Below, in pieces: positions 1-64,000 of a stretch of DNA of 64,000 bases. The notes beneath the pieces are model-generated. The model did no database searches, was not told the origin of the DNA, and saw only the letters and a list, made by a program, of their open reading frames with translations. A program made the translations under genes and the position numbers. Numbering within the stretch: the first letter of the stretch is position 1; each line of letters begins with the position of its first letter. The DNA is from Pseudomonadota bacterium (lineage in GTDB: Bacteria > Pseudomonadota > Gammaproteobacteria > Xanthomonadales > Rhodanobacteraceae): assembly GCA_021827205.1 (NCBI GenBank), contig JAKAWV010000001.1:62001-126000 (forward strand), in the 5' to 3' direction.

Positions 1-1
1 T

Positions 2-142
2 CCCGAGCGTGTGATCGAGATTGGCGTCAAGGGCATGCTGCCCAAGAATCCGCTGGGCCGCGCGATGTACCGCAAGCTCAAGGTGTACAGCGGCGCCGAG
101 CATCCGCATACCGCCCAGCAGCCGCAGCCGCTGAACTTCTGA
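2..142 (+). CDS. rplM: 50S ribosomal protein L13, C-terminal part (window-edge partial)
   Basis: Only the last 46 codons are inside the window; the gene starts upstream of base 1. The translation carries the L13 C-terminal signature [17 protein letters not shown] followed by a [14 protein letters not shown] stretch. L13 is a primary 23S rRNA-binding protein of the large subunit. It lies 8 bases before rpsI, the usual rplM-rpsI operon order, and the tRNA-Gln behind rpsI probably sits on the same transcript. Confidence 0.95.
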
Positions 143-150
143 GGACATCC

Positions 151-546
151 ATGGCCACCCTGCAACAGAACTACGGCACCGGCCGTCGCAAGAGCTCAGC
201 AGCCCGCGTTTTCCTGCGCAAGGGCAGCGGCGCGATCACCGTCAACGGCAAGTCCTTGGACACTTTCTTCGGGCGCGAGACCTCGCGCATGATCGTGCGC
301 CAGCCGCTGGAACTGACCCAGATGACCGAGAAATTCGACATCATGGTCACGGTTGAGGGTGGCGGCATCACCGGTCAGGCTGGTGCCATCCGTCTCGGCA
401 TTTCGCGCGCGCTGGTTGAGTACGATGAAACCCTCAAGACACCGCTGCGCAAGGCCGGTTTCATGACTCGCGATGCGCGCGAGGTCGAGCGCAAGAAGGT
501 CGGTCTGCACAAGGCACGCCGCGCGACCCAGTTCTCCAAGCGCTGA
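151..546 (+). CDS. rpsI: 30S ribosomal protein S9
   Basis: A complete 131-residue S9, of normal length for the family. The N-terminus has the [15 protein letters not shown] signature, and the protein ends in the basic RRATQFSKR tail whose last residues reach the P-site tRNA in the 30S subunit. A GAGG ribosome-binding site at 141-144 overlaps the stop of rplM and fixes the ATG start. It is cotranscribed with rplM; tRNA-Gln begins only 11 bases after the stop. Confidence 0.98.
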
Positions 547-557
547 TTTCCCGCTTT

Positions 558-631
558 TGGGAGATCGTCCAACGGTAGGACAACGGACTCTGACTCCGTT
601 TATCTAGGTTCGAATCCTAGTCTCCCAGCCA
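558..631 (+). tRNA. tRNA-Gln (anticodon CUG)
   Basis: This 74-base cloverleaf has acceptor stem TGGGAGA/TCTCCCA, a G discriminator and an encoded CCA at 629-631. The anticodon arm ACGGA-CTCTGAC-TCCGT puts CTG at positions 34-36, and the T arm contains GGTTCGAATCC. CUG reads CAG, the preferred Gln codon in a high-GC genome. It follows rpsI by 11 bases with no promoter or terminator seen between them, so it is probably processed from the rplM-rpsI transcript. Confidence 0.97.
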
Positions 632-639
632 TCCGGCCA

Positions 640-666
640 AGGCCCCGCGCGCGCGGGGCTTTTTTG
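640..666 (+). terminator. Rho-independent terminator after tRNA-Gln
   Basis: A GC-rich stem (AGGCCCCGCG pairing with CGCGGGGCT) is followed directly by a run of six T. It lies 9 bases after the tRNA and would end the rplM-rpsI-tRNA transcript. Confidence 0.9.
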
Positions 667-831
667 TTTCGGCGCCGGATCAGGCAATTGGCATGTTTGT
701 GGCCCGTCCCGAGTTCGGCGGAAGACCTACCCTGTCAGTTGCTGCAGCTTTGCAGCCCTGATCGATGCCTGGGCATGCATCGAAATCCCGTGCGACAATC
801 ACAGCGGACTTTGCTTGCAATGTGATTTGCC

Positions 832-1110
832 ATGGCCGCCAATACTGATGCGTTCCGTCGTTTCCAGGAGGAACTCGCGGCGCTTGATCGCGCAGCCCAG
901 CAGCGTTCAGCCGCCACCTCCCAGGAGGCCGAGATGGCACGCGCGAAGTCGGAATTCCTGCTGCTGCGCAAGCGCTACAACCTGTCGGTTGCGGATGTCA
1001 TCGCTTTCTTCCCGCAGGAAGAGGGAATTGAGTATCTGCGACAGATCATTGCCGAGTCCGAGCGCGGCGCGCGCCAGGCCGGGAAGCGGCAGACGAAATC
1101 GAAAACCTGA
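832..1110 (+). CDS. Small H-NS-like protein or hypothetical
   Basis: A 92-residue protein. Its first 60 residues are rich in E, A, R and Q in a coiled-coil-like pattern, followed by LLRKRYNLSVADVIAFFP, which resembles the oligomerisation and linker part of some H-NS-family proteins of Xanthomonadales. The tail GKRQTKSKT is basic. The classic H-NS DNA-binding core (a GRGRxP-type motif) is absent, so nucleoid binding is inference only. There is no strong ribosome-binding site; the start is the first in-frame ATG. It is monocistronic and convergent with the glucosidase gene. Confidence 0.55.
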   Translation: MAANTDAFRRFQEELAALDRAAQQRSAATSQEAEMARAKSEFLLLRKRYNLSVADVIAFFPQEEGIEYLRQIIAESERGARQAGKRQTKSKT

Positions 1111-1229
1111 TCGGATACTTGCAAGGCTGCCGAATGGGCACTTTCTACAATCCGGCGCTCCACATGGACGTGCCTGAAGCGGCATGCCGGTGAGCTGGCA
1201 CATTGGCTTGAGAGAATTCGGGCGAAACT

Positions 1230-3488
1230 TCACTTCGTGCCCTCTTGGAAGAGAAAGTGCGCAGAGTCCGTGGCCATGGAATCGCCACCGACGTAAACCA
1301 AATAGGTTCCGGACTGGGTACCCACCACGCCGTGACCGAGGTAGAAAGCCAGATCGGCGGGAACGAGGGTGAAACGCACCGTCTTCGATTGACCTGGATT
1401 CAGGCTCACGCGCCGGAAGCCCTTGAGCAGACGCACCGGCGGGCTGATGCTGGCCACCTCGTCGTGCACATATAACTGCACCACCTCGGCACCACGACGC
1501 TTGCCGGTGTTGCTCACGCGCACGCTCACATGCAGCGTTCCGCCGGTGCGCAGTCGGTCGCTGTCCAAACATACAGGACCGAAAGCAAAGCTTGTGTAGC
1601 TGAGCCCGTAGCCAAAGGGATACAGCGGCGAATTGGGCACGTCGACATAGTGGGTGGTGTAGTGCCGGGTCAGCCGGGTCGCCGGGTTGTAGGGCCGGCC
1701 GGTCTCAAGGTGCGCATAATAGATCGGCACCTGACCGACATCGCGTGGAAAAGTCATCGGCAACTTGCCCGAGGGATCGTCGGTACCGAACAGCAGATCG
1801 GCGACTGCCGGCCCTGCCTCGTCACCGGGCACCCAGGCATCCAGGATCGCATCGACATGCGTGCTCAGCCACGGAATCGTCAGCGGCCGGCCGTTGATGA
1901 GCACCACCACAACCGGCTTGCCGGTGGCGACAATCGCCCGGGCCAGTTCCATCTGGCGTCCCGGCAGCCCGATATGCGAACGGCTGTGCCCTTCTCCGAT
2001 CAGCGACTGGTTCTCACCGAGCACCAGCACGGCAACATCGGCGGCCTTCGCCATGCGCACCGCAGCCGGCACCCCGGAGAGATCGTCGCTGGTGACCCCC
2101 ACGCCGCGCACATAGCTCACCCGGGCCGCATCACCCACCGCCCTGCGAATCCCATCCAGGATCGGCACCACATCCTGCGGCTCACCCTCGGCGCTCATCT
2201 GTCCGAGCATCGCCTTGCGCGCATCCGCCAGCGGTCCAATCACGGCAATGCGCAAATGGCGCGACAGTGGCAGTGTGTGGTGTACGTTCCTGAGCAACAC
2301 CATCGATTCGCGGGCGGCCTTGCGTGCCAAGGCCAGGTGCTGCGGCGACAGGGTGACCTGCTTTTGCCGTTGCGCGTTGTCATAACGGAAGGGGTTTGCA
2401 AATAAGCCCAGCCGGTATTTCGCGTCCAACACCCGGCGCACGGCGGCATCGATCCGGCTCATCGGTACCACGCCGCGCCGCACCAGTTGCGGCAACTGCG
2501 CCAGATACAGGCCACTATGCAGATCGATATCCACGCCAGCATCGAAGGCCAGACGTACCGCATCGGCCGGTGTCGCGGCCACTTCATGCGTCTGCAATTC
2601 GGGAATGGCATCGTAGTCGGATACGATCAGTCCACGATATCCCCAGCGTTTGCGCAGAATGCCCGTCAGCAGGCCTCGATCCGCCGTCGCCGGCACGCCG
2701 TTGAGCGTAGTCAGCGACGGCATGACCGCAGCGACACCGGCATTGACCATGGCATGGAACGGCGGCAGGTAAACGTCACGCAGCAGGATCTGCGGCAAGT
2801 AGACCGAGTTGTAGTCGCGCCCGGCCTGCACCGCACCATAGCCGACAAAGTGTTTGGCCGTGGCCAGCATCGTGTCTGACGCCGCCAGATCGTCGCCCTG
2901 GAACCCGCGCAGCTGAGCCAGACCCATCACCGTGTCAAGATAGGGGTCTTCGCCGGCACCTTCCACCACCCGGCCCCAACGCGGGTCGCGGCCGATATCG
3001 ACCATCGGGGTCAAGGTCCAGTCGACTCCGGCCGCCGTCGCCTCGGTCGCTGCGGCGTGCTGCACCTGCTCAACCAGCGCGGGATTCCAGGTCGCCGCCA
3101 GCGCCAGCGGTACCGGGAAAATCGTGCGAAAACCATGGTTGACGTCACCCATGAACCACAACGGGATCTTCAACGGCGATTGCATCGCCAGTTTCTGCAT
3201 GCGCCGCGTATAGGCGAGCACATCCACGCCGGGCAGTACCCCATTGGTGCCACCAAGCAGGCCTTCGCGGATCAGCTTCTTGAGGCCCTTGTGGCCGCGA
3301 CCGAGAATGCTCAACTGACCGACTTTCTCCTGCAGCGTCATGCGCGCCAGCAGGTGATCGACGAACGCGTGCATGGCCCGGCCGCTCTGCGGGGGCACGG
3401 ACACCGGTTTTGCGATGGCGACGGATACACACGTGAATATCGCCAGCAACATCACAAGCAAACGTATCCCGTCTCGACCAGTCTTCAT
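1230..3488 (-). CDS. bglX: Periplasmic beta-glucosidase, glycoside hydrolase family 3
   Basis: The 752-residue length matches BglX-type GH3 enzymes, which release glucose from the non-reducing end of beta-glucosides and oligosaccharides. Residues 1-26 are a Sec signal peptide ending near VAIA. The N-terminal GH3 barrel contains AKHFVGYG and GLIVSDYDAIPEL, the Asp after VS being the expected nucleophile. The alpha/beta sandwich carries LGENQSLIGEGHSR, and the last 120 residues form a fibronectin III-like domain. A GAGAGG ribosome-binding site precedes the ATG. It is a single-gene unit, with a decayed transporter gene upstream on the other strand. Confidence 0.93.
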   Translation of the reverse strand: MKTGRDGIRLLVMLLAIFTCVSVAIAKPVSVPPQSGRAMHAFVDHLLARMTLQEKVGQLSILGRGHKGLKKLIREGLLGGTNGVLPGVDVLAYTRRMQKLAMQSPLKIPLWFMGDVNHGFRTIFPVPLALAATWNPALVEQVQHAAATEATAAGVDWTLTPMVDIGRDPRWGRVVEGAGEDPYLDTVMGLAQLRGFQGDDLAASDTMLATAKHFVGYGAVQAGRDYNSVYLPQILLRDVYLPPFHAMVNAGVAAVMPSLTTLNGVPATADRGLLTGILRKRWGYRGLIVSDYDAIPELQTHEVAATPADAVRLAFDAGVDIDLHSGLYLAQLPQLVRRGVVPMSRIDAAVRRVLDAKYRLGLFANPFRYDNAQRQKQVTLSPQHLALARKAARESMVLLRNVHHTLPLSRHLRIAVIGPLADARKAMLGQMSAEGEPQDVVPILDGIRRAVGDAARVSYVRGVGVTSDDLSGVPAAVRMAKAADVAVLVLGENQSLIGEGHSRSHIGLPGRQMELARAIVATGKPVVVVLINGRPLTIPWLSTHVDAILDAWVPGDEAGPAVADLLFGTDDPSGKLPMTFPRDVGQVPIYYAHLETGRPYNPATRLTRHYTTHYVDVPNSPLYPFGYGLSYTSFAFGPVCLDSDRLRTGGTLHVSVRVSNTGKRRGAEVVQLYVHDEVASISPPVRLLKGFRRVSLNPGQSKTVRFTLVPADLAFYLGHGVVGTQSGTYLVYVGGDSMATDSAHFLFQEGTK

Positions 3489-3704
3489 CGCACCTCTCAG
3501 TCAAATCCAGGCAAGGCAATCTCATCCCGCAAGGAAATGGGCAACCCTACGGTCACGCTTCGTGACCCGCGCCGCCGTTCTCTAAATTCGCGCGTTGAGC
3601 GCTGGGCATCCAGTCATTCGTGGTCACGGCGAATGGTACGACTGGACGCTCGCAAGCGCTCGAACGGTTGGCGAAATTTGCATGGAAAAGGATGGCCTGC
3701 CCGG

Positions 3705-4064
3705 ATGCCACGCATCGTGATCGCCTCAATCACGGCATTCTTCGCCGGCGAGTTCGTCAACTCCTTCGTGCCGGCCAAGACGAAGCTGTTCACCGCGGGC
3801 CAGCATCTGTGGACGCGCACGGTCGGTTCGACCCTCTGCGGCGAGGGTATGGACACGCTGGTGTTCTACCCGGCGGCATTTCTCGGCGTGTGGAATCATC
3901 ACCTGCTGCTGCGCGTGATGGTCTTCAACTACATCGCCAAGGTGTGGGTGCTGGCCACGCCGTTGACGTATCGTATCGTCGCGTTCCTCAAACGCGTCGA
4001 GAATGAGGACTGCTACGACCGCGACACCAACTGCACTCCGTTCTCGCTGCGCGCGACGCGTTAA
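3705..4064 (+). pseudogene. Remnant of a YhhQ-family queuosine-precursor transporter (C-terminal half only)
   Basis: The translation from 3705 matches the second half of YhhQ/VUT-family inner-membrane transporters: RIVIASITAFFAGEFVNSF, then a HLWTRTVGSTLCGEGMD stretch, and the ending EDCYDRDTNCTPF. These proteins are normally about 220-240 residues; only 119 remain. Upstream, 3490-3704 encodes nothing resembling the missing N-terminal membrane segments in any frame, and the open frame simply continues antisense into the bglX 5' end. I read this as a 5'-deleted gene. The functional copy, if any, must be elsewhere. Confidence 0.8.
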
Positions 4065-4102
4065 CGTTGCAGCGTGACGGTACGAACTCTGGAGCAAGGC
4101 AG

Positions 4103-5032
4103 ATGACGATTCTTCTCGATGACGACGATCTGGATCGGTTGCCGGCCATGGAAATGGCGCTGGCAGCGATGGAGGAAGCGTTTCTCGAGCGGGATCAGGG
4201 CCGGCTGGTATCGCCACCGAGATTTCATGTGCCTTTTGATACATTGGGCAATCTCGTTTTTACGGTGGGCGGCAATCTTGGCTCGAATCCGCTGGCCGGG
4301 TTCCGCGTCTACAACACGTTTCATGGTCGGGCTGATGCGCAACTGACGGCCATCTGGTCAGCCGGGGACGGAGAACTTCAAGGCATTGTTGTCGGCAGCC
4401 GGCTGGGACAGATCCGCACCGGAGCGATCGGCGGCGTCGCTATTCGCCACATGAGCCCGCCATCCGCCAAGGTGATGGGGATCATTGGCAGCGGTCCGCA
4501 GGCTCGCATGCAACTTGAGGCGGCCGCATCAGTGCGTGCTCTCGAACATGTGCGCGTCTTCAGCCGCAGCGAACAAGGTCGCAAGACCTTCGCGGATGAA
4601 ATGTCCCGGGCCCTGGGTCTGCGGGTGGAAGCGACAGACAGCGCACACGCGGCCGTGGACGGCGCCGACATTGTCGTATGCGCAACGAGCAGTCCATCAC
4701 CAGTCATTGATGCTCAATGGCTCAAACCCGGTGTCCACGTCAATACGCTCGGACCCAAGACAGTCGACCAGCATGAGCTCGGATCCGACGTGGCAGAGAG
4801 GGCCGATGTGATAGCCACCGATTCTTGCGAGCAGGCAGGGTCATATCACGCTCCTTTTTTCCTGAGCGGCTCGTCGAGCGAGGGCCGACTCGTCGAGCTG
4901 GCGGCGATCATCAGTGGCAAAATAGCGGTCAGGCCGAGCGGGGCCGAAACTACCTTGTTTTGCTCGGTAGGACTCGCGGGTACGGAAGTCCTTTTGGCTT
5001 CCAGACTACTTACAGCGGCGCAGGCGTGTTAG
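4103..5032 (+). CDS. Ornithine cyclodeaminase / mu-crystallin family protein
   Basis: A 309-residue NAD(P)-dependent enzyme family, which includes ornithine cyclodeaminases, alanine dehydrogenases and ketimine reductases. The Rossmann motif GIIGSGPQARMQLEA and GADIVVCATSSPSPVID are present, with HVNTLGPKTVDQHEL near the active site. The substrate cannot be told from sequence. The start is set at the ATG in MTILLDDDD because GGAG at 4091-4094 precedes it at good spacing; an upstream in-frame ATG at 4067 has no such site. It lies alone, convergent with hppA. Confidence 0.85.
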   Translation: MTILLDDDDLDRLPAMEMALAAMEEAFLERDQGRLVSPPRFHVPFDTLGNLVFTVGGNLGSNPLAGFRVYNTFHGRADAQLTAIWSAGDGELQGIVVGSRLGQIRTGAIGGVAIRHMSPPSAKVMGIIGSGPQARMQLEAAASVRALEHVRVFSRSEQGRKTFADEMSRALGLRVEATDSAHAAVDGADIVVCATSSPSPVIDAQWLKPGVHVNTLGPKTVDQHELGSDVAERADVIATDSCEQAGSYHAPFFLSGSSSEGRLVELAAIISGKIAVRPSGAETTLFCSVGLAGTEVLLASRLLTAAQAC

Positions 5033-5112
5033 TGCGATTGATCACCCGGGCTGTGGCCGCACAACCTGTCCTTCCTGCGGCGTGTGCAGCGCCGAATGGC
5101 GGCCCCCCACTT

Positions 5113-5145
5113 GAAGAAAAAGCCCCTGGAGTGATCCCAAGGGCT
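5113..5145 (-). terminator. Rho-independent terminator of hppA
   Basis: On the minus strand, AGCCCTTGG and CCAGGGGCT pair around a 7-base loop, followed by TTTTTCTT. It lies about 70 bases downstream of the hppA stop codon. Confidence 0.85.
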
Positions 5146-5215
5146 GCATAGAAAGATTGCAACAGATAGTCGGAACGGATAGCGGCACGGCGGGGGTTTT
5201 GTGCGCGGGATGCGC

Positions 5216-7285
5216 TTAGTGCATCGCCAGCAATGGAATCAGCAACAGCGCCACGATGTTGATGATCTTGATCAGCGGATTGATCGCCGGGCCGGCGGTG
5301 TCCTTGTAGGGATCGCCGACGGTGTCGCCGGTGACGGCGGCCTTGTGCGCTTCCGAGCCCTTGCCGCCGAAGTGGCCGTCCTCGATGTATTTCTTGGCGT
5401 TGTCCCAGGCGCCACCGCCGGTGGTCATCGAGATGGCCACGAACAGGCCGGTGACGATGGTGCCGATCAGCACGCCGCCGAGCGCCTCCGGGCCGAGCAG
5501 GAAGCCGACCAGGATCGGCACCACTACGGGCAGCAGTGAGGGGATGACCATCTCCTTGATCGCCGATTTGGTCAGCATGTCCACCGCGCGCGAATAATCG
5601 GGCTTGGTGGTGCCGGTCATGATGCCGGTGATCTCGCGGAACTGGCGGCGCACCTCCTCGACCACCGCGCCGGCCGCGCGTCCGACCGCCTCCATGGCCA
5701 TCGCGGCGAACAGGTACGGCACCATGCCGCCGATCAGCAGGCCGATGATGACCATATGGTTGGACAGCGAGAAGTCGAAGGTCTGTCGCGCCATGCCGGT
5801 GGCCAGCGCGTGCGCCTTGGCGGCGAGGTCGAGGTTGTGCGTGTAGTCGGCGAACAGCACCAGCGCGGCCAGCGCCGCCGAACCGATGGCGTAGCCCTTG
5901 GTCACCGCCTTGGTGGTGTTGCCAACCGCGTCCAGCGGATCGGTCACCGCGCGCACTTCCGGCGGCAGTCCGGCCATCTCGGCGATGCCGCCGGCGTTAT
6001 CGGTGATCGGGCCATAGGCGTCCAGCGCCACGATAACGCCGGACATCGACAGCATCGTCGAGGTGGCGATGGCGATGCCGTACAGGCCGCCAGCCCAGAA
6101 CGCCACGCCGATGGCCAGGCAGATCGCCAGCACCGGCAGTGCTGTAGCCTTCATCGATACACCCAGACCGGCGATGATGTTGGTGCCGTGTCCGGTGGTG
6201 GAGGCTTTGGCCACGTGTTGCACCGGCTTGTAATCGGTGCCGGTGTAGTACTCGGTGATCCACATCAGCAGCAGCGTCAGCACCGGTCCGGTGAGCGCGG
6301 CGATGAAGATGCCATCGACGCTGATGCCGGCGATGCCGCTCATCATCGCGCGGGTGATGAACCAGAACGCGATGATGGTGAGCACGCTGGTCACGATCAC
6401 CGCCTGCCACAGCGCGCCCATGATCTTGCCGCCGGGCTTGACCCGTGCCAGCACCAGGCCGATCACCGAGGCCAGGATCGACACCCCGCCCAGCACCAGC
6501 GGATAGATCACCGGCGCCGAACTCAGCGCGCCGAACAGCAACCCGCCGACCAGCATCACCGCGATCTTGCTCACCGCGTAGGTCTCGAACAGGTCCGCGG
6601 CCATGCCGGCGCAGTCGCCGACGTTGTCGCCGACGTTGTCGGCGATCACCGCCGGATTGCGCGGATCGTCCTCGGGGATGCCGGCCTCGACCTTGCCCAC
6701 CAGATCGGCGCCGACGTCGGCGCCCTTGGTGAAGATGCCACCGCCCAGACGCGCGAAGATCGAGATCAGCGAAGCGCCGAAGGCCAGGCCGATCAGCGCG
6801 TGCAGCGCGGCCTCCTCGGTATGCCCGAACCAGGTGGTGAGAATGTAGAAGTAACCGCTGACGCCGAGCAGGGCCAGACCGGCGACCAGCATGCCGGTGA
6901 TCGCGCCACCGCGAAATGCCACCTTGAACGCCGCCGGTAGCCCGCTGCGCGCGGCCTCGGCGGTGCGCACGTTGGCGCGCACCGACACATTCATGCCGAT
7001 GTAGCCGGTGGCGCCGGAGAGGATCGCGCCGATAGCAAAGCCGAGCGCCGTGCCCCAGTTCAGCGCGAAGCCGATGACCACGAACAGCACCACGCCGACC
7101 ATGCCGATGGTGGTGTACTGGCGATTGAGGTAGGCGCGCGCGCCGACCTGGATGGCCGCGGCGATCTCCTGCATGCGCGCATTACCGGCCGGCTGCGCCA
7201 GCACCCAGCGCGTCGTCACGATGCCGAAGAGAATCGCCACGACCGCGCAAGCCAGCGCGATCTCAAGACCATACTGTTGCAACAT
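5216..7285 (-). CDS. hppA: K+-insensitive pyrophosphate-energized proton pump (H+-PPase)
   Basis: A 689-residue integral membrane pump with about 16 segments that couples hydrolysis of cytoplasmic pyrophosphate to H+ export. The PPi-binding loop is [20 protein letters not shown], followed by [19 protein letters not shown]; a C-terminal [17 protein letters not shown] is also present. The diagnostic GNTTKA has Lys where K+-dependent enzymes carry Ala (GNTTAA), so this should be the K+-independent, H+-pumping class. GGGAGAGGG precedes the ATG. It would recycle PPi from biosynthesis into proton-motive force or pH homeostasis. Confidence 0.97.
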
Positions 7286-7385
7286 CGATCCCTCTCCCGT
7301 GTTGATGGATGGCCGCCCGGCTGGGCGGCCGCGCGAGTATAGGCAACGTTGGGCGTGGTGCGGTGATGCGGCGCAAAAGCCGGTG

Positions 7386-8117
7386 CTAGATCTCGTCGAT
7401 CCCGGTCAATCGCGTGCGGCGCATCAGCCAGGCCACGCCGCGCAGATCGGACAGCCCCACCCACAGACGGTTCCACATGCCGTACTTGGACACGCCGCGC
7501 GTGCGCGGGCGGTGCGCCACCGGCACGCTCTGACAGGCATGACCGGCGCGGCGCACCAGCGCCGGCAGAAAGCGGTGCATGTGATCGAAATACGGCAGGC
7601 GCAGAAACATCTCGCGCTCGAACAACTTGAGGCCGCAACCGGTATCCGGCGTGGCATCGCGCAGCAGACGCGCGCGCACGCCGTTGGCGATCCGCGATGA
7701 GATGCGTTTGGAAAAACTGTCGCGGCGCGTGGTGCGCCAGCCGGCGAAAAGTTTGATTTGCGGCGTCGCCGCGGCGCGCGCCGCGAGCAGCTTGGGGATG
7801 TCGGCCGGATCGTTCTGCCCGTCGCCATCGAGGGTGGCGATCCACGCGCCGCGCGCCGCGCACGCGCCGTTCCACACCGCGGTGCTTTGCCCGCTTTGCG
7901 CGCGGTGGCGCAGGATGCGCAGCTCGGGAAACTGCGCGCGCGCCGCCTGCAGCACGGCCAGCGTGTCATCGCGGCTGGCATCATCGACATAGATGATCTC
8001 GAACGCGCCGTGGCCGCGCAGCGCCGCGGCGATCTCGCCCAGCAGCGGCAGGATGTTGTCGCGCTCGTTGAACACGGGCACGACCACGGACAAGGGCAGG
8101 GCGGCGGAATCGGTCAC
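7386..8117 (-). CDS. Family 2 glycosyltransferase (dolichyl-phosphate mannose synthase-like)
   Basis: A 243-residue GT-A enzyme. It starts with [14 protein letters not shown], has [13 protein letters not shown] in the nucleotide-sugar site and [13 protein letters not shown] carrying the DxD metal motif. The pattern is that of polyprenyl-phosphate sugar transferases (DPM1/ArnC-like), but there are no C-terminal membrane segments, so the acceptor and sugar are unknown. It lies between hppA and parB on the same strand. The 100-base gap to hppA holds an 8-bp GGCCGCCC/GGGCGGCC hairpin without a T run. Confidence 0.87.
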
Positions 8118-8183
8118 GGCGCGGGCAACACGGCAAGCGGCCCGCGATTATCGCCGATCACGTGCGTCGGCCGTGGCCGCGCA

Positions 8184-9053
8184 TCACCGGCGCAGCTTGG
8201 CGAGCAGCCCGTCGAGCGCATCGAGGTTGTGATAGTGCAGCACCAGCTTGCCGCGACCGCCGCGGGCACTCAGCAGCTCGACGCGCGTGGCCAGGTGCTC
8301 GGACAGCTCGCGCTCGAGCACGGCGAGATCGGCATCGCGCGGTTTGCGTGCGGCCGTTTTGACTGCGGCGATAGGCGCGCTCTGCGCCAGACGCGCGGCG
8401 GCTTCGAGTTCGCGCACCGACCAATGTTGCGCCGCCGCCCGCTCGGCAAGACTCACCGCGAGTTTTTCCGGCAGCGTGGCCAGCGCGCGCGCGTGGCCCA
8501 TGTCCAGGCTGCGCGTATCCAGCAATGCGCGAATGCGCGCCGGCAGCTCCAGCAGGCGCAGCAGGTTGGATACCGCCGCGCGCGAGCGTCCCACCGCCTC
8601 GGCCACCTGCTGGTGGGTGAGTCCGAATTCGTCGATCAGGCGCTGCAGCGCGTCGGCTTCCTCCAGCGGCGAGAGATCCTCGCGCTGGATGTTTTCGATC
8701 AACGCCATGGCCAGCACGGTCTGCTCGGATACCTCGCGCACCAGCGCCGGCACTTCGCTGAGACCCGCGCGTTGCGCCGCGCGCCAGCGGCGTTCGCCGG
8801 TGATCAGCTCGTAGCGTCCACGCGGCAGCGCGCGCACCACGATCGGCTGGATCATGCCCTGCGCCTTCAGCGAGGCGGCCAGTTCGTTCAGCGCAGCCTC
8901 GTCGAAGTTGCGCCGCGGCTGGTATTTGCCGGCCTGGATCGCGCCAACCGCGAGCGAGGCCAGCGTGCCATCGCTGCCGCCGGATGCGGACTCATCGGCC
9001 TGCCCGAGCAGGGCATCGAGGCCGCGTCCCAATCCGCGTTTCTTCGCCGCCAT
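8184..9053 (-). CDS. parB: Chromosome-partitioning protein ParB
   Basis: A 289-residue CTP-dependent parS-binding clamp. The N-terminus KKRGLGRGLDALLG is the ParA-interacting start. LITGERRWRAAQRAG is the conserved arginine-rich box of the CTPase domain, and LTHQQVAEAVGRSRAAVSN is the helix-turn-helix. The C-terminal 60 residues hold the dimerisation helices. It follows parA by 80 bases. I saw no 16-bp parS palindrome (TGTTNCACGTGNAACA type) in the window. Confidence 0.96.
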   Translation of the reverse strand: MAAKKRGLGRGLDALLGQADESASGGSDGTLASLAVGAIQAGKYQPRRNFDEAALNELAASLKAQGMIQPIVVRALPRGRYELITGERRWRAAQRAGLSEVPALVREVSEQTVLAMALIENIQREDLSPLEEADALQRLIDEFGLTHQQVAEAVGRSRAAVSNLLRLLELPARIRALLDTRSLDMGHARALATLPEKLAVSLAERAAAQHWSVRELEAAARLAQSAPIAAVKTAARKPRDADLAVLERELSEHLATRVELLSARGGRGKLVLHYHNLDALDGLLAKLRR

Positions 9054-9133
9054 GACGATTCCTCAGCAGGGGCCGTGCGCGCGTGCGCGCGACAGCGGGT
9101 TGAACGTTCTAGGATGTGCGCGTGCCGCGAGCA

Positions 9134-9925
9134 TCAGTGCATGGGCGCGCTGGCGCCCTGGTGCTGGCGCTCGCGGCGGATCATCTCGCCGGCGAGGCCG
9201 AGATAGGCCAGCGCGCCGCGCGATTCGCGGTCATAGAGGTTGATCGGCTGGCCATGGCTGGGCGCCTCGGCCAAGCGCACGTTGCGCGGAATGATCGAAC
9301 GCAGCAGCAGCTCGCCGAAGTGCTGGGTGAGCTGCGCCGACACGTCGTTGGCGAGGTTGTTGCGCACGTCGTACATGGTGCGCAGCAGACCGTCGATCTG
9401 CAGTTGCGGGTTGAGCCTTTTTTGCACCGCGGCGATGGTCTCGCGCAGGCTGGCCAGTCCTTCCAGCGCGAAGTATTCGCACTGCACCGGGATCAGCACG
9501 CCGTGCGCGGCGGTCAGCGCGTTGAGGGTGAGCAGGTGCAGCGTCGGCGGGCAGTCGATGAGGATGATGTGATAACGCTCGCCCAGCTTGGCCAACTGCT
9601 CCTTGAGACGCATCTCGCGCGCCAGCGCATCCATCAGCTTGAGTTCGGCCGCGGTCAGGTCACTGTTGCCAGGTAGCAGGTCGTAACCGGCTTCGGTGCT
9701 GATGATGGCGCGCTCGATCGGCACTTCTTCCAGCAGCACTTCGCAACCGGTCGTCTGCACGGCGCGCTTGTCCACGCCCGAAGCCATGGTGGCGTTGCCC
9801 TGCGGATCGAGATCGACTAGAAGCACCTTGCGGCGCGCCTCGGCCAGCGCCGCGGCGAGATTGACCGCGGTGGTGGTCTTGCCGACCCCGCCTTTTTGAT
9901 TGGCGATGGCGATGATGCGCGTCAT
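9134..9925 (-). CDS. parA: Chromosome-partitioning ATPase ParA (Soj)
   Basis: A 263-residue deviant-Walker ATPase that binds DNA non-specifically as a dimer and is released by ParB to move the origin. IANQKGGVGKTTTAVNLA is the deviant Walker A with its signature lysine, LVDLDPQGNATM is A', and HIILIDCPPTL is Walker B. It lacks the N-terminal HTH of plasmid ParA proteins, so it is the chromosomal type. Its start overlaps the rsmG stop by 4 bases, indicating translational coupling. Confidence 0.97.
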   Translation of the reverse strand: MTRIIAIANQKGGVGKTTTAVNLAAALAEARRKVLLVDLDPQGNATMASGVDKRAVQTTGCEVLLEEVPIERAIISTEAGYDLLPGNSDLTAAELKLMDALAREMRLKEQLAKLGERYHIILIDCPPTLHLLTLNALTAAHGVLIPVQCEYFALEGLASLRETIAAVQKRLNPQLQIDGLLRTMYDVRNNLANDVSAQLTQHFGELLLRSIIPRNVRLAEAPSHGQPINLYDRESRGALAYLGLAGEMIRRERQHQGASAPMH

Positions 9926-10575
9926 GGAGTAGCCCGTGTTCCCCGATTCAGTCTGCGGATGATCACTACATGCCGTGCGGCGTCCAGGCCTGGCACGCTG
10001 AGCGGCAATGTCTCGGCAGCATAACCGGCTGGCAGTGCCGCCAGCTCATCGGCGGGATATTTGCCTTTCTGCGCCAGCCAAGTGGCGTTCGGCGTGAGCA
10101 GATGTCCACCCCAGCGCAGCATGTCGGGCAAACTGGCGAAGGCGCGCGCGGTGAGAGTATCGAAAGTGCCGTTCAGTGCCTCGACGCGCAAGTGCGCGAC
10201 TTCCGCGTTCAACGCGAAGGTATCAACCGCGGCCTGCAGAAAGCGCGCCTTCTTGCCATTGCTGTCCACCAGCGTCACATGCAGATCGGGACGCGCCAGT
10301 GCCAGCGGAATCCCCGGCAGGCCTGCACCGCTGCCGAGATCGGCCAGACGCGTGCCGCGCACATGCGGCAGCAGCACCAGCGAATCGAGCAGGTGGCGCG
10401 TGACCATGGCGGCGCGCTCGCGCACCGCGGTCAGGTTGTAGCGCTGGTTCCATCTGTCCAACAGTTGCAGATACTCGAGCAGGCGCTGCTGCGTGGCGGC
10501 AGGCACGGCCGCGCCCAGCCCCAGCATGTGCAGGCCATCGGCAAGAATCGCGGCGGGATCGGTCGGGGAATGCAT
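9922..10575 (-). CDS. rsmG: 16S rRNA (guanine527-N7)-methyltransferase RsmG (GidB)
   Basis: A 217-residue SAM-dependent methyltransferase that modifies G527 of 16S rRNA in the 530 loop. The SAM-binding motif LADLGSGAGLPGIPLAL and the following LVDSNGKKARFLQ are typical, and LDRWNQRYNLTAVRE is the family N-terminal signature. It is first in the rsmG-parA-parB operon, the standard near-origin arrangement, which suggests that this part of the chromosome is near oriC. Confidence 0.96.
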   Translation of the reverse strand: MHSPTDPAAILADGLHMLGLGAAVPAATQQRLLEYLQLLDRWNQRYNLTAVRERAAMVTRHLLDSLVLLPHVRGTRLADLGSGAGLPGIPLALARPDLHVTLVDSNGKKARFLQAAVDTFALNAEVAHLRVEALNGTFDTLTARAFASLPDMLRWGGHLLTPNATWLAQKGKYPADELAALPAGYAAETLPLSVPGLDAARHVVIIRRLNRGTRATP

Positions 10576-10629
10576 GCGGCGCGCGCGGCACAGGCCGCAA
10601 AGCCCCGCAGTATAAACGCGCCGCGCGGC

Positions 10630-11052
10630 TCAAGCCGGCAGCAGCTCGATGCGCGTGATCAGCAGGCCGAAATCGCGCAGACGCTGGTTGAGCGACGCCT
10701 TCAACTGCGCCGGCTCGGCACCGCGCTGCGCCGCGCATACCTCGACGGCGGTCTGGCTGAGCAGGGCTTCGGCGCGTTCGATCACGCCCTCGGCGCGCGC
10801 CGGTTCCAGCACCTGCCAGTACACGCGCGCGCGGATCTCGGGCGCACTCAGATCAAGCATGTGGCCGCCGAGGCTGATGCGATGCTTGACGCGCTCCAGC
10901 AGCGGCAGCACGAAGTGCGTGCCCGGCTCCAGGCGGCGCGCGTGACCATCGAAGCGGTGCAGGGTCACCACGGTGCCCTCGGGGATGCGCTTCACCGCGA
11001 GGGCGGCAAAGGCCAGCAGCAGGGCAGGAAGGGCAAATAGCAGTAGTGACAT
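10630..11052 (-). CDS. Short SPFH/band 7-like membrane protein
   Basis: A 140-residue protein with one N-terminal membrane helix (MSLLLFALPALLLAFAALAV). Next comes RIPEGTVVTLHRFDGHARRL and PGTHFVLPLLERV, which resembles the beginning of SPFH (stomatin/prohibitin) domains. A variable region then ends in FGLLITRIELLP. Normal SPFH proteins are over 250 residues, so this is a mini version without the coiled-coil half. An upstream in-frame TTG at 11067 has no better ribosome-binding site, so the ATG is used. It lies directly upstream of rsmG. Confidence 0.65.
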   Translation of the reverse strand: MSLLLFALPALLLAFAALAVKRIPEGTVVTLHRFDGHARRLEPGTHFVLPLLERVKHRISLGGHMLDLSAPEIRARVYWQVLEPARAEGVIERAEALLSQTAVEVCAAQRGAEPAQLKASLNQRLRDFGLLITRIELLPA

Positions 11053-11260
11053 GATTTTTATCAGCAAGTTGAATGTGAATATTGAGTTGGATTCTGCATT
11101 GAAAACACAAGTCTATGTTTCAGAAACTTGATCATGGCTTAACTTTAAGCTAACGGCAAGCAACCTTGCCTGAATCCGACCGCACTGAATGAGGCGGTGT
11201 TCACGGAACAGACAAGCATGGGGTGTGCCAGCGCGATAAAGCGTCGCAAAACCATGGCCA

Positions 11261-11415
11261 ATGAGCGGTGTGAAAAGCCGCTTCGGCGCAGGAATATGCC
11301 GACGCGGCGGGCACGCAATTGCTTGTGGCGACGAGGGTGACGCGGCTTCGTCGCAGCCGTTTGCGCGCAAAGGACCGCTGTGAGTCGGACGGCGGGATGC
11401 TCGGTTTTACGAGCT
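11261..11415 (+). repeat. Structured intergenic element, copy A
   Basis: The 355-base gap 11068-11422 has no convincing gene. Its second half aligns with 48922-49068: I count about 26 differences in the first 111 bases and no gaps; after an insertion of about 16 bases here, similarity resumes (CGGCGGGATGCTCGG). Hairpins occupy the same places in both copies: AGCGGT/GCCGCT at 11263-11282, one at 11284-11301, a wobble-rich 10-12 bp stem near 11303-11330, GACG/CGTC near 11339-11352, and TTTGC/GCAAA at 11360-11371. A 40-codon ORF (11261-11383) is open. The first half of the gap, 11068-11200, is AT-richer and featureless. Confidence 0.55.
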
Positions 11416-11422
11416 GGTCAGC

Positions 11423-13261
11423 TCAGCCGGGAACGACGTCGAAGGCGATGGTCAGGCGCACGCGGGTGCCGCTGAAGGGCACCGTGCCGTGCCACATATA
11501 GGACGGAAACAGCAGCAGCAGGCCGGGTTCGGGGCGCACGTAGTGCTCGGCCGGCAGCGGAGGGGTCAGCGGCAGCGGCGCCGCACCGAAGCGGATCCAG
11601 CCGGCGCGCTGCGCTTCATCGCCCGCGGCGTCGGGCGCGGAATCAACCGGGGCAATGCCCAAGGTATCGGGCAGATCGATGTAGCAAGCCGAGGACAGCC
11701 AGCCGTCGGGGTGTACGTGATCGACATGAAAGCCCTGTGGGCGCAGTTGCACCGACCATGCGCTGTGCACGCGCCAGCGCCCGTTGTTGCGTTGGCGCAG
11801 GGGATCGTCGCCGCGGCCCAGCCATGCCAGATGGCGATCAAGTGGTCCGACGATGGCGTGATCGAAGAAGGCGCGGATCACCGGGTCATCGTGACTGGCG
11901 AGATCGCCCATGGTCTGCGAGCCGCCGCGCAGGGACTGATCCGGCGGGTGTCCGTGCAGGTCGTGCAGGTGGCGCAGCGTGGTGCGCAAGTCATCGAGAT
12001 AGGCGTCGAGACTCGTCCAGCCGGGCGGGGTATCCAGCGTCCACGCGTGCACCACGCTGGGGTAGTCGTACAGCGCGCGATAGCGCGCATCGCCGCAAAC
12101 ACGCCACAGCGTGGCCTGCAAGGCCAGCAACTGCTGATCGTTCGGGCGCGCTGCCTGCGCACGCTGCAACAGCGCGGCGGCTTCGGCGTATTCGCTGCGC
12201 ACCAGCAGGGCCTGGATCAGTGTCTCCTGTGCCAGTTGCGGTGCACGTTGCACGGCGCGGCGCGCGTGGTCGAGCGCGCGTTGCGGAACGTCTTTCAGTG
12301 CGGCGGTAGCGGCGGCAACTTCGATTTGCACATCGGCGCCCGGTAGTGCGGCGGCGCGCGCAAGCAGCGCGTAGGCGCCGTGCGTATCGCCGGCGCTGCC
12401 GTGCAACTGCGCCTTGAGCGCGAGCAGCGCGGGGCTGTCGGGCTGACGCTGCAAGGCCGCATCCAGCGCTGCGGTGGCGTGGGCCAGATCGCCGCTGCGC
12501 AGCCACAGCAGGCGTGCGTAATCATCATGCAGCGGCAGCGCATCCGGGTCGCGCTGCAGAGCACTGCGAAAGACGTCCTCGGCCTCGTTGAATCGGTGCG
12601 CGGCGGCCAGTGCGCGCGCCAGCACGCCCCAGGTCTCGGCATCATCCAGACCCAGGCCCAGTGCGCGCCGCGCGCTGGCAATCGCCTCTTCGTGGCGACC
12701 GGCGCCGTGCAGGGCCAGTGCCAGATAGTGCGCGGCATCGGCGTGCCGCGGATGCGCAGTAGCCACATGTTGCAGCAGCGTCAGCGCCTCGGTGTCGCGC
12801 TGCCAGGCGCGCAGCGCCAGCGCGTGTTCCAGCAGCAAGTCAGGATCGTCGCTGTGCGTGCGTGCTGCGCTGGTGATTGGCAATGCCTCGCGCGTGCGCC
12901 CGGCGTGGCGCAGCAATTGCGCGAGGCTGAGCGCGGCGCGCACGAAGCGCGGATCGTCGTCCAGCGCGCGACGCAATGTGCGCTCGGCGACGTCGATTTG
13001 TCCGGCGCGCGCCAGCAGCTCGCCCAGCGCCACGCGCGCCGGAACCCAGCGCGGATCGAGCTGCAGCAGTTGTGTGAAGGCCGCGCGTGCGGCGTCGAGA
13101 TCGCCCGACTCCTGACAGGCGCCGCCCAGCAGCCACAGCGCCTGCACGCTGGCCGGCGTCCGCGCCAGATGCGCCTGCAATTGTGCGCGCGCCTCAGCAT
13201 AGCGTCGCGCACGCAGCAGCAGCATGGCATCGAGGATGGCTTGCGGCGGGGTGGCGGCCAT
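11423..13261 (-). CDS. TPR-repeat protein with C-terminal putative 2OG-Fe(II) oxygenase domain
   Basis: 612 residues. About 430 N-terminal residues are tetratricopeptide-like helical pairs (ARRYAEARAQLQAHLARTP, AGRHEEAIASARRALGLG). The last 200 resemble the PF13759-type 2OG-Fe(II) oxygenase: HVDHVHPDGWLSSACYIDLP supplies an H-x-D, and SYMWHGTVPFSG with TRVRLTIAFDV supplies the distal His and Arg. The substrate is unknown; TPR-oxygenase fusions often act on proteins or polysaccharide-linked substrates. The start is placed at MAATPPQAILDAML; the frame runs 120 codons further upstream, but that part overlaps the S10 leader and has no TPR character. No signal peptide is seen. Confidence 0.82.
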   Translation of the reverse strand: MAATPPQAILDAMLLLRARRYAEARAQLQAHLARTPASVQALWLLGGACQESGDLDAARAAFTQLLQLDPRWVPARVALGELLARAGQIDVAERTLRRALDDDPRFVRAALSLAQLLRHAGRTREALPITSAARTHSDDPDLLLEHALALRAWQRDTEALTLLQHVATAHPRHADAAHYLALALHGAGRHEEAIASARRALGLGLDDAETWGVLARALAAAHRFNEAEDVFRSALQRDPDALPLHDDYARLLWLRSGDLAHATAALDAALQRQPDSPALLALKAQLHGSAGDTHGAYALLARAAALPGADVQIEVAAATAALKDVPQRALDHARRAVQRAPQLAQETLIQALLVRSEYAEAAALLQRAQAARPNDQQLLALQATLWRVCGDARYRALYDYPSVVHAWTLDTPPGWTSLDAYLDDLRTTLRHLHDLHGHPPDQSLRGGSQTMGDLASHDDPVIRAFFDHAIVGPLDRHLAWLGRGDDPLRQRNNGRWRVHSAWSVQLRPQGFHVDHVHPDGWLSSACYIDLPDTLGIAPVDSAPDAAGDEAQRAGWIRFGAAPLPLTPPLPAEHYVRPEPGLLLLFPSYMWHGTVPFSGTRVRLTIAFDVVPG

Positions 13262-13445
13262 GCGTTGAGTGTCTGGTGTTCGGCATGGTCCTGCAATGGC
13301 TGATCGATGCCCGGTTCGACAGTGCGTGAAACGGCGTTGCGGGCACGCCGGGGAACCATGCCCCGCGTGCGTGGTCATAAACGGTTCAGAAGAGGCGGTG
13401 CGCAAGGTTCGCACCCCGTCGTTTGCGTCCTCGCGGGGTGTCGCC

Positions 13446-15068
13446 ATGAAAAACGCCATGAAGAGCATCACCCGGCAAACCCTGCTCGCCGCATTGTTGA
13501 TCGTGGCCACGCCCTTGCTCGCGCCCGTCGCGCGCGCTGCCACCAAGCCTGCGATTGCGACTGTGGCCAAGGCCGCCAAGCCGATGCTGCTGCCGATTCC
13601 CAAACCGCGCGCCGTGGTCACCCATCACAGCGTGGTCATCGCCGGTCAGCGCATCGACTACACCGCCACCGCCGGCACGCTGCTGCTGTACGACGCCAAG
13701 CACCAGGCCACGGCCAGCGTGTTCTACATCGCCTACACCAAGGACGGCGTGCGTGATCCGGCGCGGCGCCCGATCACCTTCGCCTACAACGGTGGCCCGG
13801 GTTTCGCTTCGGCGCTGGTCGATATCGGTGGTTTCGGTCCACGCCGGCTGGTGTGGCCGGCACCGGGTGACGCCAGGGCGGCGCAGCCGCCGTACCGGTT
13901 GCTGCCCAACGCCGACAGCATTCTGCAGAGCACCGACCTGGTGTTCATCGATGCGGTCGGCACCGGCTACAGCCGCATCGTCGGCTACGGCAAGCCGAAG
14001 ATGTTCTATGGCATCAACGGCGATGCGCATGCGTTCAGCCAGTTCATCCAGCGCTACCTGCAGCAGAACGACCGCTTCCAGTCGCCCAAGTTCCTGCTCG
14101 GCGAGAGCTACGGCACCACGCGCTCGGCGGTGCTGGCACGAGATCTGGTGAGCAAGGGCGTGTATCTGGACGGTGTGATCCTGTGCTCGACGGTGCTGGA
14201 TTTCGCCACGCTCAACACCAATCCCGGCAACGACTTGCCCTACGAGCTGTATCTGCCCTCGTACGCGGCGGTGGCCTGGTATCACCATCGTTTGCACCCG
14301 CAGCCGCCGGATCTGCCGGCCTTCGTGCACCAGGTCGAACAGTTCGCCGGTGGCGCCTACGCGCACGCGTTGTTCCAGGGCGCGGCGCTGCCCGCGGCCG
14401 AGAAGGCGCGCATCGCCGCGCAACTGGCGCGGTACACCGGCCTGCCGGTGACGCTGTGGCTGCGCGCCGATCTGCGCATGCCGCTGTCGGTGTTTCAGCG
14501 CAATCTGCTGGGCGATGGCGCCAGCACCGGGCGCTTCGACGCGCGTTTCACCACAGCGGAACTGCAGCCGCTGGATCCCGAATCCGGCGCCTCCGCCGCG
14601 GGCGCGGCGACCACCGCGATCTGGGGCGCGCTCAGCGCCAGCTTCGATGATTACCTGCAGAGCAGCCTGCACTACCGCAGCCAGCACCGGTACGTGCAGA
14701 CCAGTGGCGCCGTGTTCAAAGCCTGGGATTGGGGCCGCTACAAGCCGCCGCTGAGCGCACTGGCGCAGGGCGTGGGCAGCGACAAGACCCTGGGCCGCGT
14801 GCGCAACGTGGCGCCGGCGCTGGCGCGCGCCATGAGCAACGATCCGGCCATGCAATTGCTGCTCAACAACGGCTGGTTCGATCTGGCCACGCCGTTCGAC
14901 GCCACCAACTACACCATCGCGCACATGGGCTTGCCGCAGGCCCTGCAAGGCAACATCCACGAGGATTACTACGCGACCGGACACATGCTGTATCTCAATC
15001 CGGCGGTGTTGCCGCAATTGGCACACAACATCGACGCTTTCATCACCCATGCAGTCGCGCGCGGCTGA
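13446..15068 (+). CDS. Secreted S10-family serine carboxypeptidase-like peptidase (first tandem copy)
   Basis: 540 residues. The signal peptide covers about 1-31 (LLAALLIVATPLLAPVARA). The catalytic serine is in LLGESYGTTRS, the Asp is probably in NNGWFDLATPFD, and the His in YYATGHMLYL, in the right order for peptidase family S10. YNGGPGFAS forms the oxyanion region; it reads GF where the neighbouring copy reads GSSS. S10 enzymes trim C-terminal residues and usually work at acid pH. The downstream paralogue starts 48 bases later. The ATG follows CGCGGGGTGTCGCC without a strong ribosome-binding site. Confidence 0.9.
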   Translation: MKNAMKSITRQTLLAALLIVATPLLAPVARAATKPAIATVAKAAKPMLLPIPKPRAVVTHHSVVIAGQRIDYTATAGTLLLYDAKHQATASVFYIAYTKDGVRDPARRPITFAYNGGPGFASALVDIGGFGPRRLVWPAPGDARAAQPPYRLLPNADSILQSTDLVFIDAVGTGYSRIVGYGKPKMFYGINGDAHAFSQFIQRYLQQNDRFQSPKFLLGESYGTTRSAVLARDLVSKGVYLDGVILCSTVLDFATLNTNPGNDLPYELYLPSYAAVAWYHHRLHPQPPDLPAFVHQVEQFAGGAYAHALFQGAALPAAEKARIAAQLARYTGLPVTLWLRADLRMPLSVFQRNLLGDGASTGRFDARFTTAELQPLDPESGASAAGAATTAIWGALSASFDDYLQSSLHYRSQHRYVQTSGAVFKAWDWGRYKPPLSALAQGVGSDKTLGRVRNVAPALARAMSNDPAMQLLLNNGWFDLATPFDATNYTIAHMGLPQALQGNIHEDYYATGHMLYLNPAVLPQLAHNIDAFITHAVARG

Positions 15069-15116
15069 TGATTCCACCCCCTGCCGCCCCGCGCGGCTGA
15101 TCGCAGAGGACTGTCC

Positions 15117-16676
15117 ATGCAACGCACCCTTGCCCTATTGCTGGCCGCCGCCACGCTCACGCTGAGTCTTGGCGTATGCGCCGCCGACGCGCCGGCCAAG
15201 CCCGAAGCGCAATCCGCCGCAGTCCACGTGGCGCCGCCCAAGGACGAGAAATCCGTCACCCACGGCAGCGTCACCATCAACGGCAAGCGCATCGACTACA
15301 CCGCCACCGCCGGTACCATCATCCTCAAGAACAAAGCCGGCAAGCCCACCGGCAGCATGTTCTACGTGGCCTATGTCAAGGACGGCGTGCGCGATCCGTC
15401 CACGCGCCCGATCGCGTTTCTGTACAACGGCGGACCCGGTTCCTCCAGCGTCTGGCTGCACATGGGCGCGTTCGGTCCGGTGCGCGTGATCAGCGGCGAT
15501 GCCCACCACACCCCGCCCGCGCCCTACAACGTGGTCAACAACAATGACTCGCTGCTGGATGTCAGCGACCTGGTGTTCATCGATGCCATGGGTACCGGCT
15601 TCAGTCGCATCATCGGCAAGGATCAGGGTGGCGTCGGCACGCCCAAGGACTTTTACGGCGTCAACGCCGACGGCAAGGCCTTCAGTCAGTTCATCAGCGA
15701 CTATGTCTCGCGCAACGATCGCTGGAACTCGCCCAAGTACCTGATCGGCGAGAGCTACGGCACCACGCGCTCGGCGGTGCTGGTCAACGACCTGCAGCAG
15801 CAGGGCATGGACTTCAACGGCGTCGTGCTGATGTCCTCGATCCTCAACTTCGAGACGGACAGCTTCAATCCCGGCAACGATCTGCCCTACATCAGCTTCC
15901 TGCCCAGTTACGCCGCGGTGGCGTGCTACCACAAGGTCACGCAGTGCCCGGCTGATCTGCCGGCCTACCTGCAGCAGGTGAAGAACTTCGCACGCGGCGA
16001 ATATGCCAGCGCGCTGATGCTGGGATCCTCGCTGCCGGCCGCCGAAAAGGCGCAGATCGTGCAGAAGCTGGCGCAATACACCGGCCTCAAGCCAAGCTAC
16101 ATCGAGAAGGCCGACCTGCGCGTCAGCCTGTTCCAGTTCATGGCCGAGCTGCAGCGCGGCAAGGATCTGGTCACCGGACGTCTGGACGGCCGTTACTCGG
16201 GTTATGCCGCCGACCAGCTGGCCGAGTACGCCGAGAACGACCCGCAGAGCGACGCCATCACCGGCGCCTATACCGCCGCGTTCAACCGCTACGTGCGGCA
16301 GACGCTGCACTTCGGCGAGGATCGCAACTACATCGTGCTCAGCGACACGGTGGGTCGCGACTGGAACTGGAAGCACTACGGCGGCCGCATCAACTGGCCT
16401 GGCTACACCAACGTCGCGCCCGATCTGGCCGCGGCCATGCGCTACAACCCGCACCTGAAGGTGCAGATCGAAAACGGCTACTACGACCTGGCCACGCCGT
16501 TCTACGGCACAGAGTACACCGTGGAACATCTGGGCCTGCCGCCGGCGCTGCAGAAGAACATCACACTGAACTTCTACGACTGCGGACACATGCTGTACGA
16601 GCAGCCGCAGTCGATCAAGGAACTGCACGCCAACCTGGTGAAGTTCATCCGCGGCAGCGATCAAGGCAATCGCTGA
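15117..16676 (+). CDS. Secreted S10-family serine carboxypeptidase-like peptidase (second tandem copy)
   Basis: 519 residues, clearly paralogous to the preceding gene along its whole length. The signal peptide is about residues 1-23. YNGGPGSSSVWLHMGAFGP is the canonical S10 oxyanion segment, LIGESYGTTRSAV holds the catalytic Ser, ENGYYDLATPFYG the Asp and YDCGHMLYE the His. This copy keeps the consensus GGPGSSS better than copy one, so their specificities may differ. The pair is probably one transcription unit for periplasmic or extracellular peptide scavenging; the substrate preference is inference. Confidence 0.91.
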   Translation: MQRTLALLLAAATLTLSLGVCAADAPAKPEAQSAAVHVAPPKDEKSVTHGSVTINGKRIDYTATAGTIILKNKAGKPTGSMFYVAYVKDGVRDPSTRPIAFLYNGGPGSSSVWLHMGAFGPVRVISGDAHHTPPAPYNVVNNNDSLLDVSDLVFIDAMGTGFSRIIGKDQGGVGTPKDFYGVNADGKAFSQFISDYVSRNDRWNSPKYLIGESYGTTRSAVLVNDLQQQGMDFNGVVLMSSILNFETDSFNPGNDLPYISFLPSYAAVACYHKVTQCPADLPAYLQQVKNFARGEYASALMLGSSLPAAEKAQIVQKLAQYTGLKPSYIEKADLRVSLFQFMAELQRGKDLVTGRLDGRYSGYAADQLAEYAENDPQSDAITGAYTAAFNRYVRQTLHFGEDRNYIVLSDTVGRDWNWKHYGGRINWPGYTNVAPDLAAAMRYNPHLKVQIENGYYDLATPFYGTEYTVEHLGLPPALQKNITLNFYDCGHMLYEQPQSIKELHANLVKFIRGSDQGNR

Positions 16677-16680
16677 GCGG

Positions 16681-16701
16681 ACTCGGGACTCGGGACTCGG
16701 G
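16681..16701 (+). repeat. ACTCGGG heptamer, three units
   Basis: Three exact tandem ACTCGGG units start 4 bases after the S10 gene. Reverse-complemented, this is the same heptamer (CCCGAGT) as the five-unit array at 58793-58827, so it is a dispersed simple repeat of this genome. Confidence 0.85.
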
Positions 16702-16704
16702 ATG

Positions 16705-18018
<1,314 letters not shown>

Positions 18019-18056
18019 GCTGGGGTGTTCGCCACAACCGGCTTGCGACGCGGGGT

Positions 18057-18330
18057 ACCCACGACTGGCTGGTTGGTGATGCGGCGTTCGTCAGCAAGCC
18101 GGTGGCTGTGCTCAACGCCGCACCGCGCGCGCAGCATGCTGACGCGGCGCTGCGCGAGACGTTGCGCACCATGTCGGCCGTCATCGTCGAGGCGGCTTTG
18201 ATCAAGTATCCCGCTGCTCGGTGCCAATCTGACGGACGCTGGCATGGCCGCGTCGACGTCCGTATCCGGCGCGATCCGCGGCGTGCTGGCGGATCTGCAG
18301 CGCGCGGTGCTGGCGTTTCAGCCCGGATAG
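18057..18330 (+). pseudogene. Truncated, frameshifted NAD(P)H-dependent FMN reductase copy
   Basis: The DNA and its translation match the second half of the intact reductase gene at 23280-23843: DWLVGDAAFVSKPVAVLN, PRAQHADAALRETLRTMSAV, then after a +1 insertion near 18205 (ATCAAGTATCCCG against ATCAGCATTCCG) the next frame continues NLTDAGMAASTSVSGAIRG and stops at 18330. The flavin-binding N-terminal half is missing; the homology starts 39 bases after the hemB stop. It is a dead paralogue, left by duplication or recombination. The remaining 18331-18469 shows nothing recognisable. Confidence 0.88.
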
Positions 18331-18469
18331 ACGCGGGCTTTCCGCAAGCACCGAAGCTCGGCGCTACCAGCAGGGTCCAGTGCCACAGCGTCGACGCCAT
18401 GGCGCGGAGTGCACCGCGCAACCCTATGCGACCGCAGGGAGGCCTATTCGAAGCACCCTGAAGTGGCGC

Positions 18470-19351
18470 TCAGGCGGCGGTGCTCGCACCGGCATCGGCG
18501 CGCAGAGCTTCGACGAGTCGCGTCAGCGCCGGTGTGTGCAAGGTGCGTGGCGTCACCAGCAGGGTTTGCAGATGCGCCACGCGCGCCGGTACCGTGGCCA
18601 CGGCCAGCGCCTCGCGCTGCGGGTAGATGTTCAGCACCGAGCGCGGTATCAGACACACGCCGACGCCGGTCGCCGCCGCGGCCAGGAGGGCGTGGTAGGA
18701 GGCGAACTCGAGCGTGCGCGCCGGCACCACGCGCAGCGCTTGCAGCCAGTGCTCGAGACGCCGGCGATACGCGCAACCCTGACCATGAAACACCAGCAAG
18801 GTCTTGCCGGCGAGCCGTTTCGGGCTGGCCAGCAGCGGACAGCCCGGCGCGGCGACCAGCACCAGTTCCTCGCGATACAGCGCCACGCGCGTGAAGCGCG
18901 CATTGTCCACCTCATCACCGACAATGGCCGCATCCAGCGCGCCGGCTTGCAGGCGCACGATCAATTCGCGTGAGGTCGCGGTTTGCAATTCGACCATGAC
19001 CTCGGGGTGGCGGCGGTGGAACTCCGCCAGCGGCAGCGGCAGTCGACTCGCGGCCACGCTTTCCATCGCGCCCAGGCGCAGCCGGCCGCCGATGTTGTCC
19101 TGGCGCACCGCGGCACGCGCTTCCTCGGCGAGGCCGAGCAGGCGCCCGGTGTAATCGAGCAGCACGTCGCCGGCCGCGGTCAGGCGCAGCGCGCGCCCAT
19201 CGCGCTCGAACAGCGCCACGCCCAGCGAGGCCTGCAACTGACGGATGCGCGCGGTGATGCTCGATTGCGCGCGGTGCAGGCGCCGCGCCGCGCGGCCGAC
19301 GCCGCCGGCTTCGACCACGGCCTGAAAAGCTTCCAGCTCACGCAGGTCCAT
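18470..19351 (-). CDS. LysR-family transcriptional regulator
   Basis: 293 residues. The N-terminal winged HTH is LEAFQAVVEAGGVGRAARRL followed by HRAQSSITARIRQLQ; the rest is the periplasmic-binding-fold effector domain (GRLRLGAMESVAASRLPLPL onward). It is divergent from an MFS exporter gene with 102 bases between the starts, so it probably controls that gene and itself. An in-frame TTG nine bases upstream is an alternative start; the ATG in MDLRELEAF is the typical LysR beginning and is preferred. Confidence 0.92.
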   Translation of the reverse strand: MDLRELEAFQAVVEAGGVGRAARRLHRAQSSITARIRQLQASLGVALFERDGRALRLTAAGDVLLDYTGRLLGLAEEARAAVRQDNIGGRLRLGAMESVAASRLPLPLAEFHRRHPEVMVELQTATSRELIVRLQAGALDAAIVGDEVDNARFTRVALYREELVLVAAPGCPLLASPKRLAGKTLLVFHGQGCAYRRRLEHWLQALRVVPARTLEFASYHALLAAAATGVGVCLIPRSVLNIYPQREALAVATVPARVAHLQTLLVTPRTLHTPALTRLVEALRADAGASTAA

Positions 19352-19453
19352 GATCGTCAAATCCGATGTGTTTGTTCTGAATAATTCGATTTCATGGTTT
19401 GATATTGACGCCTAACATGGGGTTCTGCAATCCCATCCCCTGCGGACGCATCC

Positions 19454-20623
19454 ATGAACGCACCTCTGCGCATCGCCCTGACCGGCATGCTGCTGCTGGC
19501 CATCGCCCTCGGCATCGGTCGTTTCCTGCTCACCCCGCTGCTGCCGATCATGCAGGCGGATGCCGGACTGACTCTGGTCGGCGGCGGCTGGCTGGCCTCG
19601 GTCAACAATCTCGGCTACCTGGCCGGAGCCCTGCTCTGCACCGTGGTGGCCCTGCCGCAGCGGCGCGCGTTGCGCGGGGGACTGGTGGCCATCGCGCTGT
19701 CCACCGCAGGCATGGGACTTGCCCATGGCATGGTGCCGTGGCTGGTCTGGCGCCTGCTGGCAGGGATTGCGGCGGCGGTTCTGGTGGTGCACGGCATCGC
19801 CTGGAGCATGCGCCGCATATCCGCATCGGCGCATCCTTTGCTCGAAGCACTGGTGTTCACCGGCACCGGCGTCGGCATCGTGGTGAGCGGTGTGGTGGTG
19901 GCCGGAACGCAGCGCATGGGCGTGAGTTCGTCGGCGAGCTGGATCGGCTTCGGCCTGGCCTGCGCCGTGGCCACGGTACTGATCTGGCACACGCTGGGCA
20001 AGGCATCCCCAGCGGCAGCGGTACACGACCATGCCGTAACCACGGCAAGGCCGACGGGTCCGGCATGGACGCTCATCGCCGCCTATGGTTTGATCGGCTT
20101 CGGTTATGTGATCCCAGCAACTTTTCTGCCGGTCATCGCCGGCGAGCGTCTGCACCTTCCCGCGCTGCGCGAGTGGTTCTGGCCGCTCTACGGCGCGGCG
20201 ACCGTCGTCCTGACCCTGCTGTTGCCGCGCATCTTGCGGCACATCGATAACCGCTCTGCTCTGGCGGGAACTTGTATTTCGATGATCGCGGGCATCGCCC
20301 TGATCCTGGCCTGGCCGAGCATCATCGGCCTCGCATTGGCGACGATGCTGATCGGCGGCGTACTCATGCCCATCGTGATGGTGGTGATGCGCGAAGCGCG
20401 CCTGCTGATGCCGCATGACCACACCCGCCTGATCGCCGCGCTCACCACCGCGTTCGGCGTCGGGCAGATCGTCGGGCCGTTGACCGCGGCCTGGCTGGCC
20501 GCGCGGCAACACAGCTTCGATGCGCCGCTGATGATCGCGGCGCTGACTCTCGTTGCCGCATCAGGGCTCGTATTGGTGCGAACGCGAGGCGTTGCGGTGC
20601 CGGTTGGTGAAACGCAACGGTGA
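19454..20623 (+). CDS. MFS transporter, YbfB/YjiJ family
   Basis: 389 residues, with about 12 hydrophobic segments. The start LLLAIALGIGRFLLTPLLP and the following LTLVGGGWLASVNNLGYL are characteristic of the YbfB/YjiJ (DUF1228) subfamily of major facilitator proteins. The substrate is unknown; genes of this kind next to a divergent LysR regulator are usually inducible exporters. The start is the ATG after GCGGACGCATCC, with no strong ribosome-binding site. It is followed by a short gap with a CTACTCGAGAAGTAG palindrome near 20655, then a convergent LysR gene. Confidence 0.88.
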   Translation: MNAPLRIALTGMLLLAIALGIGRFLLTPLLPIMQADAGLTLVGGGWLASVNNLGYLAGALLCTVVALPQRRALRGGLVAIALSTAGMGLAHGMVPWLVWRLLAGIAAAVLVVHGIAWSMRRISASAHPLLEALVFTGTGVGIVVSGVVVAGTQRMGVSSSASWIGFGLACAVATVLIWHTLGKASPAAAVHDHAVTTARPTGPAWTLIAAYGLIGFGYVIPATFLPVIAGERLHLPALREWFWPLYGAATVVLTLLLPRILRHIDNRSALAGTCISMIAGIALILAWPSIIGLALATMLIGGVLMPIVMVVMREARLLMPHDHTRLIAALTTAFGVGQIVGPLTAAWLAARQHSFDAPLMIAALTLVAASGLVLVRTRGVAVPVGETQR

Positions 20624-20698
20624 CAGCAAGTCCGCCGCACCTTCCCGGTCGCACCTACTCGAGAAGTAGCCACAATGCCAACATCCAATCAGATTCGT

Positions 20699-21595
20699 TC
20701 ATGGCCGAGCCGCACCCAGCGCCGTCACGAGCTCGTCGATGAAGAGCCGGACCTTTCCCGGCAGGTGGCGGCGGCTGAGGTAGACCGCGTGCAGGTGGAG
20801 ATCCATCGTGCGGTAATCGGCAAGCAGCGGCACCAGTCGGCCGCGCGCCAGCTCCTGAGCCACGATGAACTCGGGTTGCATGACGATTCCGCAACCGGCG
20901 ATCGCGAGGTCACGCAGGAGGTCACCGTTGCTGGCATGGATGGCGGGATCGACACGCACGCGGGTGACCGCGCCCCGCGCATCCGTGAATGTCCACTCGT
21001 CGCCAGCCCAAAGATAGCTGAAGCTCAGCGTGGCGTGATGAGCGAGCTCGCCGGGTGAGGACGGCGTGCCATGCTGTTCGAGATACCCCGGGGATGCGCA
21101 GACGACCATGGGGATCAGCGCAATTCGCCGGGCGACCAGATTGTCATCGAGCCGCCCGGTGATCCGCAAAGCGACGTCGATGCCGTCATTGGCAAGATCG
21201 ACCAGGCGGTCGGATAGATCGATGTCGAGGCGCAGCTTCGGGTACTTCGCATGGAAAGCGGGCAGGAAACGCCCCAGCTCGAGGATCCCGAAGGACAGGG
21301 GCGCGGAGATGCGCAGCAACCCCACCGGCTGGGCCGTCAGTTGTCCGGCCACGGCTTCGGCGTCCGCGATTTCCTCCAGGATCGTGCGGCAGCGCCCATG
21401 GAACTCCGCACCCGCGTCGGTCAGCGAGAGGCGGCGCGTCGTGCGATTGAGCAGGCGCGTACCGAGATGCGCTTCGAGCAACCCGACCTGGCGGGTGACC
21501 GCCGCGTTCGAGAGATCGAGTGCATCGGCGGCCCGCGAGAAGCTGCCGCGCTCGACGACCCGCACGAAGACCTGCATGGCGTGGACGATGTCCAT
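20699..21595 (-). CDS. LysR-family transcriptional regulator (AaeR/DmlR-like group)
   Basis: 298 residues. MDIVHAMQVFVRVVERGSFS starts the HTH, LSNAAVTRQVGLLEAHLGTR is the recognition helix region, and QPVGLLRISAPLSFGI begins the effector domain. This wording is typical of the large LysR subgroup that controls a divergent NAD(P)-dependent or quinone-type oxidoreductase gene. It is divergent from the F420-reductase-like gene, and the shared intergenic region holds a TTGATC-N13-GATCAA inverted repeat suited to a LysR dimer. Confidence 0.93.
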   Translation of the reverse strand: MDIVHAMQVFVRVVERGSFSRAADALDLSNAAVTRQVGLLEAHLGTRLLNRTTRRLSLTDAGAEFHGRCRTILEEIADAEAVAGQLTAQPVGLLRISAPLSFGILELGRFLPAFHAKYPKLRLDIDLSDRLVDLANDGIDVALRITGRLDDNLVARRIALIPMVVCASPGYLEQHGTPSSPGELAHHATLSFSYLWAGDEWTFTDARGAVTRVRVDPAIHASNGDLLRDLAIAGCGIVMQPEFIVAQELARGRLVPLLADYRTMDLHLHAVYLSRRHLPGKVRLFIDELVTALGAARP

Positions 21596-21615
21596 TCGGC
21601 ACCGTGATTATTACG

Positions 21616-21640
21616 TTGATCGCAAATATTATTTGATCAA
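21616..21640. promoter_or_regulatory. Inverted repeat, probable LysR operator
   Basis: TTGATC at 21616-21621 and GATCAA at 21635-21640 are perfect inverted halves separated by 13 AT-rich bases. They lie 20 bases upstream of the LysR start and about 95 bases before the divergent reductase start. The general T-N11-A LysR-box geometry fits approximately. Confidence 0.55.
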
Positions 21641-21733
21641 AGTCCTCTATTTTTCAAGCTAATGCGGGGACCAGAATTCACCTCGAGGCGCTCAAGCGGC
21701 TTCTCGAAATCCCTCACTTTTCAGGAGATCACT

Positions 21734-22363
21734 ATGAAAATTCTGGTCATCGGCACCGGCAACATGGGTTCGGCTTTCGTCCAGCAGCTCACCCGCGCAG
21801 GTCACAAGGTGAGCGTCACGGGACGCGACTTCGCAAAGGCTGCGCAGGTTGCCTCACGTCATGGCGCGCGCGCGCTTCCGGTCCAAGGCGCAGCGTCCGG
21901 CAACGAAATCGTTATCCTGGCAACCGGCTACGCGCAGGCCGTGGACGCACTGCGCGCGGCCACACCCGACGCCGGGCAGATCGTGGTGGACATCACCAAT
22001 CCGCTCACTGCTGACTACATGAGTCTGACCATCGGCCACACGACCTCGGCCGCCGAGGAAATCGCCCGCGCTGTCCCGAACGTCCGCCTGGTCAAGGCCT
22101 TCAACACGGTCTTCGCGCAACTGCTCGCCGCCGGTCCCGACCTCGGCGCCGGCCGGCGCGTGACGACCTTCCTGGCCGGTGATGACGCCCCGGCAAAAGA
22201 GGCTGTGACCGCGATGGCTCGCTCGATGGGCTTCGAGGTGATCGATGCCGGCACGCTCAGGAACGCGCGATATCTCGAACCGCTGGCGGGCCTCAACATC
22301 TACCTTGGCTACGGTGCCGGCCTTGGCACCGGCATCGCACCGACCTGGGTGCGCAAGGACTGA
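21734..22363 (+). CDS. NAD(P)-binding oxidoreductase, NADPH-dependent F420 reductase-like
   Basis: 209 residues. MKILVIGTGNMGSAFVQQLT is a Rossmann dinucleotide-binding start; VRLVKAFNTVFAQLL and NARYLEPLAGLNIYLGYGAG match the F420-dependent NADP oxidoreductase-like (PF03807) family. Gammaproteobacteria generally do not make F420, so the true partner is probably a different quinone, flavin or small metabolite. CAGGAG at 21723-21728 supports the ATG. It is probably the target of the divergent LysR gene and may be cotranscribed with the DoxX gene 98 bases downstream. Confidence 0.87.
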   Translation: MKILVIGTGNMGSAFVQQLTRAGHKVSVTGRDFAKAAQVASRHGARALPVQGAASGNEIVILATGYAQAVDALRAATPDAGQIVVDITNPLTADYMSLTIGHTTSAAEEIARAVPNVRLVKAFNTVFAQLLAAGPDLGAGRRVTTFLAGDDAPAKEAVTAMARSMGFEVIDAGTLRNARYLEPLAGLNIYLGYGAGLGTGIAPTWVRKD

Positions 22364-22461
22364 AGACGCGAGTCTCAACGCGACTGGTTCGGACGCCGGC
22401 TCCGACGCTACGATCCCGCCGCATGACGCTGTCCCATCGATCGACCATCCGTGAGGTTTTT

Positions 22462-22872
22462 ATGATCAAGACATCCACCGCGCCCTATGCCGCGCTGCTG
22501 CTACGCGTCAGTCTGGGCGTCCTGTTCCTGGCGCACGTGGCGCTGAAGATCTTCGTCTTCACCGTCCCGGGATTTGTCGCTTACTTCGCCTCGCTCGGCC
22601 TGCCGGCCATCGCCGCCTACGCGATCATCGCGCTCGAGTTCTTCGGCGGTGTGGCCCTCATCCTGGGTGTGTATGCACCTTGGGTGGCGCTGCCGCTGGC
22701 GCTCGAGATGCTGGGCACCATCGTCATGGTGCATGGGGCGAATGGCTGGCTGTTCACCAACAAAGGTGGCGGCTGGGAATACCCGGCGTTCTGGGCCGTG
22801 AGTCTCGTCGTGCTTTTTCTGCTCGGCGATGGCGTTCTCGCACTGAAGCCGGTTGGGCGCACGATCAGGTAG
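22462..22872 (+). CDS. DoxX-family membrane protein
   Basis: 136 residues with four hydrophobic segments. LLLRVSLGVLFLAHVALKIF and ALEFFGGVALILGVY are DoxX/SURF4 signatures. The family includes subunits and helpers of redox systems in the inner membrane; a specific function is not assigned here. The start is the ATG after GTGAGG. It lies downstream of the F420-reductase-like gene on the same strand, an arrangement that suggests a small redox operon under the LysR regulator. Confidence 0.85.
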   Translation: MIKTSTAPYAALLLRVSLGVLFLAHVALKIFVFTVPGFVAYFASLGLPAIAAYAIIALEFFGGVALILGVYAPWVALPLALEMLGTIVMVHGANGWLFTNKGGGWEYPAFWAVSLVVLFLLGDGVLALKPVGRTIR

Positions 22873-22953
22873 GAGACCGGGTATAGGCGCGCGTGGACCT
22901 TCGCGGCCACCGCGCCACCCAAGTGCACCGCTGCGGACACATGGGCGGACTCG

Positions 22954-23220
22954 ATGGCAACCGACGAATGTTGGGGGCTGGTCAATTCGGCAACCAGCAT
23001 CGCATGGCGGTTACGCTCTTCACCGGCAGCACACGGGGCCGCTTCGCGCCCGGCGTCTGCAGTTGCCGCAAACGCCGCGGACAAGCGTTCCATTACCATC
23101 GTGCAGAAGACTCACAACCTGCTGGGGCGCGTCCACATGGCGTTCGTCGCACCCATGCATAGGCGCATCGTGCCCGCCACGCTCGCGCGCCTGGAGCAGG
23201 GGCAAGACGCGATCCGCTGA
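22954..23220 (+). pseudogene. Possible degraded gene with a DUF2867-like C-terminal end
   Basis: The 407-base gap 22873-23279 has no clear intact gene. An open frame ending at 23220 has the C-terminal stretch THNLLGRVHMAFVAPMHRRI followed by VPATLARLEQ, which reminds me of the end of DUF2867 proteins (NLLGR..., PFHRxIVP). The preceding residues look like compositional noise and there is no ribosome-binding site. I interpret it as the 3' remnant of a lost gene, from memory of the family only. Confidence 0.3.
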
Positions 23221-23279
23221 CAGACGGGTGCAAATCCCAAGAACACCCGTGCAACGGCAAGAATAGGCAACGTCCCAGC

Positions 23280-23843
23280 ATGAAAGTTCTTGCGATTTCC
23301 GGCAGTCTGCGCGCGGCATCGATCAATTCCGCGCTGCTCCGCACCGCCGCACGCCTGGCTCCGCCCGGCATGCTGGTCATGCCTTTTTCCGGAATTGGCG
23401 ACCTGCCGCTCTTCAATCCCGATTTCGAGCCGCACGTGCCGCCACCGGTCGCCGCACTGTACGCCGAGGTTGCAGCGGCCGACGCGCTGTTGATCGCGAG
23501 TCCGGAATACGCCCACGGCGTCACCGGCACCCTCAAGAACGCGCTGGACTGGCTGGTCAGTGTCGAATCGTTCGTCCGCAAGCCCGTCGCGGTGCTCAAC
23601 GCATCGCCGCGCGCGCATCACGCGGACGCGGCACTGCGGGAGACGCTCAAGACCATGTCGGCCGTCATCGTCGAGGCGGCTTCGATCAGCATTCCGCTGC
23701 TCGGTTCGAATCTGACGGAAAGCGGCATGGTGGAGTCGCCGTCGGTCTCCGGCGCGATCAGGGGCGCGCTGGTCGCGCTGCATCGTGCCGTGGTGCTGCG
23801 ACCGTCCGAACAAGGGCCGACGTTCCCTTTTGTCCCCGGTTGA
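23280..23843 (+). CDS. NAD(P)H-dependent FMN reductase (chromate/azo-reductase-like flavoprotein)
   Basis: 187 residues of the flavodoxin-like NADPH-dependent FMN reductase family. MKVLAISGSLRAASINSALL is the phosphate-binding loop for FMN, and SPEYAHGVTGTLKNALDWL is the second flavin-binding loop. These enzymes reduce quinones, chromate or free flavin. It is complete; a 3' paralogue remnant lies at 18057-18330. A WYL-domain regulator follows after 31 bases and may control it. Confidence 0.91.
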   Translation: MKVLAISGSLRAASINSALLRTAARLAPPGMLVMPFSGIGDLPLFNPDFEPHVPPPVAALYAEVAAADALLIASPEYAHGVTGTLKNALDWLVSVESFVRKPVAVLNASPRAHHADAALRETLKTMSAVIVEAASISIPLLGSNLTESGMVESPSVSGAIRGALVALHRAVVLRPSEQGPTFPFVPG

Positions 23844-23874
23844 TGCGCTGGTTACCGATGCAAAGGAGCGATCG

Positions 23875-24564
23875 TTGTCGCGCGCTGAACGCCTGCTCGA
23901 ATTGATGCAATGCCTGCGCCGCCATCGCTACCCGGTGGGCGGCGCCGCTCTGGCGTCCGAACTCGGCATCAGCCTGCGCACCCTCTACCGGGACATCGCC
24001 GCGCTGCAGGCCCAGGGCGCGCGGATCGATGGCGAGCCGGGCGTGGGGTATGTGCTGCGCCCCGGGTTCATGCTGCCGCCCTTGATGTTCTCGGAAGATG
24101 AGATCGAGGCCCTGGTCCTCGGCTCGCGCTGGGTCGCCAAGCGCGCCGATGATCCGCTCGCGCAGGCGGCGCGCAATGCATTGGCCAAGATCGCGGCCGT
24201 CTTGCCAACCGGGCTGCGCAATGCCCTGGATGACTCGGCGCTGCTCGTCGGACCCGATGAGGTCATTGCGGCCGGAGATCAGGAACTGGTTGCCATTCGG
24301 CATGCGATCCGATCGGAGTCCAAACTCCGCATCCGCTACCGCGATCTCCTGGGACGCACCTCTGACCGCGTGATCTGGCCGTTTGCACTTGGCTTCTTTG
24401 AGCAAGTGCGCGTCGTGGCCGCTTGGTGCGAGCACCGCCAGGGCTACCGGCATTTCCGTACGGACCGGATCGCGGACTTGACCGTCCTGGAGGCGCGTTA
24501 TCCACGCCGTCGCCAAGCCCTGCTGAAGGAGTGGCGAGAGATCGAAGGCATCGCGGCCCCTTGA
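23875..24564 (+). CDS. YafY-type HTH/WYL-domain transcriptional regulator
   Basis: 229 residues. The winged HTH (LELMQCLRRHRYPVGG, then LASELGISLRTLYRDIAALQ) is of the DeoR/YafY type; the C-terminal WYL domain (LRIRYRDLLGRTSDRVIWPF) is a ligand-sensing module. The start is chosen as TTG because AAGGAG at 23864-23868 stands 6 bases before it; the frame upstream overlaps the reductase gene without a better start. The target is probably the adjacent reductase or the downstream VOC gene. Confidence 0.86.
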   Translation: MSRAERLLELMQCLRRHRYPVGGAALASELGISLRTLYRDIAALQAQGARIDGEPGVGYVLRPGFMLPPLMFSEDEIEALVLGSRWVAKRADDPLAQAARNALAKIAAVLPTGLRNALDDSALLVGPDEVIAAGDQELVAIRHAIRSESKLRIRYRDLLGRTSDRVIWPFALGFFEQVRVVAAWCEHRQGYRHFRTDRIADLTVLEARYPRRRQALLKEWREIEGIAAP

Positions 24565-24683
24565 TGCGGCATCACTGCTGACAGAATTGGGCGGTATCGG
24601 TTTCTACGATGTGACCGACGCCTTTCCGGCTCGCCGTGCGGCCGGGAAGTGGCGCCACCGTCCCTCACTTCGGAGTGCTCACG

Positions 24684-25055
24684 ATGCTTGATCCCAATTT
24701 CTTCATTCTCTATGTCGATAGCCCTGCGGCAAGCGCCGCCTTCTACGCAGATCTGCTTGGGCATACTCCCATTCAAGCATCCCCAACCTTCGCCCTGTTA
24801 GCCCTGCAATCGGGTGTCAAGCTCGGTTTGCGGTCGAGACGCGCGGTCGAGCCCGCGGCAACGGTCACTGGTGGTGGCACCGAGTTGGCGTTCGCGGTGG
24901 ACAGTGATGCGACCGTCACTTCCATGCATGCCGAATGGGCGCGGCGTGGCCTGCCCATCCTGCAGGCGCCCGTGAGGATGAACTTCGGCTACACCTTCGT
25001 CGCAGCGGACCCGGACGGGCACCGGCTGCGTGTCGTTGCACCGAGCGCGCCGTGA
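24684..25055 (+). CDS. VOC-family (glyoxalase/bleomycin-resistance) protein
   Basis: 123 residues with two beta-alpha-beta-beta-beta modules: NFFILYVDSPAASAAFYADL, later FGYTFVAADPDGHRLRVVAP. Proteins with this DPDGHRLRV ending are usually metal-dependent lyases or dioxygenases, or drug-binding proteins. The substrate is unknown. GGAG in CGGAGTGCTCACG supports the ATG. It lies 119 bases downstream of the WYL regulator. Confidence 0.85.
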   Translation: MLDPNFFILYVDSPAASAAFYADLLGHTPIQASPTFALLALQSGVKLGLRSRRAVEPAATVTGGGTELAFAVDSDATVTSMHAEWARRGLPILQAPVRMNFGYTFVAADPDGHRLRVVAPSAP

Positions 25056-25276
25056 ACAAGAGTTGGATCGCGGTGGCCTCGGCGGCGCATGTCCGTCGAG
25101 GCCGCGTCGAGGGGTTCATGCAGGTCTGCCATGGCTAGGCAACGCCTTTGCGGTGGCTGGCCGCCAATGCAGGTTCTGGCAGATGCATCATCGTGACCAC
25201 AGCTTCCCTAATCCTGCTCGCCGAACTCCATGTACTGCCGAGACCAATCCCGGGGGCCACACCATATTGACAACCC

Positions 25277-25294
25277 GTTTCCATTACTGGAAAC
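25277..25294. promoter_or_regulatory. Inverted repeat upstream of the MarR gene, probable autoregulatory operator
   Basis: GTTTCCATTACTGGAAAC is a perfect 7-bp inverted repeat around a 4-base centre. It follows TTGACA (25267-25272), a consensus -35 element, so a bound dimer would block the promoter. It sits 59 bases before the MarR ATG. MarR proteins usually bind 16-20 bp palindromes in their own promoter. The rest of the gap 25056-25352 shows no gene. Confidence 0.6.
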
Positions 25295-25352
25295 TGGTTA
25301 CCGCTATGGATAGCGAGCCTTGTCAAACACCCACCGTGAAACCCGGGCGGTT

Positions 25353-25844
25353 ATGAAGAAATCCACCGTGACAACCCAGCCATCCCCGAAGGTGCGCGTC
25401 CTGACCGACATCATGCTCGCGGTATTCCGCGTGCATGGCCGTCTGCTGGAGAAAGGCGATGAGCTGGTTCGGCCGCTTCGGCTCACCAGCGCCCGCTGGC
25501 AGGCGCTGGGGGCGGTGGCGCTGGCTGGCTCCCCACGTTCCGCTCCGCAGATCGCGGTGTCGATGGGCATGACCCGGCAGGGAGCGCAGAAGCAACTCAA
25601 TATCCTGGTGACGGAAGGTTTCTTCGAGCAGCGCCCGAATCCGCGCCACGAGCGCTCGCCGCTTTACGCCCTGACCGCATTGGGTCTGCGTGCGTACGCT
25701 CAGGCGATGGCGCTGGAGGTGATCTGGGCGCGCGCACTGGGTGAGAGTCTGTCGCTGCAAGACCTCAAACAGACGCTGCGCACGCTGGACACCCTCCATG
25801 AGCGGCTCGATATCCCGGTACCGAAGAAAGGTTCCGCCTCATGA
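25353..25844 (+). CDS. MarR-family transcriptional regulator
   Basis: 163 residues. The winged HTH is TSARWQALGAVALAGSPRSA with AVSMGMTRQGAQKQLNILV as recognition helix; EGFFEQRPNPRHERSPLYAL is the wing. MarR proteins repress transport or stress genes and are released by small aromatic ligands. It is coupled to the next membrane gene by an ATGA overlap, so the two form an operon. An upstream TTG at 25320 is in frame; the ATG at 25353 is preferred. Confidence 0.91.
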   Translation: MKKSTVTTQPSPKVRVLTDIMLAVFRVHGRLLEKGDELVRPLRLTSARWQALGAVALAGSPRSAPQIAVSMGMTRQGAQKQLNILVTEGFFEQRPNPRHERSPLYALTALGLRAYAQAMALEVIWARALGESLSLQDLKQTLRTLDTLHERLDIPVPKKGSAS

Positions 25845-26287
25845 AACCGGTCGTCCATGCGGTCGCCGGTGGCGCCGCGATGCTGACCATCGCCAGCTTC
25901 TGGGTGGCCACCGTGATTTCGGAGCTGTTCCTGGACCATGCCGCAGTCGCCGCCGTCAAACACGCCATCGTGTACGGCTTGTTCCTGCTGGTGCCGACCT
26001 TGGTCGCCACCGGCGGCTCGGGTTTTATCCTGGCGCGCACGCGTCGTGGACGGCTGGTGACGAGAAAGCAGACGCGCATGCGCTTCATTGCTGCCAATGG
26101 CGTGCTGGTGATGATTCCGGCGGCGCTTTTCCTGAACAGCCAAGCCGCGGCCGGCCGTTTCGACGCGTCGTTCTATGCCGTCCAGGCGGTGGAACTGCTC
26201 GTCGGCGCCGTACAACTCACCCTCATGGGTCTGAACTTCCGCGATGGGCGCAGGCTCGCCGGCAGGCGGTGTCCACGAGCGGCTTGA
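25841..26287 (+). CDS. Hypothetical four-helix membrane protein cotranscribed with MarR
   Basis: 148 residues with four predicted membrane segments (AAMLTIASFWVATVISELFL, AIVYGLFLLVPTLVATGG, MRFIAANGVLVMIPAALFL, AVELLVGAVQLTLMGL). I do not recognise a named family with certainty. The ATG overlaps the MarR stop by 4 bases, so it is translationally coupled and probably the regulated output of that operon. Confidence 0.78.
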   Translation: MKPVVHAVAGGAAMLTIASFWVATVISELFLDHAAVAAVKHAIVYGLFLLVPTLVATGGSGFILARTRRGRLVTRKQTRMRFIAANGVLVMIPAALFLNSQAAAGRFDASFYAVQAVELLVGAVQLTLMGLNFRDGRRLAGRRCPRAA

Positions 26288-26362
26288 TCAGATCCATTGT
26301 CGGGCCAGACACTCGGATAGTGCCCATCCTGTCGGCACTCGGCGGAAATCGAGCATCGCTGT

Positions 26363-27040
26363 TCACATCGCCAGGCCGAATGTGGACTGGAATCCCCTGG
26401 CCCCGATCTTGGTGACGCTGACCGCGCGGCTGTCGAGGTGGTGGCGCACCCAGCCCAGTTCCAGGCAGCGCCGGTAGATCGCCACGCCGGTGGGGCCGGA
26501 GAGGTGGTGGCGGCGCTCGCTCCAGTCGATGCAGGTTCTGCTCATCGGCCGATGGCGCAACGCGCGGGTATCGAGGCCGAAGCCGGCGAGCAGGGCGACT
26601 CCCGCGCGGGTGAAATGGGCGATCTCCTCGTCGATGCGCAGCGCTTCGCGTTCGATCAGCGCATCGCAAAGTGCCACGCCCAGGCGTCCGGCGAGGTGGT
26701 TGTAACAGGTGCGCCCGGCCTGCAGCCGTTGGTCGACGCGCGTACGCAGCGCGCGCGTCGGACTCTGCGCCGCCACCAGCAACAGTGATTCCAGCAGCGC
26801 GGCCACTTGCGCCGAGGCGATGCGGTAATAGCGATGGCGCCCTTGCCGCACTATGTCGAGCAGACCCGCCTCGCGCAGCGCGCCGAGGTGTCCGCTGGCG
26901 GTAGCCGCGCTCACCCCCGCGCAGGCCGCCAGATCGCCCGCGGGCAACGCACGGCCATCGCCCAGCGCCAGCAGCATGGCCGCACGCGCCGGCGCACCCA
27001 CCAGCGCGGCGATGCGGGCGATGTCGATGTCCTGGGTCAT
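26363..27040 (-). CDS. ArsR-family (HTH) transcriptional regulator
   Basis: 225 residues. The N-terminal winged HTH is typical of ArsR repressors: ARAAMLLALGDGRALPAGDL, AGVSAATASGHLGALREAGL, then VRQGRHRYYRI. The C-terminal 120 residues (EALRIDEEIAHFTRAGVALL onward) are an extension seen in ArsR proteins that sit beside multidrug exporters, with DWSERRHHLSGPTG and a final WVRHHLDSRAVSVT. It is divergent from the DHA2 transporter gene, its likely target. MTQDIDIARI is taken as the start rather than 18 residues upstream. Confidence 0.88.
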   Translation of the reverse strand: MTQDIDIARIAALVGAPARAAMLLALGDGRALPAGDLAACAGVSAATASGHLGALREAGLLDIVRQGRHRYYRIASAQVAALLESLLLVAAQSPTRALRTRVDQRLQAGRTCYNHLAGRLGVALCDALIEREALRIDEEIAHFTRAGVALLAGFGLDTRALRHRPMSRTCIDWSERRHHLSGPTGVAIYRRCLELGWVRHHLDSRAVSVTKIGARGFQSTFGLAM

Positions 27041-27176
27041 GGCGGCTTTTCCATACACGGGTCGCGCTTGGGCGTGATTGTGGCCGCTATGCATGCCTCA
27101 CGCTTCGGTTCGCGCCGAAGCATGCTGCGGCGCCGGCGGCGACGATGGCGGCAGGTCCGCCATCGAAGCACCCGCC

Positions 27177-28514
27177 ATGTCCCGCACCACCCCAGCGCAC
27201 GTCGACCGCCGCGTCATTCTGTTCATTCTGTGCCTGGCCGTGCTCATCGCCCAGGTCGACACCTCGGTCGTCAATCTGGCCGTGCACGCCATCGGCGTCG
27301 GCCTGCACGTGCCGCTGCCGGCGCTGCAATGGGTGGTGGACGGCTACAACCTGAGCTATGCCGCGCTGCTGATGACCGGCGGCACCCTGGCCGATCTGCT
27401 CGGGCGCCGTCGCGTGCTGCAGGCAGGCGCGGCGGTGTTCGTGCTCGGCTCGCTGCTCGCCGGCCTCGCGCCCAATGTCGCCGTGCTGATCGCAGGTCGC
27501 GTGCTGGCCGGCATCGGCGCGGCGCTGCTGCTGCCCGCCAGCCTGGCGCTGATCCGCGTGATCTGGGCCGACCCGCACGAGCGCGCGCACGCCGTCGGCG
27601 TGTGGGCCGGCACCAATGGCGCGGCGCTGGCGATCGGCCCGACCCTGGGCGGCCGGCTGATCCAGACGGCGGGCTGGCGCAGCGTGTTTCTGCTAATCGT
27701 GCCGATCGGCCTGGCGGTGCTGCTGTGGGCACCGCGCGCCATCCCCGAATCGCGCGATGCGCAAGGGCGACGGGTCGATTTGCCGGGCCAGTTGTCCGGC
27801 GGCTTGTTCCTGGTCGCGCTGGCAGTGGCCGCCATCGCGCATCGCCTGCTGTGGCCCGCCGCGGGCGTGGCGCTGCTCGCCGCGCTGCTGTTCGTGCGCG
27901 CCGAGCGCCGCGCCGGGCCGGGAGCGATGATTCCGCTGCCGCTGCTCGGCAACGCGCGGCTGACGGCGGTGAACGGCGTGGCTGCCGCGATGACCTTCGG
28001 CATGTACGGCGTGCTGTTCCTGCTGCCGTTGAGCTGGCTGCGCGGCGACGTGCTCAACGCCACCGGCGCGGGTCTGGCGCTGCTGCCGATGTCGCTGGCC
28101 TTCGTCGCCCTGTCGCACCGCTCCGGGCCGTGGAGCAAGCGCTTCGGCGCGCGACCCATGATGGCGCTGGGCATGGCGCTGATCGGCGCGGGCATCGCCG
28201 TGCTGGCGTTCTCGCATGCGGGGCAGCGACTGGGGCTTGCCGAAGTCGGCTTGTTCCTGACCGGTGTCGGCATGGCGCTGAACACCGGCCCGGTGCTGGC
28301 CGCGGCCGTTGCCACCGTGGAACCCGCTCGCGCCGGCACCGCTTCGGCCATGGTCAACACCGCGCGCATGGTCGGCGCCACGCTCGGCGTGGGCGTGCTG
28401 GGCAGCGTGTTCGCATCGGCAAGCCGCATGGCGACAGGGTTCGGCCTGGCCATGGCCGCAGGTGCCGCCGTGGTGTTCGCGGGTGCGCTGCTGGCCGTGT
28501 CGACAGGTGCATGA
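27177..28514 (+). CDS. MFS multidrug efflux transporter, DHA2 (EmrB/QacA) family
   Basis: 445 residues. RVILFILCLAVLIAQVDTSV is helix 1 with the DHA2 D(x)TxVN motif; LGRRRVLQAGAAVFVLGSL is the loop 2-3 signature, and LALIRVIWADPHERAHAVGV precedes helix 5. The size is slightly below the usual 14-helix DHA2 proteins (about 470-510). It probably exports a toxic organic compound by proton antiport. It is divergent from the ArsR regulator; the start MSRTTPAHVDRR is used because the 33 residues upstream are not membrane-protein-like. Confidence 0.88.
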   Translation: MSRTTPAHVDRRVILFILCLAVLIAQVDTSVVNLAVHAIGVGLHVPLPALQWVVDGYNLSYAALLMTGGTLADLLGRRRVLQAGAAVFVLGSLLAGLAPNVAVLIAGRVLAGIGAALLLPASLALIRVIWADPHERAHAVGVWAGTNGAALAIGPTLGGRLIQTAGWRSVFLLIVPIGLAVLLWAPRAIPESRDAQGRRVDLPGQLSGGLFLVALAVAAIAHRLLWPAAGVALLAALLFVRAERRAGPGAMIPLPLLGNARLTAVNGVAAAMTFGMYGVLFLLPLSWLRGDVLNATGAGLALLPMSLAFVALSHRSGPWSKRFGARPMMALGMALIGAGIAVLAFSHAGQRLGLAEVGLFLTGVGMALNTGPVLAAAVATVEPARAGTASAMVNTARMVGATLGVGVLGSVFASASRMATGFGLAMAAGAAVVFAGALLAVSTGA

Positions 28515-28625
28515 GCGCACGCGCAAACCCGCTGCCGCGCATCCGCCGCGGCGCGCGCCGGAGTCAGTCGTCAAAGCGGGGCGCCGCGCGGTTAAAGTGA
28601 TCGCGGGTTCCGCGCCGGGCGCACC

Positions 28626-30461
28626 GTGCACTCGCATTCACTGTTGCTGCCGCTGCTGATTTTCCTGCTGGCCATCGTCATCGCGGTGCCGCTGGCCAGC
28701 CGGCTGCGTCTGGGCGCGGTGCTGGGCTATCTCGGCGCGGGCATGCTGATCGGGCCGCACGGTCTGGGCTGGGTGCAGGGCGGCGCCACGCTGGACACGC
28801 TTTCCGAGCTGGGCGTGGTGCTGTTGCTGTTCCTGATCGGGCTGGAGCTGTCGCCGCAGCGCCTGTGGGTGATGCGGCGCCAGGTGTTCGGCTACGGCGC
28901 GCTGCAGGTGTTGGTGTCGGCGGCGCTGCTGGGCGTGACGGCGCATTTCGGGCTGGGGCTGGACGCGCGCGCGGCAAGCGTGGTCGGGTTGGGCCTGGCG
29001 CTGTCCTCGACGGCGTTCGGATTGCAGATTCTGGGCGAGCGCAAGGAGTTGCCCAGCGCCTACGGGCGGCTGGCGTTCGCGCTGCTGCTGTTTCAGGATC
29101 TGGCGGCGATTCCGCTGATCGCGGCGGTGCCGCTGCTGGCACCCGGCGCGCAGGCCGCTGTGCCGCTGTGGCCGCGCCTGCTGCAAGTCGCCGGCGTGAT
29201 GCTGGTGGTGGTGCTGGGCGGGCGCCTGCTGCTGCGGCCGCTGTTTCGCATGGCTGCGCGCGTGCAGCAGGTGGAGGTATCCACGGCGATGGCGCTGCTG
29301 GTGGCGCTGGGCACGGCATGGCTGGTCGGACAGGCCGGTGCGTCGATGGCGCTGGGCGCGTTTCTGGCCGGTCTGTTGCTGGCCGATTCGGAATATCGCC
29401 ATGAGCTGGAAGCCAGCATCGAGCCGTTCAAGGGTCTGCTGCTGGGCTTGTTTTTCATCAGCGTGGGCATGGCCGCCAACCTGCCGCTGCTGCTGCGCGA
29501 GCCGCTGCTGATCGCCGCGCTGGTGCTGGGCCTGCTGCTGATCAAGGCGCCCGTGCTGTACGCGCTGGGCCGCGCCGGGCTGCGCGATGCCGGCGCCGCG
29601 CTGAAGCTGACCGTGCTGCTGGCCGGCGGCGGCGAGTTCGCCTTCGTGGTGTTTCTACTGGCGCGCGCACACGGGTTGCTCGATGCACCGATGCACCAGC
29701 GCCTGGTGCTGGCGATCACCCTGAGCATGGCGCTGACGCCGCTGCTGGTGGCCGCGATCCACGCGCTGCTTGCGCACCGCCCCGGCGCGCCGCAGCGGCC
29801 GTTCGATGCGATCCCAGCCGAGCACATGCCGCGCGTGATCATCGCCGGCTACGGCCGCGTCGGGCAGATCGTGGCGCGCGTGCTGCAGGCGCACGGCATT
29901 CCTTTCACCGCGTTGGAGCATTCGATCGAGCAGGTGGAGACCTCGCGCCGCTACAGCGGCATGCGCATTTTCTTCGGCGATCCCGGTCGCCCCGAGTTGC
30001 TGCGCGCCGCGCAAGTCGCACAGGCCGAGGTGTTCGTGCTGGCCACCGACGATCCGGAGACCAATCTGCGCACCGCGCGTCTGGTGCGGCGCCTGTATCC
30101 GAGGCTGCAGGTGATCGCGCGCGCGCGCAATCGCCAGCACGCATTCCGGCTGCTGGATCTGCAGCCGCACCGCGTGGTGCGCGAGACTTTTCATTCCAGC
30201 CTGGTGATGGCACGGCTGGTGCTGGAAACGCTGGGCTTCGATGCCGCCACCGCGGCCGCGCACGTCGAGCGTTTTCGCCAGCACGACGAAGAGCTCTTGC
30301 GCAGCCAGCACGAGGTTTACGACGACGAGACCAAGCTGGTGCAATCCACGCGCGAGGCGCTGGTCGATCTGGAGCGCCTGTTCGAGGCCGATGCCGCCGA
30401 AGGCGATGCGACCGATACGCCGCTCAATCCTCGGCCGCCGGACGCGACAAAGTCCGCTTGA
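28626..30461 (+). CDS. CPA2-family monovalent cation:proton antiporter with RCK domain (KefB/KefC-like)
   Basis: 611 residues. The first 390 form a 12-13 helix Na+/H+-exchanger domain (LGYLGAGMLIGPHGLGWVQG, LGVVLLLFLIGLELSPQRLW). Residues 400-520 are an RCK N domain, PRVIIAGYGRVGQIVARVLQ, that binds nucleotide, as in glutathione-gated Kef K+ efflux. A coiled-coil tail follows (HEVYDDETKLVQSTREALVD). It uses a GTG start. No KefG/KefF ancillary gene is adjacent. Its last 38 bases overlap the 3' end of the ankyrin gene on the other strand. Confidence 0.93.
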   Translation: MHSHSLLLPLLIFLLAIVIAVPLASRLRLGAVLGYLGAGMLIGPHGLGWVQGGATLDTLSELGVVLLLFLIGLELSPQRLWVMRRQVFGYGALQVLVSAALLGVTAHFGLGLDARAASVVGLGLALSSTAFGLQILGERKELPSAYGRLAFALLLFQDLAAIPLIAAVPLLAPGAQAAVPLWPRLLQVAGVMLVVVLGGRLLLRPLFRMAARVQQVEVSTAMALLVALGTAWLVGQAGASMALGAFLAGLLLADSEYRHELEASIEPFKGLLLGLFFISVGMAANLPLLLREPLLIAALVLGLLLIKAPVLYALGRAGLRDAGAALKLTVLLAGGGEFAFVVFLLARAHGLLDAPMHQRLVLAITLSMALTPLLVAAIHALLAHRPGAPQRPFDAIPAEHMPRVIIAGYGRVGQIVARVLQAHGIPFTALEHSIEQVETSRRYSGMRIFFGDPGRPELLRAAQVAQAEVFVLATDDPETNLRTARLVRRLYPRLQVIARARNRQHAFRLLDLQPHRVVRETFHSSLVMARLVLETLGFDAATAAAHVERFRQHDEELLRSQHEVYDDETKLVQSTREALVDLERLFEADAAEGDATDTPLNPRPPDATKSA

Positions 30462-33400
30462 CGCCGGGCAGCGCGCGCGTTTCCAGTTCCAGCGCCAGAT
30501 CGCTGAAGCCCAGACGCTGCGCCACCTCGGCCGGCGTGCGCCCCCACGCATCACGCGCCTGCAGCGGCGCGCCGCGACCGATCAAGGTGCGCGCCGGCCC
30601 CAGCAGCGCGTGCAGCGCGCAGGCGTGCAGCGCGGTCACGCCGCGCTGGTCGGCGTGCGCGACCTCGGCGCCGGCATCCAGCAGCAGTGGTAGCAGCGCG
30701 CCGATGTGCGTGGCGTCGCCGTCCTGGCCGGGTGGCGCGTGCGCGCCCAGCAGCAGCAGCAGCGCGCTCATGCCGCCGGCGTCGCTGTGGTTGACCGCGG
30801 CGCCGTGGCGCAGCAGCACGTCGAATACGCGTCGCGCGCCGAGGCTGTCGCCGCGATCGAACGCGTAGCGCGCCGCCGCCAGCAATGCGGTCTGGCCGTG
30901 CGCGCTGGCGACATTGACGTCGGCGCCGGCGCCAAGCAGTTGTTCCATCAGATCGGCGCCGCCGCGCGCCGCCGCCAGCATCAGCGCACGCGCATCGCCC
31001 GCCAGCGGCTGATCGACCGCGGCGCCGTGCTGCAGCAGCAGCTCGACCAACTCGCGCTGGCGCCCGTTGACCGCCGCGGCGAGGCAACTGACACCACTGG
31101 CACTGAGCACATCCAGACGCGCGCCGGCGGCGATCAGCGCGCGCGCCAGGTCCGCAAAGCCGCGCCCGCTGGCATGCAGCAGCGCGCTGTAGCCGGCGGT
31201 ATCCGGATGATCCACCGCGAAGCCCAGTTGCAGCAGACGCCGCACCGCGGCGAGGTCGCCGCAGGCGGCGGCGGCGGGCAAGTCCTCGGCGCGCAGCGCG
31301 CGTCGCGGCAGCGCGAATCCGCCGTCCCAACGCAGCCAGTCGGTCAGTGCGGCGTCGCCCTGCGCCAGCGCCAGACCCAGCGGCGTTTCACCGTTATCGC
31401 TGCTGGCCAGCGCATCGGCGCCGGCGGCGATCAGGCTGCGCACCAGCGGCAGCGCCTGTGCCGCGGGCAGCAGCAGCGCGTGATGCAGCGGCGCACGCGC
31501 GCGCGCATCGCGCGCGTTGGCGTCCGCGCCGCGCGCCAGCAGCGCGTCCAGCGCCGCCTGCCAGCCGGCCGCGGCGGCCAGACTCAGCGGCGTGCGTCCA
31601 TCATCCGTGGTGCCAAAGGCATCGGCGCCGCGCGCCAGCAGCGCCTCGGTCAGCGCCGCGCCTTCCGGGGCGTTGCCCAGATGCGCCAGCACGCGCGCCA
31701 GCAGTCCGCCACCGGCCGGGCTGGCGCCCTGTTCGAGCAATTCTTCCAGCGCTTCCAGCGTATCCGGCAGGCGATTGATGAGCGCATCGAACAGGCGCGT
31801 GCCGTCTTCCAGTCGCGCCTCGCCCAGCGTGCCGCGATCCAGCAGCCAGCGTCGCGCGCTGTCGTAGCCACCGCCGGCCAGTTGCAGATACAACTCGGCG
31901 AGGCTGTGCGCCGGCCACGTGTCGAGGTGCTGCTCGAAGGTCGATACCGCGGCCCAGTGCTCGCCGCGCAGCGCATCGAGCAGATCGGCGGGACTGTCGG
32001 CGCCGGGCGCCGGCGCGAGCTGACCGCGCAGGCTGGCCGGCAGCGGCGTATCCGGCGCCAGCGCCGCGACCAGATCCCAGCGCCCGGCGGCGCTGGCGTG
32101 ATGCAGCGCGCTGCGACCATCGCTGCCGCGGCACTGCGCGTCGGCGCCCTGCGCCAGCAGCGCCAGCACGACGGCGGCGTCCGCGCGCGGCGACTGGCAG
32201 GCCAGCATCAGCGCATCGCGGCCGTGCACGTCCTGCGCCAGCGCATCGGCGCCGGCCGCGCCCAGTGCCTCGATCAGCGCGGTGCTGCCGGCGCGCGCGG
32301 CTTCCATCAGCGCGGTGGTGCCGTTGCGGTCGGCGCGGCGCGGGTCGGCGCCGGCGGCCAGCAGCAGACGCAGCAATGCGGCGTGGCCTTCCAGCGCCGC
32401 GGCCATCAGCGCGCTGCGGCCAAGGCGATCGCAGCGATCAACCTTGGCGCGGTGCTTGAGCAGCAGGCGCGCGCCTGCGATATCGTCTTCGCCGATGCCG
32501 CAAGCGGCGACCAGCGGCGGCTCGCCCTCGGCAGGATCGGCTGCGGCACCGTGTTCCAGCAGGAAGGCGGCCAGCGTCCAGTTGGCGGCACGGCAGGCGA
32601 GGCTGAGTGCGCTCATGCCCTGCGCGTCGAGCGCGTTGATCGCGGCGCCGGCGTCAAGCAGCATCGCGGCGATGTTGGGATTGCCGCTGAGCGCGGCGCC
32701 GTGCAGCGCGGTGCGGCCCTCGGCGTCGCGCAGACGCGGATCGGCGCCGTTGGCCAGCAGCGCCAGCACGGCCTCGTCGCGACCATGCCAGCTATCGCGC
32801 GTGGCGGCATGCAGCGCGGTCAGGCCGCCCTGCATGCGATTGACCTCGGCGCCACGTCCGATCAGCGCGCGCAGCAGGCGCGTATCCGGCAGCACCGCGG
32901 CCAGCGAAAGCGCGCTGCGCTGGTCCGCGGCGTCCTTGCGCGCGACCGGATCGGCCGGCGCGCCCGCATCCAGCAGCGCCAGCGCGGCGTCGCTGTCACC
33001 GCGACGCGCGGTGTCGAGCAGCGCGGGGCCGAGCGCGGCTTGATCCGCAGGCGCGAGTGGCGCGGCATCCACTGCCGTATCCGCCGGCGTCAGCGACCCG
33101 GTTGGCGACCGCGCAACAGCGGCGGCGTGTAGTGCAAACGCGGGCGTCTCCGCATCGGCCTGCGTCGGCGCTGCGCGTGTTGGAGCCTCATCCAGCGGCA
33201 TTGCCAGCGTGCGCGACGCTTGCAGCAGCGTGGCCAGCGGCAGCACCAGAATGGCGTAGCCCGCCAGCAGCAGCCACGGCAACGGAGCGGCAACAGGCAG
33301 CAGCGGCAAGCCGCTGAGCGCGAGCACGCCGCACGCCAGCAGCAGCAGCGCCAGCGTCGCCGGCAGGCCGTGGCTGAAACGCCGCGTGCCGCGTGCCGGC

Positions 33401-33855
33401 ATGCGCCGGGTGAAGCGCTGCGCGATCGTCGCGCCCATCGCATCGGCGCTGTCCGTGATGCCCGGGCTGGCGGCAAACACCTCGGCGTAACGCGTCCAGA
33501 ACGGCCACAGCGCCAGCAGCGCCACCAGCAGCGCCGCGATCAGCAGGGTCGTGTTGCCTGGCGCCGCGGGATCACGCTGCAATTGCAGCAGCGGCCACAG
33601 GCACAGCACCAGCAGCAGCAGACAGGCCAGCGCGAAGCGCGCCAGATGCGCGGGAACATGGCGCAGCGCCGCGATCTGCCAGGGTGCGCCCGCCGCGCCC
33701 AGCGCGTACATGGCCGCGGCCATGGCCAGCGCGTTGGCCAGCAGCAGCGCCGCCACGCGCAACAGCGGCCACGGCAGCAGCGCCAGCGCCGCGAGCAGCA
33801 GCGCGGGCATGAATGCAGCGAGCACGAGCAGCAGGCGTGGGCGTGGCGACGTCAT
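30424..33855 (-). CDS. Large membrane-anchored ankyrin-repeat protein
   Basis: 1143 residues. Residues 1 to about 230 hold about eight hydrophobic segments (LLLVLAAFMPALLLAALALL at the start). From about 270 to the end come more than 20 ankyrin repeats (consensus DAEGRTALHGAALSGNPNIA and similar). They are presumably cytoplasmic and bind proteins. Ankyrin proteins of this size with an N-terminal membrane part recur in Xanthomonadales but have no assigned role. The start is the ATG at MTSPRPRLLLVL, since the 80 upstream residues of the same frame are not conserved-looking. Stop codons of this gene and the antiporter overlap by 38 bases. Confidence 0.85.
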   Translation of the reverse strand: MTSPRPRLLLVLAAFMPALLLAALALLPWPLLRVAALLLANALAMAAAMYALGAAGAPWQIAALRHVPAHLARFALACLLLLVLCLWPLLQLQRDPAAPGNTTLLIAALLVALLALWPFWTRYAEVFAASPGITDSADAMGATIAQRFTRRMPARGTRRFSHGLPATLALLLLACGVLALSGLPLLPVAAPLPWLLLAGYAILVLPLATLLQASRTLAMPLDEAPTRAAPTQADAETPAFALHAAAVARSPTGSLTPADTAVDAAPLAPADQAALGPALLDTARRGDSDAALALLDAGAPADPVARKDAADQRSALSLAAVLPDTRLLRALIGRGAEVNRMQGGLTALHAATRDSWHGRDEAVLALLANGADPRLRDAEGRTALHGAALSGNPNIAAMLLDAGAAINALDAQGMSALSLACRAANWTLAAFLLEHGAAADPAEGEPPLVAACGIGEDDIAGARLLLKHRAKVDRCDRLGRSALMAAALEGHAALLRLLLAAGADPRRADRNGTTALMEAARAGSTALIEALGAAGADALAQDVHGRDALMLACQSPRADAAVVLALLAQGADAQCRGSDGRSALHHASAAGRWDLVAALAPDTPLPASLRGQLAPAPGADSPADLLDALRGEHWAAVSTFEQHLDTWPAHSLAELYLQLAGGGYDSARRWLLDRGTLGEARLEDGTRLFDALINRLPDTLEALEELLEQGASPAGGGLLARVLAHLGNAPEGAALTEALLARGADAFGTTDDGRTPLSLAAAAGWQAALDALLARGADANARDARARAPLHHALLLPAAQALPLVRSLIAAGADALASSDNGETPLGLALAQGDAALTDWLRWDGGFALPRRALRAEDLPAAAACGDLAAVRRLLQLGFAVDHPDTAGYSALLHASGRGFADLARALIAAGARLDVLSASGVSCLAAAVNGRQRELVELLLQHGAAVDQPLAGDARALMLAAARGGADLMEQLLGAGADVNVASAHGQTALLAAARYAFDRGDSLGARRVFDVLLRHGAAVNHSDAGGMSALLLLLGAHAPPGQDGDATHIGALLPLLLDAGAEVAHADQRGVTALHACALHALLGPARTLIGRGAPLQARDAWGRTPAEVAQRLGFSDLALELETRALPGVKRTLSRPAAED

Positions 33856-34048
33856 GCGGCGTGCAGCTCTAGGCAGAAAGTTGCCGAAGTATAGGCAGCG
33901 TGGCGTCTGTACGCGCCAATGCGCTGCGAATGGCCGGCATGCGGCATGACTTGCCGGGTTCGCGCGGGCCAGGGCGAGCAGTGGGGTTCTCGGGCGTGGC
34001 TCGTGGTTGCTGTGCTGCGCCATGTCTTGCAATACTTTCACGTACGGT

Positions 34049-34089
34049 GCAGCCTCGCGCGGCTGCAAAAACACGGCGACTTGAGTCGC
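34049..34089 (+). other. Two hairpins in the fadL leader
   Basis: GCAGCC/GGCTGC (34049-34066) and GCGACT/AGTCGC (34076-34089) are perfect 6-bp stems in the untranslated region directly before fadL. They are suggestive of mRNA-stabilising structure or a small-RNA target; no function is shown. Confidence 0.35.
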
Positions 34090-34124
34090 AGGCACGTCCC
34101 GCCAGCCCTACGGAGAACACTCGC

Positions 34125-35489
34125 ATGCCCCTTTACAAGACTTCCACGCGCACCACTCACGGTGCCTTTGCCGTTGGCGCGCTGGCGCTGGCGGTGGCCG
34201 TAGCCCTGGCTGCACCGCAGGCCGCCCGGGCCAGCGCGTTCCAATTGAATGAAAACAGCGCCCAGGCCATGGGTCGCGCCTATGCCGGCGACGGCGCCGC
34301 ACCGGGCGACCCCTCGGTGGTGGTCAATAACCCGGCGTCCATGGCGTGGTTCAAGCACAGCTATCTGCAGGTCAGTGCCACCGCGATCAACTTCAGCTCC
34401 CACTTCCACGGCAGCGCCACCGATGCCCTGGGGCAGCCGATTTCCGGCGGCGACGGCGGCAATGCCGGCGGCACCATCCCGGTGCCGGCACTCTTTTACC
34501 TCAGGCCCATCAACGACCAGTGGGCGTTTGGCATGGGTGTGTCGGCGCCGTTCGGCTTTCAGACCCAATACAACCCGACCTGGGTAGGCCGCTACAACGC
34601 GATTTTGTCCGATTTCAAATCGGTGGATGCGACCTTCTCGGTGTCGTACAAGGTGGCGGACAACTTCGCGTTGGGCGCCAGCCTGATCGCGCAGCGCACC
34701 AGTGCTGACCTGACCTCGGCAATCAATTTCGGTTCGATCCTGGCGGCGCCGCCATTCAATCTGGCGCCGACCTTCATGCCGCAGTCCGCCGACGGACTGG
34801 CGCAAATCAAGGGCCACAACTGGAAGTGGGGCTGGCAAATCGGCGCGACGTGGAAGCCGACCGAGCGCGACACCATTGCCGTGCTGTACCACGCCAAGAT
34901 CAGCCAGACCCTGACCGGCAACGCCACGTTCATCGTGCCGGCGCAGGTGCAGACGGTGTTCGCCGCCGCGCAGTTGCCGCTGTTCCAGAACACCGGCGGC
35001 AGCGCCGCTTTCGCCACGCCCGCATACGTGAACCTGAGCTACTGGCACGTGTTCAACAATCGCTTCAGCGCCGGCGTGCAGGCTAACTGGACGCAGTGGA
35101 GCAGCTTCAAGAACCTCACCGTGGTCTATGCCAACCCGGCGCAACCACCAAGCACCGAGGTGTTCAACTGGCACAACTCGCACTTCATCTCGGTCGGTGG
35201 TGCTTACCACCTGAGCGATACGCTGACCTTGCGCGCCGGCGTCGGCCTGGACACCACGCCGACCTACCAGTTGACGCGTGACCCGCGCGTACCCGATGCC
35301 ACGCGTCGCTGGCTGGCCTTCGGCGTGGGCTACAGGCCGGTGAGCGATTTCGAGATCAACGTCGGCTACGCCCATCTGTTCGTCAATAATGCGCGCATCA
35401 ACAACCTGAGTCCGACCGGGGATCTGCTCACCGGCTACTACAACAACAGCGCCGACCTGCTGTCGGCCTCGGCGACGTATCGATTCTGA
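34125..35489 (+). CDS. fadL: FadL-family outer-membrane long-chain fatty acid transporter
   Basis: 454 residues. After a signal peptide (about 1-37, ending AARASA) the mature protein starts FQLNENSAQAMGRAYAGDGA, the FadL/TodX N-terminal hatch, with NNPASMAWFKHSY soon after. The barrel ends in ASATYRF, an outer-membrane insertion signal with C-terminal Phe. It takes up fatty acids or related hydrophobic compounds. CGGAGA before the ATG is the ribosome-binding site. It is followed by a strong terminator shared with putA. Confidence 0.93.
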   Translation: MPLYKTSTRTTHGAFAVGALALAVAVALAAPQAARASAFQLNENSAQAMGRAYAGDGAAPGDPSVVVNNPASMAWFKHSYLQVSATAINFSSHFHGSATDALGQPISGGDGGNAGGTIPVPALFYLRPINDQWAFGMGVSAPFGFQTQYNPTWVGRYNAILSDFKSVDATFSVSYKVADNFALGASLIAQRTSADLTSAINFGSILAAPPFNLAPTFMPQSADGLAQIKGHNWKWGWQIGATWKPTERDTIAVLYHAKISQTLTGNATFIVPAQVQTVFAAAQLPLFQNTGGSAAFATPAYVNLSYWHVFNNRFSAGVQANWTQWSSFKNLTVVYANPAQPPSTEVFNWHNSHFISVGGAYHLSDTLTLRAGVGLDTTPTYQLTRDPRVPDATRRWLAFGVGYRPVSDFEINVGYAHLFVNNARINNLSPTGDLLTGYYNNSADLLSASATYRF

Positions 35490-35510
35490 TCGCCACTGTG
35501 GGGCGCCCTG

Positions 35511-35538
35511 AAAACCCGCGCGCGAGCGCGGGTTTTTT
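35511..35538. terminator. Bidirectional terminator between fadL and putA
   Basis: AACCCGCGC-GCGA-GCGCGGGTT is a 9-bp stem with AAAA on one side and TTTTTT on the other, so it can end both the fadL and the convergent putA transcripts. Confidence 0.92.
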
Positions 35539-35553
35539 GTACGTGTCGTACGC

Positions 35554-38500
35554 CTATTCGCCCAGCGTCAGCAGCGAGGCGTTGCCGCCGGCGGCGGTGG
35601 TGTTGATGCTGAGCACGCGCTCGGTCATGAAGCGCTGCAGGTAGTTCGGGCCGCCGGCCTTGGGACCGGTGCCGGACAGGCCTTCGCCGCCGAACGGCTG
35701 CACGCCGACCACCGCGCCGATCTGGTTGCGGTTGACGTAGCAATTGCCGGCGCGTACGCCGCGGCTGATGCGCTCGACGGTGGCGTCGATGCGGCTGTGG
35801 ATGCCCAGCGTCAGGCCATAGCCGGTGGCATTGATGGCGGCGATCACCGCATCGAGCTGATCGGCTTGCCAGCGCACCACGTGCAGCACTGGGCCGAACA
35901 CTTCGCGCTGCAGCACGTCGATGCCGGAAATCTCGTAGGCGCGCGGCGCGAAGAAAGAGCCGTGCGCGCAATCCGCCGGCAGCGGCGCTGTGGCGATCTT
36001 GCGCGCTGCGCGGTCCATGCGCGCGGCGTGCGTGGCGAGTACGTCCAGCGCGTCCTGGTCGATCACCGGGCCGACGTCGGTGGACAGCAGGCCCGGATCG
36101 CCGACCTTCAGTTCGGCCATGGCGCCGGCCAACATGGTCAGCACCTTGTCGGCGATGTCCTCCTGCACGAACAGCACGCGCGCCGCGGAGCAGCGCTGTC
36201 CGGCCGAATCGAAGGCCGAGGCGACGGCGTCCTTGACCAGCTGCTCGGGCAGCGCCGAGGAGTCGGCGATCAGCGCGTTCTGGCCGCCGGTTTCGGCGAT
36301 CAGCGCGGCGATCGGCGCGTTGCGCGCGGCCAGTGCGCGGTTGATGGCCCAGGCGGTGTCGGTGCCGCCGGTGAAGGCCACGCCGGCCACGCGCGGGTCG
36401 CCGGTGAGTGCCGCGCCGACCGTGCCGCCGTCGCCGGGCAGGAACTGCAACACCGCCTGCGGAATCCCGGCCTCGTGCAGCAGGCGGGTCATGGCGTGGC
36501 CGATCAGCGTGGCCTGCTCGGCCGGCTTGGCGATGACGCTGTTGCCGGCCACCAGCGCGGCGGCGATCTGACCGGTGAAGATGGCCAGCGGGAAGTTCCA
36601 TGGGCTGATGCACACGAACACCCCGCGACCGTGCAGATGCATCCGGTTCTGCTCGCCGGTGGGGCCGGGCAGGGCCAGCGGCGCGCTGCATAGGCGCCGC
36701 GCTTCGTGCGCGTAGTAGCGCAGGAAATCGGCCGCTTCACGCACCTCGGCCACGCTGGCGGGCAGAGTCTTGCCGGCCTCGCGCACGCACATCGCGACGA
36801 AGGCGCCGCGGCGCGCCTCCAGCAGGTCGGCGGCGCGTTCGAGGATGCCGGCGCGCGCCTCTGCGGTCGTGGTGTCCCAGCCCGGCTGGCTGACCACGGC
36901 GTTGCCGAGCGCGCGTTCGATGGCGTTGGCGTCGGCGGCCTGCCACTGGCCGATCGTGCGACGGCGATCGGCGGGGTCGGTCACCGTGCGCGGCGCACCG
37001 CTGCTGGCGCCGGCGCCCGGCACCAGCGGCGCGGCTTGCCATGGGCCTTGTTCGGCGCTGATCTGTGCGGCCAGCGCGCGCAGTTCCGGATCGTTGGCGA
37101 AATTGACGCCCATGGAATTTTTCCTGACAGGGAGATACATCGAGAGCGGTAGCGGAATGCGTGGATGCTGACTGGGTTGGTTGCGCGCGGCGCGGCGGCA
37201 GGGATCGGCGACCAGTTGCGTCGGTGCCAGGCTGGCGTCGGAGATGCGGTTGACGAAACTGGTATTGGCGCCGTTCTCGAGCAGGCGCCGCACCAGGTAG
37301 GGCAGCAGATCCTCGTGGCTACCGACGGGGGCATAGACGCGGCAGGGCACGTCGAGTTTGTCCTTGCCGATGACCTCGGCATACAGATCGGCGCCCATGC
37401 CGTGCAGGCGCTGGAACTCGAACGGCCGCCCCGCGGCGAGGTGATGGATGGCGGCGACGGTATGCGCGTTGTGCGTGGCGAAGGCCGGGAAGATGTGCGC
37501 GCCGCCGGCATCGAGCAGGCGGCGCGCACAGGCCAGATAGGACACGTCGGTGTTGACCTTGCGCGTGAACACCGGATAGCCGTCGTGGCCGAGCTCCTGT
37601 GCGTGCTTGATCTCGGCGTCCCAGTAGGCGCCCTTGACCAGACGCACGCACCAGCGCCGGCCCACCGTGCGGCTTTGTTCGACCAGCCAGTCGATGACCT
37701 GCGGTGCGCGCTTCTGGTAGGCCTGCACGGCTAGGCCGTAGCCCTCCCAGCCGTCCAGCGAGCGGTCGGCGAACACGGCGCCGATCACCTCCAGCGACAG
37801 CTCCAGGCGCTCGGCCTCCTCGGCGTCCACGGTCATGCCGATGCCTTGCGCCTTGGCCAGTTGCGCCAGCTCGAGCAGGCGCGGGGTCAGCTCGGCCAGC
37901 GTGCGCGTGCGTTGCGCGAACTCGTAGCGCGGATGCAGCGCCGACAGCTTGACCGAGATCGAGGGCGCATTCAGCACGTCGCGGTAAGGCCCGCGCCGGC
38001 CCAGCGCGCGGATCGCGTCGCGGTAGGCCTGCAGATAGCGCGCGGCATCCGGCGCGGTCAGCGCGGCCTCGCCGAGCATGTCGTAGGAGTAGCGGTACGC
38101 GCGGTTGTCCTTTTCGGCCGCGCGCGACTGCGCCTCATCGATGCTGCGTCCCATCACGAACTGGTGGCCCATGATGCGCATGGCCTGGCGCACCGCCAGC
38201 CGCACCACCGGCTCGCCGCTGCGCCCGGCCATGCGCTTGATCGCGCCCAGCCAGTCGCGCTCGGTGCTGGCCGACAGTTGCACCAGACGCCCGGTGAGCA
38301 GCAGTCCCCAGGTGGACGCGTTGACGAACAGCGAGTCACTCTTGCCGAGGTGTTTTTCCCAGTTGGCATCGCCGAGCTTGTCCTGGATCAGACGATCGGC
38401 GGTGGCGCTGTCGGGAATGCGCAGCAGCGCCTCGGCCACGCACATCAGCAGCACGCCCTCCTCGCTGGACAGGTCGTACTGGCGCATGAAGGATTCCACC

Positions 38501-38697
38501 GCGCTTTGTTCCTGGGTGCGCGCGCGCACGTGCTCGACCAGGGCGATGGCTTGCTGCTCGATCGCGGCAGCGGCTTCGGGCGTGGGCGTGGCTTCGGCGA
38601 GGCGCGCGGCCAGCACGCGCTCTTCCGGCTCGCTCCAGGCGGCGCTGATGGCCGCAAAGCGCGCGCCGGCGGGCCGTTCGGATTCGAGGATGGTCAT
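35554..38697 (-). CDS. putA: Bifunctional proline dehydrogenase / P5C dehydrogenase
   Basis: 1047 residues. Residues about 80-500 are the FAD proline dehydrogenase (GVLLMCVAEALLRIPDSAT; NAPSISVKLSALHPRYEF; RRWCVRLVKGAYWDAEIKHA). Residues about 540-1040 are the aldehyde dehydrogenase (VCISPWNFPLAIFTGQIAAA; ETGGQNALIADSSAL; catalytic Cys in SAGQRCSAARVLF). It converts proline to glutamate, passing electrons to quinone and NAD+. Unlike E. coli PutA (about 1320 residues) it has no N-terminal ribbon-helix-helix, so it cannot autorepress. No regulator is adjacent. Confidence 0.96.
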   Translation of the reverse strand: MTILESERPAGARFAAISAAWSEPEERVLAARLAEATPTPEAAAAIEQQAIALVEHVRARTQEQSAVESFMRQYDLSSEEGVLLMCVAEALLRIPDSATADRLIQDKLGDANWEKHLGKSDSLFVNASTWGLLLTGRLVQLSASTERDWLGAIKRMAGRSGEPVVRLAVRQAMRIMGHQFVMGRSIDEAQSRAAEKDNRAYRYSYDMLGEAALTAPDAARYLQAYRDAIRALGRRGPYRDVLNAPSISVKLSALHPRYEFAQRTRTLAELTPRLLELAQLAKAQGIGMTVDAEEAERLELSLEVIGAVFADRSLDGWEGYGLAVQAYQKRAPQVIDWLVEQSRTVGRRWCVRLVKGAYWDAEIKHAQELGHDGYPVFTRKVNTDVSYLACARRLLDAGGAHIFPAFATHNAHTVAAIHHLAAGRPFEFQRLHGMGADLYAEVIGKDKLDVPCRVYAPVGSHEDLLPYLVRRLLENGANTSFVNRISDASLAPTQLVADPCRRAARNQPSQHPRIPLPLSMYLPVRKNSMGVNFANDPELRALAAQISAEQGPWQAAPLVPGAGASSGAPRTVTDPADRRRTIGQWQAADANAIERALGNAVVSQPGWDTTTAEARAGILERAADLLEARRGAFVAMCVREAGKTLPASVAEVREAADFLRYYAHEARRLCSAPLALPGPTGEQNRMHLHGRGVFVCISPWNFPLAIFTGQIAAALVAGNSVIAKPAEQATLIGHAMTRLLHEAGIPQAVLQFLPGDGGTVGAALTGDPRVAGVAFTGGTDTAWAINRALAARNAPIAALIAETGGQNALIADSSALPEQLVKDAVASAFDSAGQRCSAARVLFVQEDIADKVLTMLAGAMAELKVGDPGLLSTDVGPVIDQDALDVLATHAARMDRAARKIATAPLPADCAHGSFFAPRAYEISGIDVLQREVFGPVLHVVRWQADQLDAVIAAINATGYGLTLGIHSRIDATVERISRGVRAGNCYVNRNQIGAVVGVQPFGGEGLSGTGPKAGGPNYLQRFMTERVLSINTTAAGGNASLLTLGE

Positions 38698-38902
38698 AGG
38701 CGATTCGCAGAGATACAGCCCTGTAGTTTAGGCCGCAGCGCCGGCTGCAGCCATGCTGTGCTGCGCGCAATGCGGCGTGTTGTCGCAGTACATGCGTGAT
38801 TGCGTGCGTTTTGACCGCAATCAAGTCGGCGGCCGCGATTTTGCGTCTTGCCGGTCGGCGCAAGCGGGCGCTATTCTGCAACCTGAAGGGAACCGAAACG
38901 CC

Positions 38903-39412
38903 GTGATCTCGATCGATACGCCATCGCTGTCCTCAGGTGCGCAGGTCATGTGGCTGCGGCCCAATCGCGCGCTCAGCCTGCGTGGTTTGCGCTGGGCGGC
39001 AGGTCTGCTCGCCGGCTACATCATGCTGGTGGCGCTGGTCAGCAGCGTGGCCGGTAACGCCTACGCCCCATTTTTCGCGCTAGTCGACGTGACGGTGGTG
39101 GTTCTGGCGTTTGCGGCGGTGTGGCGCGCGGGCGAGCGCGCCGAGCGCATCACCCTGACCGATGATGCGCTGGAGATCGCGCGCTTTCCTGCGGCGCGCG
39201 ACAGCGTGCGCTTGCAGCCGTATTGGGTGCGCGTGCGCCTGCAGCCGGGTGGTGCGCATCCTCGGCTGACGCTGGTCTCGCATGGGCACGCGCTGGAAAT
39301 CGGTGCATTTCTCGGCGACGAGGAACGCCAGGCGGTGTGCAAGCAACTTGAGGCCAGTCTGGCGCGTTTGCGCCTGCCGGATCATCAACAGGATCAACGG
39401 ACAAACCCATGA
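38903..39412 (+). CDS. DUF2244 membrane protein
   Basis: 169 residues. The N-terminal part has WLRPNRALSLRGLRWAAGL followed by two hydrophobic helices, the typical DUF2244 architecture; a C-terminal soluble beta-rich tail follows (ALEIARFPAARDSVRLQPYW). This family is regularly found next to cytochrome c oxidase genes in proteobacteria and is believed to assist the oxidase; the function is not established. A GTG start is used, with an alternative ATG at 38948. The ATGA overlap with coxB shows coupling. Confidence 0.83.
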   Translation: MISIDTPSLSSGAQVMWLRPNRALSLRGLRWAAGLLAGYIMLVALVSSVAGNAYAPFFALVDVTVVVLAFAAVWRAGERAERITLTDDALEIARFPAARDSVRLQPYWVRVRLQPGGAHPRLTLVSHGHALEIGAFLGDEERQAVCKQLEASLARLRLPDHQQDQRTNP

Positions 39413-40356
39413 CCAAGTGCGCAACCCGACCCGCAACCGCGCCAGGCGCTCACTGGCTGCCGCGCACGCTGCTGGCGCTGACTGGCATGCTGTTGTCGAC
39501 GGTTGCGCTGGCCAACCCCGAGCATCCCACGCAATGGCAGCTCAACCTCACACGCGGCGTCAGTCCGCTGTCGCATGACGTGTGGGATCTGCACATGGCC
39601 GTGTTCTACGTGTGCATCGGCATCGGCGTGGTGGTGTACGGCGCCATGATTTACGCCATGCTCAAGTTTCGCAAATCCAAGGGCGCCGAGGCGGCCAAGT
39701 TCACCCACAACACCAAGATTGAGGTGATCTGGACCATCATCCCGGTGCTGATCCTGATCGGCTTAGCTTGGCCGGCCACGCGCATCCTGGTGTACGAAAA
39801 CAACACCAGCAACTCGGTATTGACGGTGAAGGTCACCGGCGTGCAGTGGAAGTGGGCTTACGACTACATCGACTATGAAGGTCAGCCGATCAACAACGTC
39901 AGCTTCATCTCGATGCTGGCTACTGACAGCAACGATGCGCGGCAGATGGATTCCGGCATCAGTCCGTGGAGTATCAAATCCAGGCACGGCGTCGATGATT
40001 ACCTGCTCAACGTCAACAAACCGCTGGTGGTGCCCACGCACACCAAGATCCAGTTTTTGATCACCGCGGCCGACGTCATCCACGGTTTCTGGGTGCCGGC
40101 GTTGGGCTGGCAGGCCGACGCCATCCCCGGCCAGATCCATGACGCCTGGGGCGAGCTGGACAAGCCCGGCACCTACCGTGGTCAGTGCGCACAATTGTGC
40201 GGCCAGGATCACGCCTACATGCCGATCGTGATCAGGGCGCTGCCGCGCGCCGAGTTCCGGCAGTGGCTGGCGGCGCAGGAAAACAAGTCGCGCATGCAAG
40301 ATGTTTCCCGTACCGCGCAGATCGTTGCCGCTCCCGGCGACGCCCCCCAGGGTTGA
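39409..40356 (+). CDS. coxB: Cytochrome c oxidase subunit II
   Basis: 315 residues. The signal peptide or first helix spans about 1-35, then two membrane helices (VFYVCIGIGVVVYGAMIYAM; IIPVLILIGLAWPATRILVY). The periplasmic cupredoxin domain has the Cu-A ligands in CAQLCGQDHAYMPIV with the upstream His in DVIHGFWVP. It has no fused cytochrome c domain, so it accepts electrons from a separate cytochrome c. It is followed after 28 bases by subunit I. Confidence 0.96.
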   Translation: MTKCATRPATAPGAHWLPRTLLALTGMLLSTVALANPEHPTQWQLNLTRGVSPLSHDVWDLHMAVFYVCIGIGVVVYGAMIYAMLKFRKSKGAEAAKFTHNTKIEVIWTIIPVLILIGLAWPATRILVYENNTSNSVLTVKVTGVQWKWAYDYIDYEGQPINNVSFISMLATDSNDARQMDSGISPWSIKSRHGVDDYLLNVNKPLVVPTHTKIQFLITAADVIHGFWVPALGWQADAIPGQIHDAWGELDKPGTYRGQCAQLCGQDHAYMPIVIRALPRAEFRQWLAAQENKSRMQDVSRTAQIVAAPGDAPQG

Positions 40357-40384
40357 CCCGAATCACCGACCGAGGCTTCAGGCC

Positions 40385-42007
40385 ATGAGCACCGACGCCG
40401 CCACCCACCACGACGACGCCCACCACGATGACGTGCCCAAGGGCTTCGTCCATCGCTGGCTGTTCGCCACCAATCACAAGGACATCGGCACCATGTATCT
40501 GGTGCTGGCGTTGGTGATGTTTTTTGTCGGCGGCAGCATGGCCATGGTCATCCGCGCCGAATTGTTCGAGCCCGGATTGCAGTTGGTGCAACCGTATTTC
40601 TTCAACGAACTGACCACGCTGCATGGCTTGATCATGATCTTCGGCGCGATCATGCCGGCGTTCGTGGGCTTGGCCAATTGGCAGATCCCGCTGATGGTCG
40701 GCGCGCCGGACATGGCGCTGCCGCGCATGAACAACTTGTCGTTCTGGCTCCTGCCGTTCGCGTTCCTGCTGATCCTGTCGACACTGTTCATGCCCGGCGG
40801 CGCGGTTGCCGGCGGCTGGGTGATGTATCCGCCGCTGATCCTGCAGACCGGCGAATCACTGGCCTTCACCATCTTCGCGATCCATCTGATGGGCATCAGC
40901 TCGATCATGGGCGCGATCAACATCATCGCCACCATCCTCAACCTGCGCGCGCCGGGGATGGACCTGCTGAAGATGCCGTTGTTCGTGTGGACCTGGCTGA
41001 TCACCGCGTTCCTGCTGATCGCGATCATGCCGGTGCTGGCTGGCGCGATGACCATGCTGCTGACCGACAAATACTTCGGCACCAACTTCTTCAATGCCGC
41101 CGGTGGCGGCGACGTGCTGCTGTACGAGCACATCTTCTGGTTCTTCGGGCATCCCGAGGTGTACGTGATGATCCTGCCGGCCTTCGGCATCATCTCCGAG
41201 GTGATCCCGACCTTTGCGCGCAAGCCGATCTTCGGCTACAAGCCGATGGTCTACGCCACCGCCTCGATCGCGTTCCTGTCGTTCATCGTCTGGGCGCACC
41301 ACATGTTCACCGTGGGTCTGCCGGTGGGCGCGCAGTTGTTCTTCATGTACGCCACGATGCTGATCTCGGTGCCCACCGGGGTGAAGGTGTTCAACTGGGT
41401 GGCGACGATGTGGAAGGGCTCGATGACCTTCGAGACGCCGATGCTGTTCGCGGTGGCCTTCGTGATCCTGTTCACCATCGGCGGGTTCTCGGGCCTGATG
41501 CTCGGCCTCGTGCCGGCCGACTACCAGTACCACAACAGTTATTTCGTGGTGGCGCACTTCCACTACGTGCTGGTCAGCGGTGCGGCCTTCGGCATCATGA
41601 CCGGCGTGTATTACTGGCTGCCGAAATGGTCGGGGCACATGTATTCCGAGCGCTGGGGCAGGATCCATTTCTGGCTCAGCGTGATCTCGGTCAACGTGCT
41701 GTTCTTCCCGATGCATTTCCTTGGGCTGGCCGGCATGCCGCGCCGTATTCCCGACTACAACGTGGCATTCGCCGACTGGAACATGGTCAGCTCGATCGGC
41801 GGCTTCGTGTTCGGCGCCAGTCAGTTGATTTTCGTCGGCAACATCATCTACACCGTGTACTTCGCCAAGAGCAAGGTTCCAGCGCGGGTGTGGGACGGCG
41901 CGCGCGGACTGGAGTGGGAATTGCCCTCGCCGCCACCGCATCACTCTTATTCGACGCCGCCGGAAATCCTGCCCGGCATGCTGGCACATGGCGATATCAC
42001 CCACTGA
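40385..42007 (+). CDS. ctaD: Cytochrome c oxidase subunit I (aa3 type)
   Basis: 540 residues, 12 transmembrane helices. FFGHPEVYVMILPAFGIISE carries the Cu-B His and the cross-linked Tyr of A-type haem-copper oxidases; WAHHMFTVGLPVG has two more Cu-B His, and FVVAHFHYVLVSGAAFG the haem a and a3 ligands. FNWVATMWKGSM and YWLPKWSG are also family motifs. It reduces O2 to water and pumps protons. The start is MSTDAATHHDDAHHDD, a His/Asp-rich N-terminus, after CAGGCC. A strong hairpin follows 8 bases after the stop. Confidence 0.97.
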   Translation: MSTDAATHHDDAHHDDVPKGFVHRWLFATNHKDIGTMYLVLALVMFFVGGSMAMVIRAELFEPGLQLVQPYFFNELTTLHGLIMIFGAIMPAFVGLANWQIPLMVGAPDMALPRMNNLSFWLLPFAFLLILSTLFMPGGAVAGGWVMYPPLILQTGESLAFTIFAIHLMGISSIMGAINIIATILNLRAPGMDLLKMPLFVWTWLITAFLLIAIMPVLAGAMTMLLTDKYFGTNFFNAAGGGDVLLYEHIFWFFGHPEVYVMILPAFGIISEVIPTFARKPIFGYKPMVYATASIAFLSFIVWAHHMFTVGLPVGAQLFFMYATMLISVPTGVKVFNWVATMWKGSMTFETPMLFAVAFVILFTIGGFSGLMLGLVPADYQYHNSYFVVAHFHYVLVSGAAFGIMTGVYYWLPKWSGHMYSERWGRIHFWLSVISVNVLFFPMHFLGLAGMPRRIPDYNVAFADWNMVSSIGGFVFGASQLIFVGNIIYTVYFAKSKVPARVWDGARGLEWELPSPPPHHSYSTPPEILPGMLAHGDITH

Positions 42008-42015
42008 GGATGTTT

Positions 42016-42045
42016 CCGGCCGGGTGCTCGCGCCCGGCCGGTTTT
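42016..42045 (+). terminator. Terminator-like hairpin inside the oxidase operon
   Basis: CCGGCCGGG (42016-42024) pairs perfectly with CCCGGCCGG (42033-42041) around an 8-base loop, then TTTT. It lies between ctaD and the 48-residue gene, so it may partly terminate or stabilise the coxB-ctaD mRNA relative to ctaE and the assembly genes. Confidence 0.75.
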
Positions 42046-42049
42046 CGTG

Positions 42050-42196
42050 ATGAACAGCAATTCCGGCAAGCGTCGTCCCGAGGTTGATTCCAGTCAGGCC
42101 GCGCGCCAGCGCAAGGCGCGGCGCACGGTGCTGATTCTGGCGTTGGTCTCGGTCGGGTTCTACGTGGTCTTTTTCCTTGAGCACCTCTTTTTTTGA
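42050..42196 (+). CDS. 48-residue membrane peptide in the oxidase cluster
   Basis: The peptide starts MNSNSGKRRPEV, has a basic stretch RQRKARRTVLI, then one hydrophobic helix (LALVSVGFYVVFFLE) and ends HLFF. It fits the 40-50-residue 'cytochrome oxidase small assembly protein' type sometimes seen beside ctaD, from memory of that annotation. Its ATG lies within 5 bases of the terminator-like hairpin and its stop lies about 136 bases before ctaE. The place is where cox11 (ctaG) stands in many related operons. It was found by direct reading. Confidence 0.7.
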   Translation: MNSNSGKRRPEVDSSQAARQRKARRTVLILALVSVGFYVVFFLEHLFF

Positions 42197-42331
42197 TGCG
42201 CGTCGCATGCGGCGCGCGCAACGCCAACGTGCACGGCAGCATTGCGCTGCGATGACCTTGGCTTAAACTCGCGTTCATCCACGCGGCGGGTTGACCGCCG
42301 TATCGAAACAAACTCGCAACGGAACTTCGCC

Positions 42332-43201
42332 ATGTCCCAGCAAGCCGGTGCTTACTACATCCCCCATGGCAGTCGCTGGCCGATCATCGCCGCGGTCGGT
42401 CTGTTCACGCTCATGTGGGGGGCCGCGCATTGGCTGGATGGTATCGAGCCGGAGGGGCCGATCCTATTTTTTCTCGGCGTCGCCATCATCATTTTCATGA
42501 AGTTCGGCTGGTTCGGCGAGGTCATCCGCGAATCGCGGAGCGGTGCTTACAGCTCGCAGGTGGATTTGTCGTTCCGCCTGGGCATGATGTGGTTCATCTT
42601 TTCCGAGGTGATGTTTTTCGGTGCGTTCTTTGGCGCGCTGTTCTACAGCCGTGGCTTGCAGGTGCCTTGGCTGGCCGGCGAAGGTCACGGCGCGCTGACC
42701 AACTACTACCTGTTCCGCGGTTATACCGGCGGCTGGCCGACCGCCGGCCCGGACGCCATCGGCGGGCCATTCAAGACGGTGCCGCCGTGGGGCGAGCCAC
42801 TGCTCAACACGCTGCTGCTGTTGTCATCGAGCGTGACCATCACCATCGCCCACCATGCGCTGCGCGACGGACACCGCCGCCGCATGCTGGTGTTTTTGGC
42901 GGCCACGCCGATTCTGGGCGCCCTGTTCCTGTGGTTTCAGGCGCACGAGTACATCAACGCCTATACCCACCTCAATCTGACCCTGCACAGCGGCATCTAT
43001 GGTGCGACATTCTTTCTGCTGACCGGCTTCCACGGCCTGCATGTAACCTTGGGCACGATCATGCTGCTGGTGATCTTGTATCGCACCTGGCGCGGGCATT
43101 TCAGCAAGGAACACCACTTCGCCTTCGAGGCGGTGGCGTGGTACTGGCACTTCGTGGATATCGTCTGGCTGGCTCTGTTTCTGTTCGTCTACATCATGTA
43201 G
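42332..43201 (+). CDS. ctaE: Cytochrome c oxidase subunit III
   Basis: 289 residues with seven predicted helices. It has the family motifs RLGMMWFIFSEVMFFGAFFG and GFHGLHVTLGTIMLLVILYR, and ends AWYWHFVDIVWLALFLFVYI. Subunit III stabilises the O2 reduction site and supports long-term proton pumping. The start MSQQAGAYYIPHGSRWP is after GGAACTTCGCC. The gap to ctaD (324 bases) contains only the 48-residue gene and the hairpin. Confidence 0.96.
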   Translation: MSQQAGAYYIPHGSRWPIIAAVGLFTLMWGAAHWLDGIEPEGPILFFLGVAIIIFMKFGWFGEVIRESRSGAYSSQVDLSFRLGMMWFIFSEVMFFGAFFGALFYSRGLQVPWLAGEGHGALTNYYLFRGYTGGWPTAGPDAIGGPFKTVPPWGEPLLNTLLLLSSSVTITIAHHALRDGHRRRMLVFLAATPILGALFLWFQAHEYINAYTHLNLTLHSGIYGATFFLLTGFHGLHVTLGTIMLLVILYRTWRGHFSKEHHFAFEAVAWYWHFVDIVWLALFLFVYIM

Positions 43202-43253
43202 CCCAGCGTGCGCTGCGGGGACTCCGGCACGCTCGAACGATCCGGATCGCTGC

Positions 43254-43475
43254 TCAGCCACCCAGACCGTGCGGCTTGAGCAGGCCGGTCAGGATGCCGA
43301 TGATCACCAGCACGAATACGCCCAGCGAAAATCCGATGCGGCGCGTCAGCGCCCAGGCGGTACGTTTGCCATCGCTGCCCTCGCGATCGGTCATCATGAA
43401 AAACAGCGCCTGGCCGAGGCTGAAGATCGCCGCCAGCAACATGAGAATCAGCACGGTTTTGAACAGGGTATGCAT
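43254..43475 (-). CDS. DUF2909 twin-transmembrane protein
   Basis: 73 residues: MHTLFKTVLILMLLAAIFSL is helix one, GQALFFMMTDREGSDGKRTA the conserved loop and FSLGVFVLVIIGILTGLL helix two. This is the DUF2909 twin-TM family, usually found between oxidase subunit III and SURF1. Here it is on the strand opposite to the operon. Its role is unknown. The ATG at 43475 is internal to a longer minus-strand frame whose N-terminal 138 residues lack any conserved character. Confidence 0.82.
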   Translation of the reverse strand: MHTLFKTVLILMLLAAIFSLGQALFFMMTDREGSDGKRTAWALTRRIGFSLGVFVLVIIGILTGLLKPHGLGG

Positions 43476-43535
43476 GAGCGCGCGCCTCGCCAGTAACGAT
43501 CCGAGTATAAACCGCGCCGCATCGAGGCATGGTCG

Positions 43536-44276
43536 GTGCTGAGGCTGCGCCGCCCGTCGTGGTTCGCGGTGCTGCTGACACTGGCGGGAATCGCGATCTT
43601 CGTACGCCTGGGCATCTGGCAGTTGGACCGCGCGGCCTACAAGGAGCATTTGCTGGCGCGCTTCGCCCACGCCAGCGATGCGCCGCTGATTCCGTTTGCC
43701 GCGGTCAGCGACACGGCGCCGCATCATCGCTACGCGCACGTCGCGGTGCATGGCCACTATCTGCGGGACCGCGCCTATATGTGGGACGACCAGACCATCG
43801 GCGAGCAGGTCGGCGTCGATGTCTACGTGCCGTTCGCGGTGCAGGGACGCGAACGCATGGTGATCGTCAGTCTCGGCTTCCTGCCGCACACCGGCAGCGA
43901 GCGCAACAAGCCGGCCATGCCGCCGCTGCCCACCGGCGAGGTCACGCTACGCGGGCTTTACGCATCAATGCCGCCGCCTGGGCTGAAGCTGGGCGGCGAC
44001 CAGATCGCACGGCAAACGCAGTGGCCCAAGCTGAGCACCTACCTCGAACTGAGCCAGATCAGTCGCGACCTCGATCAGCGCCTGTTCCCGGGCATCTTGC
44101 TGCTCGACCCGAATCCGAAATCGGCCTACCTGCGCGAGTGGACGCCCACCTTCATTCCGCCTGCGCGACACCAGGCCTACGCTTTCCAGTGGTTCTCGTT
44201 TGCCGCCGCGGCGCTGGTGATTTTCATCGTGCTGCATCGGCGCGGCGAGCCGCCAAAAAATGATCGCCGGGAATGA
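43536..44276 (+). CDS. SURF1-family oxidase assembly protein
   Basis: 246 residues with an N-terminal helix (WFAVLLTLAGIAIFVRLGIW) containing the LGxWQ motif (LGIWQLDRA), a periplasmic domain and a C-terminal helix (FQWFSFAAAALVIFIVLH). SURF1 proteins bind haem a and help to insert it in subunit I. The GTG start at 43536 matches the conserved N-terminus; an ATG at 43529 is out of frame. It is followed by the thioredoxin-like gene 9 bases downstream. Confidence 0.93.
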   Translation: MLRLRRPSWFAVLLTLAGIAIFVRLGIWQLDRAAYKEHLLARFAHASDAPLIPFAAVSDTAPHHRYAHVAVHGHYLRDRAYMWDDQTIGEQVGVDVYVPFAVQGRERMVIVSLGFLPHTGSERNKPAMPPLPTGEVTLRGLYASMPPPGLKLGGDQIARQTQWPKLSTYLELSQISRDLDQRLFPGILLLDPNPKSAYLREWTPTFIPPARHQAYAFQWFSFAAAALVIFIVLHRRGEPPKNDRRE

Positions 44277-44285
44277 CCGCAACGC

Positions 44286-44843
44286 ATGAACGTTCCGATT
44301 GACATCCGCCGCGGGCGCCGCCAACTGCTGCTGATCGTCGCCGTGTTTTTCGCGCCGATGCTGTTGGCGGCAATCCTGGCGCTATCCGGCTGGGTACCCA
44401 GCGCGCGCAGCCACGGGCAGCCGATCCTGCCGCAGGAAAGCTTCGCCGGCCTCAAGGTGAGCCTGGCCGACGGCAAGATCTGGCCGTGGAAGGCGGCGAC
44501 ACCGCAGTACACGCTGATGGCGCTGGTCGGGCCGGGTTGCGCCGCCGCGTGTTTGTACAAGCTCTACATGCTGCACAACGCGCAAGTGGGATTAAACGAG
44601 AGCAGCAAGAACCTGCGTTTGCTCTATGTCGGCGCAGCGCCGGTAGTGACCGACACGCATGGCGCGTTGCGATCCTGGGTGCTGGGACAAACCCAGGCCG
44701 CGGCATTGCTGCGCTTTCGCCCGCAGCAGACGGATCAGGTCGCGGTGATTCTGGTGGCGGCGGATGGCACCGCGGTCGTGTATTACCCGCCGACCGTCTC
44801 CGTGATCGACATCAACAAGGATCTGCGGAGGCTGTTCAAGTGA
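44286..44843 (+). CDS. Thioredoxin-like membrane-anchored protein of the oxidase cluster
   Basis: 185 residues with one N-terminal helix (LLLIVAVFFAPMLLAAILAL), then a periplasmic domain including ALVGPGCAAACLYKLYMLHN. The CX3C (CAAAC) and the fold order resemble SCO1/thioredoxin proteins (SCO has CxxxC as copper site), so copper or redox help for the oxidase is likely but not shown. It overlaps the ctaA start by 4 bases (GTGA), indicating coupling. Such a gene is common between surf1 and ctaA in gammaproteobacteria. Confidence 0.82.
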   Translation: MNVPIDIRRGRRQLLLIVAVFFAPMLLAAILALSGWVPSARSHGQPILPQESFAGLKVSLADGKIWPWKAATPQYTLMALVGPGCAAACLYKLYMLHNAQVGLNESSKNLRLLYVGAAPVVTDTHGALRSWVLGQTQAAALLRFRPQQTDQVAVILVAADGTAVVYYPPTVSVIDINKDLRRLFK

Positions 44844-45985
44844 ATGTCAAACCTGCATGGGTGCGGCCACTGGCATGGATCGCCACTGCATTCGCGCTGG
44901 GCGTGATCGTATTCGGCGCCTTCGTGCGCCTGTCCAATGCCGGGCTGTCCTGCCCGGACTGGCCGACTTGCTACGGGCGTATCACGTGGCCGGTGCAGCA
45001 CACGGCCGTCGCCGCCGCCGATGCCGCGTTTCCCGGGCGTCCGGTGGCCGTGCACCTGGCCTGGCGCGAACAGACCCATCGCTTCATCGCCGGCACGCTG
45101 GGTGTGCTGGTGCTGATCCTGGCGCTGGGCGCGGTGTGGCGCCAGCGTGGGTCGCGCCATGCGGTGATCGTGGCCGCGCTCGCGGCGGTGCTGGGCGTGT
45201 GGCTGTATATCGGCGGTGAGCATGGGTACTCGAGCTTGCTGGCCGCCGTGGCGATCGCCCTGCCGCTGCTGGCGGCATGGTGGCTGCGCCGCGAGGCGCC
45301 GTGGAAAATGCTGAGCGTGGCCTTCGCGGTGATCATTTTTCAGGCCATGCTGGGCATGTGGACGGTGACCCTGCTGCTGAAGCCGGCCATCGTGATGAGT
45401 CATCTGCTGGGCGGACTGGCCGCGTTCGCGCTGCTGGCCTACGCGGCACTGCGCCTGAGCGGCGTGGGTACGCGCGAGGCGCGCGTGCGGCGTCTACTGC
45501 CATGGGTGGCGTTGGGTCTGCTGCTGCTGGTGATGCAGATCGCGCTGGGTGGCTGGACCAGCGCCAACTACGCCGCGCTGGCCTGCGGCACGAACTTTCC
45601 ATTGTGCGCGGGCAGTTGGTGGCCGGCGCTGAATTTCCATCAGGGCTTCATTCTGTGGCGCGACATCGGCGTCAACTACGAGGGCGGCGTGCTGGATGAG
45701 TCGGCGCGCGCGGCGATCCAGATGACGCATCGCATCGGCGCGCTGATCGTGTTCGTTTACGGACTGCTGCTGGCATGGCGCGTGGCGCGCGCGGGCCTCA
45801 AGCCGCAGGGCATCGTGCTGGCGTCGTTGCTGTGCGCGCAGGTGTTGCTGGGTATCGGCAACGTGGTGCTGGGGCTGCCTCTGGATGTGGCCACGGCGCA
45901 CAATGCCGGCGCCGCGCTGCTGCTGTTCACCATGGTCTGGCTGCTGGCGGCCACGCAGCGCCCGCCCGCGCAACGGGAGTTCTGA
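44840..45985 (+). CDS. ctaA: Haem A synthase
   Basis: 381 residues with eight helices. It oxidises the C8 methyl of haem O to a formyl group, giving haem A. NAGLSCPDWPTCYGRITWP carries the Cys pair and first loop; THRFIAGTLGVLVLI, MSHLLGGLAAFALL and MTHRIGALIVFVYG have the haem His. LACGTNFPLCAGSWW is the second loop. The GTG start is coupled to the preceding gene, and the ctaB start follows directly after the stop. Confidence 0.95.
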   Translation: MNVKPAWVRPLAWIATAFALGVIVFGAFVRLSNAGLSCPDWPTCYGRITWPVQHTAVAAADAAFPGRPVAVHLAWREQTHRFIAGTLGVLVLILALGAVWRQRGSRHAVIVAALAAVLGVWLYIGGEHGYSSLLAAVAIALPLLAAWWLRREAPWKMLSVAFAVIIFQAMLGMWTVTLLLKPAIVMSHLLGGLAAFALLAYAALRLSGVGTREARVRRLLPWVALGLLLLVMQIALGGWTSANYAALACGTNFPLCAGSWWPALNFHQGFILWRDIGVNYEGGVLDESARAAIQMTHRIGALIVFVYGLLLAWRVARAGLKPQGIVLASLLCAQVLLGIGNVVLGLPLDVATAHNAGAALLLFTMVWLLAATQRPPAQREF

Positions 45986-46894
45986 GTGGCGCTGTGGCGT
46001 GAATATCTCGAGCTGACCAAGCCGCGCGTGGTAGCACTGCTGGTGTTCACCGCGCTGATCGGCGCGCTGCTGGCGGTGCCGGGCCTGCCGCCGTGGCGCG
46101 CGCTGCTGCTCGGGCTGGCCGGCATCTGGCTGGCGGCGGCCTCGGCGGCGGCGCTGAATCACCTTATCGACCAGCGCATCGACCGCGTGATGGCGCGCAC
46201 CGCGCACCGGCCGCTGGCGATCGGCACGCTGCGCCCGCTGCAGGTGCTGCTGTTCGCGCTGGTGCTGGGCGCGGCGGCGATGATGCTGCTCGCGTTGTGG
46301 GTGAACTCGCTGACCGCGTGGCTGACTTTTGCCTCGCTGATCGGTTACGCGGGGGTCTACACCGCGTTTCTCAAACGCGCCACGCCGCAGAACATCGTCA
46401 TCGGTGGCATCGCCGGTGCGGCGCCGCCGGCGCTGGGCTGGGTGGCGGTCACCGGCACGCTCGCTCCGCACGCGCTGCTGCTGGTGTTGATCGTGTTCCT
46501 GTGGACGCCGCCGCATTTCTGGGCGTTGGCGATCTTCCGCCGCGCCGATTACGCGCGCGCCGGCATCCCGATGTTGCCGGTGACCCACGGCGTGGTGGTC
46601 ACGCGCTGGCATCTGCTGGCCTATACCGTGTTGCTGACGCTGGCCACGCTGCTGCCGTATCTGACCGGCATGAGCGGCCTGTTTTATCTCGGTGGCGCGC
46701 TGATCCTGGACGCCGGATTCCTGTATTACGCCGTGCGCATGCTGCATCCGCCGGACGAGTTGTTCGCAATGCGCACCTTCAGCTACTCGATCATCTACCT
46801 GGCCGCCCTGTTCGGCTTTCTGCTGGCCGACCACTGGCTGTTGCCGATGCATGCCGCGGCACCGCAGTTGCTGCAGTACGTGCCGATCCGCTAG
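45986..46894 (+). CDS. ctaB: Protoheme IX farnesyltransferase (haem O synthase)
   Basis: 302 residues, UbiA-type prenyltransferase with about nine helices. [20 protein letters not shown] is the first Asp-rich motif, in the position of NxxxDxxx[21 protein letters not shown] is the second conserved loop. It adds farnesyl to haem B to give haem O, the CtaA substrate. GTG start directly after the ctaA stop; a downstream CtaG gene begins 15 bases later. It sits in a haem A operon, so the ctaB (CyoE) assignment is firm. Confidence 0.95.
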
Positions 46895-46908
46895 GCGTGC
46901 TGCCGGCG

Positions 46909-47748
46909 ATGCACGCGCTGCTGCGATTCTTCGTGCCCTGGGAACCTTCGCCCCTGGCATGGTTGCTGGCCATTGCCGCGATCGTGCTGTACTGGCGCGG
47001 GCAGCGCCTGCGCCCGGTTTCGCGCTGGCGCCGCGCGGCGTGGTGGATCGGTCTGACGTTGTGCTACGTGGCCATGCAGTCGCGCTGGGATTATTTTTCC
47101 GAGCACGCGTTTTTCCTGCAGCGGCTGCAGCATCTGGTGCTGCATCATCTCGGGCCGTTTCTGCTGGTGCTGGCCTATCCGGGGCCGCAATTGCGCGCCG
47201 CGTTGCCACTGCGCTGGCGCGTGCGGGGCGCGCGTGTGCTGCGGCACATGGCGCCGCTGCGCTGGGCCTTGAATGTGCTGCTCAATCCCTGGGTGGCGGC
47301 CAGCCTGTTCGTCGGCGTGATCGCGCTGTGGCTGTATCCGCCGGTGCAGTTCGTGGCCATGCTGGATGACCGCATCTACCGGCTGATGAACTGGAGCATG
47401 CTGCTCGACGGGTTCCTGTTCTGGTGGCTGGTGCTGGACCCGCGCGCCAAGCCGCCGGCGCGGTTGTCACCGGGCATGCGCGTGGTGCTGCCGCTGCTGG
47501 TGGCGCTGCCGCAGATCATGATGGGTGCCTTCATCACCTTCACTGGCGAAGACCTGTATCCGGCCTTCGAGGTGTGCGGGCGCGTGTTTCCGTGGCTGAC
47601 GTTCCAGACCGATCAATATCTCGGCGGGCTGATCATCTGGATTCCGGCGGCGATGATGAGCGTCATCGCCGCGCTGCTGGCGATGCGGCGCTGGACGCTG
47701 CTGGACGCGCGCCGGCATTTCAATGCGTGGCGGCGGGCTGCACCGTGA
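46909..47748 (+). CDS. caa3-type CtaG cytochrome c oxidase assembly protein
   Basis: 279 residues, with about seven helices. It matches the caa3_CtaG family (PF09678, Bacillus CtaG) and not Cox11: WDYFSEHAFFLQRLQHLVLH, HHLGPFLLVLAYPG and MMGAFITFTGEDLYPAFEVC are the conserved His- and membrane-rich parts. The family is needed for Cu-B formation in Bacillus caa3 oxidase. The stop lies 29 bases inside the convergent PCu(A)C gene. An in-frame GTG at 46897 is an alternative start. Confidence 0.9.
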   Translation: MHALLRFFVPWEPSPLAWLLAIAAIVLYWRGQRLRPVSRWRRAAWWIGLTLCYVAMQSRWDYFSEHAFFLQRLQHLVLHHLGPFLLVLAYPGPQLRAALPLRWRVRGARVLRHMAPLRWALNVLLNPWVAASLFVGVIALWLYPPVQFVAMLDDRIYRLMNWSMLLDGFLFWWLVLDPRAKPPARLSPGMRVVLPLLVALPQIMMGAFITFTGEDLYPAFEVCGRVFPWLTFQTDQYLGGLIIWIPAAMMSVIAALLAMRRWTLLDARRHFNAWRRAAP

Positions 47749-48250
47749 ATTCGACCGGATACGGCGCATGACCCTTGAACTGCAGGTCGATGCGCACGCG
47801 TGTGCCGGGCTGCACCGTGGACGCGGCGTGCATCAGCATCAGATGGTAGCCGCCGGGCGCGAAGTGCACGCTCTGCCCCGACGCGATCGACACCTGAGCG
47901 ACGTGCACCATGCGTTCCATGCCGCCACGGCTGATGCTCTCGTGCAACATGACCATCTGGTAGCTGGGACTGGTCGCGCCGGTCAGTTGCAGCGGCCGCT
48001 TGCCCAGGTTGCGCAGCGAAAAATACCCGCCCATCGGCAGCCCCGCCGGCAGCCAGCGCACCCAGGCGTCGGTGACCGCGACGCGCGCGGCGGGCAGGGC
48101 GTGCGCGTCCGGCGCAGGCGCCATGCCCGGCATGTCGTGCATCAGCGCGTGCGCGGATGCGGCAGGTGGCGCGGCGTTCGCCAGCAAGGGCGCGGCCAGC
48201 AGACCCGCGGCGAGCAGGGCGCGGGCCAGCAGGTGGCGAGGTGAATTCAT
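47720..48250 (-). CDS. Periplasmic PCu(A)C copper chaperone
   Basis: 176 residues. It has a signal peptide (1-27, ending LLANAA) and a His/Met-rich linker (HALMHDMPGMAPAPDAHAL). The PF04314 domain holds VMLHESISRGGMERMV and GGYHLMLMHAAS, that is the H(M)-X10-M...H-X-M ligand set. It delivers Cu(I) to the Cu-A site of subunit II together with SCO proteins. It overlaps the SCO gene by 4 bases and its 3' end overlaps that of ctaG by 29 bases. Confidence 0.93.
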   Translation of the reverse strand: MNSPRHLLARALLAAGLLAAPLLANAAPPAASAHALMHDMPGMAPAPDAHALPAARVAVTDAWVRWLPAGLPMGGYFSLRNLGKRPLQLTGATSPSYQMVMLHESISRGGMERMVHVAQVSIASGQSVHFAPGGYHLMLMHAASTVQPGTRVRIDLQFKGHAPYPVEFTVQPAATH

Positions 48251-48840
48251 GCGTTGGGCTCCGTCAGCAGCAGGTGCAGGTCGTGGGTCAGTTGCGCAAC
48301 CGAATCGTGCTCCGTCGCCAGCAGGCGCGCGCGACCCTGCTGGTCGAAAATGAAGATCGCCGCGCTGTGGTTGACCACGTAATTGCCAGCGGCATCCGGT
48401 TTGCCGTAGCTGTAGGCCACGCGGTAGCGCTTGGCCACGCGCGCGATCGCATCGGGCGTGCCGGTCAGGCCGATGATGTGCGGGCCGAAGGCGCTGGTGT
48501 AAGCGTGCAGCAGGGCCGGCGTGTCGCGTTTGGGATCGACGCTGACGAACAGCACGCGCACGTGTTGCGCCAGCGGACCGAGGTTTTGCAGCACCACGGT
48601 CAGGTGCGCCAGCGTGGTCGGGCACACGTCCGGGCAGTGCGTGTAGCCGAAGTACAGCAGCACGGCCTTGCCGCGATAGCTGGCACCGGTCACCGGCTGG
48701 TCGAGGTCGTTGATCAGATGAAATCGCAGATCGGGCAGATGCCCGCGCACATCGGTGAGCAACCACGGGCTGGGCGCATGCGAGCACGCGCTCAACAGCA
48801 GTGAAAAGGTGGCGAGGACCATCAGCAAGCGGCGCGGCAT
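48247..48840 (-). CDS. SCO1/SenC-family copper-delivery protein
   Basis: 197 residues. The signal sequence ends in the lipobox LLSAC, so it is a lipoprotein. The thioredoxin fold has the copper site GYTHCPDVCPTTLAH (CxxxC), with SVDPKRDTP and the distal His in NYVVNHSAAIFIFD. It assembles Cu-A and shows thiol-reductase activity. It is the first gene of the two-gene SCO-PCu(A)C operon, convergent with the oxidase operon. Confidence 0.95.
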   Translation of the reverse strand: MPRRLLMVLATFSLLLSACSHAPSPWLLTDVRGHLPDLRFHLINDLDQPVTGASYRGKAVLLYFGYTHCPDVCPTTLAHLTVVLQNLGPLAQHVRVLFVSVDPKRDTPALLHAYTSAFGPHIIGLTGTPDAIARVAKRYRVAYSYGKPDAAGNYVVNHSAAIFIFDQQGRARLLATEHDSVAQLTHDLHLLLTEPNA

Positions 48841-48921
48841 GCGCTATTGAATCACGATCCATCACACCAGTTCATCCCTGCGGCGGCGCGGCGCAAGTGC
48901 TATACCGCGCATCCCGTCCCC

Positions 48922-49068
48922 ATGCTGAGCGGTTTGCAAAACCGCTCCGGCACATGGACGTGCCGTCGCGACGGGCATGCAAATGCCTGTCGCGGCAAAG
49001 GTGGCGCGGCTTTGCCGCGTCCGTTTGCTTGCAAACCTCGGCAGGATGCCAGGCTTTGCGAACTGATC
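48922..49068 (+). repeat. Structured intergenic element, copy B
   Basis: The gap between SCO (48840) and gpx (49081) is almost filled by a series of hairpins: AGCGGTTT/AAACCGCT (48928-48946), CGGCAC/GTGCCG (48948-48965), a 12-bp stem CGCGACGGGCAT/ATGCCTGTCGCG (48967-48994), CGCGGC/GCCGCG (49005-49019) and TTTGC/GCAAA (49024-49035). It aligns without gaps to 11261-11371 (about 77% identity), with hairpins in the same places. A TGCTATACC box at 48898-48906 may be its -10 region. The element's reading frame runs in frame into gpx. Confidence 0.6.
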
Positions 49069-49080
49069 TGGAGCCCGTGC

Positions 49081-49572
49081 ATGAGCCCGCTTGCCACCTT
49101 GCATGCTACCACGCTGGAGGGTGAGGACATGGCCTTGTCGCGCTATCTCGGTAAGACCCTGCTGATTGTCAACGTGGCATCGAAGTGCGGCTTCACGCCG
49201 CAATATCGTGGACTGGAGGCCTTGTATCGGCAGTACCGCGCACGCGGGCTGGAAATCCTGGGCTTCCCCTGCGACCAGTTCGGCCACCAGGAACCGGGCG
49301 ATGCCGCGGAAATCCGTCAGTTCTGCACGCTCAATTACGAGGTGAGTTTTCCGCTGTTCGCCAAGATCGAGGTCAACGGCGCCGGCACGCATCCGCTGTA
49401 TCAGTGGCTGAAACGCGAGGCCCCCGGGGTGCTTGGCTCGCAGGCGATCAAGTGGAATTTCACCAAGTTTCTGATCGATGCCAAGGGCAAGGCGCGCAAG
49501 CGCTACGCGCCGACCGATACGCCCGAGGCCATCGGCCGCGAGCTGGATACGCTACTGCCCGCCGCGGCATGA
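49081..49572 (+). CDS. Glutathione peroxidase family thiol peroxidase
   Basis: 163 residues, the usual single-domain length. VNVASKCGFTPQYRGLEALY holds the catalytic Cys (in place of selenocysteine), FPCDQFGHQEPG the conserved Gln and IKWNFTKFLIDAKG the Trp-Asn. It reduces peroxides, probably with thioredoxin or glutathione. The start is the ATG in MSPLATLHATTLEG; the same frame continues upstream through repeat copy B. Its stop overlaps the glnE start (ATGA). Confidence 0.93.
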   Translation: MSPLATLHATTLEGEDMALSRYLGKTLLIVNVASKCGFTPQYRGLEALYRQYRARGLEILGFPCDQFGHQEPGDAAEIRQFCTLNYEVSFPLFAKIEVNGAGTHPLYQWLKREAPGVLGSQAIKWNFTKFLIDAKGKARKRYAPTDTPEAIGRELDTLLPAAA

Positions 49573-52463
49573 GCCAGGCGATATCGTCCGCTACCGCGGC
49601 GCTGCCGCTGGCGCCACCGCTGCGCGCGCTGCTCGCGCAGCGCTATGCCGATCTGGTCGCGCATCTGCGTGTTTCCGGCGTGCCGTATTACGATGATGCC
49701 GGCGTCGCCGAGCGCGTGCAGCGCCTGCTGCTGGTCAGCGATTTCGCCTATGGCGTGCTGCGTGCGCAGCCGCATCTGCTGGCGCCGGCGGGCCTGTACT
49801 GGCTGGGCAGCGGCGGCGATCCAGGTGCGCGTCTGCTGGCCGGGCCGGGGCTGCCCGAGGAGCGCGGCGCGGCCTTGGCGCAGTTGCGCCAGCGACGCGC
49901 GCGCGAAGCGCTGCGGCTGATCTTCCGCGATGTCAACGCGCTGGACTCTCTCGAAGATACGCTTGCCGACACCAGCAGCCTGTACGCGGCGCTGCTGGAG
50001 CTGGCATTGCGCCACGCCGAGCGCAGCCTGCGCGCGCGCCACGGTATGCTGCGCGACGCGCGCGGTCAAGCGCAACGCATGGTGGTGCTGGCGCTGGGCA
50101 AACTCGGTGGCAGCGAACTGAATTTTTCATCCGATGTCGATTTGATTCTGGCCTATCCCGAGGAGGGATCCAGCGATGGCGCGCGCGCGCTGGAGGCCAG
50201 CGAGTACTGCGCGCGGCTGACGCGCGAATTCGTCGGCCTGCTCAGCGAAGTCACCGCCGATGGTCAGGTCGCGCGCGTGGATCTGCGTCTGCGTCCCTAC
50301 GGCAGCGCCGGGCGCCCGGCATGGTCGTTCGCGGCGATGGAGGCCTATTACCAGAGCGAAGGCCGCGACTGGGAGCGCTATGCCTGGATCAAAGCGCGCC
50401 CGGTGGCTGGTGATCTCGTCGCCGGGCGTCAATTGCTGGCGCAATTGCGGCCGTTCGTCTATCGCCGCTATCTGGATTACACCGCGTTCGCCGGTTTGCG
50501 CGCGATGAAGACGCTGATCGACGCCGAGGTGGCGCGCAAGGATCTGGCCGAGAATCTCAAGCTCGGCCCGGGCGGCATCCGCGAAATCGAGTTCAGCGTG
50601 CAGCTCGAACAGTTGATCCGCGGCGGACGCGAGCCCGGCCTGCGTGAGCCGAGCCTGCTGCGCGCACTGGCCGCGGCCGAACGGCGCGGTTTCATCGCCG
50701 GCGAACGCGCGCGTCTGCTGCGTCGCGCCTGGACGCTGCTGCGCCACGTCGAGAATCGCGTGCAGATGTACGTCGATGCGCAAACCCACGCGCTGCCCGC
50801 CGAGCCGCTGGCGCGGCTGCGCATCGCGCAAGGTCTGGACTACGCCGATGCCGCTGCGCTCGATACCGCGCTGGCCGCGCAGCGCGCCGTGGTCAGTGCT
50901 GCCTTCGCGCCGATCCTCGGCGGCGCCGCGCCGGCCAGCGTGCCCGGGCAGGATGCGCTGCTGGCGCTGTGGCGCGACATGCAAAGCGGCAGCGCCACCC
51001 CCGCCGAGCTGAGCGCCTGCGCGCTGGACGCCGAGGCCGGCGCCGCGCTGCAAGCGCTGGCCGGCAGCCACGCCGTGCGCAGCATGAGCGAGTCCGCGCG
51101 CGCGGGTCTGGAACGCTTGTTGCCGCGCGTGCTGCATGCCGCGCGCCACAGCGCCGCGCCGCAACTCGCGCTGCCGCGCCTGCTGCGCCTGCTGCACAAC
51201 ATCGCGCGGCGTTCGGCGTATCTGGCCCTGCTGGAAGAAGCGCCCGCCGCGCTGCAGCGCCTCGCCAGTCTGTGCGCCGAGCGCGCGTTTCTGGCCGGGC
51301 GTGTGCTCGCGCAGCCGCTGCTGTTGGACGACGTGCTCGACCCGCGCATCGAACAACTGCCGTTGAAGGCCGCCGACATCGCCACGGAGATCGCGCATCT
51401 GCTCGATGCGCTGGACGAGCGCGGCCCCGAGCAGGAGCTGGAACGCATCAACGAGGCGCGCGCCAGTCTGGCGTTTCGCCTCGGCCTGGCCTTCGCCGAC
51501 GCACGCGCCGACGCACAGGCCACGGCGCGGCGCTTGGCGGCGTTGGCCGAGGCGGTGCTCAACGCCGTGCTGCGTCTGGCCGAAGGCGAGCTGATTGCGC
51601 GCCACGGCCGCCTGCCGGGGCCGGGCCTGGGCTTTTGCGTGATCGGTTATGGCAGTCTCGGTGGACATGAGCTGGGCTTCGCCAGCGATCTCGATGTGGC
51701 CTTCGTGTACGACTCCGCGCGTGCCGCGGCGAGCAGCGATGGCGCGCGCCCGCTGGAAGGCGCGCAGTGGTATCAGCGTCTGGCGCAGCGCGTGGTGCAC
51801 TGGCTGGGCACGGTCACCCGCGCCGGGCAGCTCTACGCCATCGATGCGCGGCTGCGCCCGGACGGCAGCAAGAGTCTGCTGGTGCAAAGCATGGATGCCT
51901 ATGCCGGCTATCAACAGCAGCGCGCCTGGACCTGGGAGCACCAGGCGCTGGTGCGCGCGCGCGTGGTTTGCGGTGATGCGCAAATGGGCGCTTCCTTCGC
52001 GCAGTTGCGGCAGCGCGTGCTGGCGCGGCCACGCGTGCCCGCGCGGGTCGCTGCCGAGGTCAGCGCCATGCGCGAACGCTGGCGCGCCGAGCGCGATCGC
52101 TCCGATGCCGAACGTTTCGATTTGAAGCAGGGCGCCGGCGGCTTGCTGGATCTCGAATTTCTGCTGCAAGGCCTGGCGCTTGCGCACGCAGCGCGCGTGC
52201 CGCTGTTGACCGAGAGCACATCCACCGCGGCGCTGATCGGTGCGCTGGAAAATGCGCGCGCGCTGGCGTCTGCGTCCGCCGCAACACTGCGCGCCGCGCA
52301 CGGCGTGCTGCTGCAGCGCGCGCTGACCTGCACCCTGGACGACCGCCCGCGCCTGGTTGCGCGCGAACCGGCGCTGATGCAGCACGCAGCCGGGGTGCTG
52401 CGCGTGGCCGCGGCATGCGGGTTTGCGTTCGCATCGCTGCAGCCGGCACCGGATAGCAGGTAA
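49569..52463 (+). CDS. glnE: Bifunctional glutamine synthetase adenylyltransferase/deadenylyltransferase
   Basis: 964 residues, the normal GlnE length. The N-terminal nucleotidyltransferase (deadenylylation) has LGKLGGSELNFSSDVDLILA; the C-terminal one (adenylylation) has GYGSLGGHELGFASDLDVAF. A PII-binding helical region lies between. It sets glutamine synthetase activity according to nitrogen state. The ATG is coupled with gpx, an unusual partner for glnE. Confidence 0.96.
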   Translation: MSQAISSATAALPLAPPLRALLAQRYADLVAHLRVSGVPYYDDAGVAERVQRLLLVSDFAYGVLRAQPHLLAPAGLYWLGSGGDPGARLLAGPGLPEERGAALAQLRQRRAREALRLIFRDVNALDSLEDTLADTSSLYAALLELALRHAERSLRARHGMLRDARGQAQRMVVLALGKLGGSELNFSSDVDLILAYPEEGSSDGARALEASEYCARLTREFVGLLSEVTADGQVARVDLRLRPYGSAGRPAWSFAAMEAYYQSEGRDWERYAWIKARPVAGDLVAGRQLLAQLRPFVYRRYLDYTAFAGLRAMKTLIDAEVARKDLAENLKLGPGGIREIEFSVQLEQLIRGGREPGLREPSLLRALAAAERRGFIAGERARLLRRAWTLLRHVENRVQMYVDAQTHALPAEPLARLRIAQGLDYADAAALDTALAAQRAVVSAAFAPILGGAAPASVPGQDALLALWRDMQSGSATPAELSACALDAEAGAALQALAGSHAVRSMSESARAGLERLLPRVLHAARHSAAPQLALPRLLRLLHNIARRSAYLALLEEAPAALQRLASLCAERAFLAGRVLAQPLLLDDVLDPRIEQLPLKAADIATEIAHLLDALDERGPEQELERINEARASLAFRLGLAFADARADAQATARRLAALAEAVLNAVLRLAEGELIARHGRLPGPGLGFCVIGYGSLGGHELGFASDLDVAFVYDSARAAASSDGARPLEGAQWYQRLAQRVVHWLGTVTRAGQLYAIDARLRPDGSKSLLVQSMDAYAGYQQQRAWTWEHQALVRARVVCGDAQMGASFAQLRQRVLARPRVPARVAAEVSAMRERWRAERDRSDAERFDLKQGAGGLLDLEFLLQGLALAHAARVPLLTESTSTAALIGALENARALASASAATLRAAHGVLLQRALTCTLDDRPRLVAREPALMQHAAGVLRVAAACGFAFASLQPAPDSR

Positions 52464-52504
52464 CCGGCAGCAGCGAACCGGCAGCAGAGCGCCGGTCACC
52501 TCGT

Positions 52505-52562
52505 TTTCGTCATGCCCGCGCAGAGACTGCCCCCGCGCAGGCGGGGGCGGGCATCCAGCTTG
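52505..52562. repeat. REP-like palindrome between convergent glnE and the ELM1 gene
   Basis: ATGCCCG (52512-52518) pairs with CGGGCAT (52548-52554), and inside GCCCCCGC-GCAG-GCGGGGGC (52529-52548) forms an 8-bp stem. It resembles the dispersed GTCATGCCCGCG...GGGCATCCAG repeats of Xanthomonadaceae; it has no T run. It can stabilise both 3' ends. The remaining bases of the gap show nothing. Confidence 0.65.
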
Positions 52563-52638
52563 CATCGGGCAGGGCGAGGAACCTCACTTTGCGCGGCACA
52601 TGTGCACAGCGATGGCGCCGACGCGAGGGTGCGCATGG

Positions 52639-53613
52639 CTATGTCGTTTCCCCTCCTTCCGCTCCAGGCGCGCGTTGCAAGATATCGCGCACGCGCGCGG
52701 CGATCGCCGCGATTTCGCGCAGCGGAGCCGGCGCGCGATAGGCGGCGTCGGCGTCGATCAGCCAGCCACCCTCGCGCAGCGCGGCGTGAAAACGCGCCAG
52801 ACGCGCCGGCAGCGGTGCGCTGACCACGCTATGCACCGGCACGCCGCAGGCGGCGGCTTCGCTGAGCATGTTCACCGAGTCCGGGCTGACCAGCAGCCGA
52901 TCGCTCCAGGCCAGCACGCCGGGGTAGGGATTGGCGCCATCCCGCGCATCGCGCCACATGCGCCGGGGCCACGCGCCGGCCGCCGCCGCGCAGACATCGA
53001 CCAGGTCCGCGGGCGTGCGTCGTGAGGCCACGATCAGCGCGCTGCCGCCGTGATGCAGCAGCGCGCGCAGTCGCGCCACCAGTGCCGTTTGCCAAGCGGG
53101 GTCGAGCGCCACGCCGCGCCGCGGCCCGCCCAGCAGCACGCCGATGCGCGGCACCGGCAGTCGCGCGAAGACGTGCCAGGCGTCGCGCGCATCGCCCAGC
53201 CAGGCAGCATCGATCGCATGCAGCGAGCCCAGCGGATTGAGCACGTTGGCGCCGCGCACATCGTCGTGGCGCGGCGCGATGACGACATCCCAGTGCCGTG
53301 GATCGGCGCGCGGGTCGAGTATTTGCACGCTGCGGCAGCGCCCGTTGCCGAGGCGGCGCAGCAGGCGCGTGGCCAGCGCCGCCTGGCGGCCGCAGCCGAT
53401 CACCAGCTCGGGCCAGGGCGGCGCCAGTTGCGTGCGCGCCGCGGCATCCCAGGCCAGGCGTCCGCCCAGACTGACGCGCGGCGCCAGCCATGACCACGGC
53501 GCGCGCGCGTGCAATTCCAGCTCGCGCACCTCGCCGCCCAGCGCCGCGGCCAGCGCCAGCGCCTGGCGCCGGTTGCCGGCGGCGCCGTCGGTGATCGCCC
53601 AGGTCGAGTGCAT
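52639..53613 (-). CDS. ELM1/GtrOC1-family putative glycosyltransferase
   Basis: 324 residues of the ELM1 family (PF06258): MHSTWAITDGAAGNRRQALA and RIGVLLGGPRRGVALD are typical, with RMWRDARDGANPYPGVLAWS and DRLLVSPDSVNMLSEAAACG as the C-terminal substrate part. In bacteria these proteins resemble GT-B enzymes and are often close to LPS genes; the function is not established. It is divergent from the nitroreductase gene and monocistronic. Confidence 0.84.
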   Translation of the reverse strand: MHSTWAITDGAAGNRRQALALAAALGGEVRELELHARAPWSWLAPRVSLGGRLAWDAAARTQLAPPWPELVIGCGRQAALATRLLRRLGNGRCRSVQILDPRADPRHWDVVIAPRHDDVRGANVLNPLGSLHAIDAAWLGDARDAWHVFARLPVPRIGVLLGGPRRGVALDPAWQTALVARLRALLHHGGSALIVASRRTPADLVDVCAAAAGAWPRRMWRDARDGANPYPGVLAWSDRLLVSPDSVNMLSEAAACGVPVHSVVSAPLPARLARFHAALREGGWLIDADAAYRAPAPLREIAAIAARVRDILQRAPGAEGGETT

Positions 53614-53757
53614 CGCTGCTCCACGCGGAACGCCGCCGAGGCGGCATTGTCTATGGGTTGCTGACAGTGCATTGCCGATTGTGCGCCGTGGCCGACGCGC
53701 GTCACGCCTACACTGTGCCGCGTCGCGCCCCGTTGCGCATCCATTATTGGAGCTTTA

Positions 53758-54351
53758 ATGCAGCCCGAATTGTCCGCCGCCGCGCTCGATCAGATTTTTC
53801 GCGAAGCGCGCACGTACAACGCCTTCCTGCCGCGCGAAGTCAGTGCTGCGCAACTGCGCGCGATGTACGACCTGGCGAAGATGGCCCCGACCAGCGCCAA
53901 CTGCTCGCCCGCGCGCATCGTGTTCGTCAAATCGCAGGAAGCCAAGGCCAGGCTGGCGCCAACGTTGTCCGAGGGCAATCGCGCCAAGACGCTCGCGGCG
54001 CCGGTGACCGCGATTGTCGCCACCGACCATGCTTTCTACGAGCACCTGCCCAAGTTGTTTCCGCACGCCGATGCGCGTAGCTGGTTCGCCGGCGATCAGG
54101 CGCTCAGCGAGATCACCGCGTTTCGCAACGGCACCCTGCAGGGCGCGTATCTGATCATCGCCGCGCGCGCGCTGGGCCTGGATTGCGGACCGATGTCCGG
54201 TTTCGACAACGCGCGGGTCGATGCGGTCTTTTTCGCCAACACCACGTTCAAGTCCAACTTCCTGATCAACATCGGTTACGGCGATGCCGGCCGCGATTTG
54301 TTTCCGCGCAGCCCGCGCTTCGGTTTCGACGAGGTTTGCAGCATCGTCTGA
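53758..54351 (+). CDS. RutE/HadB-like nitroreductase-family oxidoreductase
   Basis: 197 residues, FMN-binding nitroreductase fold. It starts [20 protein letters not shown] and has [40 protein letters not shown] and [19 protein letters not shown], the pattern of malonic semialdehyde reductase RutE/YdfG-type enzymes. The rut operon is absent here, so the substrate may be a small aldehyde or nitro compound. It lies 44 bases upstream of the yceI-like gene, probably the same transcript. Confidence 0.85.
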
Positions 54352-54395
54352 TGCGGTTTCGCCGGTTTTCTGCACCCACTGTGGAGGATGTTCCC

Positions 54396-55007
54396 ATGCG
54401 TTGGTCTCATGTGATGCTCGCGGCCGGTCTGGCGTTGCTGGCGGTACCGGCTTTCGCCGCGCCGGTGACTTACACCTTCAATCTTGATCACACCCAAGTG
54501 CGTTTCTGCTGGGATCATTTCGGTTTTTCCATGCCCTGCGCCAACATGAATACGGTCGAGGGCACCTTGGTGTACGACGCGCAGGATCCAGCGCTGTCCT
54601 CGGTGCGGGTGACCATGCCGATGTCGGGGCTGGATACGCACGTGCCGGCGCTGAATATGCATCTGAAGGAAGCCGATTTCTTCAATGCCGCCCAATTTCC
54701 GGACATCACCTACAAGAGCACCAAGGTCATTCCCGGCACCAAGCCCGGTGATCTGACCATCGAGGGTCTGCTGACCGCGCATGGCGTGACCCAGCCAGTG
54801 ACGCTGCATGCGCACCTCAACAAGATCGGCGAGCAGCCGATGCTGCACGTGCCGGCGATCGGCTTCAACGCCAGCGCCGAGATTCAGCGCAGTGCGTTTG
54901 GCGTGGGCGCCTACGTGCCGATGGTGTCGGATGCGGTGCATGTCAGCATCACCGTCGAAGCCGATGCCAGGAAGCCGGCCGGCATGAAGCCGGGCATGAA
55001 GCATTGA
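54396..55007 (+). CDS. YceI-family periplasmic protein
   Basis: 203 residues. The signal peptide spans about 1-21 (LAAGLALLAVPAFA). The mature lipocalin-like barrel, VTYTFNLDHTQVRFCWDHFG through GLLTAHGVTQPVTLHAHL, belongs to the YceI isoprenoid-binding family. It carries two unusual Cys (FCWDHFGFSMPC), close enough for a disulfide. TGTGGAGGATG is the ribosome-binding site. A polyprenyl or quinone-related ligand is the family expectation; the exact role is unknown. Confidence 0.9.
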   Translation: MRWSHVMLAAGLALLAVPAFAAPVTYTFNLDHTQVRFCWDHFGFSMPCANMNTVEGTLVYDAQDPALSSVRVTMPMSGLDTHVPALNMHLKEADFFNAAQFPDITYKSTKVIPGTKPGDLTIEGLLTAHGVTQPVTLHAHLNKIGEQPMLHVPAIGFNASAEIQRSAFGVGAYVPMVSDAVHVSITVEADARKPAGMKPGMKH

Positions 55008-55050
55008 GTTCGCGCAATGCGCGTGGCCGATCCGGCCGCGCGCGCGCGTC

Positions 55051-55752
55051 ATGTTGATCCAGCGACCCGCCGCCGCGCGCGGCCAGACGCAAACCGCCTG
55101 GCTGGACAGCCGGCACACGTTTTCCTTTGGCCATTATCACGATCCGGAGTGGATGGGTTTTGGTGCGCTGCGCGTGCTCAACGAGGACCGCGTGGCAGTC
55201 GATGCGGGCTTTGCCGAGCACGGCCATGCCAACATGGAAATCCTCACCTGGGTGCTGGAGGGCGCATTGGCGCATCGTGACTCCACAGGCGCTGAAGGCG
55301 TGATCCGCCCCGGCGAGTTGCAGCGCATGAGCGCCGGGCACGGCATCCGTCACAGCGAAATGAATGCCACGGCGCAGGCGCCGGTGCATTTTTTGCAAGT
55401 GTGGATCCAGCCGGATCGCTGCAACCGCGCGCCGTCGTATGCGCAGCGCGGCTACACGCCGCTGCAGCTCGGCGCCGGTTGGACGCTGCTGGCGGCGCCG
55501 GTCGCGGTGGCGGCCGATACCTTGCCGCTGCACGCGGAGGCGCGCGTGTGGGCGTGGCGTCCGCGCGCCGGCGCGCGCGCCACGCAGACGCTGCTGGCGT
55601 CGCGGGCGTGGCTGCACGTGGCGCGCGGCGCGGTGCGGGTCAACGACGGTATCGCGCTGGGCGCGGGCGATGGCCTCGGGCTGCGCGACGAGGCGGCGCT
55701 GGAGCTCAGCGCCGAGCGCGACAGCGAGCTGCTGCTGTTCGAGTTGCTGTAG
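55051..55752 (+). CDS. Pirin-family bicupin
   Basis: 233 residues. HTFSFGHYHDPEWMGFGALR and AEHGHANMEILTWVLEGALA hold the first cupin with its metal-binding His; LQRMSAGHGIRHSEMNA holds the remaining His/Glu. The length and motifs match bacterial pirins (YhhW, quercetinase-like). Its substrate in vivo is unknown. It lies 43 bases downstream of yceI and may share the transcript. Confidence 0.92.
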   Translation: MLIQRPAAARGQTQTAWLDSRHTFSFGHYHDPEWMGFGALRVLNEDRVAVDAGFAEHGHANMEILTWVLEGALAHRDSTGAEGVIRPGELQRMSAGHGIRHSEMNATAQAPVHFLQVWIQPDRCNRAPSYAQRGYTPLQLGAGWTLLAAPVAVAADTLPLHAEARVWAWRPRAGARATQTLLASRAWLHVARGAVRVNDGIALGAGDGLGLRDEAALELSAERDSELLLFELL

Positions 55753-55770
55753 CCGCCCAGGCCCGGGCGT

Positions 55771-56970
55771 TCATTTCCCGGGTGTGTTCTTGAGCTTGTC
55801 CAGCGCGGTCAGATCGACCGCGTGCACGGCCTGCTTCAGCGCGTCCATGTCGGGGCCTTCGCCCGTGGCCTCGACCAGAAAGCGATTGCCGACGATCAGC
55901 GTGTATTCGCCGCGGCGATCGGCGTTGGTCCACTGCTCCTGCACGATGCGCCCGTCTTGCTGGAACACCTTGTGGTAACCGCTGGCCGATTCCTGATCCT
56001 GCCGCACCATGCCGATCAGGGCCAGCATGCCGCGGTTGGCGGCCATGTCGGTGATGCCGAGCTTGATGCGCTGCGCGCCACTGCCATAGTCGGCCTTGGC
56101 CGAACTGATCAGCAGCGTGCCGATGCCACCGCGCGTGCTGTCCACCGCGCCGCGCGCCAGGCCGGGCAGGCTGGCCGGCAACAGCGTCGAGATCTGATCC
56201 GGCGCCAGCGGCTTCAGCGGCACCACGTCGGGTGCCGCCTCGGCGCTGCCGAGCGGTTTGCCTTGCGTGGCCGCGCCGGTGGCCTGCATTTGCCTGGCGG
56301 CTTGTGCAAGGGCGCCCAGGTCCACGGACTTGCCGTTGGACTGGAACGAAAAGCTTTTGCTGCCGCGCGGCAACGCACCTACGCCGCTCAACATCATGCT
56401 GCTCCAACCAATGACCAGGCCCAGCACGATGGCGATGGCGATGATCACCGCGGTATAGGCCACGGCGCGCTCATGGGGCACATCGAGCGTGCTCTGCAAG
56501 CCCAGCCACAGCAGCCAGACGCTGTAGCCCAGCGCCGCCAGCGTCAGCACCGCGGTCAGCGCGCCCAGCAGCGGAATCAGGTGCAGCACGCCCACGATCC
56601 ATACCGGGGTCCACGCGTAGGCGATGGCTTTCAGCGCCTGCACGCGGTCGTTGCGCGCGCCGAAGCTGGGCGCCAGCGCGGCGACGATCAGCGCCATCAC
56701 GAACACCAGCAGCAGGGTCAGCAGATAGCTGCTGAGCATCTGCCCGAACAGCGCGCCGAAGCCGAAACGCATGGTGCCGATGAACGGTACCGACATGCCG
56801 AACACGCCCAGGCCGAGGAAAGTCGCCAGCGGCGTGATCGCCGCCAGCCACAGCACCCAGCCGGTGTACAGACTGCCGATGCTGGACGGCTCGGCGGCGA
56901 TCTCGGGCCAGGTGGCGCGCGGGTTGAGCAGGATGGCGCGCAGGCGCGCGATGAGGCGGGCGAAGTCCAT
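55771..56970 (-). CDS. Yip1-domain membrane protein
   Basis: 399 residues. The first 225 carry the Yip1 domain with about five helices (ARLIARLRAILLNPRATWPE; WVLWLAAITPLATFLGLG; AIAYAWTPVWIVGVLHLIPL). Residues 226-399 form a soluble tail (GMVRQDQESASGYHKVFQQD; GEYTLIVGNRFLVEATGEGP), unusual for plain Yip1 proteins. The function is unknown. The ATG at MDFARLIARL is used because the upstream 60 residues are low-complexity and basic. It is convergent with the pirin gene. Confidence 0.83.
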   Translation of the reverse strand: MDFARLIARLRAILLNPRATWPEIAAEPSSIGSLYTGWVLWLAAITPLATFLGLGVFGMSVPFIGTMRFGFGALFGQMLSSYLLTLLLVFVMALIVAALAPSFGARNDRVQALKAIAYAWTPVWIVGVLHLIPLLGALTAVLTLAALGYSVWLLWLGLQSTLDVPHERAVAYTAVIIAIAIVLGLVIGWSSMMLSGVGALPRGSKSFSFQSNGKSVDLGALAQAARQMQATGAATQGKPLGSAEAAPDVVPLKPLAPDQISTLLPASLPGLARGAVDSTRGGIGTLLISSAKADYGSGAQRIKLGITDMAANRGMLALIGMVRQDQESASGYHKVFQQDGRIVQEQWTNADRRGEYTLIVGNRFLVEATGEGPDMDALKQAVHAVDLTALDKLKNTPGK

Positions 56971-57164
56971 GGCGGCATTACGTGATCGGGGCGCACAGCA
57001 TGCCAGAGCCGCATGGCGGCGTCGCTTGCAGCGCCGCGAAGATGCACAGACGTTACACTTGCCGCCCTGCGCACCTGCTTTGGCGGCGTGAGGCGCGGTG
57101 TGGGCGGATGCTTGCACCACCCAGCCACCCGCAACGCCTGATCCGCCCATCCCCGGAGGCTGTC

Positions 57165-57380
57165 ATGACCCGTACCGATCCCGCCGCGGTGGCCCTCAAG
57201 CCGGCCAACACCGAGCGCCGCTACGAGATCACCCGCGCCGACCTGCCGCTGTCCTGCCCGATGCCCGACATGACGCTGTGGAACTCGCATCCACGCGTGT
57301 ATCTGGCCATCGAGGACGAAGGCGGCGAGTCGGTGTGCCCCTACTGCGGCGCGTACTACGTACTCAAGCGCGAGGCCTGA
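57165..57380 (+). CDS. zf-CHCC zinc-finger protein
   Basis: 71 residues, with ITRADLPLSCPMPDMTLWNS, HPRVYLAIEDEG and ESVCPYCGAYYVL: Cys, His and a CPYC pair make a C-H-C-C zinc site. This matches the bacterial relative (PF10276) of the NDUFS6 subunit of complex I. Its role is unknown; related genes are common in Xanthomonadales. GGAGG at 57155-57159 supports the ATG. Confidence 0.9.
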   Translation: MTRTDPAAVALKPANTERRYEITRADLPLSCPMPDMTLWNSHPRVYLAIEDEGGESVCPYCGAYYVLKREA

Positions 57381-57494
57381 GCGCCACTGGCGCACGTTTT
57401 GCGCCGGATCGCGGGTGCGCTGGCACCCGGTTTGCATCAATTTTGCATCAATCCTGTCGCCATCCCGGCAGGCCATCGTTCCTGACGCAGAGCC

Positions 57495-58628
57495 GTGATC
57501 CGACCCGAGCCTTCCCCCGCAGAGCGCCGCCTGACGGTGGTGCAGTTGATTCCGGCGCTGAACAGCGGCGGGGCGGAGCGCAGCACGCTCGAAATCGCGC
57601 GCGCGCTGGTCGCGGCAGGGCATCGCGCGGTGGTCATTTCCGCCGGCGGCCGCCTGGTGCAGCGCCTTGAAGCCGAGGGCGGCGAGCACATCAGCCTGCC
57701 GCTGGGACGCAAGTCGCTGGTCACGCTGGGGCAGATCGTGCCGCTGCGGCGCGCGCTGGCCGCGCTCAAACCGGATGTCGTGCATGCGCGCTCACGGTTG
57801 CCGGCGTGGCTGGCGCGCATCGTCCTGCGCGGGCTCGACCCGTCCCCGCACTTCGTGACCACCGTGCACGGGTTGAACTCGCCCAGCGCCTACAGCGCCG
57901 TGCTCACCCGCGGCGAGCGCGTGATCATGGTCTCGCAAACGGTGCGCGATCACGTGCAGCAGCACTATCCCGATCTGCCGCAGGAGCGCGTGCGTTTGAT
58001 CCCGCGCGGCGTCGATGCCGATGAATTCCCCTACGGCTATCGCCCCGATCCAGCCTGGCGCGCGGCGTTCTTCGCCGAGTTTCCGCATCTGGCAGGCGCG
58101 CCGCTGTTGACCCTGCCCGGACGCGGCACGCGCCTGAAAGGCCACGCCCACGCGCTGCGCCTGCTGGCCGCGCTGAAGACCCGCGGCGTCGACGCGCGCC
58201 TGCTGCTGCTGGGTGCCGACGAGCCCGCGCGCGCCGCCTATGTGCGCGAGTTGCGGCAGTTGGCGCAGGCGCTGGGCGTGACCGACGCCGTGGCGATCAC
58301 CCCACCGCGCAGCGATGTGCGCGAGGTCTACGCCATCTCCGATCTGATCCTGCAGCTCTCGACCAAACCCGAGGCTTTCGGTCGCACCGTGCTTGAGGCC
58401 CTCGCCCTGTGTCGGCCGATATTGGGTTACGCCCACGGCGGCGTCGGCGAGCTGCTGGCCGAGCTGTATCCCGCCGGACGCGTACCGGCACTGGATGAAG
58501 CGCGCCTGGTCGAGCGTGCCGCCGAATTGCTGCGCCTGGCGCCACCGATCGCCCCACTGACTCGTTACCGTCTCGCTGATACGCAGCAGGCCACGCTGGC
58601 GGTGTATGCCGAGGTGGCGGGCGGATAG
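57495..58628 (+). CDS. Family 4 glycosyltransferase
   Basis: 377 residues, GT-B fold. LTVVQLIPALNSGGAERSTL is the N-terminal Rossmann start and KPEAFGRTVLEALALCRPIL the EX7E donor-site region. VRLIPRGVDADEFPYG is also typical of GT4. The context, next to an O-antigen ligase, suggests LPS or exopolysaccharide assembly. The GTG start follows CGCAGAGCC. An 18-unit GAGCCGG array begins 7 bases after the stop codon. Confidence 0.9.
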   Translation: MIRPEPSPAERRLTVVQLIPALNSGGAERSTLEIARALVAAGHRAVVISAGGRLVQRLEAEGGEHISLPLGRKSLVTLGQIVPLRRALAALKPDVVHARSRLPAWLARIVLRGLDPSPHFVTTVHGLNSPSAYSAVLTRGERVIMVSQTVRDHVQQHYPDLPQERVRLIPRGVDADEFPYGYRPDPAWRAAFFAEFPHLAGAPLLTLPGRGTRLKGHAHALRLLAALKTRGVDARLLLLGADEPARAAYVRELRQLAQALGVTDAVAITPPRSDVREVYAISDLILQLSTKPEAFGRTVLEALALCRPILGYAHGGVGELLAELYPAGRVPALDEARLVERAAELLRLAPPIAPLTRYRLADTQQATLAVYAEVAGG

Positions 58629-58635
58629 CTTGCCG

Positions 58636-58761
58636 GAGCCGGGAGCCGGGAGCCGGGAGCCGGGAGCCGGGAGCCGGGAGCCGGGAGCCGGGAGCCGGGA
58701 GCCGGGAGCCGGGAGCCGGGAGCCGGGAGCCGGGAGCCGGGAGCCGGGAGCCGGGAGCCGG
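58636..58761 (+). repeat. GAGCCGG heptamer tandem array, 18 units
   Basis: Eighteen exact GAGCCGG units fill 126 bases between the glycosyltransferase and the O-antigen ligase. A seven-base unit is not a multiple of three, so adding or losing one unit changes the frame. In one frame the array reads as a repeated EPGAGSR peptide joined in frame to the ligase. It ends at AACTTTTTT, which may be a terminator with the GC-rich array. Confidence 0.95.
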
Positions 58762-58792
58762 AACTTTTTTGCGCCGCTCGCGGTTTTTCCCC

Positions 58793-58827
58793 GAGTCCCG
58801 AGTCCCGAGTCCCGAGTCCCGAGTCCC
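58793..58827 (+). repeat. GAGTCCC heptamer tandem array, 5 units
   Basis: Five exact GAGTCCC units lie 48 bases before the ligase start. The same heptamer occurs on the opposite strand three times at 16681-16701. It is a dispersed simple repeat, and one T/C and one C/G change would relate it to GAGCCGG. Confidence 0.9.
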
Positions 58828-58875
58828 GCCGCCCAGCCATTCCCCTCGCCGCCGCGCGCAGCGCACAATCCGCGC

Positions 58876-60240
58876 ATGACTGCCGCCGCCGCCGCTGATG
58901 CATGCCCACGCTGGGCGTGGCTGCTGCCTTTTGCGCTGATCTTTCTGTTGCCGTTCGGTCGCGCCGCCGAGTTGGGCACGCTGGCGCTGGTCATGTTGTG
59001 CGCGACGCTGCTGCTGCGCCAGCCGCGCGTGTTCGCGACGCTGCCGGCGGCGCGCTGGGCGCTGGCGATCTGGGCCTGCTACGAGTTGGCCGCGCTGGGC
59101 TCCACGCTGCACGCGGTGGCGCCGCTGCGCACCTGGGAAACAGTCGCGGCCATGCTGCGCTATCTGCCGCTGCTGCTGGGCGTTGCCTGGGTGCTGCGCG
59201 ATGCGGTGCAGTGGCGCCGGCTGCTGCGAGCGGTGGCGTTGCTGACGCTGTTGTGGACGCTGGACGCGTGGATGCAGGCGCTGACCGGCTGGAGCGTGCG
59301 CGGTCACGCCGAGCCGCACCGGCTCACCGGGATCTTCGGTGCCGGTGATCCCAAGATCGGCCAAGTGCTGGCCGTGCTGGCGCCGTTCCTGCTGGCCGCG
59401 GCGCAGCGCTGGCGCGGGCGCGTGGCGCTGACTGCTGCGGCACTGCTGCTGCTGGGGCCGATCCTGTTGTCCGGTTCGCGCGCCAGTTGGGTCACGTACG
59501 CTTTCGTACTGGCGATTTTTTTATGGCGCGAGGCGGGTTCGTGGCGGCGCTTCGCGTTGTGGTCGGCGGCAGCCGCACTGCTCGGCGTGCTGGCGCTGGG
59601 CGCGGCTTGGCAGACCTCGACGCGCTTCGATGCGCGCATGCAGCGCACGCTGTTGGCGCTGAAGGGCAGCGAGCACGACATCAACGCGGCGCTGTCCGGA
59701 CGCCTGACCATCTGGGCCGATGCGGGGCGCATGATCGCGGCCAACCCGTGGACCGGCGTCGGCGTGCGCGGCTTCCGCTACGCCTACCCGCGCTACGCCA
59801 GGCCGGGTGATCCGTTCGTCAATCGCGCCGAGGACCAGGGCGCTTATTACGCGCACCAGATCGTGCTGGAGATCCTCAGCGAAAGCGGCGTGCTCGGCCT
59901 GGCGCTGTGGACGCTGGGCACGCTGCTGGCCTGGCGCATGTGGCGGCGTGCATCGACGCATGCGCGTGCGTTGGCCTGGCCGGCCGGCATCGCGGTGCTG
60001 GCCGCGGTGTTTCCATTCAATACCACGCTGGCGTTTTATTCGGCCTGGTGGGGACTGTTGTTCTGGTGGCTGTTGGCGCTATGGATCGGCGCGCTGGGCA
60101 CTGCGCCCGCGACGGACGCGCGCGCGCATCCGGCCGCCGCGATAGGCGCGCGTGGCGCTAGACTTTCGCGTCCGAACACTCCTGCGAAGCCGCCATGCCC
60201 TCCTTCGATATCGTCTCCGAGGTCGACCAGCACGAGTTGA
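58876..60240 (+). CDS. O-antigen ligase (WaaL)-family membrane protein
   Basis: 454 residues with about 11-12 helices. The large periplasmic loop contains LSGRLTIWADAGRMIAANPW, GVGVRGFRYAYPRY and YYAHQIVLEILSESGVLGLA; the Arg and His are the conserved ligase residues. It joins O-polysaccharide to lipid A core, or a related polymer. The ATG is taken after CGCGC; the frame continues upstream through the heptamer arrays, and that part is repeat-encoded. Its last 46 bases overlap yajQ in another frame. Confidence 0.86.
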   Translation: MTAAAAADACPRWAWLLPFALIFLLPFGRAAELGTLALVMLCATLLLRQPRVFATLPAARWALAIWACYELAALGSTLHAVAPLRTWETVAAMLRYLPLLLGVAWVLRDAVQWRRLLRAVALLTLLWTLDAWMQALTGWSVRGHAEPHRLTGIFGAGDPKIGQVLAVLAPFLLAAAQRWRGRVALTAAALLLLGPILLSGSRASWVTYAFVLAIFLWREAGSWRRFALWSAAAALLGVLALGAAWQTSTRFDARMQRTLLALKGSEHDINAALSGRLTIWADAGRMIAANPWTGVGVRGFRYAYPRYARPGDPFVNRAEDQGAYYAHQIVLEILSESGVLGLALWTLGTLLAWRMWRRASTHARALAWPAGIAVLAAVFPFNTTLAFYSAWWGLLFWWLLALWIGALGTAPATDARAHPAAAIGARGARLSRPNTPAKPPCPPSISSPRSTSTS

Positions 60241-60677
60241 CCAATGCCGTCGATCAGGCCAATCGCGAGCTGAAGACGCGTTTCGATTTCCGCAACGTCG
60301 AAGCCAGTTTCAAGCTCGACGCTGGCGTGATCACGCAGACCGCGCCCAGTGATTTCCAGCTCAAGCAGATGCTGGAGATCCTGCGCGCACGCATCGCCGC
60401 GCGCGGCATCGATCTGCGCTGTCTGGATGCGGCCGCGGCCGAGGTCAATCTGGCGCAGGCGCGCCAGCGCATCACCGTCAAGCAGGGCATCGAGCAGGCG
60501 CAGGCGAAGAAAATCATCGCCGCGCTCAAGGCCGCCAGGCTCAAGGTCGAGGCGCAGATCAACGCCGAGAAGCTGCGCGTGAGCGGCAAGAAGCGCGATG
60601 ACTTGCAGGCCGCGATGGCGCTGCTGCGCGCCGGCGAGTTCGAGTTGCCGCTGCAGTTCGAGAATTTCCGCGATTGA
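60195..60677 (+). CDS. YajQ-family cyclic di-GMP-binding protein
   Basis: 160 residues, normal length. MPSFDIVSEVDQHELTNAVD, RELKTRFDFRNVEASF and VSGKKRDDLQAAMALLRAGE are conserved YajQ motifs. Two RRM-like folds bind nucleotide or c-di-GMP; in Xanthomonas XC_3703 it controls virulence genes. It overlaps the ligase 3' end by 46 bases, which suggests it has its own promoter or is coupled. No partner regulator is adjacent. Confidence 0.94.
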   Translation: MPSFDIVSEVDQHELTNAVDQANRELKTRFDFRNVEASFKLDAGVITQTAPSDFQLKQMLEILRARIAARGIDLRCLDAAAAEVNLAQARQRITVKQGIEQAQAKKIIAALKAARLKVEAQINAEKLRVSGKKRDDLQAAMALLRAGEFELPLQFENFRD

Positions 60678-60735
60678 GTGGCGACACACAAGCGCGGCGC
60701 GCGTCATCGGGCACGCGCCGCACTTCCGCGGTGGT

Positions 60736-61809
60736 TTACGCGGCAGCCTTGTCGAGGCTGGCGATGTCGATCACGAAGCGGTAGCGCACGTCGCCCTTGA
60801 GCATGCGCGCGTAGGCCGCGTTGATCTGTTCGATCGGGATCAGCTCGATGTCCGAGGCCACGCCGTGCGCGGCGCAGAAATCGAGCATTTCCTGCGTTTC
60901 GCGGATGCTGCCGATCAGGGAACCAGCCAGGCGCTTGCGTCCGACGATGAGCGAAAACGCATGCACCGGCGCCGGATCGGGTACGCCCACCAGCACCATG
61001 GTGCCGTCGCGGCGCAGCAGGCCGAGGTAGGCGTTGTAATCGTGCTGCGCCGAGATCGTGTCGAGGATGAAATCGAAGCGTCCGGCGTGCTGCTTGAAGA
61101 CGTCCGCATCATGCGTGACCAGAAAATCATCGGCGCCCAGACGCAGCGCATCGTCGCGCTTGCCGGCCGAATGGCTGAGCACGGTCACGTGCGCGCCCAT
61201 GGCCTTGGCGATCTTCACCGCCATGTGACCCAGTCCGCCGAGACCCACCACAGCGATCTTGTCGCCGGCCTTGACGCCGAAATGGCGCAGCGGCGAATAC
61301 GTGGTGATGCCGGCGCACAGCAGCGGCGCGGCGCGATCCAGCGGCATGCCTGTGGGGATGCGCAGCACGTAGTTCTCGTCCACGGTGATGCGGCTGGAGT
61401 AGCCGCCATAGGTCGGGCGCATGGTGTCGAGGCTGCCGTCGGGCTTGCGCTCGTAGCCGTTGTAGGTTGCGCTCATGCCCTGCGCGCAGAACTGCTCCTC
61501 GCCTTCCTTGCAGGCCTCGCAATGGCGGCAGGAATCGACGAAGCAGCCCACACCCACCACGTCGCCGATCTTCCACTTGGAAATGGCACTGCCTACCCTC
61601 GACACCACCCCGACGATCTCGTGCCCCGGCACCATGGGGAATACCGAGCCGCCCCACTCATCGCGCACTTGGTGGATGTCGGAATGGCATACGCCGCAGT
61701 AGCGGATGTCGATGAGTACTTCGTGCGCGCCGGGCTCGCGACGCTCGATGCTGAAGGGCGCCAGCGGCGATTGTGCCGAGGCGGCGGCATAAGCGGGGGT
61801 CTTGGACAT
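60736..61809 (-). CDS. Zinc-dependent NAD(P)-linked alcohol/aldehyde reductase (YahK/AdhC-like)
   Basis: 357 residues, medium-chain dehydrogenase. The catalytic zinc ligands are in YCGVCHSDIHQVR and GHEIVGVV; the structural zinc has DSCRHCEACKEGEEQFC; VVGLGGLGHMAVKIAKAMGA is the Rossmann motif. The YahK-type enzymes reduce aldehydes with NADPH. MSKTPAYAAASAQS is the start (ATG at 61809). It is monocistronic, convergent with yajQ. Confidence 0.94.
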   Translation of the reverse strand: MSKTPAYAAASAQSPLAPFSIERREPGAHEVLIDIRYCGVCHSDIHQVRDEWGGSVFPMVPGHEIVGVVSRVGSAISKWKIGDVVGVGCFVDSCRHCEACKEGEEQFCAQGMSATYNGYERKPDGSLDTMRPTYGGYSSRITVDENYVLRIPTGMPLDRAAPLLCAGITTYSPLRHFGVKAGDKIAVVGLGGLGHMAVKIAKAMGAHVTVLSHSAGKRDDALRLGADDFLVTHDADVFKQHAGRFDFILDTISAQHDYNAYLGLLRRDGTMVLVGVPDPAPVHAFSLIVGRKRLAGSLIGSIRETQEMLDFCAAHGVASDIELIPIEQINAAYARMLKGDVRYRFVIDIASLDKAAA

Positions 61810-61929
61810 GGGGATACTCCGACTGGGATGGGGACGATAAGAACCAGGGTGACATCGCGTGCTGCGGTGACGCCGTGCATTTACAGGGAGGCCTTGTCTT
61901 GCCGTTACGCCATGCTCTCTGGTCATGCT

Positions 61930-61958
61930 GAGCATTGCGAAGCATCTCGGCATTCGGC
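61930..61958. repeat. Short dispersed-type repeat
   Basis: CATGCTGAGCATTGCGAAGC followed by ATCTCGGCAT resembles the widespread ATGCTGAGCxxxGCGAAGCATCT repeat present in many bacteria. It lies in the 225-base gap before the pseudouridine synthase, which has no other feature. Confidence 0.35.
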
Positions 61959-62034
61959 GACCGAGAGTATGCGTGCCGGGCCGTAAACGCCGCGTAGGTA
62001 TGAATGCGGTGTTGCATGCGCGCGACAGCGATGA

Positions 62035-62616
62035 TCAATCCGCCACGCGCAACGCGCCCGGTGTCAGGCCACCGAGCCGCCACGGACCGATGCCGATGCG
62101 GATCAGGCGCAGCGTGGGATGGCCGACCGCGGCGGTCATGCGCCGAATCTGGCGGTTGCGGCCTTCGCGCAAGGTGATTTGCAACCAGGCATCGGCGACG
62201 GATTCGCGCGCGCGGATCGGCGGATCGCGCGGCCATAGCCAGTCCGGCGCCGCGACGCGCTGCGTTTCGGCGGGGCGCGTGCGGCCGTCGTTGAGTGTCA
62301 CGCCGCGGCGCAGCGCCTGCAGCGCGGCGGCATCCGGTTCGCGCTCGACCTGCGCCAGATAAGTCTTGGGTGCGTGGTGGCGCGGATCGGTTAGGCGCTG
62401 GATCAGCGCGCCCTCGTCGGTCAGCAGCAGCAGGCCTTCGGAGTCGTGATCGAGACGCCCGGCTGCATACAGTCGGCGCCATGCCGGATCGTGCGCGGGC
62501 GGCGCGCCTGTCGGCGCGGGCACGTCCGGCGGCAGCAGCGCGGCCAGCGTGGGTCGGCCGTCGCGATCGGTGAACTGGCACAGCGTGCCGTACGGCTTGT
62601 TGAGCAGCACGCGCAT
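62035..62616 (-). CDS. 23S rRNA pseudouridine synthase, RluE type
   Basis: 193 residues, RsuA/RluB/E/F family without the N-terminal S4 domain. The catalytic Asp is in [21 protein letters not shown]-type [20 protein letters not shown] and [20 protein letters not shown] are family signatures. RluE makes pseudouridine 2457 of 23S rRNA. The stop is 9 bases after the NYN gene start region, on the same strand. Confidence 0.89.
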
Positions 62617-62625
62617 GCGCGGGGC

Positions 62626-63336
62626 TCAGGCGTCGGACACCGGCAGCTCGCCGTGGTTGCGCGGCGGCGGCGCGCTGCCGGGGCGCGGGCACACCGATTG
62701 CAAACCATCGATGTGCTCCTGCAGATTGGGCGAGATGCCCTGCCACATCGGGTCGAGGATCACGTCGATGCCCTCGCGCCGCGCCAGTTTGGCCGCGGGC
62801 ACGAAATCGGCATCGCCGGTGACCAGCACGATCTGATCGACCAGACGCTTGTGCGCGAGACTGGCGATGTCGAGGCCGATCTTCATATCCACCTGGGTCT
62901 GGCGCAGGTCCAGCTCGAAGTGGTCATCACGCAGGTTCTCCCAGCGCAGCACGCCGTTGCGCAAATCCTGCAGCGCGTTGCGCTTCAGGATCCACTCGCC
63001 GCGCTCGGCCAGGCGCCCCAGACGCAGCGCCATCTTGCGCAGACGCTTGAGCTCGTTGTGCAGTTCGCGGCGGAAACCGGCCGAGGCGCTGGCGCCGAAG
63101 TCGATGCTGTTGCCGCTGACCGGACGCTCAAATACTTTTTCCAGCGGCGCGCAATCGTAGAAAAAAATACGGTATAGCGCGTCCTTGGGACGTTCCAGTT
63201 GCTTGAGGTGGTCCAGCGCCATGCCGAACAGGGTGCGCGACACGGTGCGCGCGTCGTTGCCATCGCGGTCTTCATAGACCTTGCGGAAACGCGCCAGAAA
63301 GTAGGCGCCATCGATCAGGATCGCGGTCTTTTGCAT
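62626..63336 (-). CDS. NYN-domain (PIN-like) ribonuclease-type protein
   Basis: 236 residues, of the LabA/DUF88 NYN group. KTAILIDGAYFLARFRKVYE holds the first Asp, DMKIGLDIASLAHKRLVDQI the second and VLVTGDADFVPAAKLARREG the third, as in metal-dependent PIN-type RNases. A soluble cytoplasmic protein of unknown RNA target. It lies on the minus strand next to rluE (9 bases), and an RNA-modification/processing pairing is possible. Confidence 0.87.
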   Translation of the reverse strand: MQKTAILIDGAYFLARFRKVYEDRDGNDARTVSRTLFGMALDHLKQLERPKDALYRIFFYDCAPLEKVFERPVSGNSIDFGASASAGFRRELHNELKRLRKMALRLGRLAERGEWILKRNALQDLRNGVLRWENLRDDHFELDLRQTQVDMKIGLDIASLAHKRLVDQIVLVTGDADFVPAAKLARREGIDVILDPMWQGISPNLQEHIDGLQSVCPRPGSAPPPRNHGELPVSDA

Positions 63337-63407
63337 AGGCTACTCATAGGTTTCCGGATGGAACCGGCGCGACGGAATCGTGCTCGCGCCGGTGTTGCAA
63401 CCTCGCG

Positions 63408-64000
<593 letters not shown>

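Follow-up and report, generated by a model that had tools for sequence, protein, structure and literature searches.

The question raised by this locus is what two similar intergenic elements, here called A and B, are doing at distant places of the window, by which we mean the whole 64,000-nucleotide stretch of DNA analysed, from a bacterium of the Rhodanobacteraceae. An earlier note on the window had proposed a small RNA, a riboregulator or a mobile palindromic repeat. In short, the elements belong to a structured MITE-like repeat family that was recently mobile in the host genus and has older, conserved relatives at housekeeping loci elsewhere. As to why the fold is kept, we tentatively favour, at rather less than even confidence, a reading in which this recently mobile hairpin repeat has its fold selected as RNA and its GGA loops recruit CsrA/RsmA.

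Without gaps, 11261-11371 (A) aligns with 48925-49035 (B) with 26 mismatches per 111 positions, exactly as the earlier note had counted, although it had placed the start of B at 48922, three bases too early. The renewed similarity that it had seen further 3' is borne out by our covariance model R1, which spans 11263-11419 for A (83.4 bits) and 48927-49068 for B (160.6 bits), the third-best match in the window scoring 20.6 bits. The window does hold two strong copies, as had been said, but many additional ones occur across the genome. The flanking genes differ indeed: according to Pfam, A adjoins a gene with TPR and 2OG-Fe(II) oxygenase domains and, on its other side, a weak Band_7 match below cut-off, and B lies between SCO1/SenC and glutathione peroxidase (GSHPx domain) genes.

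B is a full-length member (GAGC...GATC) of a 142-bp subfamily, with all its parts on the plus strand. Its left terminal inverted repeat is H1, the terminal palindrome GAGCGGTTTGCAAAACCGCTC (48927-48947), which pairs with the right end. A row of four hairpins follows: P1 (48948-48965; CGGCAC-ATGGAC-GTGCCG, with the loop GGA in CANGGANG context), placed by its fold and by loop counts in relatives; P2 (48967-48994), with a stem of variable sequence; P3 (48996-49027), with an AAA/TTT outer and a GGCGCGGCTTTGCCGCG inner stem, placed by fold and covariation; and P4 (49031-49059), with a GGA loop in GGCAGGATGCC, for which a reverse-strand fold (to 49070), covariation and loop counts speak. The right terminal inverted repeat (49051-49068, end CTGATC), recognized from the end pairing, overlaps P4. 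Directly downstream (49070-49083) come GGAG at 49070-49073, a putative ribosome binding site, and the start codon of the glutathione peroxidase gene at 49081. A (11263-11419, plus strand) is a diverged copy of a 157-bp type, carries the extra hairpin typical of that subfamily and lies antisense to both neighbours, which are on the minus strand. Sequence and alignment place its P1 at 11285-11300 (stem weakened, GGA retained), its P2 at 11303-11330 and its P3 at 11332-11363, all on the plus strand. The claim of five hairpins in each copy is true of B and not of A, since only B out-folds its own shuffles: on the plus strand, none of 200 shuffles reached the folding of B (z -7.2) and 23 of 200 that of A (z -1.35), with reverse-strand z values of -5.8 and -1.1, respectively.

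The window contains further repetition of other kinds. At 58635-58760, the 7-base unit GGAGCCG is repeated 18 times in a perfect tandem array. The adjoining stretches 13705-14992 and 15343-16597 are 70-77% identical, which suggests a tandem gene duplication, and 18063-18343 and 23547-23826, some 5.5 kb apart, are 71-82% identical.

A search of the whole genome (3.04 Mb, 43 contigs), which the earlier note had suggested, returned three places including A when A was the BLAST query and, with B (blastn, E <= 0.1), 33 places including B, of which some 20 are nearly complete. The element is neither a pair of copies lacking covariation (33 places were found, and covariation is seen) nor, within the searches made, part of a known repeat or coding family, two outcomes against which the earlier note had set its idea. 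Copies at several other loci are 98-99% identical to the one on contig C20, so part of the spread must be recent. BLAST matches were obtained in 14 of 61 genomes, namely the own genome, nine of the 12 others of the genus, G020, G036, G039 and G058, the last two with weak matches. Exact-pattern matches in public MAGs came from Rhodanobacter sp. SulCav and from the Proteobacteria bacterium bins DX2, DS3, DS4 and ZJ1. Three main size classes, 142, ~157 and 210-242 bp, are seen in the genus, and the larger types look as if hairpins had been added. Chance similarity is ruled out by the dispersed copies in the own and other genomes. The same goes for overlap with protein-coding sequence, as 74 of 76 copies do not overlap any gene called with our own codon-model caller (coding fraction of the window 0.85), a crude tool that overlooked at least one real gene, the TPR oxygenase beside A.

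Partial forms occur as well. One relative (G011) has tandem partial copies of the 242-bp type (L109, 800-1515) beside what we take to be the RNase P RNA gene. Lone H1 palindromes, with the remainder of the element absent, are found at three loci (L172, L030 and L031), the one in L172 right at an apparent gene end; they are either remnants or an independently mobile palindrome.

The element runs from GAGCGGTTTGCAAAACCGCTCC to GGTTTTGCAAACTGATC, and its terminal inverted repeats (GAGCGGTTTGCAAAACCG versus GATCAGTTTGCAAAACCG) are imperfect; end-to-end pairing holds in 88.1% of cells over 52 copies, with weak covariation. Mobility was assessed on 76 near-full copies chosen from 112 chained matches, 74 from the host genus and two (L158 and L163) from another genus. 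The four bases left of GAGC equal those right of GATC perfectly in 31 of the 76, and the mean agreement is 0.72, compared with 0.28 for flanks of different copies (200 trials, maximum 0.345). Duplication lengths of 3, 5 and 6 at the same ends gave no signal in these copies. Next to the duplication, G follows in 42 of 76 copies and C precedes in 30 of 76. Clear target duplications are absent at both A and B. G011 and G012, with flanks 88-96% identical to the window, have an empty site in place of B, and the element is also absent there in G005 and G006; the site of A is empty in G011 and holds a 242-bp relative in G012. The mobile palindromic repeat of the earlier note is thus supported by dispersed copies, 4-bp target duplications and empty sites in relatives, and it is well supported that the repeat acts as a MITE in the host genus. 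As 112 copies from outside the genus gave no target-duplication signal, mobility is demonstrated for the host genus only.

A and B would then be copies of a non-autonomous repeat, presumably moved by a DDE transposase acting in trans. With end patterns searched in the own and 11 other genomes, no facing ends around a gene, as in an autonomous parent, were seen among the places listed. Two repeated near-matches to the ends in G011, inverted-repeat look-alikes that might have marked an insertion sequence parent, were placed within an RT-like group II intron region and next to IS110-like genes, judging from their translations. A plasmid-borne parent was dropped, the plasmid collection being without a match at E 0.01, and so was an integron attC site, because of the 4-bp duplications. 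The same genome, G011, encodes a 954-aa protein with a phage-integrase domain (L232, 3000-5864).

The wider spread of the repeat was traced with the covariance model. Matches were obtained in 82 of 233 genomes of the host family, covering 11 of 26 genera, and in 26 of 299 genomes of an order-wide sample, 15 of them outside the family (best E 4e-21); copy numbers are lower bounds, the searches having scored limited candidates per genome. Some weak order-level matches look like isolated modules. In other families of the order, the loci L219, L222, L224 and L225 show hairpin arrays with similar loops and different stems, and hairpins with GGA loops may be a frequent component of intergenic regions in Lysobacterales. 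The relatives outside the genus recur at the same loci: they separate nuoA from nuoB and prs from the L25 gene (rplY), precede rpe, an acetyl-CoA acyltransferase gene, rpsT and a Rieske gene, follow an HU gene and adjoin the S4, L10, S1 and S9 genes. These locus names were checked for 13 example proteins with NCBIfam; htpG, L19, clpS-clpA and yceD-rpmF are probable names that we read from the protein ends. At nuoA-nuoB, the element occurs in two families, that of the host (L196) and another (L208 and L209). Such sites by ribosomal-protein, energy and nucleotide-metabolism genes would represent older insertions, and from locus and direction it seems probable that every same-locus set derives from a single one.

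The fold is conserved. A MAFFT alignment of 52 copies (42 from the host genus, 10 from other genera) was the basis of model R1, a covariance model being another suggestion of the earlier note, and it extends the covariation beyond the two copies of the window. Pairing cells amount to 88.8% (slid partners reach at most 43.5%), and double changes occur in 28 of 52 pairs, compared with 11.8 (sd 2.5) in shuffles. P2 is the most variable stem and has the strongest covariation, with double changes in 10 of its 12 pairs. Among loci shared between genomes, 13 sets were folded and ten (43 copies) counted, leaving out rplA-rplJ, rpsD-rpoA and yceD-rpmF, which have two to three copies and two of which aligned poorly. 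The ten sets have 1601 Watson-Crick cells of 1754, and two Watson-Crick types that differ on both sides are seen in 86 of 414 pairs. Shuffles give a mean of 37.7 and a maximum of 47, and slid partners 5-14; shuffles serve as the reference here because the pairs were predicted from the very alignments in which they are counted, a procedure biased towards pairing. When restricted to strand-neutral pairs, that is, those predicted on both strands, the count is 81 of 373, with none from the rpe set. Such compensatory changes preserve the fold, and in our reading they reflect selection for a single strand in its folded form, most probably RNA of the plus strand.

Which molecule folds is best addressed through wobble pairs, as an excess of G.U over A.C on one strand points to folded RNA or single-stranded DNA. 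We rely on a strand-symmetric count of isolated mismatches between Watson-Crick pairs in unique contexts, since an initial split by orientation used a model-fitted alignment that leans towards G.U. In 114 copies from outside the genus, this count gave 36 G.U, 9 A.C and 54 others (p 7e-5); shuffled sequences gave 24 G.U and 17 A.C. The 74 host-genus copies gave 23, 11 and 19 (p 0.06), and a further wobble count there 98:75 (p 0.09). The plus strand also folds better in 88 of the 114 outside and 63 of the 74 genus copies, a preference that may be inherited from a single ancestor; control segments lean slightly to the plus strand too (mean -0.91, sd 7.4). The sets of 76 and 114 are not fully independent, as the same locus was sampled in several genomes. 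The outside set combines 41 of 51 and 53 of 60 matches from two hit sets with 20 further places, keeping the better matches; those dropped from the 60 were weak or repeats of the same place.

It is against this background that a plain MITE must be weighed, one with no host role, whose quasi-palindromes are corrected by template switching across the hairpins and whose gene-hitting copies are simply lost. Its mobility is directly seen in the empty sites and target duplications, its stems are nearly all Watson-Crick, and the host-genus wobble bias is not significant on unique contexts. In addition, strand-neutral pairs at shared loci hold just 39 G.U and 23 A.C among 1589 cells (15:11 at antisense loci), and with G.U this rare, upkeep of perfect DNA palindromes by template switching is compatible with the data. 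Template switching is strand-blind, however, and leaves the 36:9 ratio unexplained, as it does the persistence of the GGA loops of P1 and P4 while outer stems vary, and the occupation of the same loci in several genera, that of nuoA-nuoB even in two families. We regard this explanation as a real possibility, if a somewhat unlikely one.

A second strong rival to an RsmA mechanism assigns the elements a role like that of REP, ERIC or NEMIS sequences, in which intercistronic hairpins in the mRNA act as barriers or cleavage sites and set message stability, without a specific protein. Many copies do lie between tandem genes, and some abut a stop codon or precede a start codon by 10-28 nt. In the host genus, 65 copies with both neighbours called are directed against them as ++ (25), -+ (17), +- (13) and -- (10); among the 114 outside copies the numbers are 43 (++), 30 (--), 18 (-+) and 11 (+-), the rest having a neighbour missing. 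Hairpins that work in both directions would account for the antisense copies at rpe, nuoA-nuoB and prs-rplY, and Yersinia ERIC is reported to regulate neighbours through RNA hairpin folding. The conserved loop sequences and the wobble strand bias are left unexplained, and we consider this role quite unlikely.

It is these loops on which the reading that we favour, recruitment of CsrA/RsmA, is built. They are typically CACA-N-GGA-TGTG in P1 and GGCAGGATGCC in P4. Of the 114 copies from outside the genus, 102 have at least one GGA-loop hairpin and 62 have two, compared with 13 and 2 on the reverse strands and 34 and 2 in one shuffle per copy; in the genus (n = 74), the numbers are 68 and 43. A stricter motif, CA(N)GGANG in the P1 region, is found in 86 of the 114 outside copies, but within the genus in only 49 of 74, which weakens the RsmA reading. 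A consensus of the form (A/U)CANGGANG(U/A) was reportedly measured on RsmE, the Pseudomonas homologue. P1 fits this form and RUACARGGAUGU, and its GGA lies in a hairpin loop. PMC6692469 and PMC7652899 give RUACARGGAUGU as the CsrA consensus, state that 51 of 55 selected RNAs had their GGA in the loop of a hairpin, and quote (A/U)CANGGANG(U/A) as a second consensus. CsrA itself is encoded in the own genome (contig C22, E 3.1e-25) and in 11 of 12 genomes searched; it was not found in G001, which is 81% complete. Its presence does not discriminate, since it is also encoded in G003, G010, G025 and G035, four genomes without a model match.

The elements may bind RsmA through P1 and P4, each of which would offer a GGA loop, and a leader copy, such as B upstream of the glutathione peroxidase gene, would put its gene under RsmA control. 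The strand-biased wobble pairs and conserved GGA loops make an RNA role, as a small RNA or riboregulator, plausible. Three observations keep the RsmA mechanism a best specific guess and not a result. First, the motifs are retained equally in copies antisense to both neighbours (P1 in 21 of 30, P4 in 22 of 30) and in sense tandem copies (32 and 29 of 43), which argues against a cis role, for which the plus strand must be in the mRNA. Second, the GGA motifs of P1 and P4 are ~88 nt apart, beyond the CsrA bridging range of 10-63 nt quoted in PMC6692469/PMC7652899. Third, A itself counts against it, being antisense to both neighbours and weakened in its P1 stem.

Retention irrespective of direction would suit a stand-alone CsrB/RsmY-type small RNA that titrates RsmA, with transposition spreading the sponge genes, as would the fact that 62 of 114 copies have two GGA-loop hairpins on the same strand, and an RsmV match on the strand of the element over the first 58 bases in L006 (20.6 bits against a gathering score of 100, taken as chance). 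In many antisense copies, however, just 2-28 nt separate the beginning of the element from the start codon of a neighbour (50-224 nt in others), so that there is often no intergenic space for a promoter, and each copy offers two GGA sites and no more, which makes this sponge very improbable. For a riboswitch, no evidence was found; CAAA/TTTG segments allow two alternative foldings of about equal fit.

RsmA recruitment by the hairpin repeat, the reading that we prefer, also has to be placed among known systems. The earlier note recognized no known RNA family, and this still stands: at gathering score, Rfam reports one tRNA in the window and nothing else, and over 18 element loci, searched at E <= 1, tRNAs alone reach gathering, the weak matches over the element being taken as chance. 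Bacterial MITEs such as Chunjie, QMITE2 and Correia/NEMIS are described as short, non-coding repeats that fold strongly, vary in size, occur in many intergenic copies and have terminal inverted repeats and target duplications, features that the present element shares. Compared by description, it differs in its GC-rich modular body of four hairpins and in having structured relatives in further genera and one more family. ERIC and YPAL are likewise structured intergenic repeats of similar size, but ERIC is described as one long predicted stem-loop, whereas here we see a row of separate hairpins. REP sequences (GTAG and CGTC superfamilies) are also palindromic and intergenic; they are described as 20-40 bp palindromes with a GTAG or CGTC tag, unlike the present element, which is mostly 142-242 bp, ends in GAGC/GATC and makes 4-bp duplications. 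The names Rhodanobacter, Lysobacter, Xanthomon- and Dyella do not appear in the text of the REP paper. GGA in hairpin loops is shared with CsrA-bound leaders (glgC) and with CsrB/RsmY, and the order in B of GGA hairpins, GGAG and start codon resembles the glgC leader described in PMC6692469/PMC7652899. The differences are the mobile repeat as carrier and putative sites spaced beyond the quoted bridging range. A search of open-licence literature found no paper describing the present repeat.

What emerges is a family without an Rfam gathering match that is present in 82 of 233 genomes of one bacterial family, and that unites a recently active MITE with an RNA-like fold under compensatory change at recurring housekeeping loci, topics usually studied apart. 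In its widest form, the idea would be that of a transposable element with ready-made CsrA/RsmA hairpins: its insertions would extend the RsmA network by further genes or adjust it, and the ancient ones would have survived as regulatory RNA beside housekeeping genes across Lysobacterales; taken as a whole, we consider this unlikely. If the GGA loops do bind RsmA, transposition would be a route by which a post-transcriptional network gains members, and filled and empty sites could be compared.
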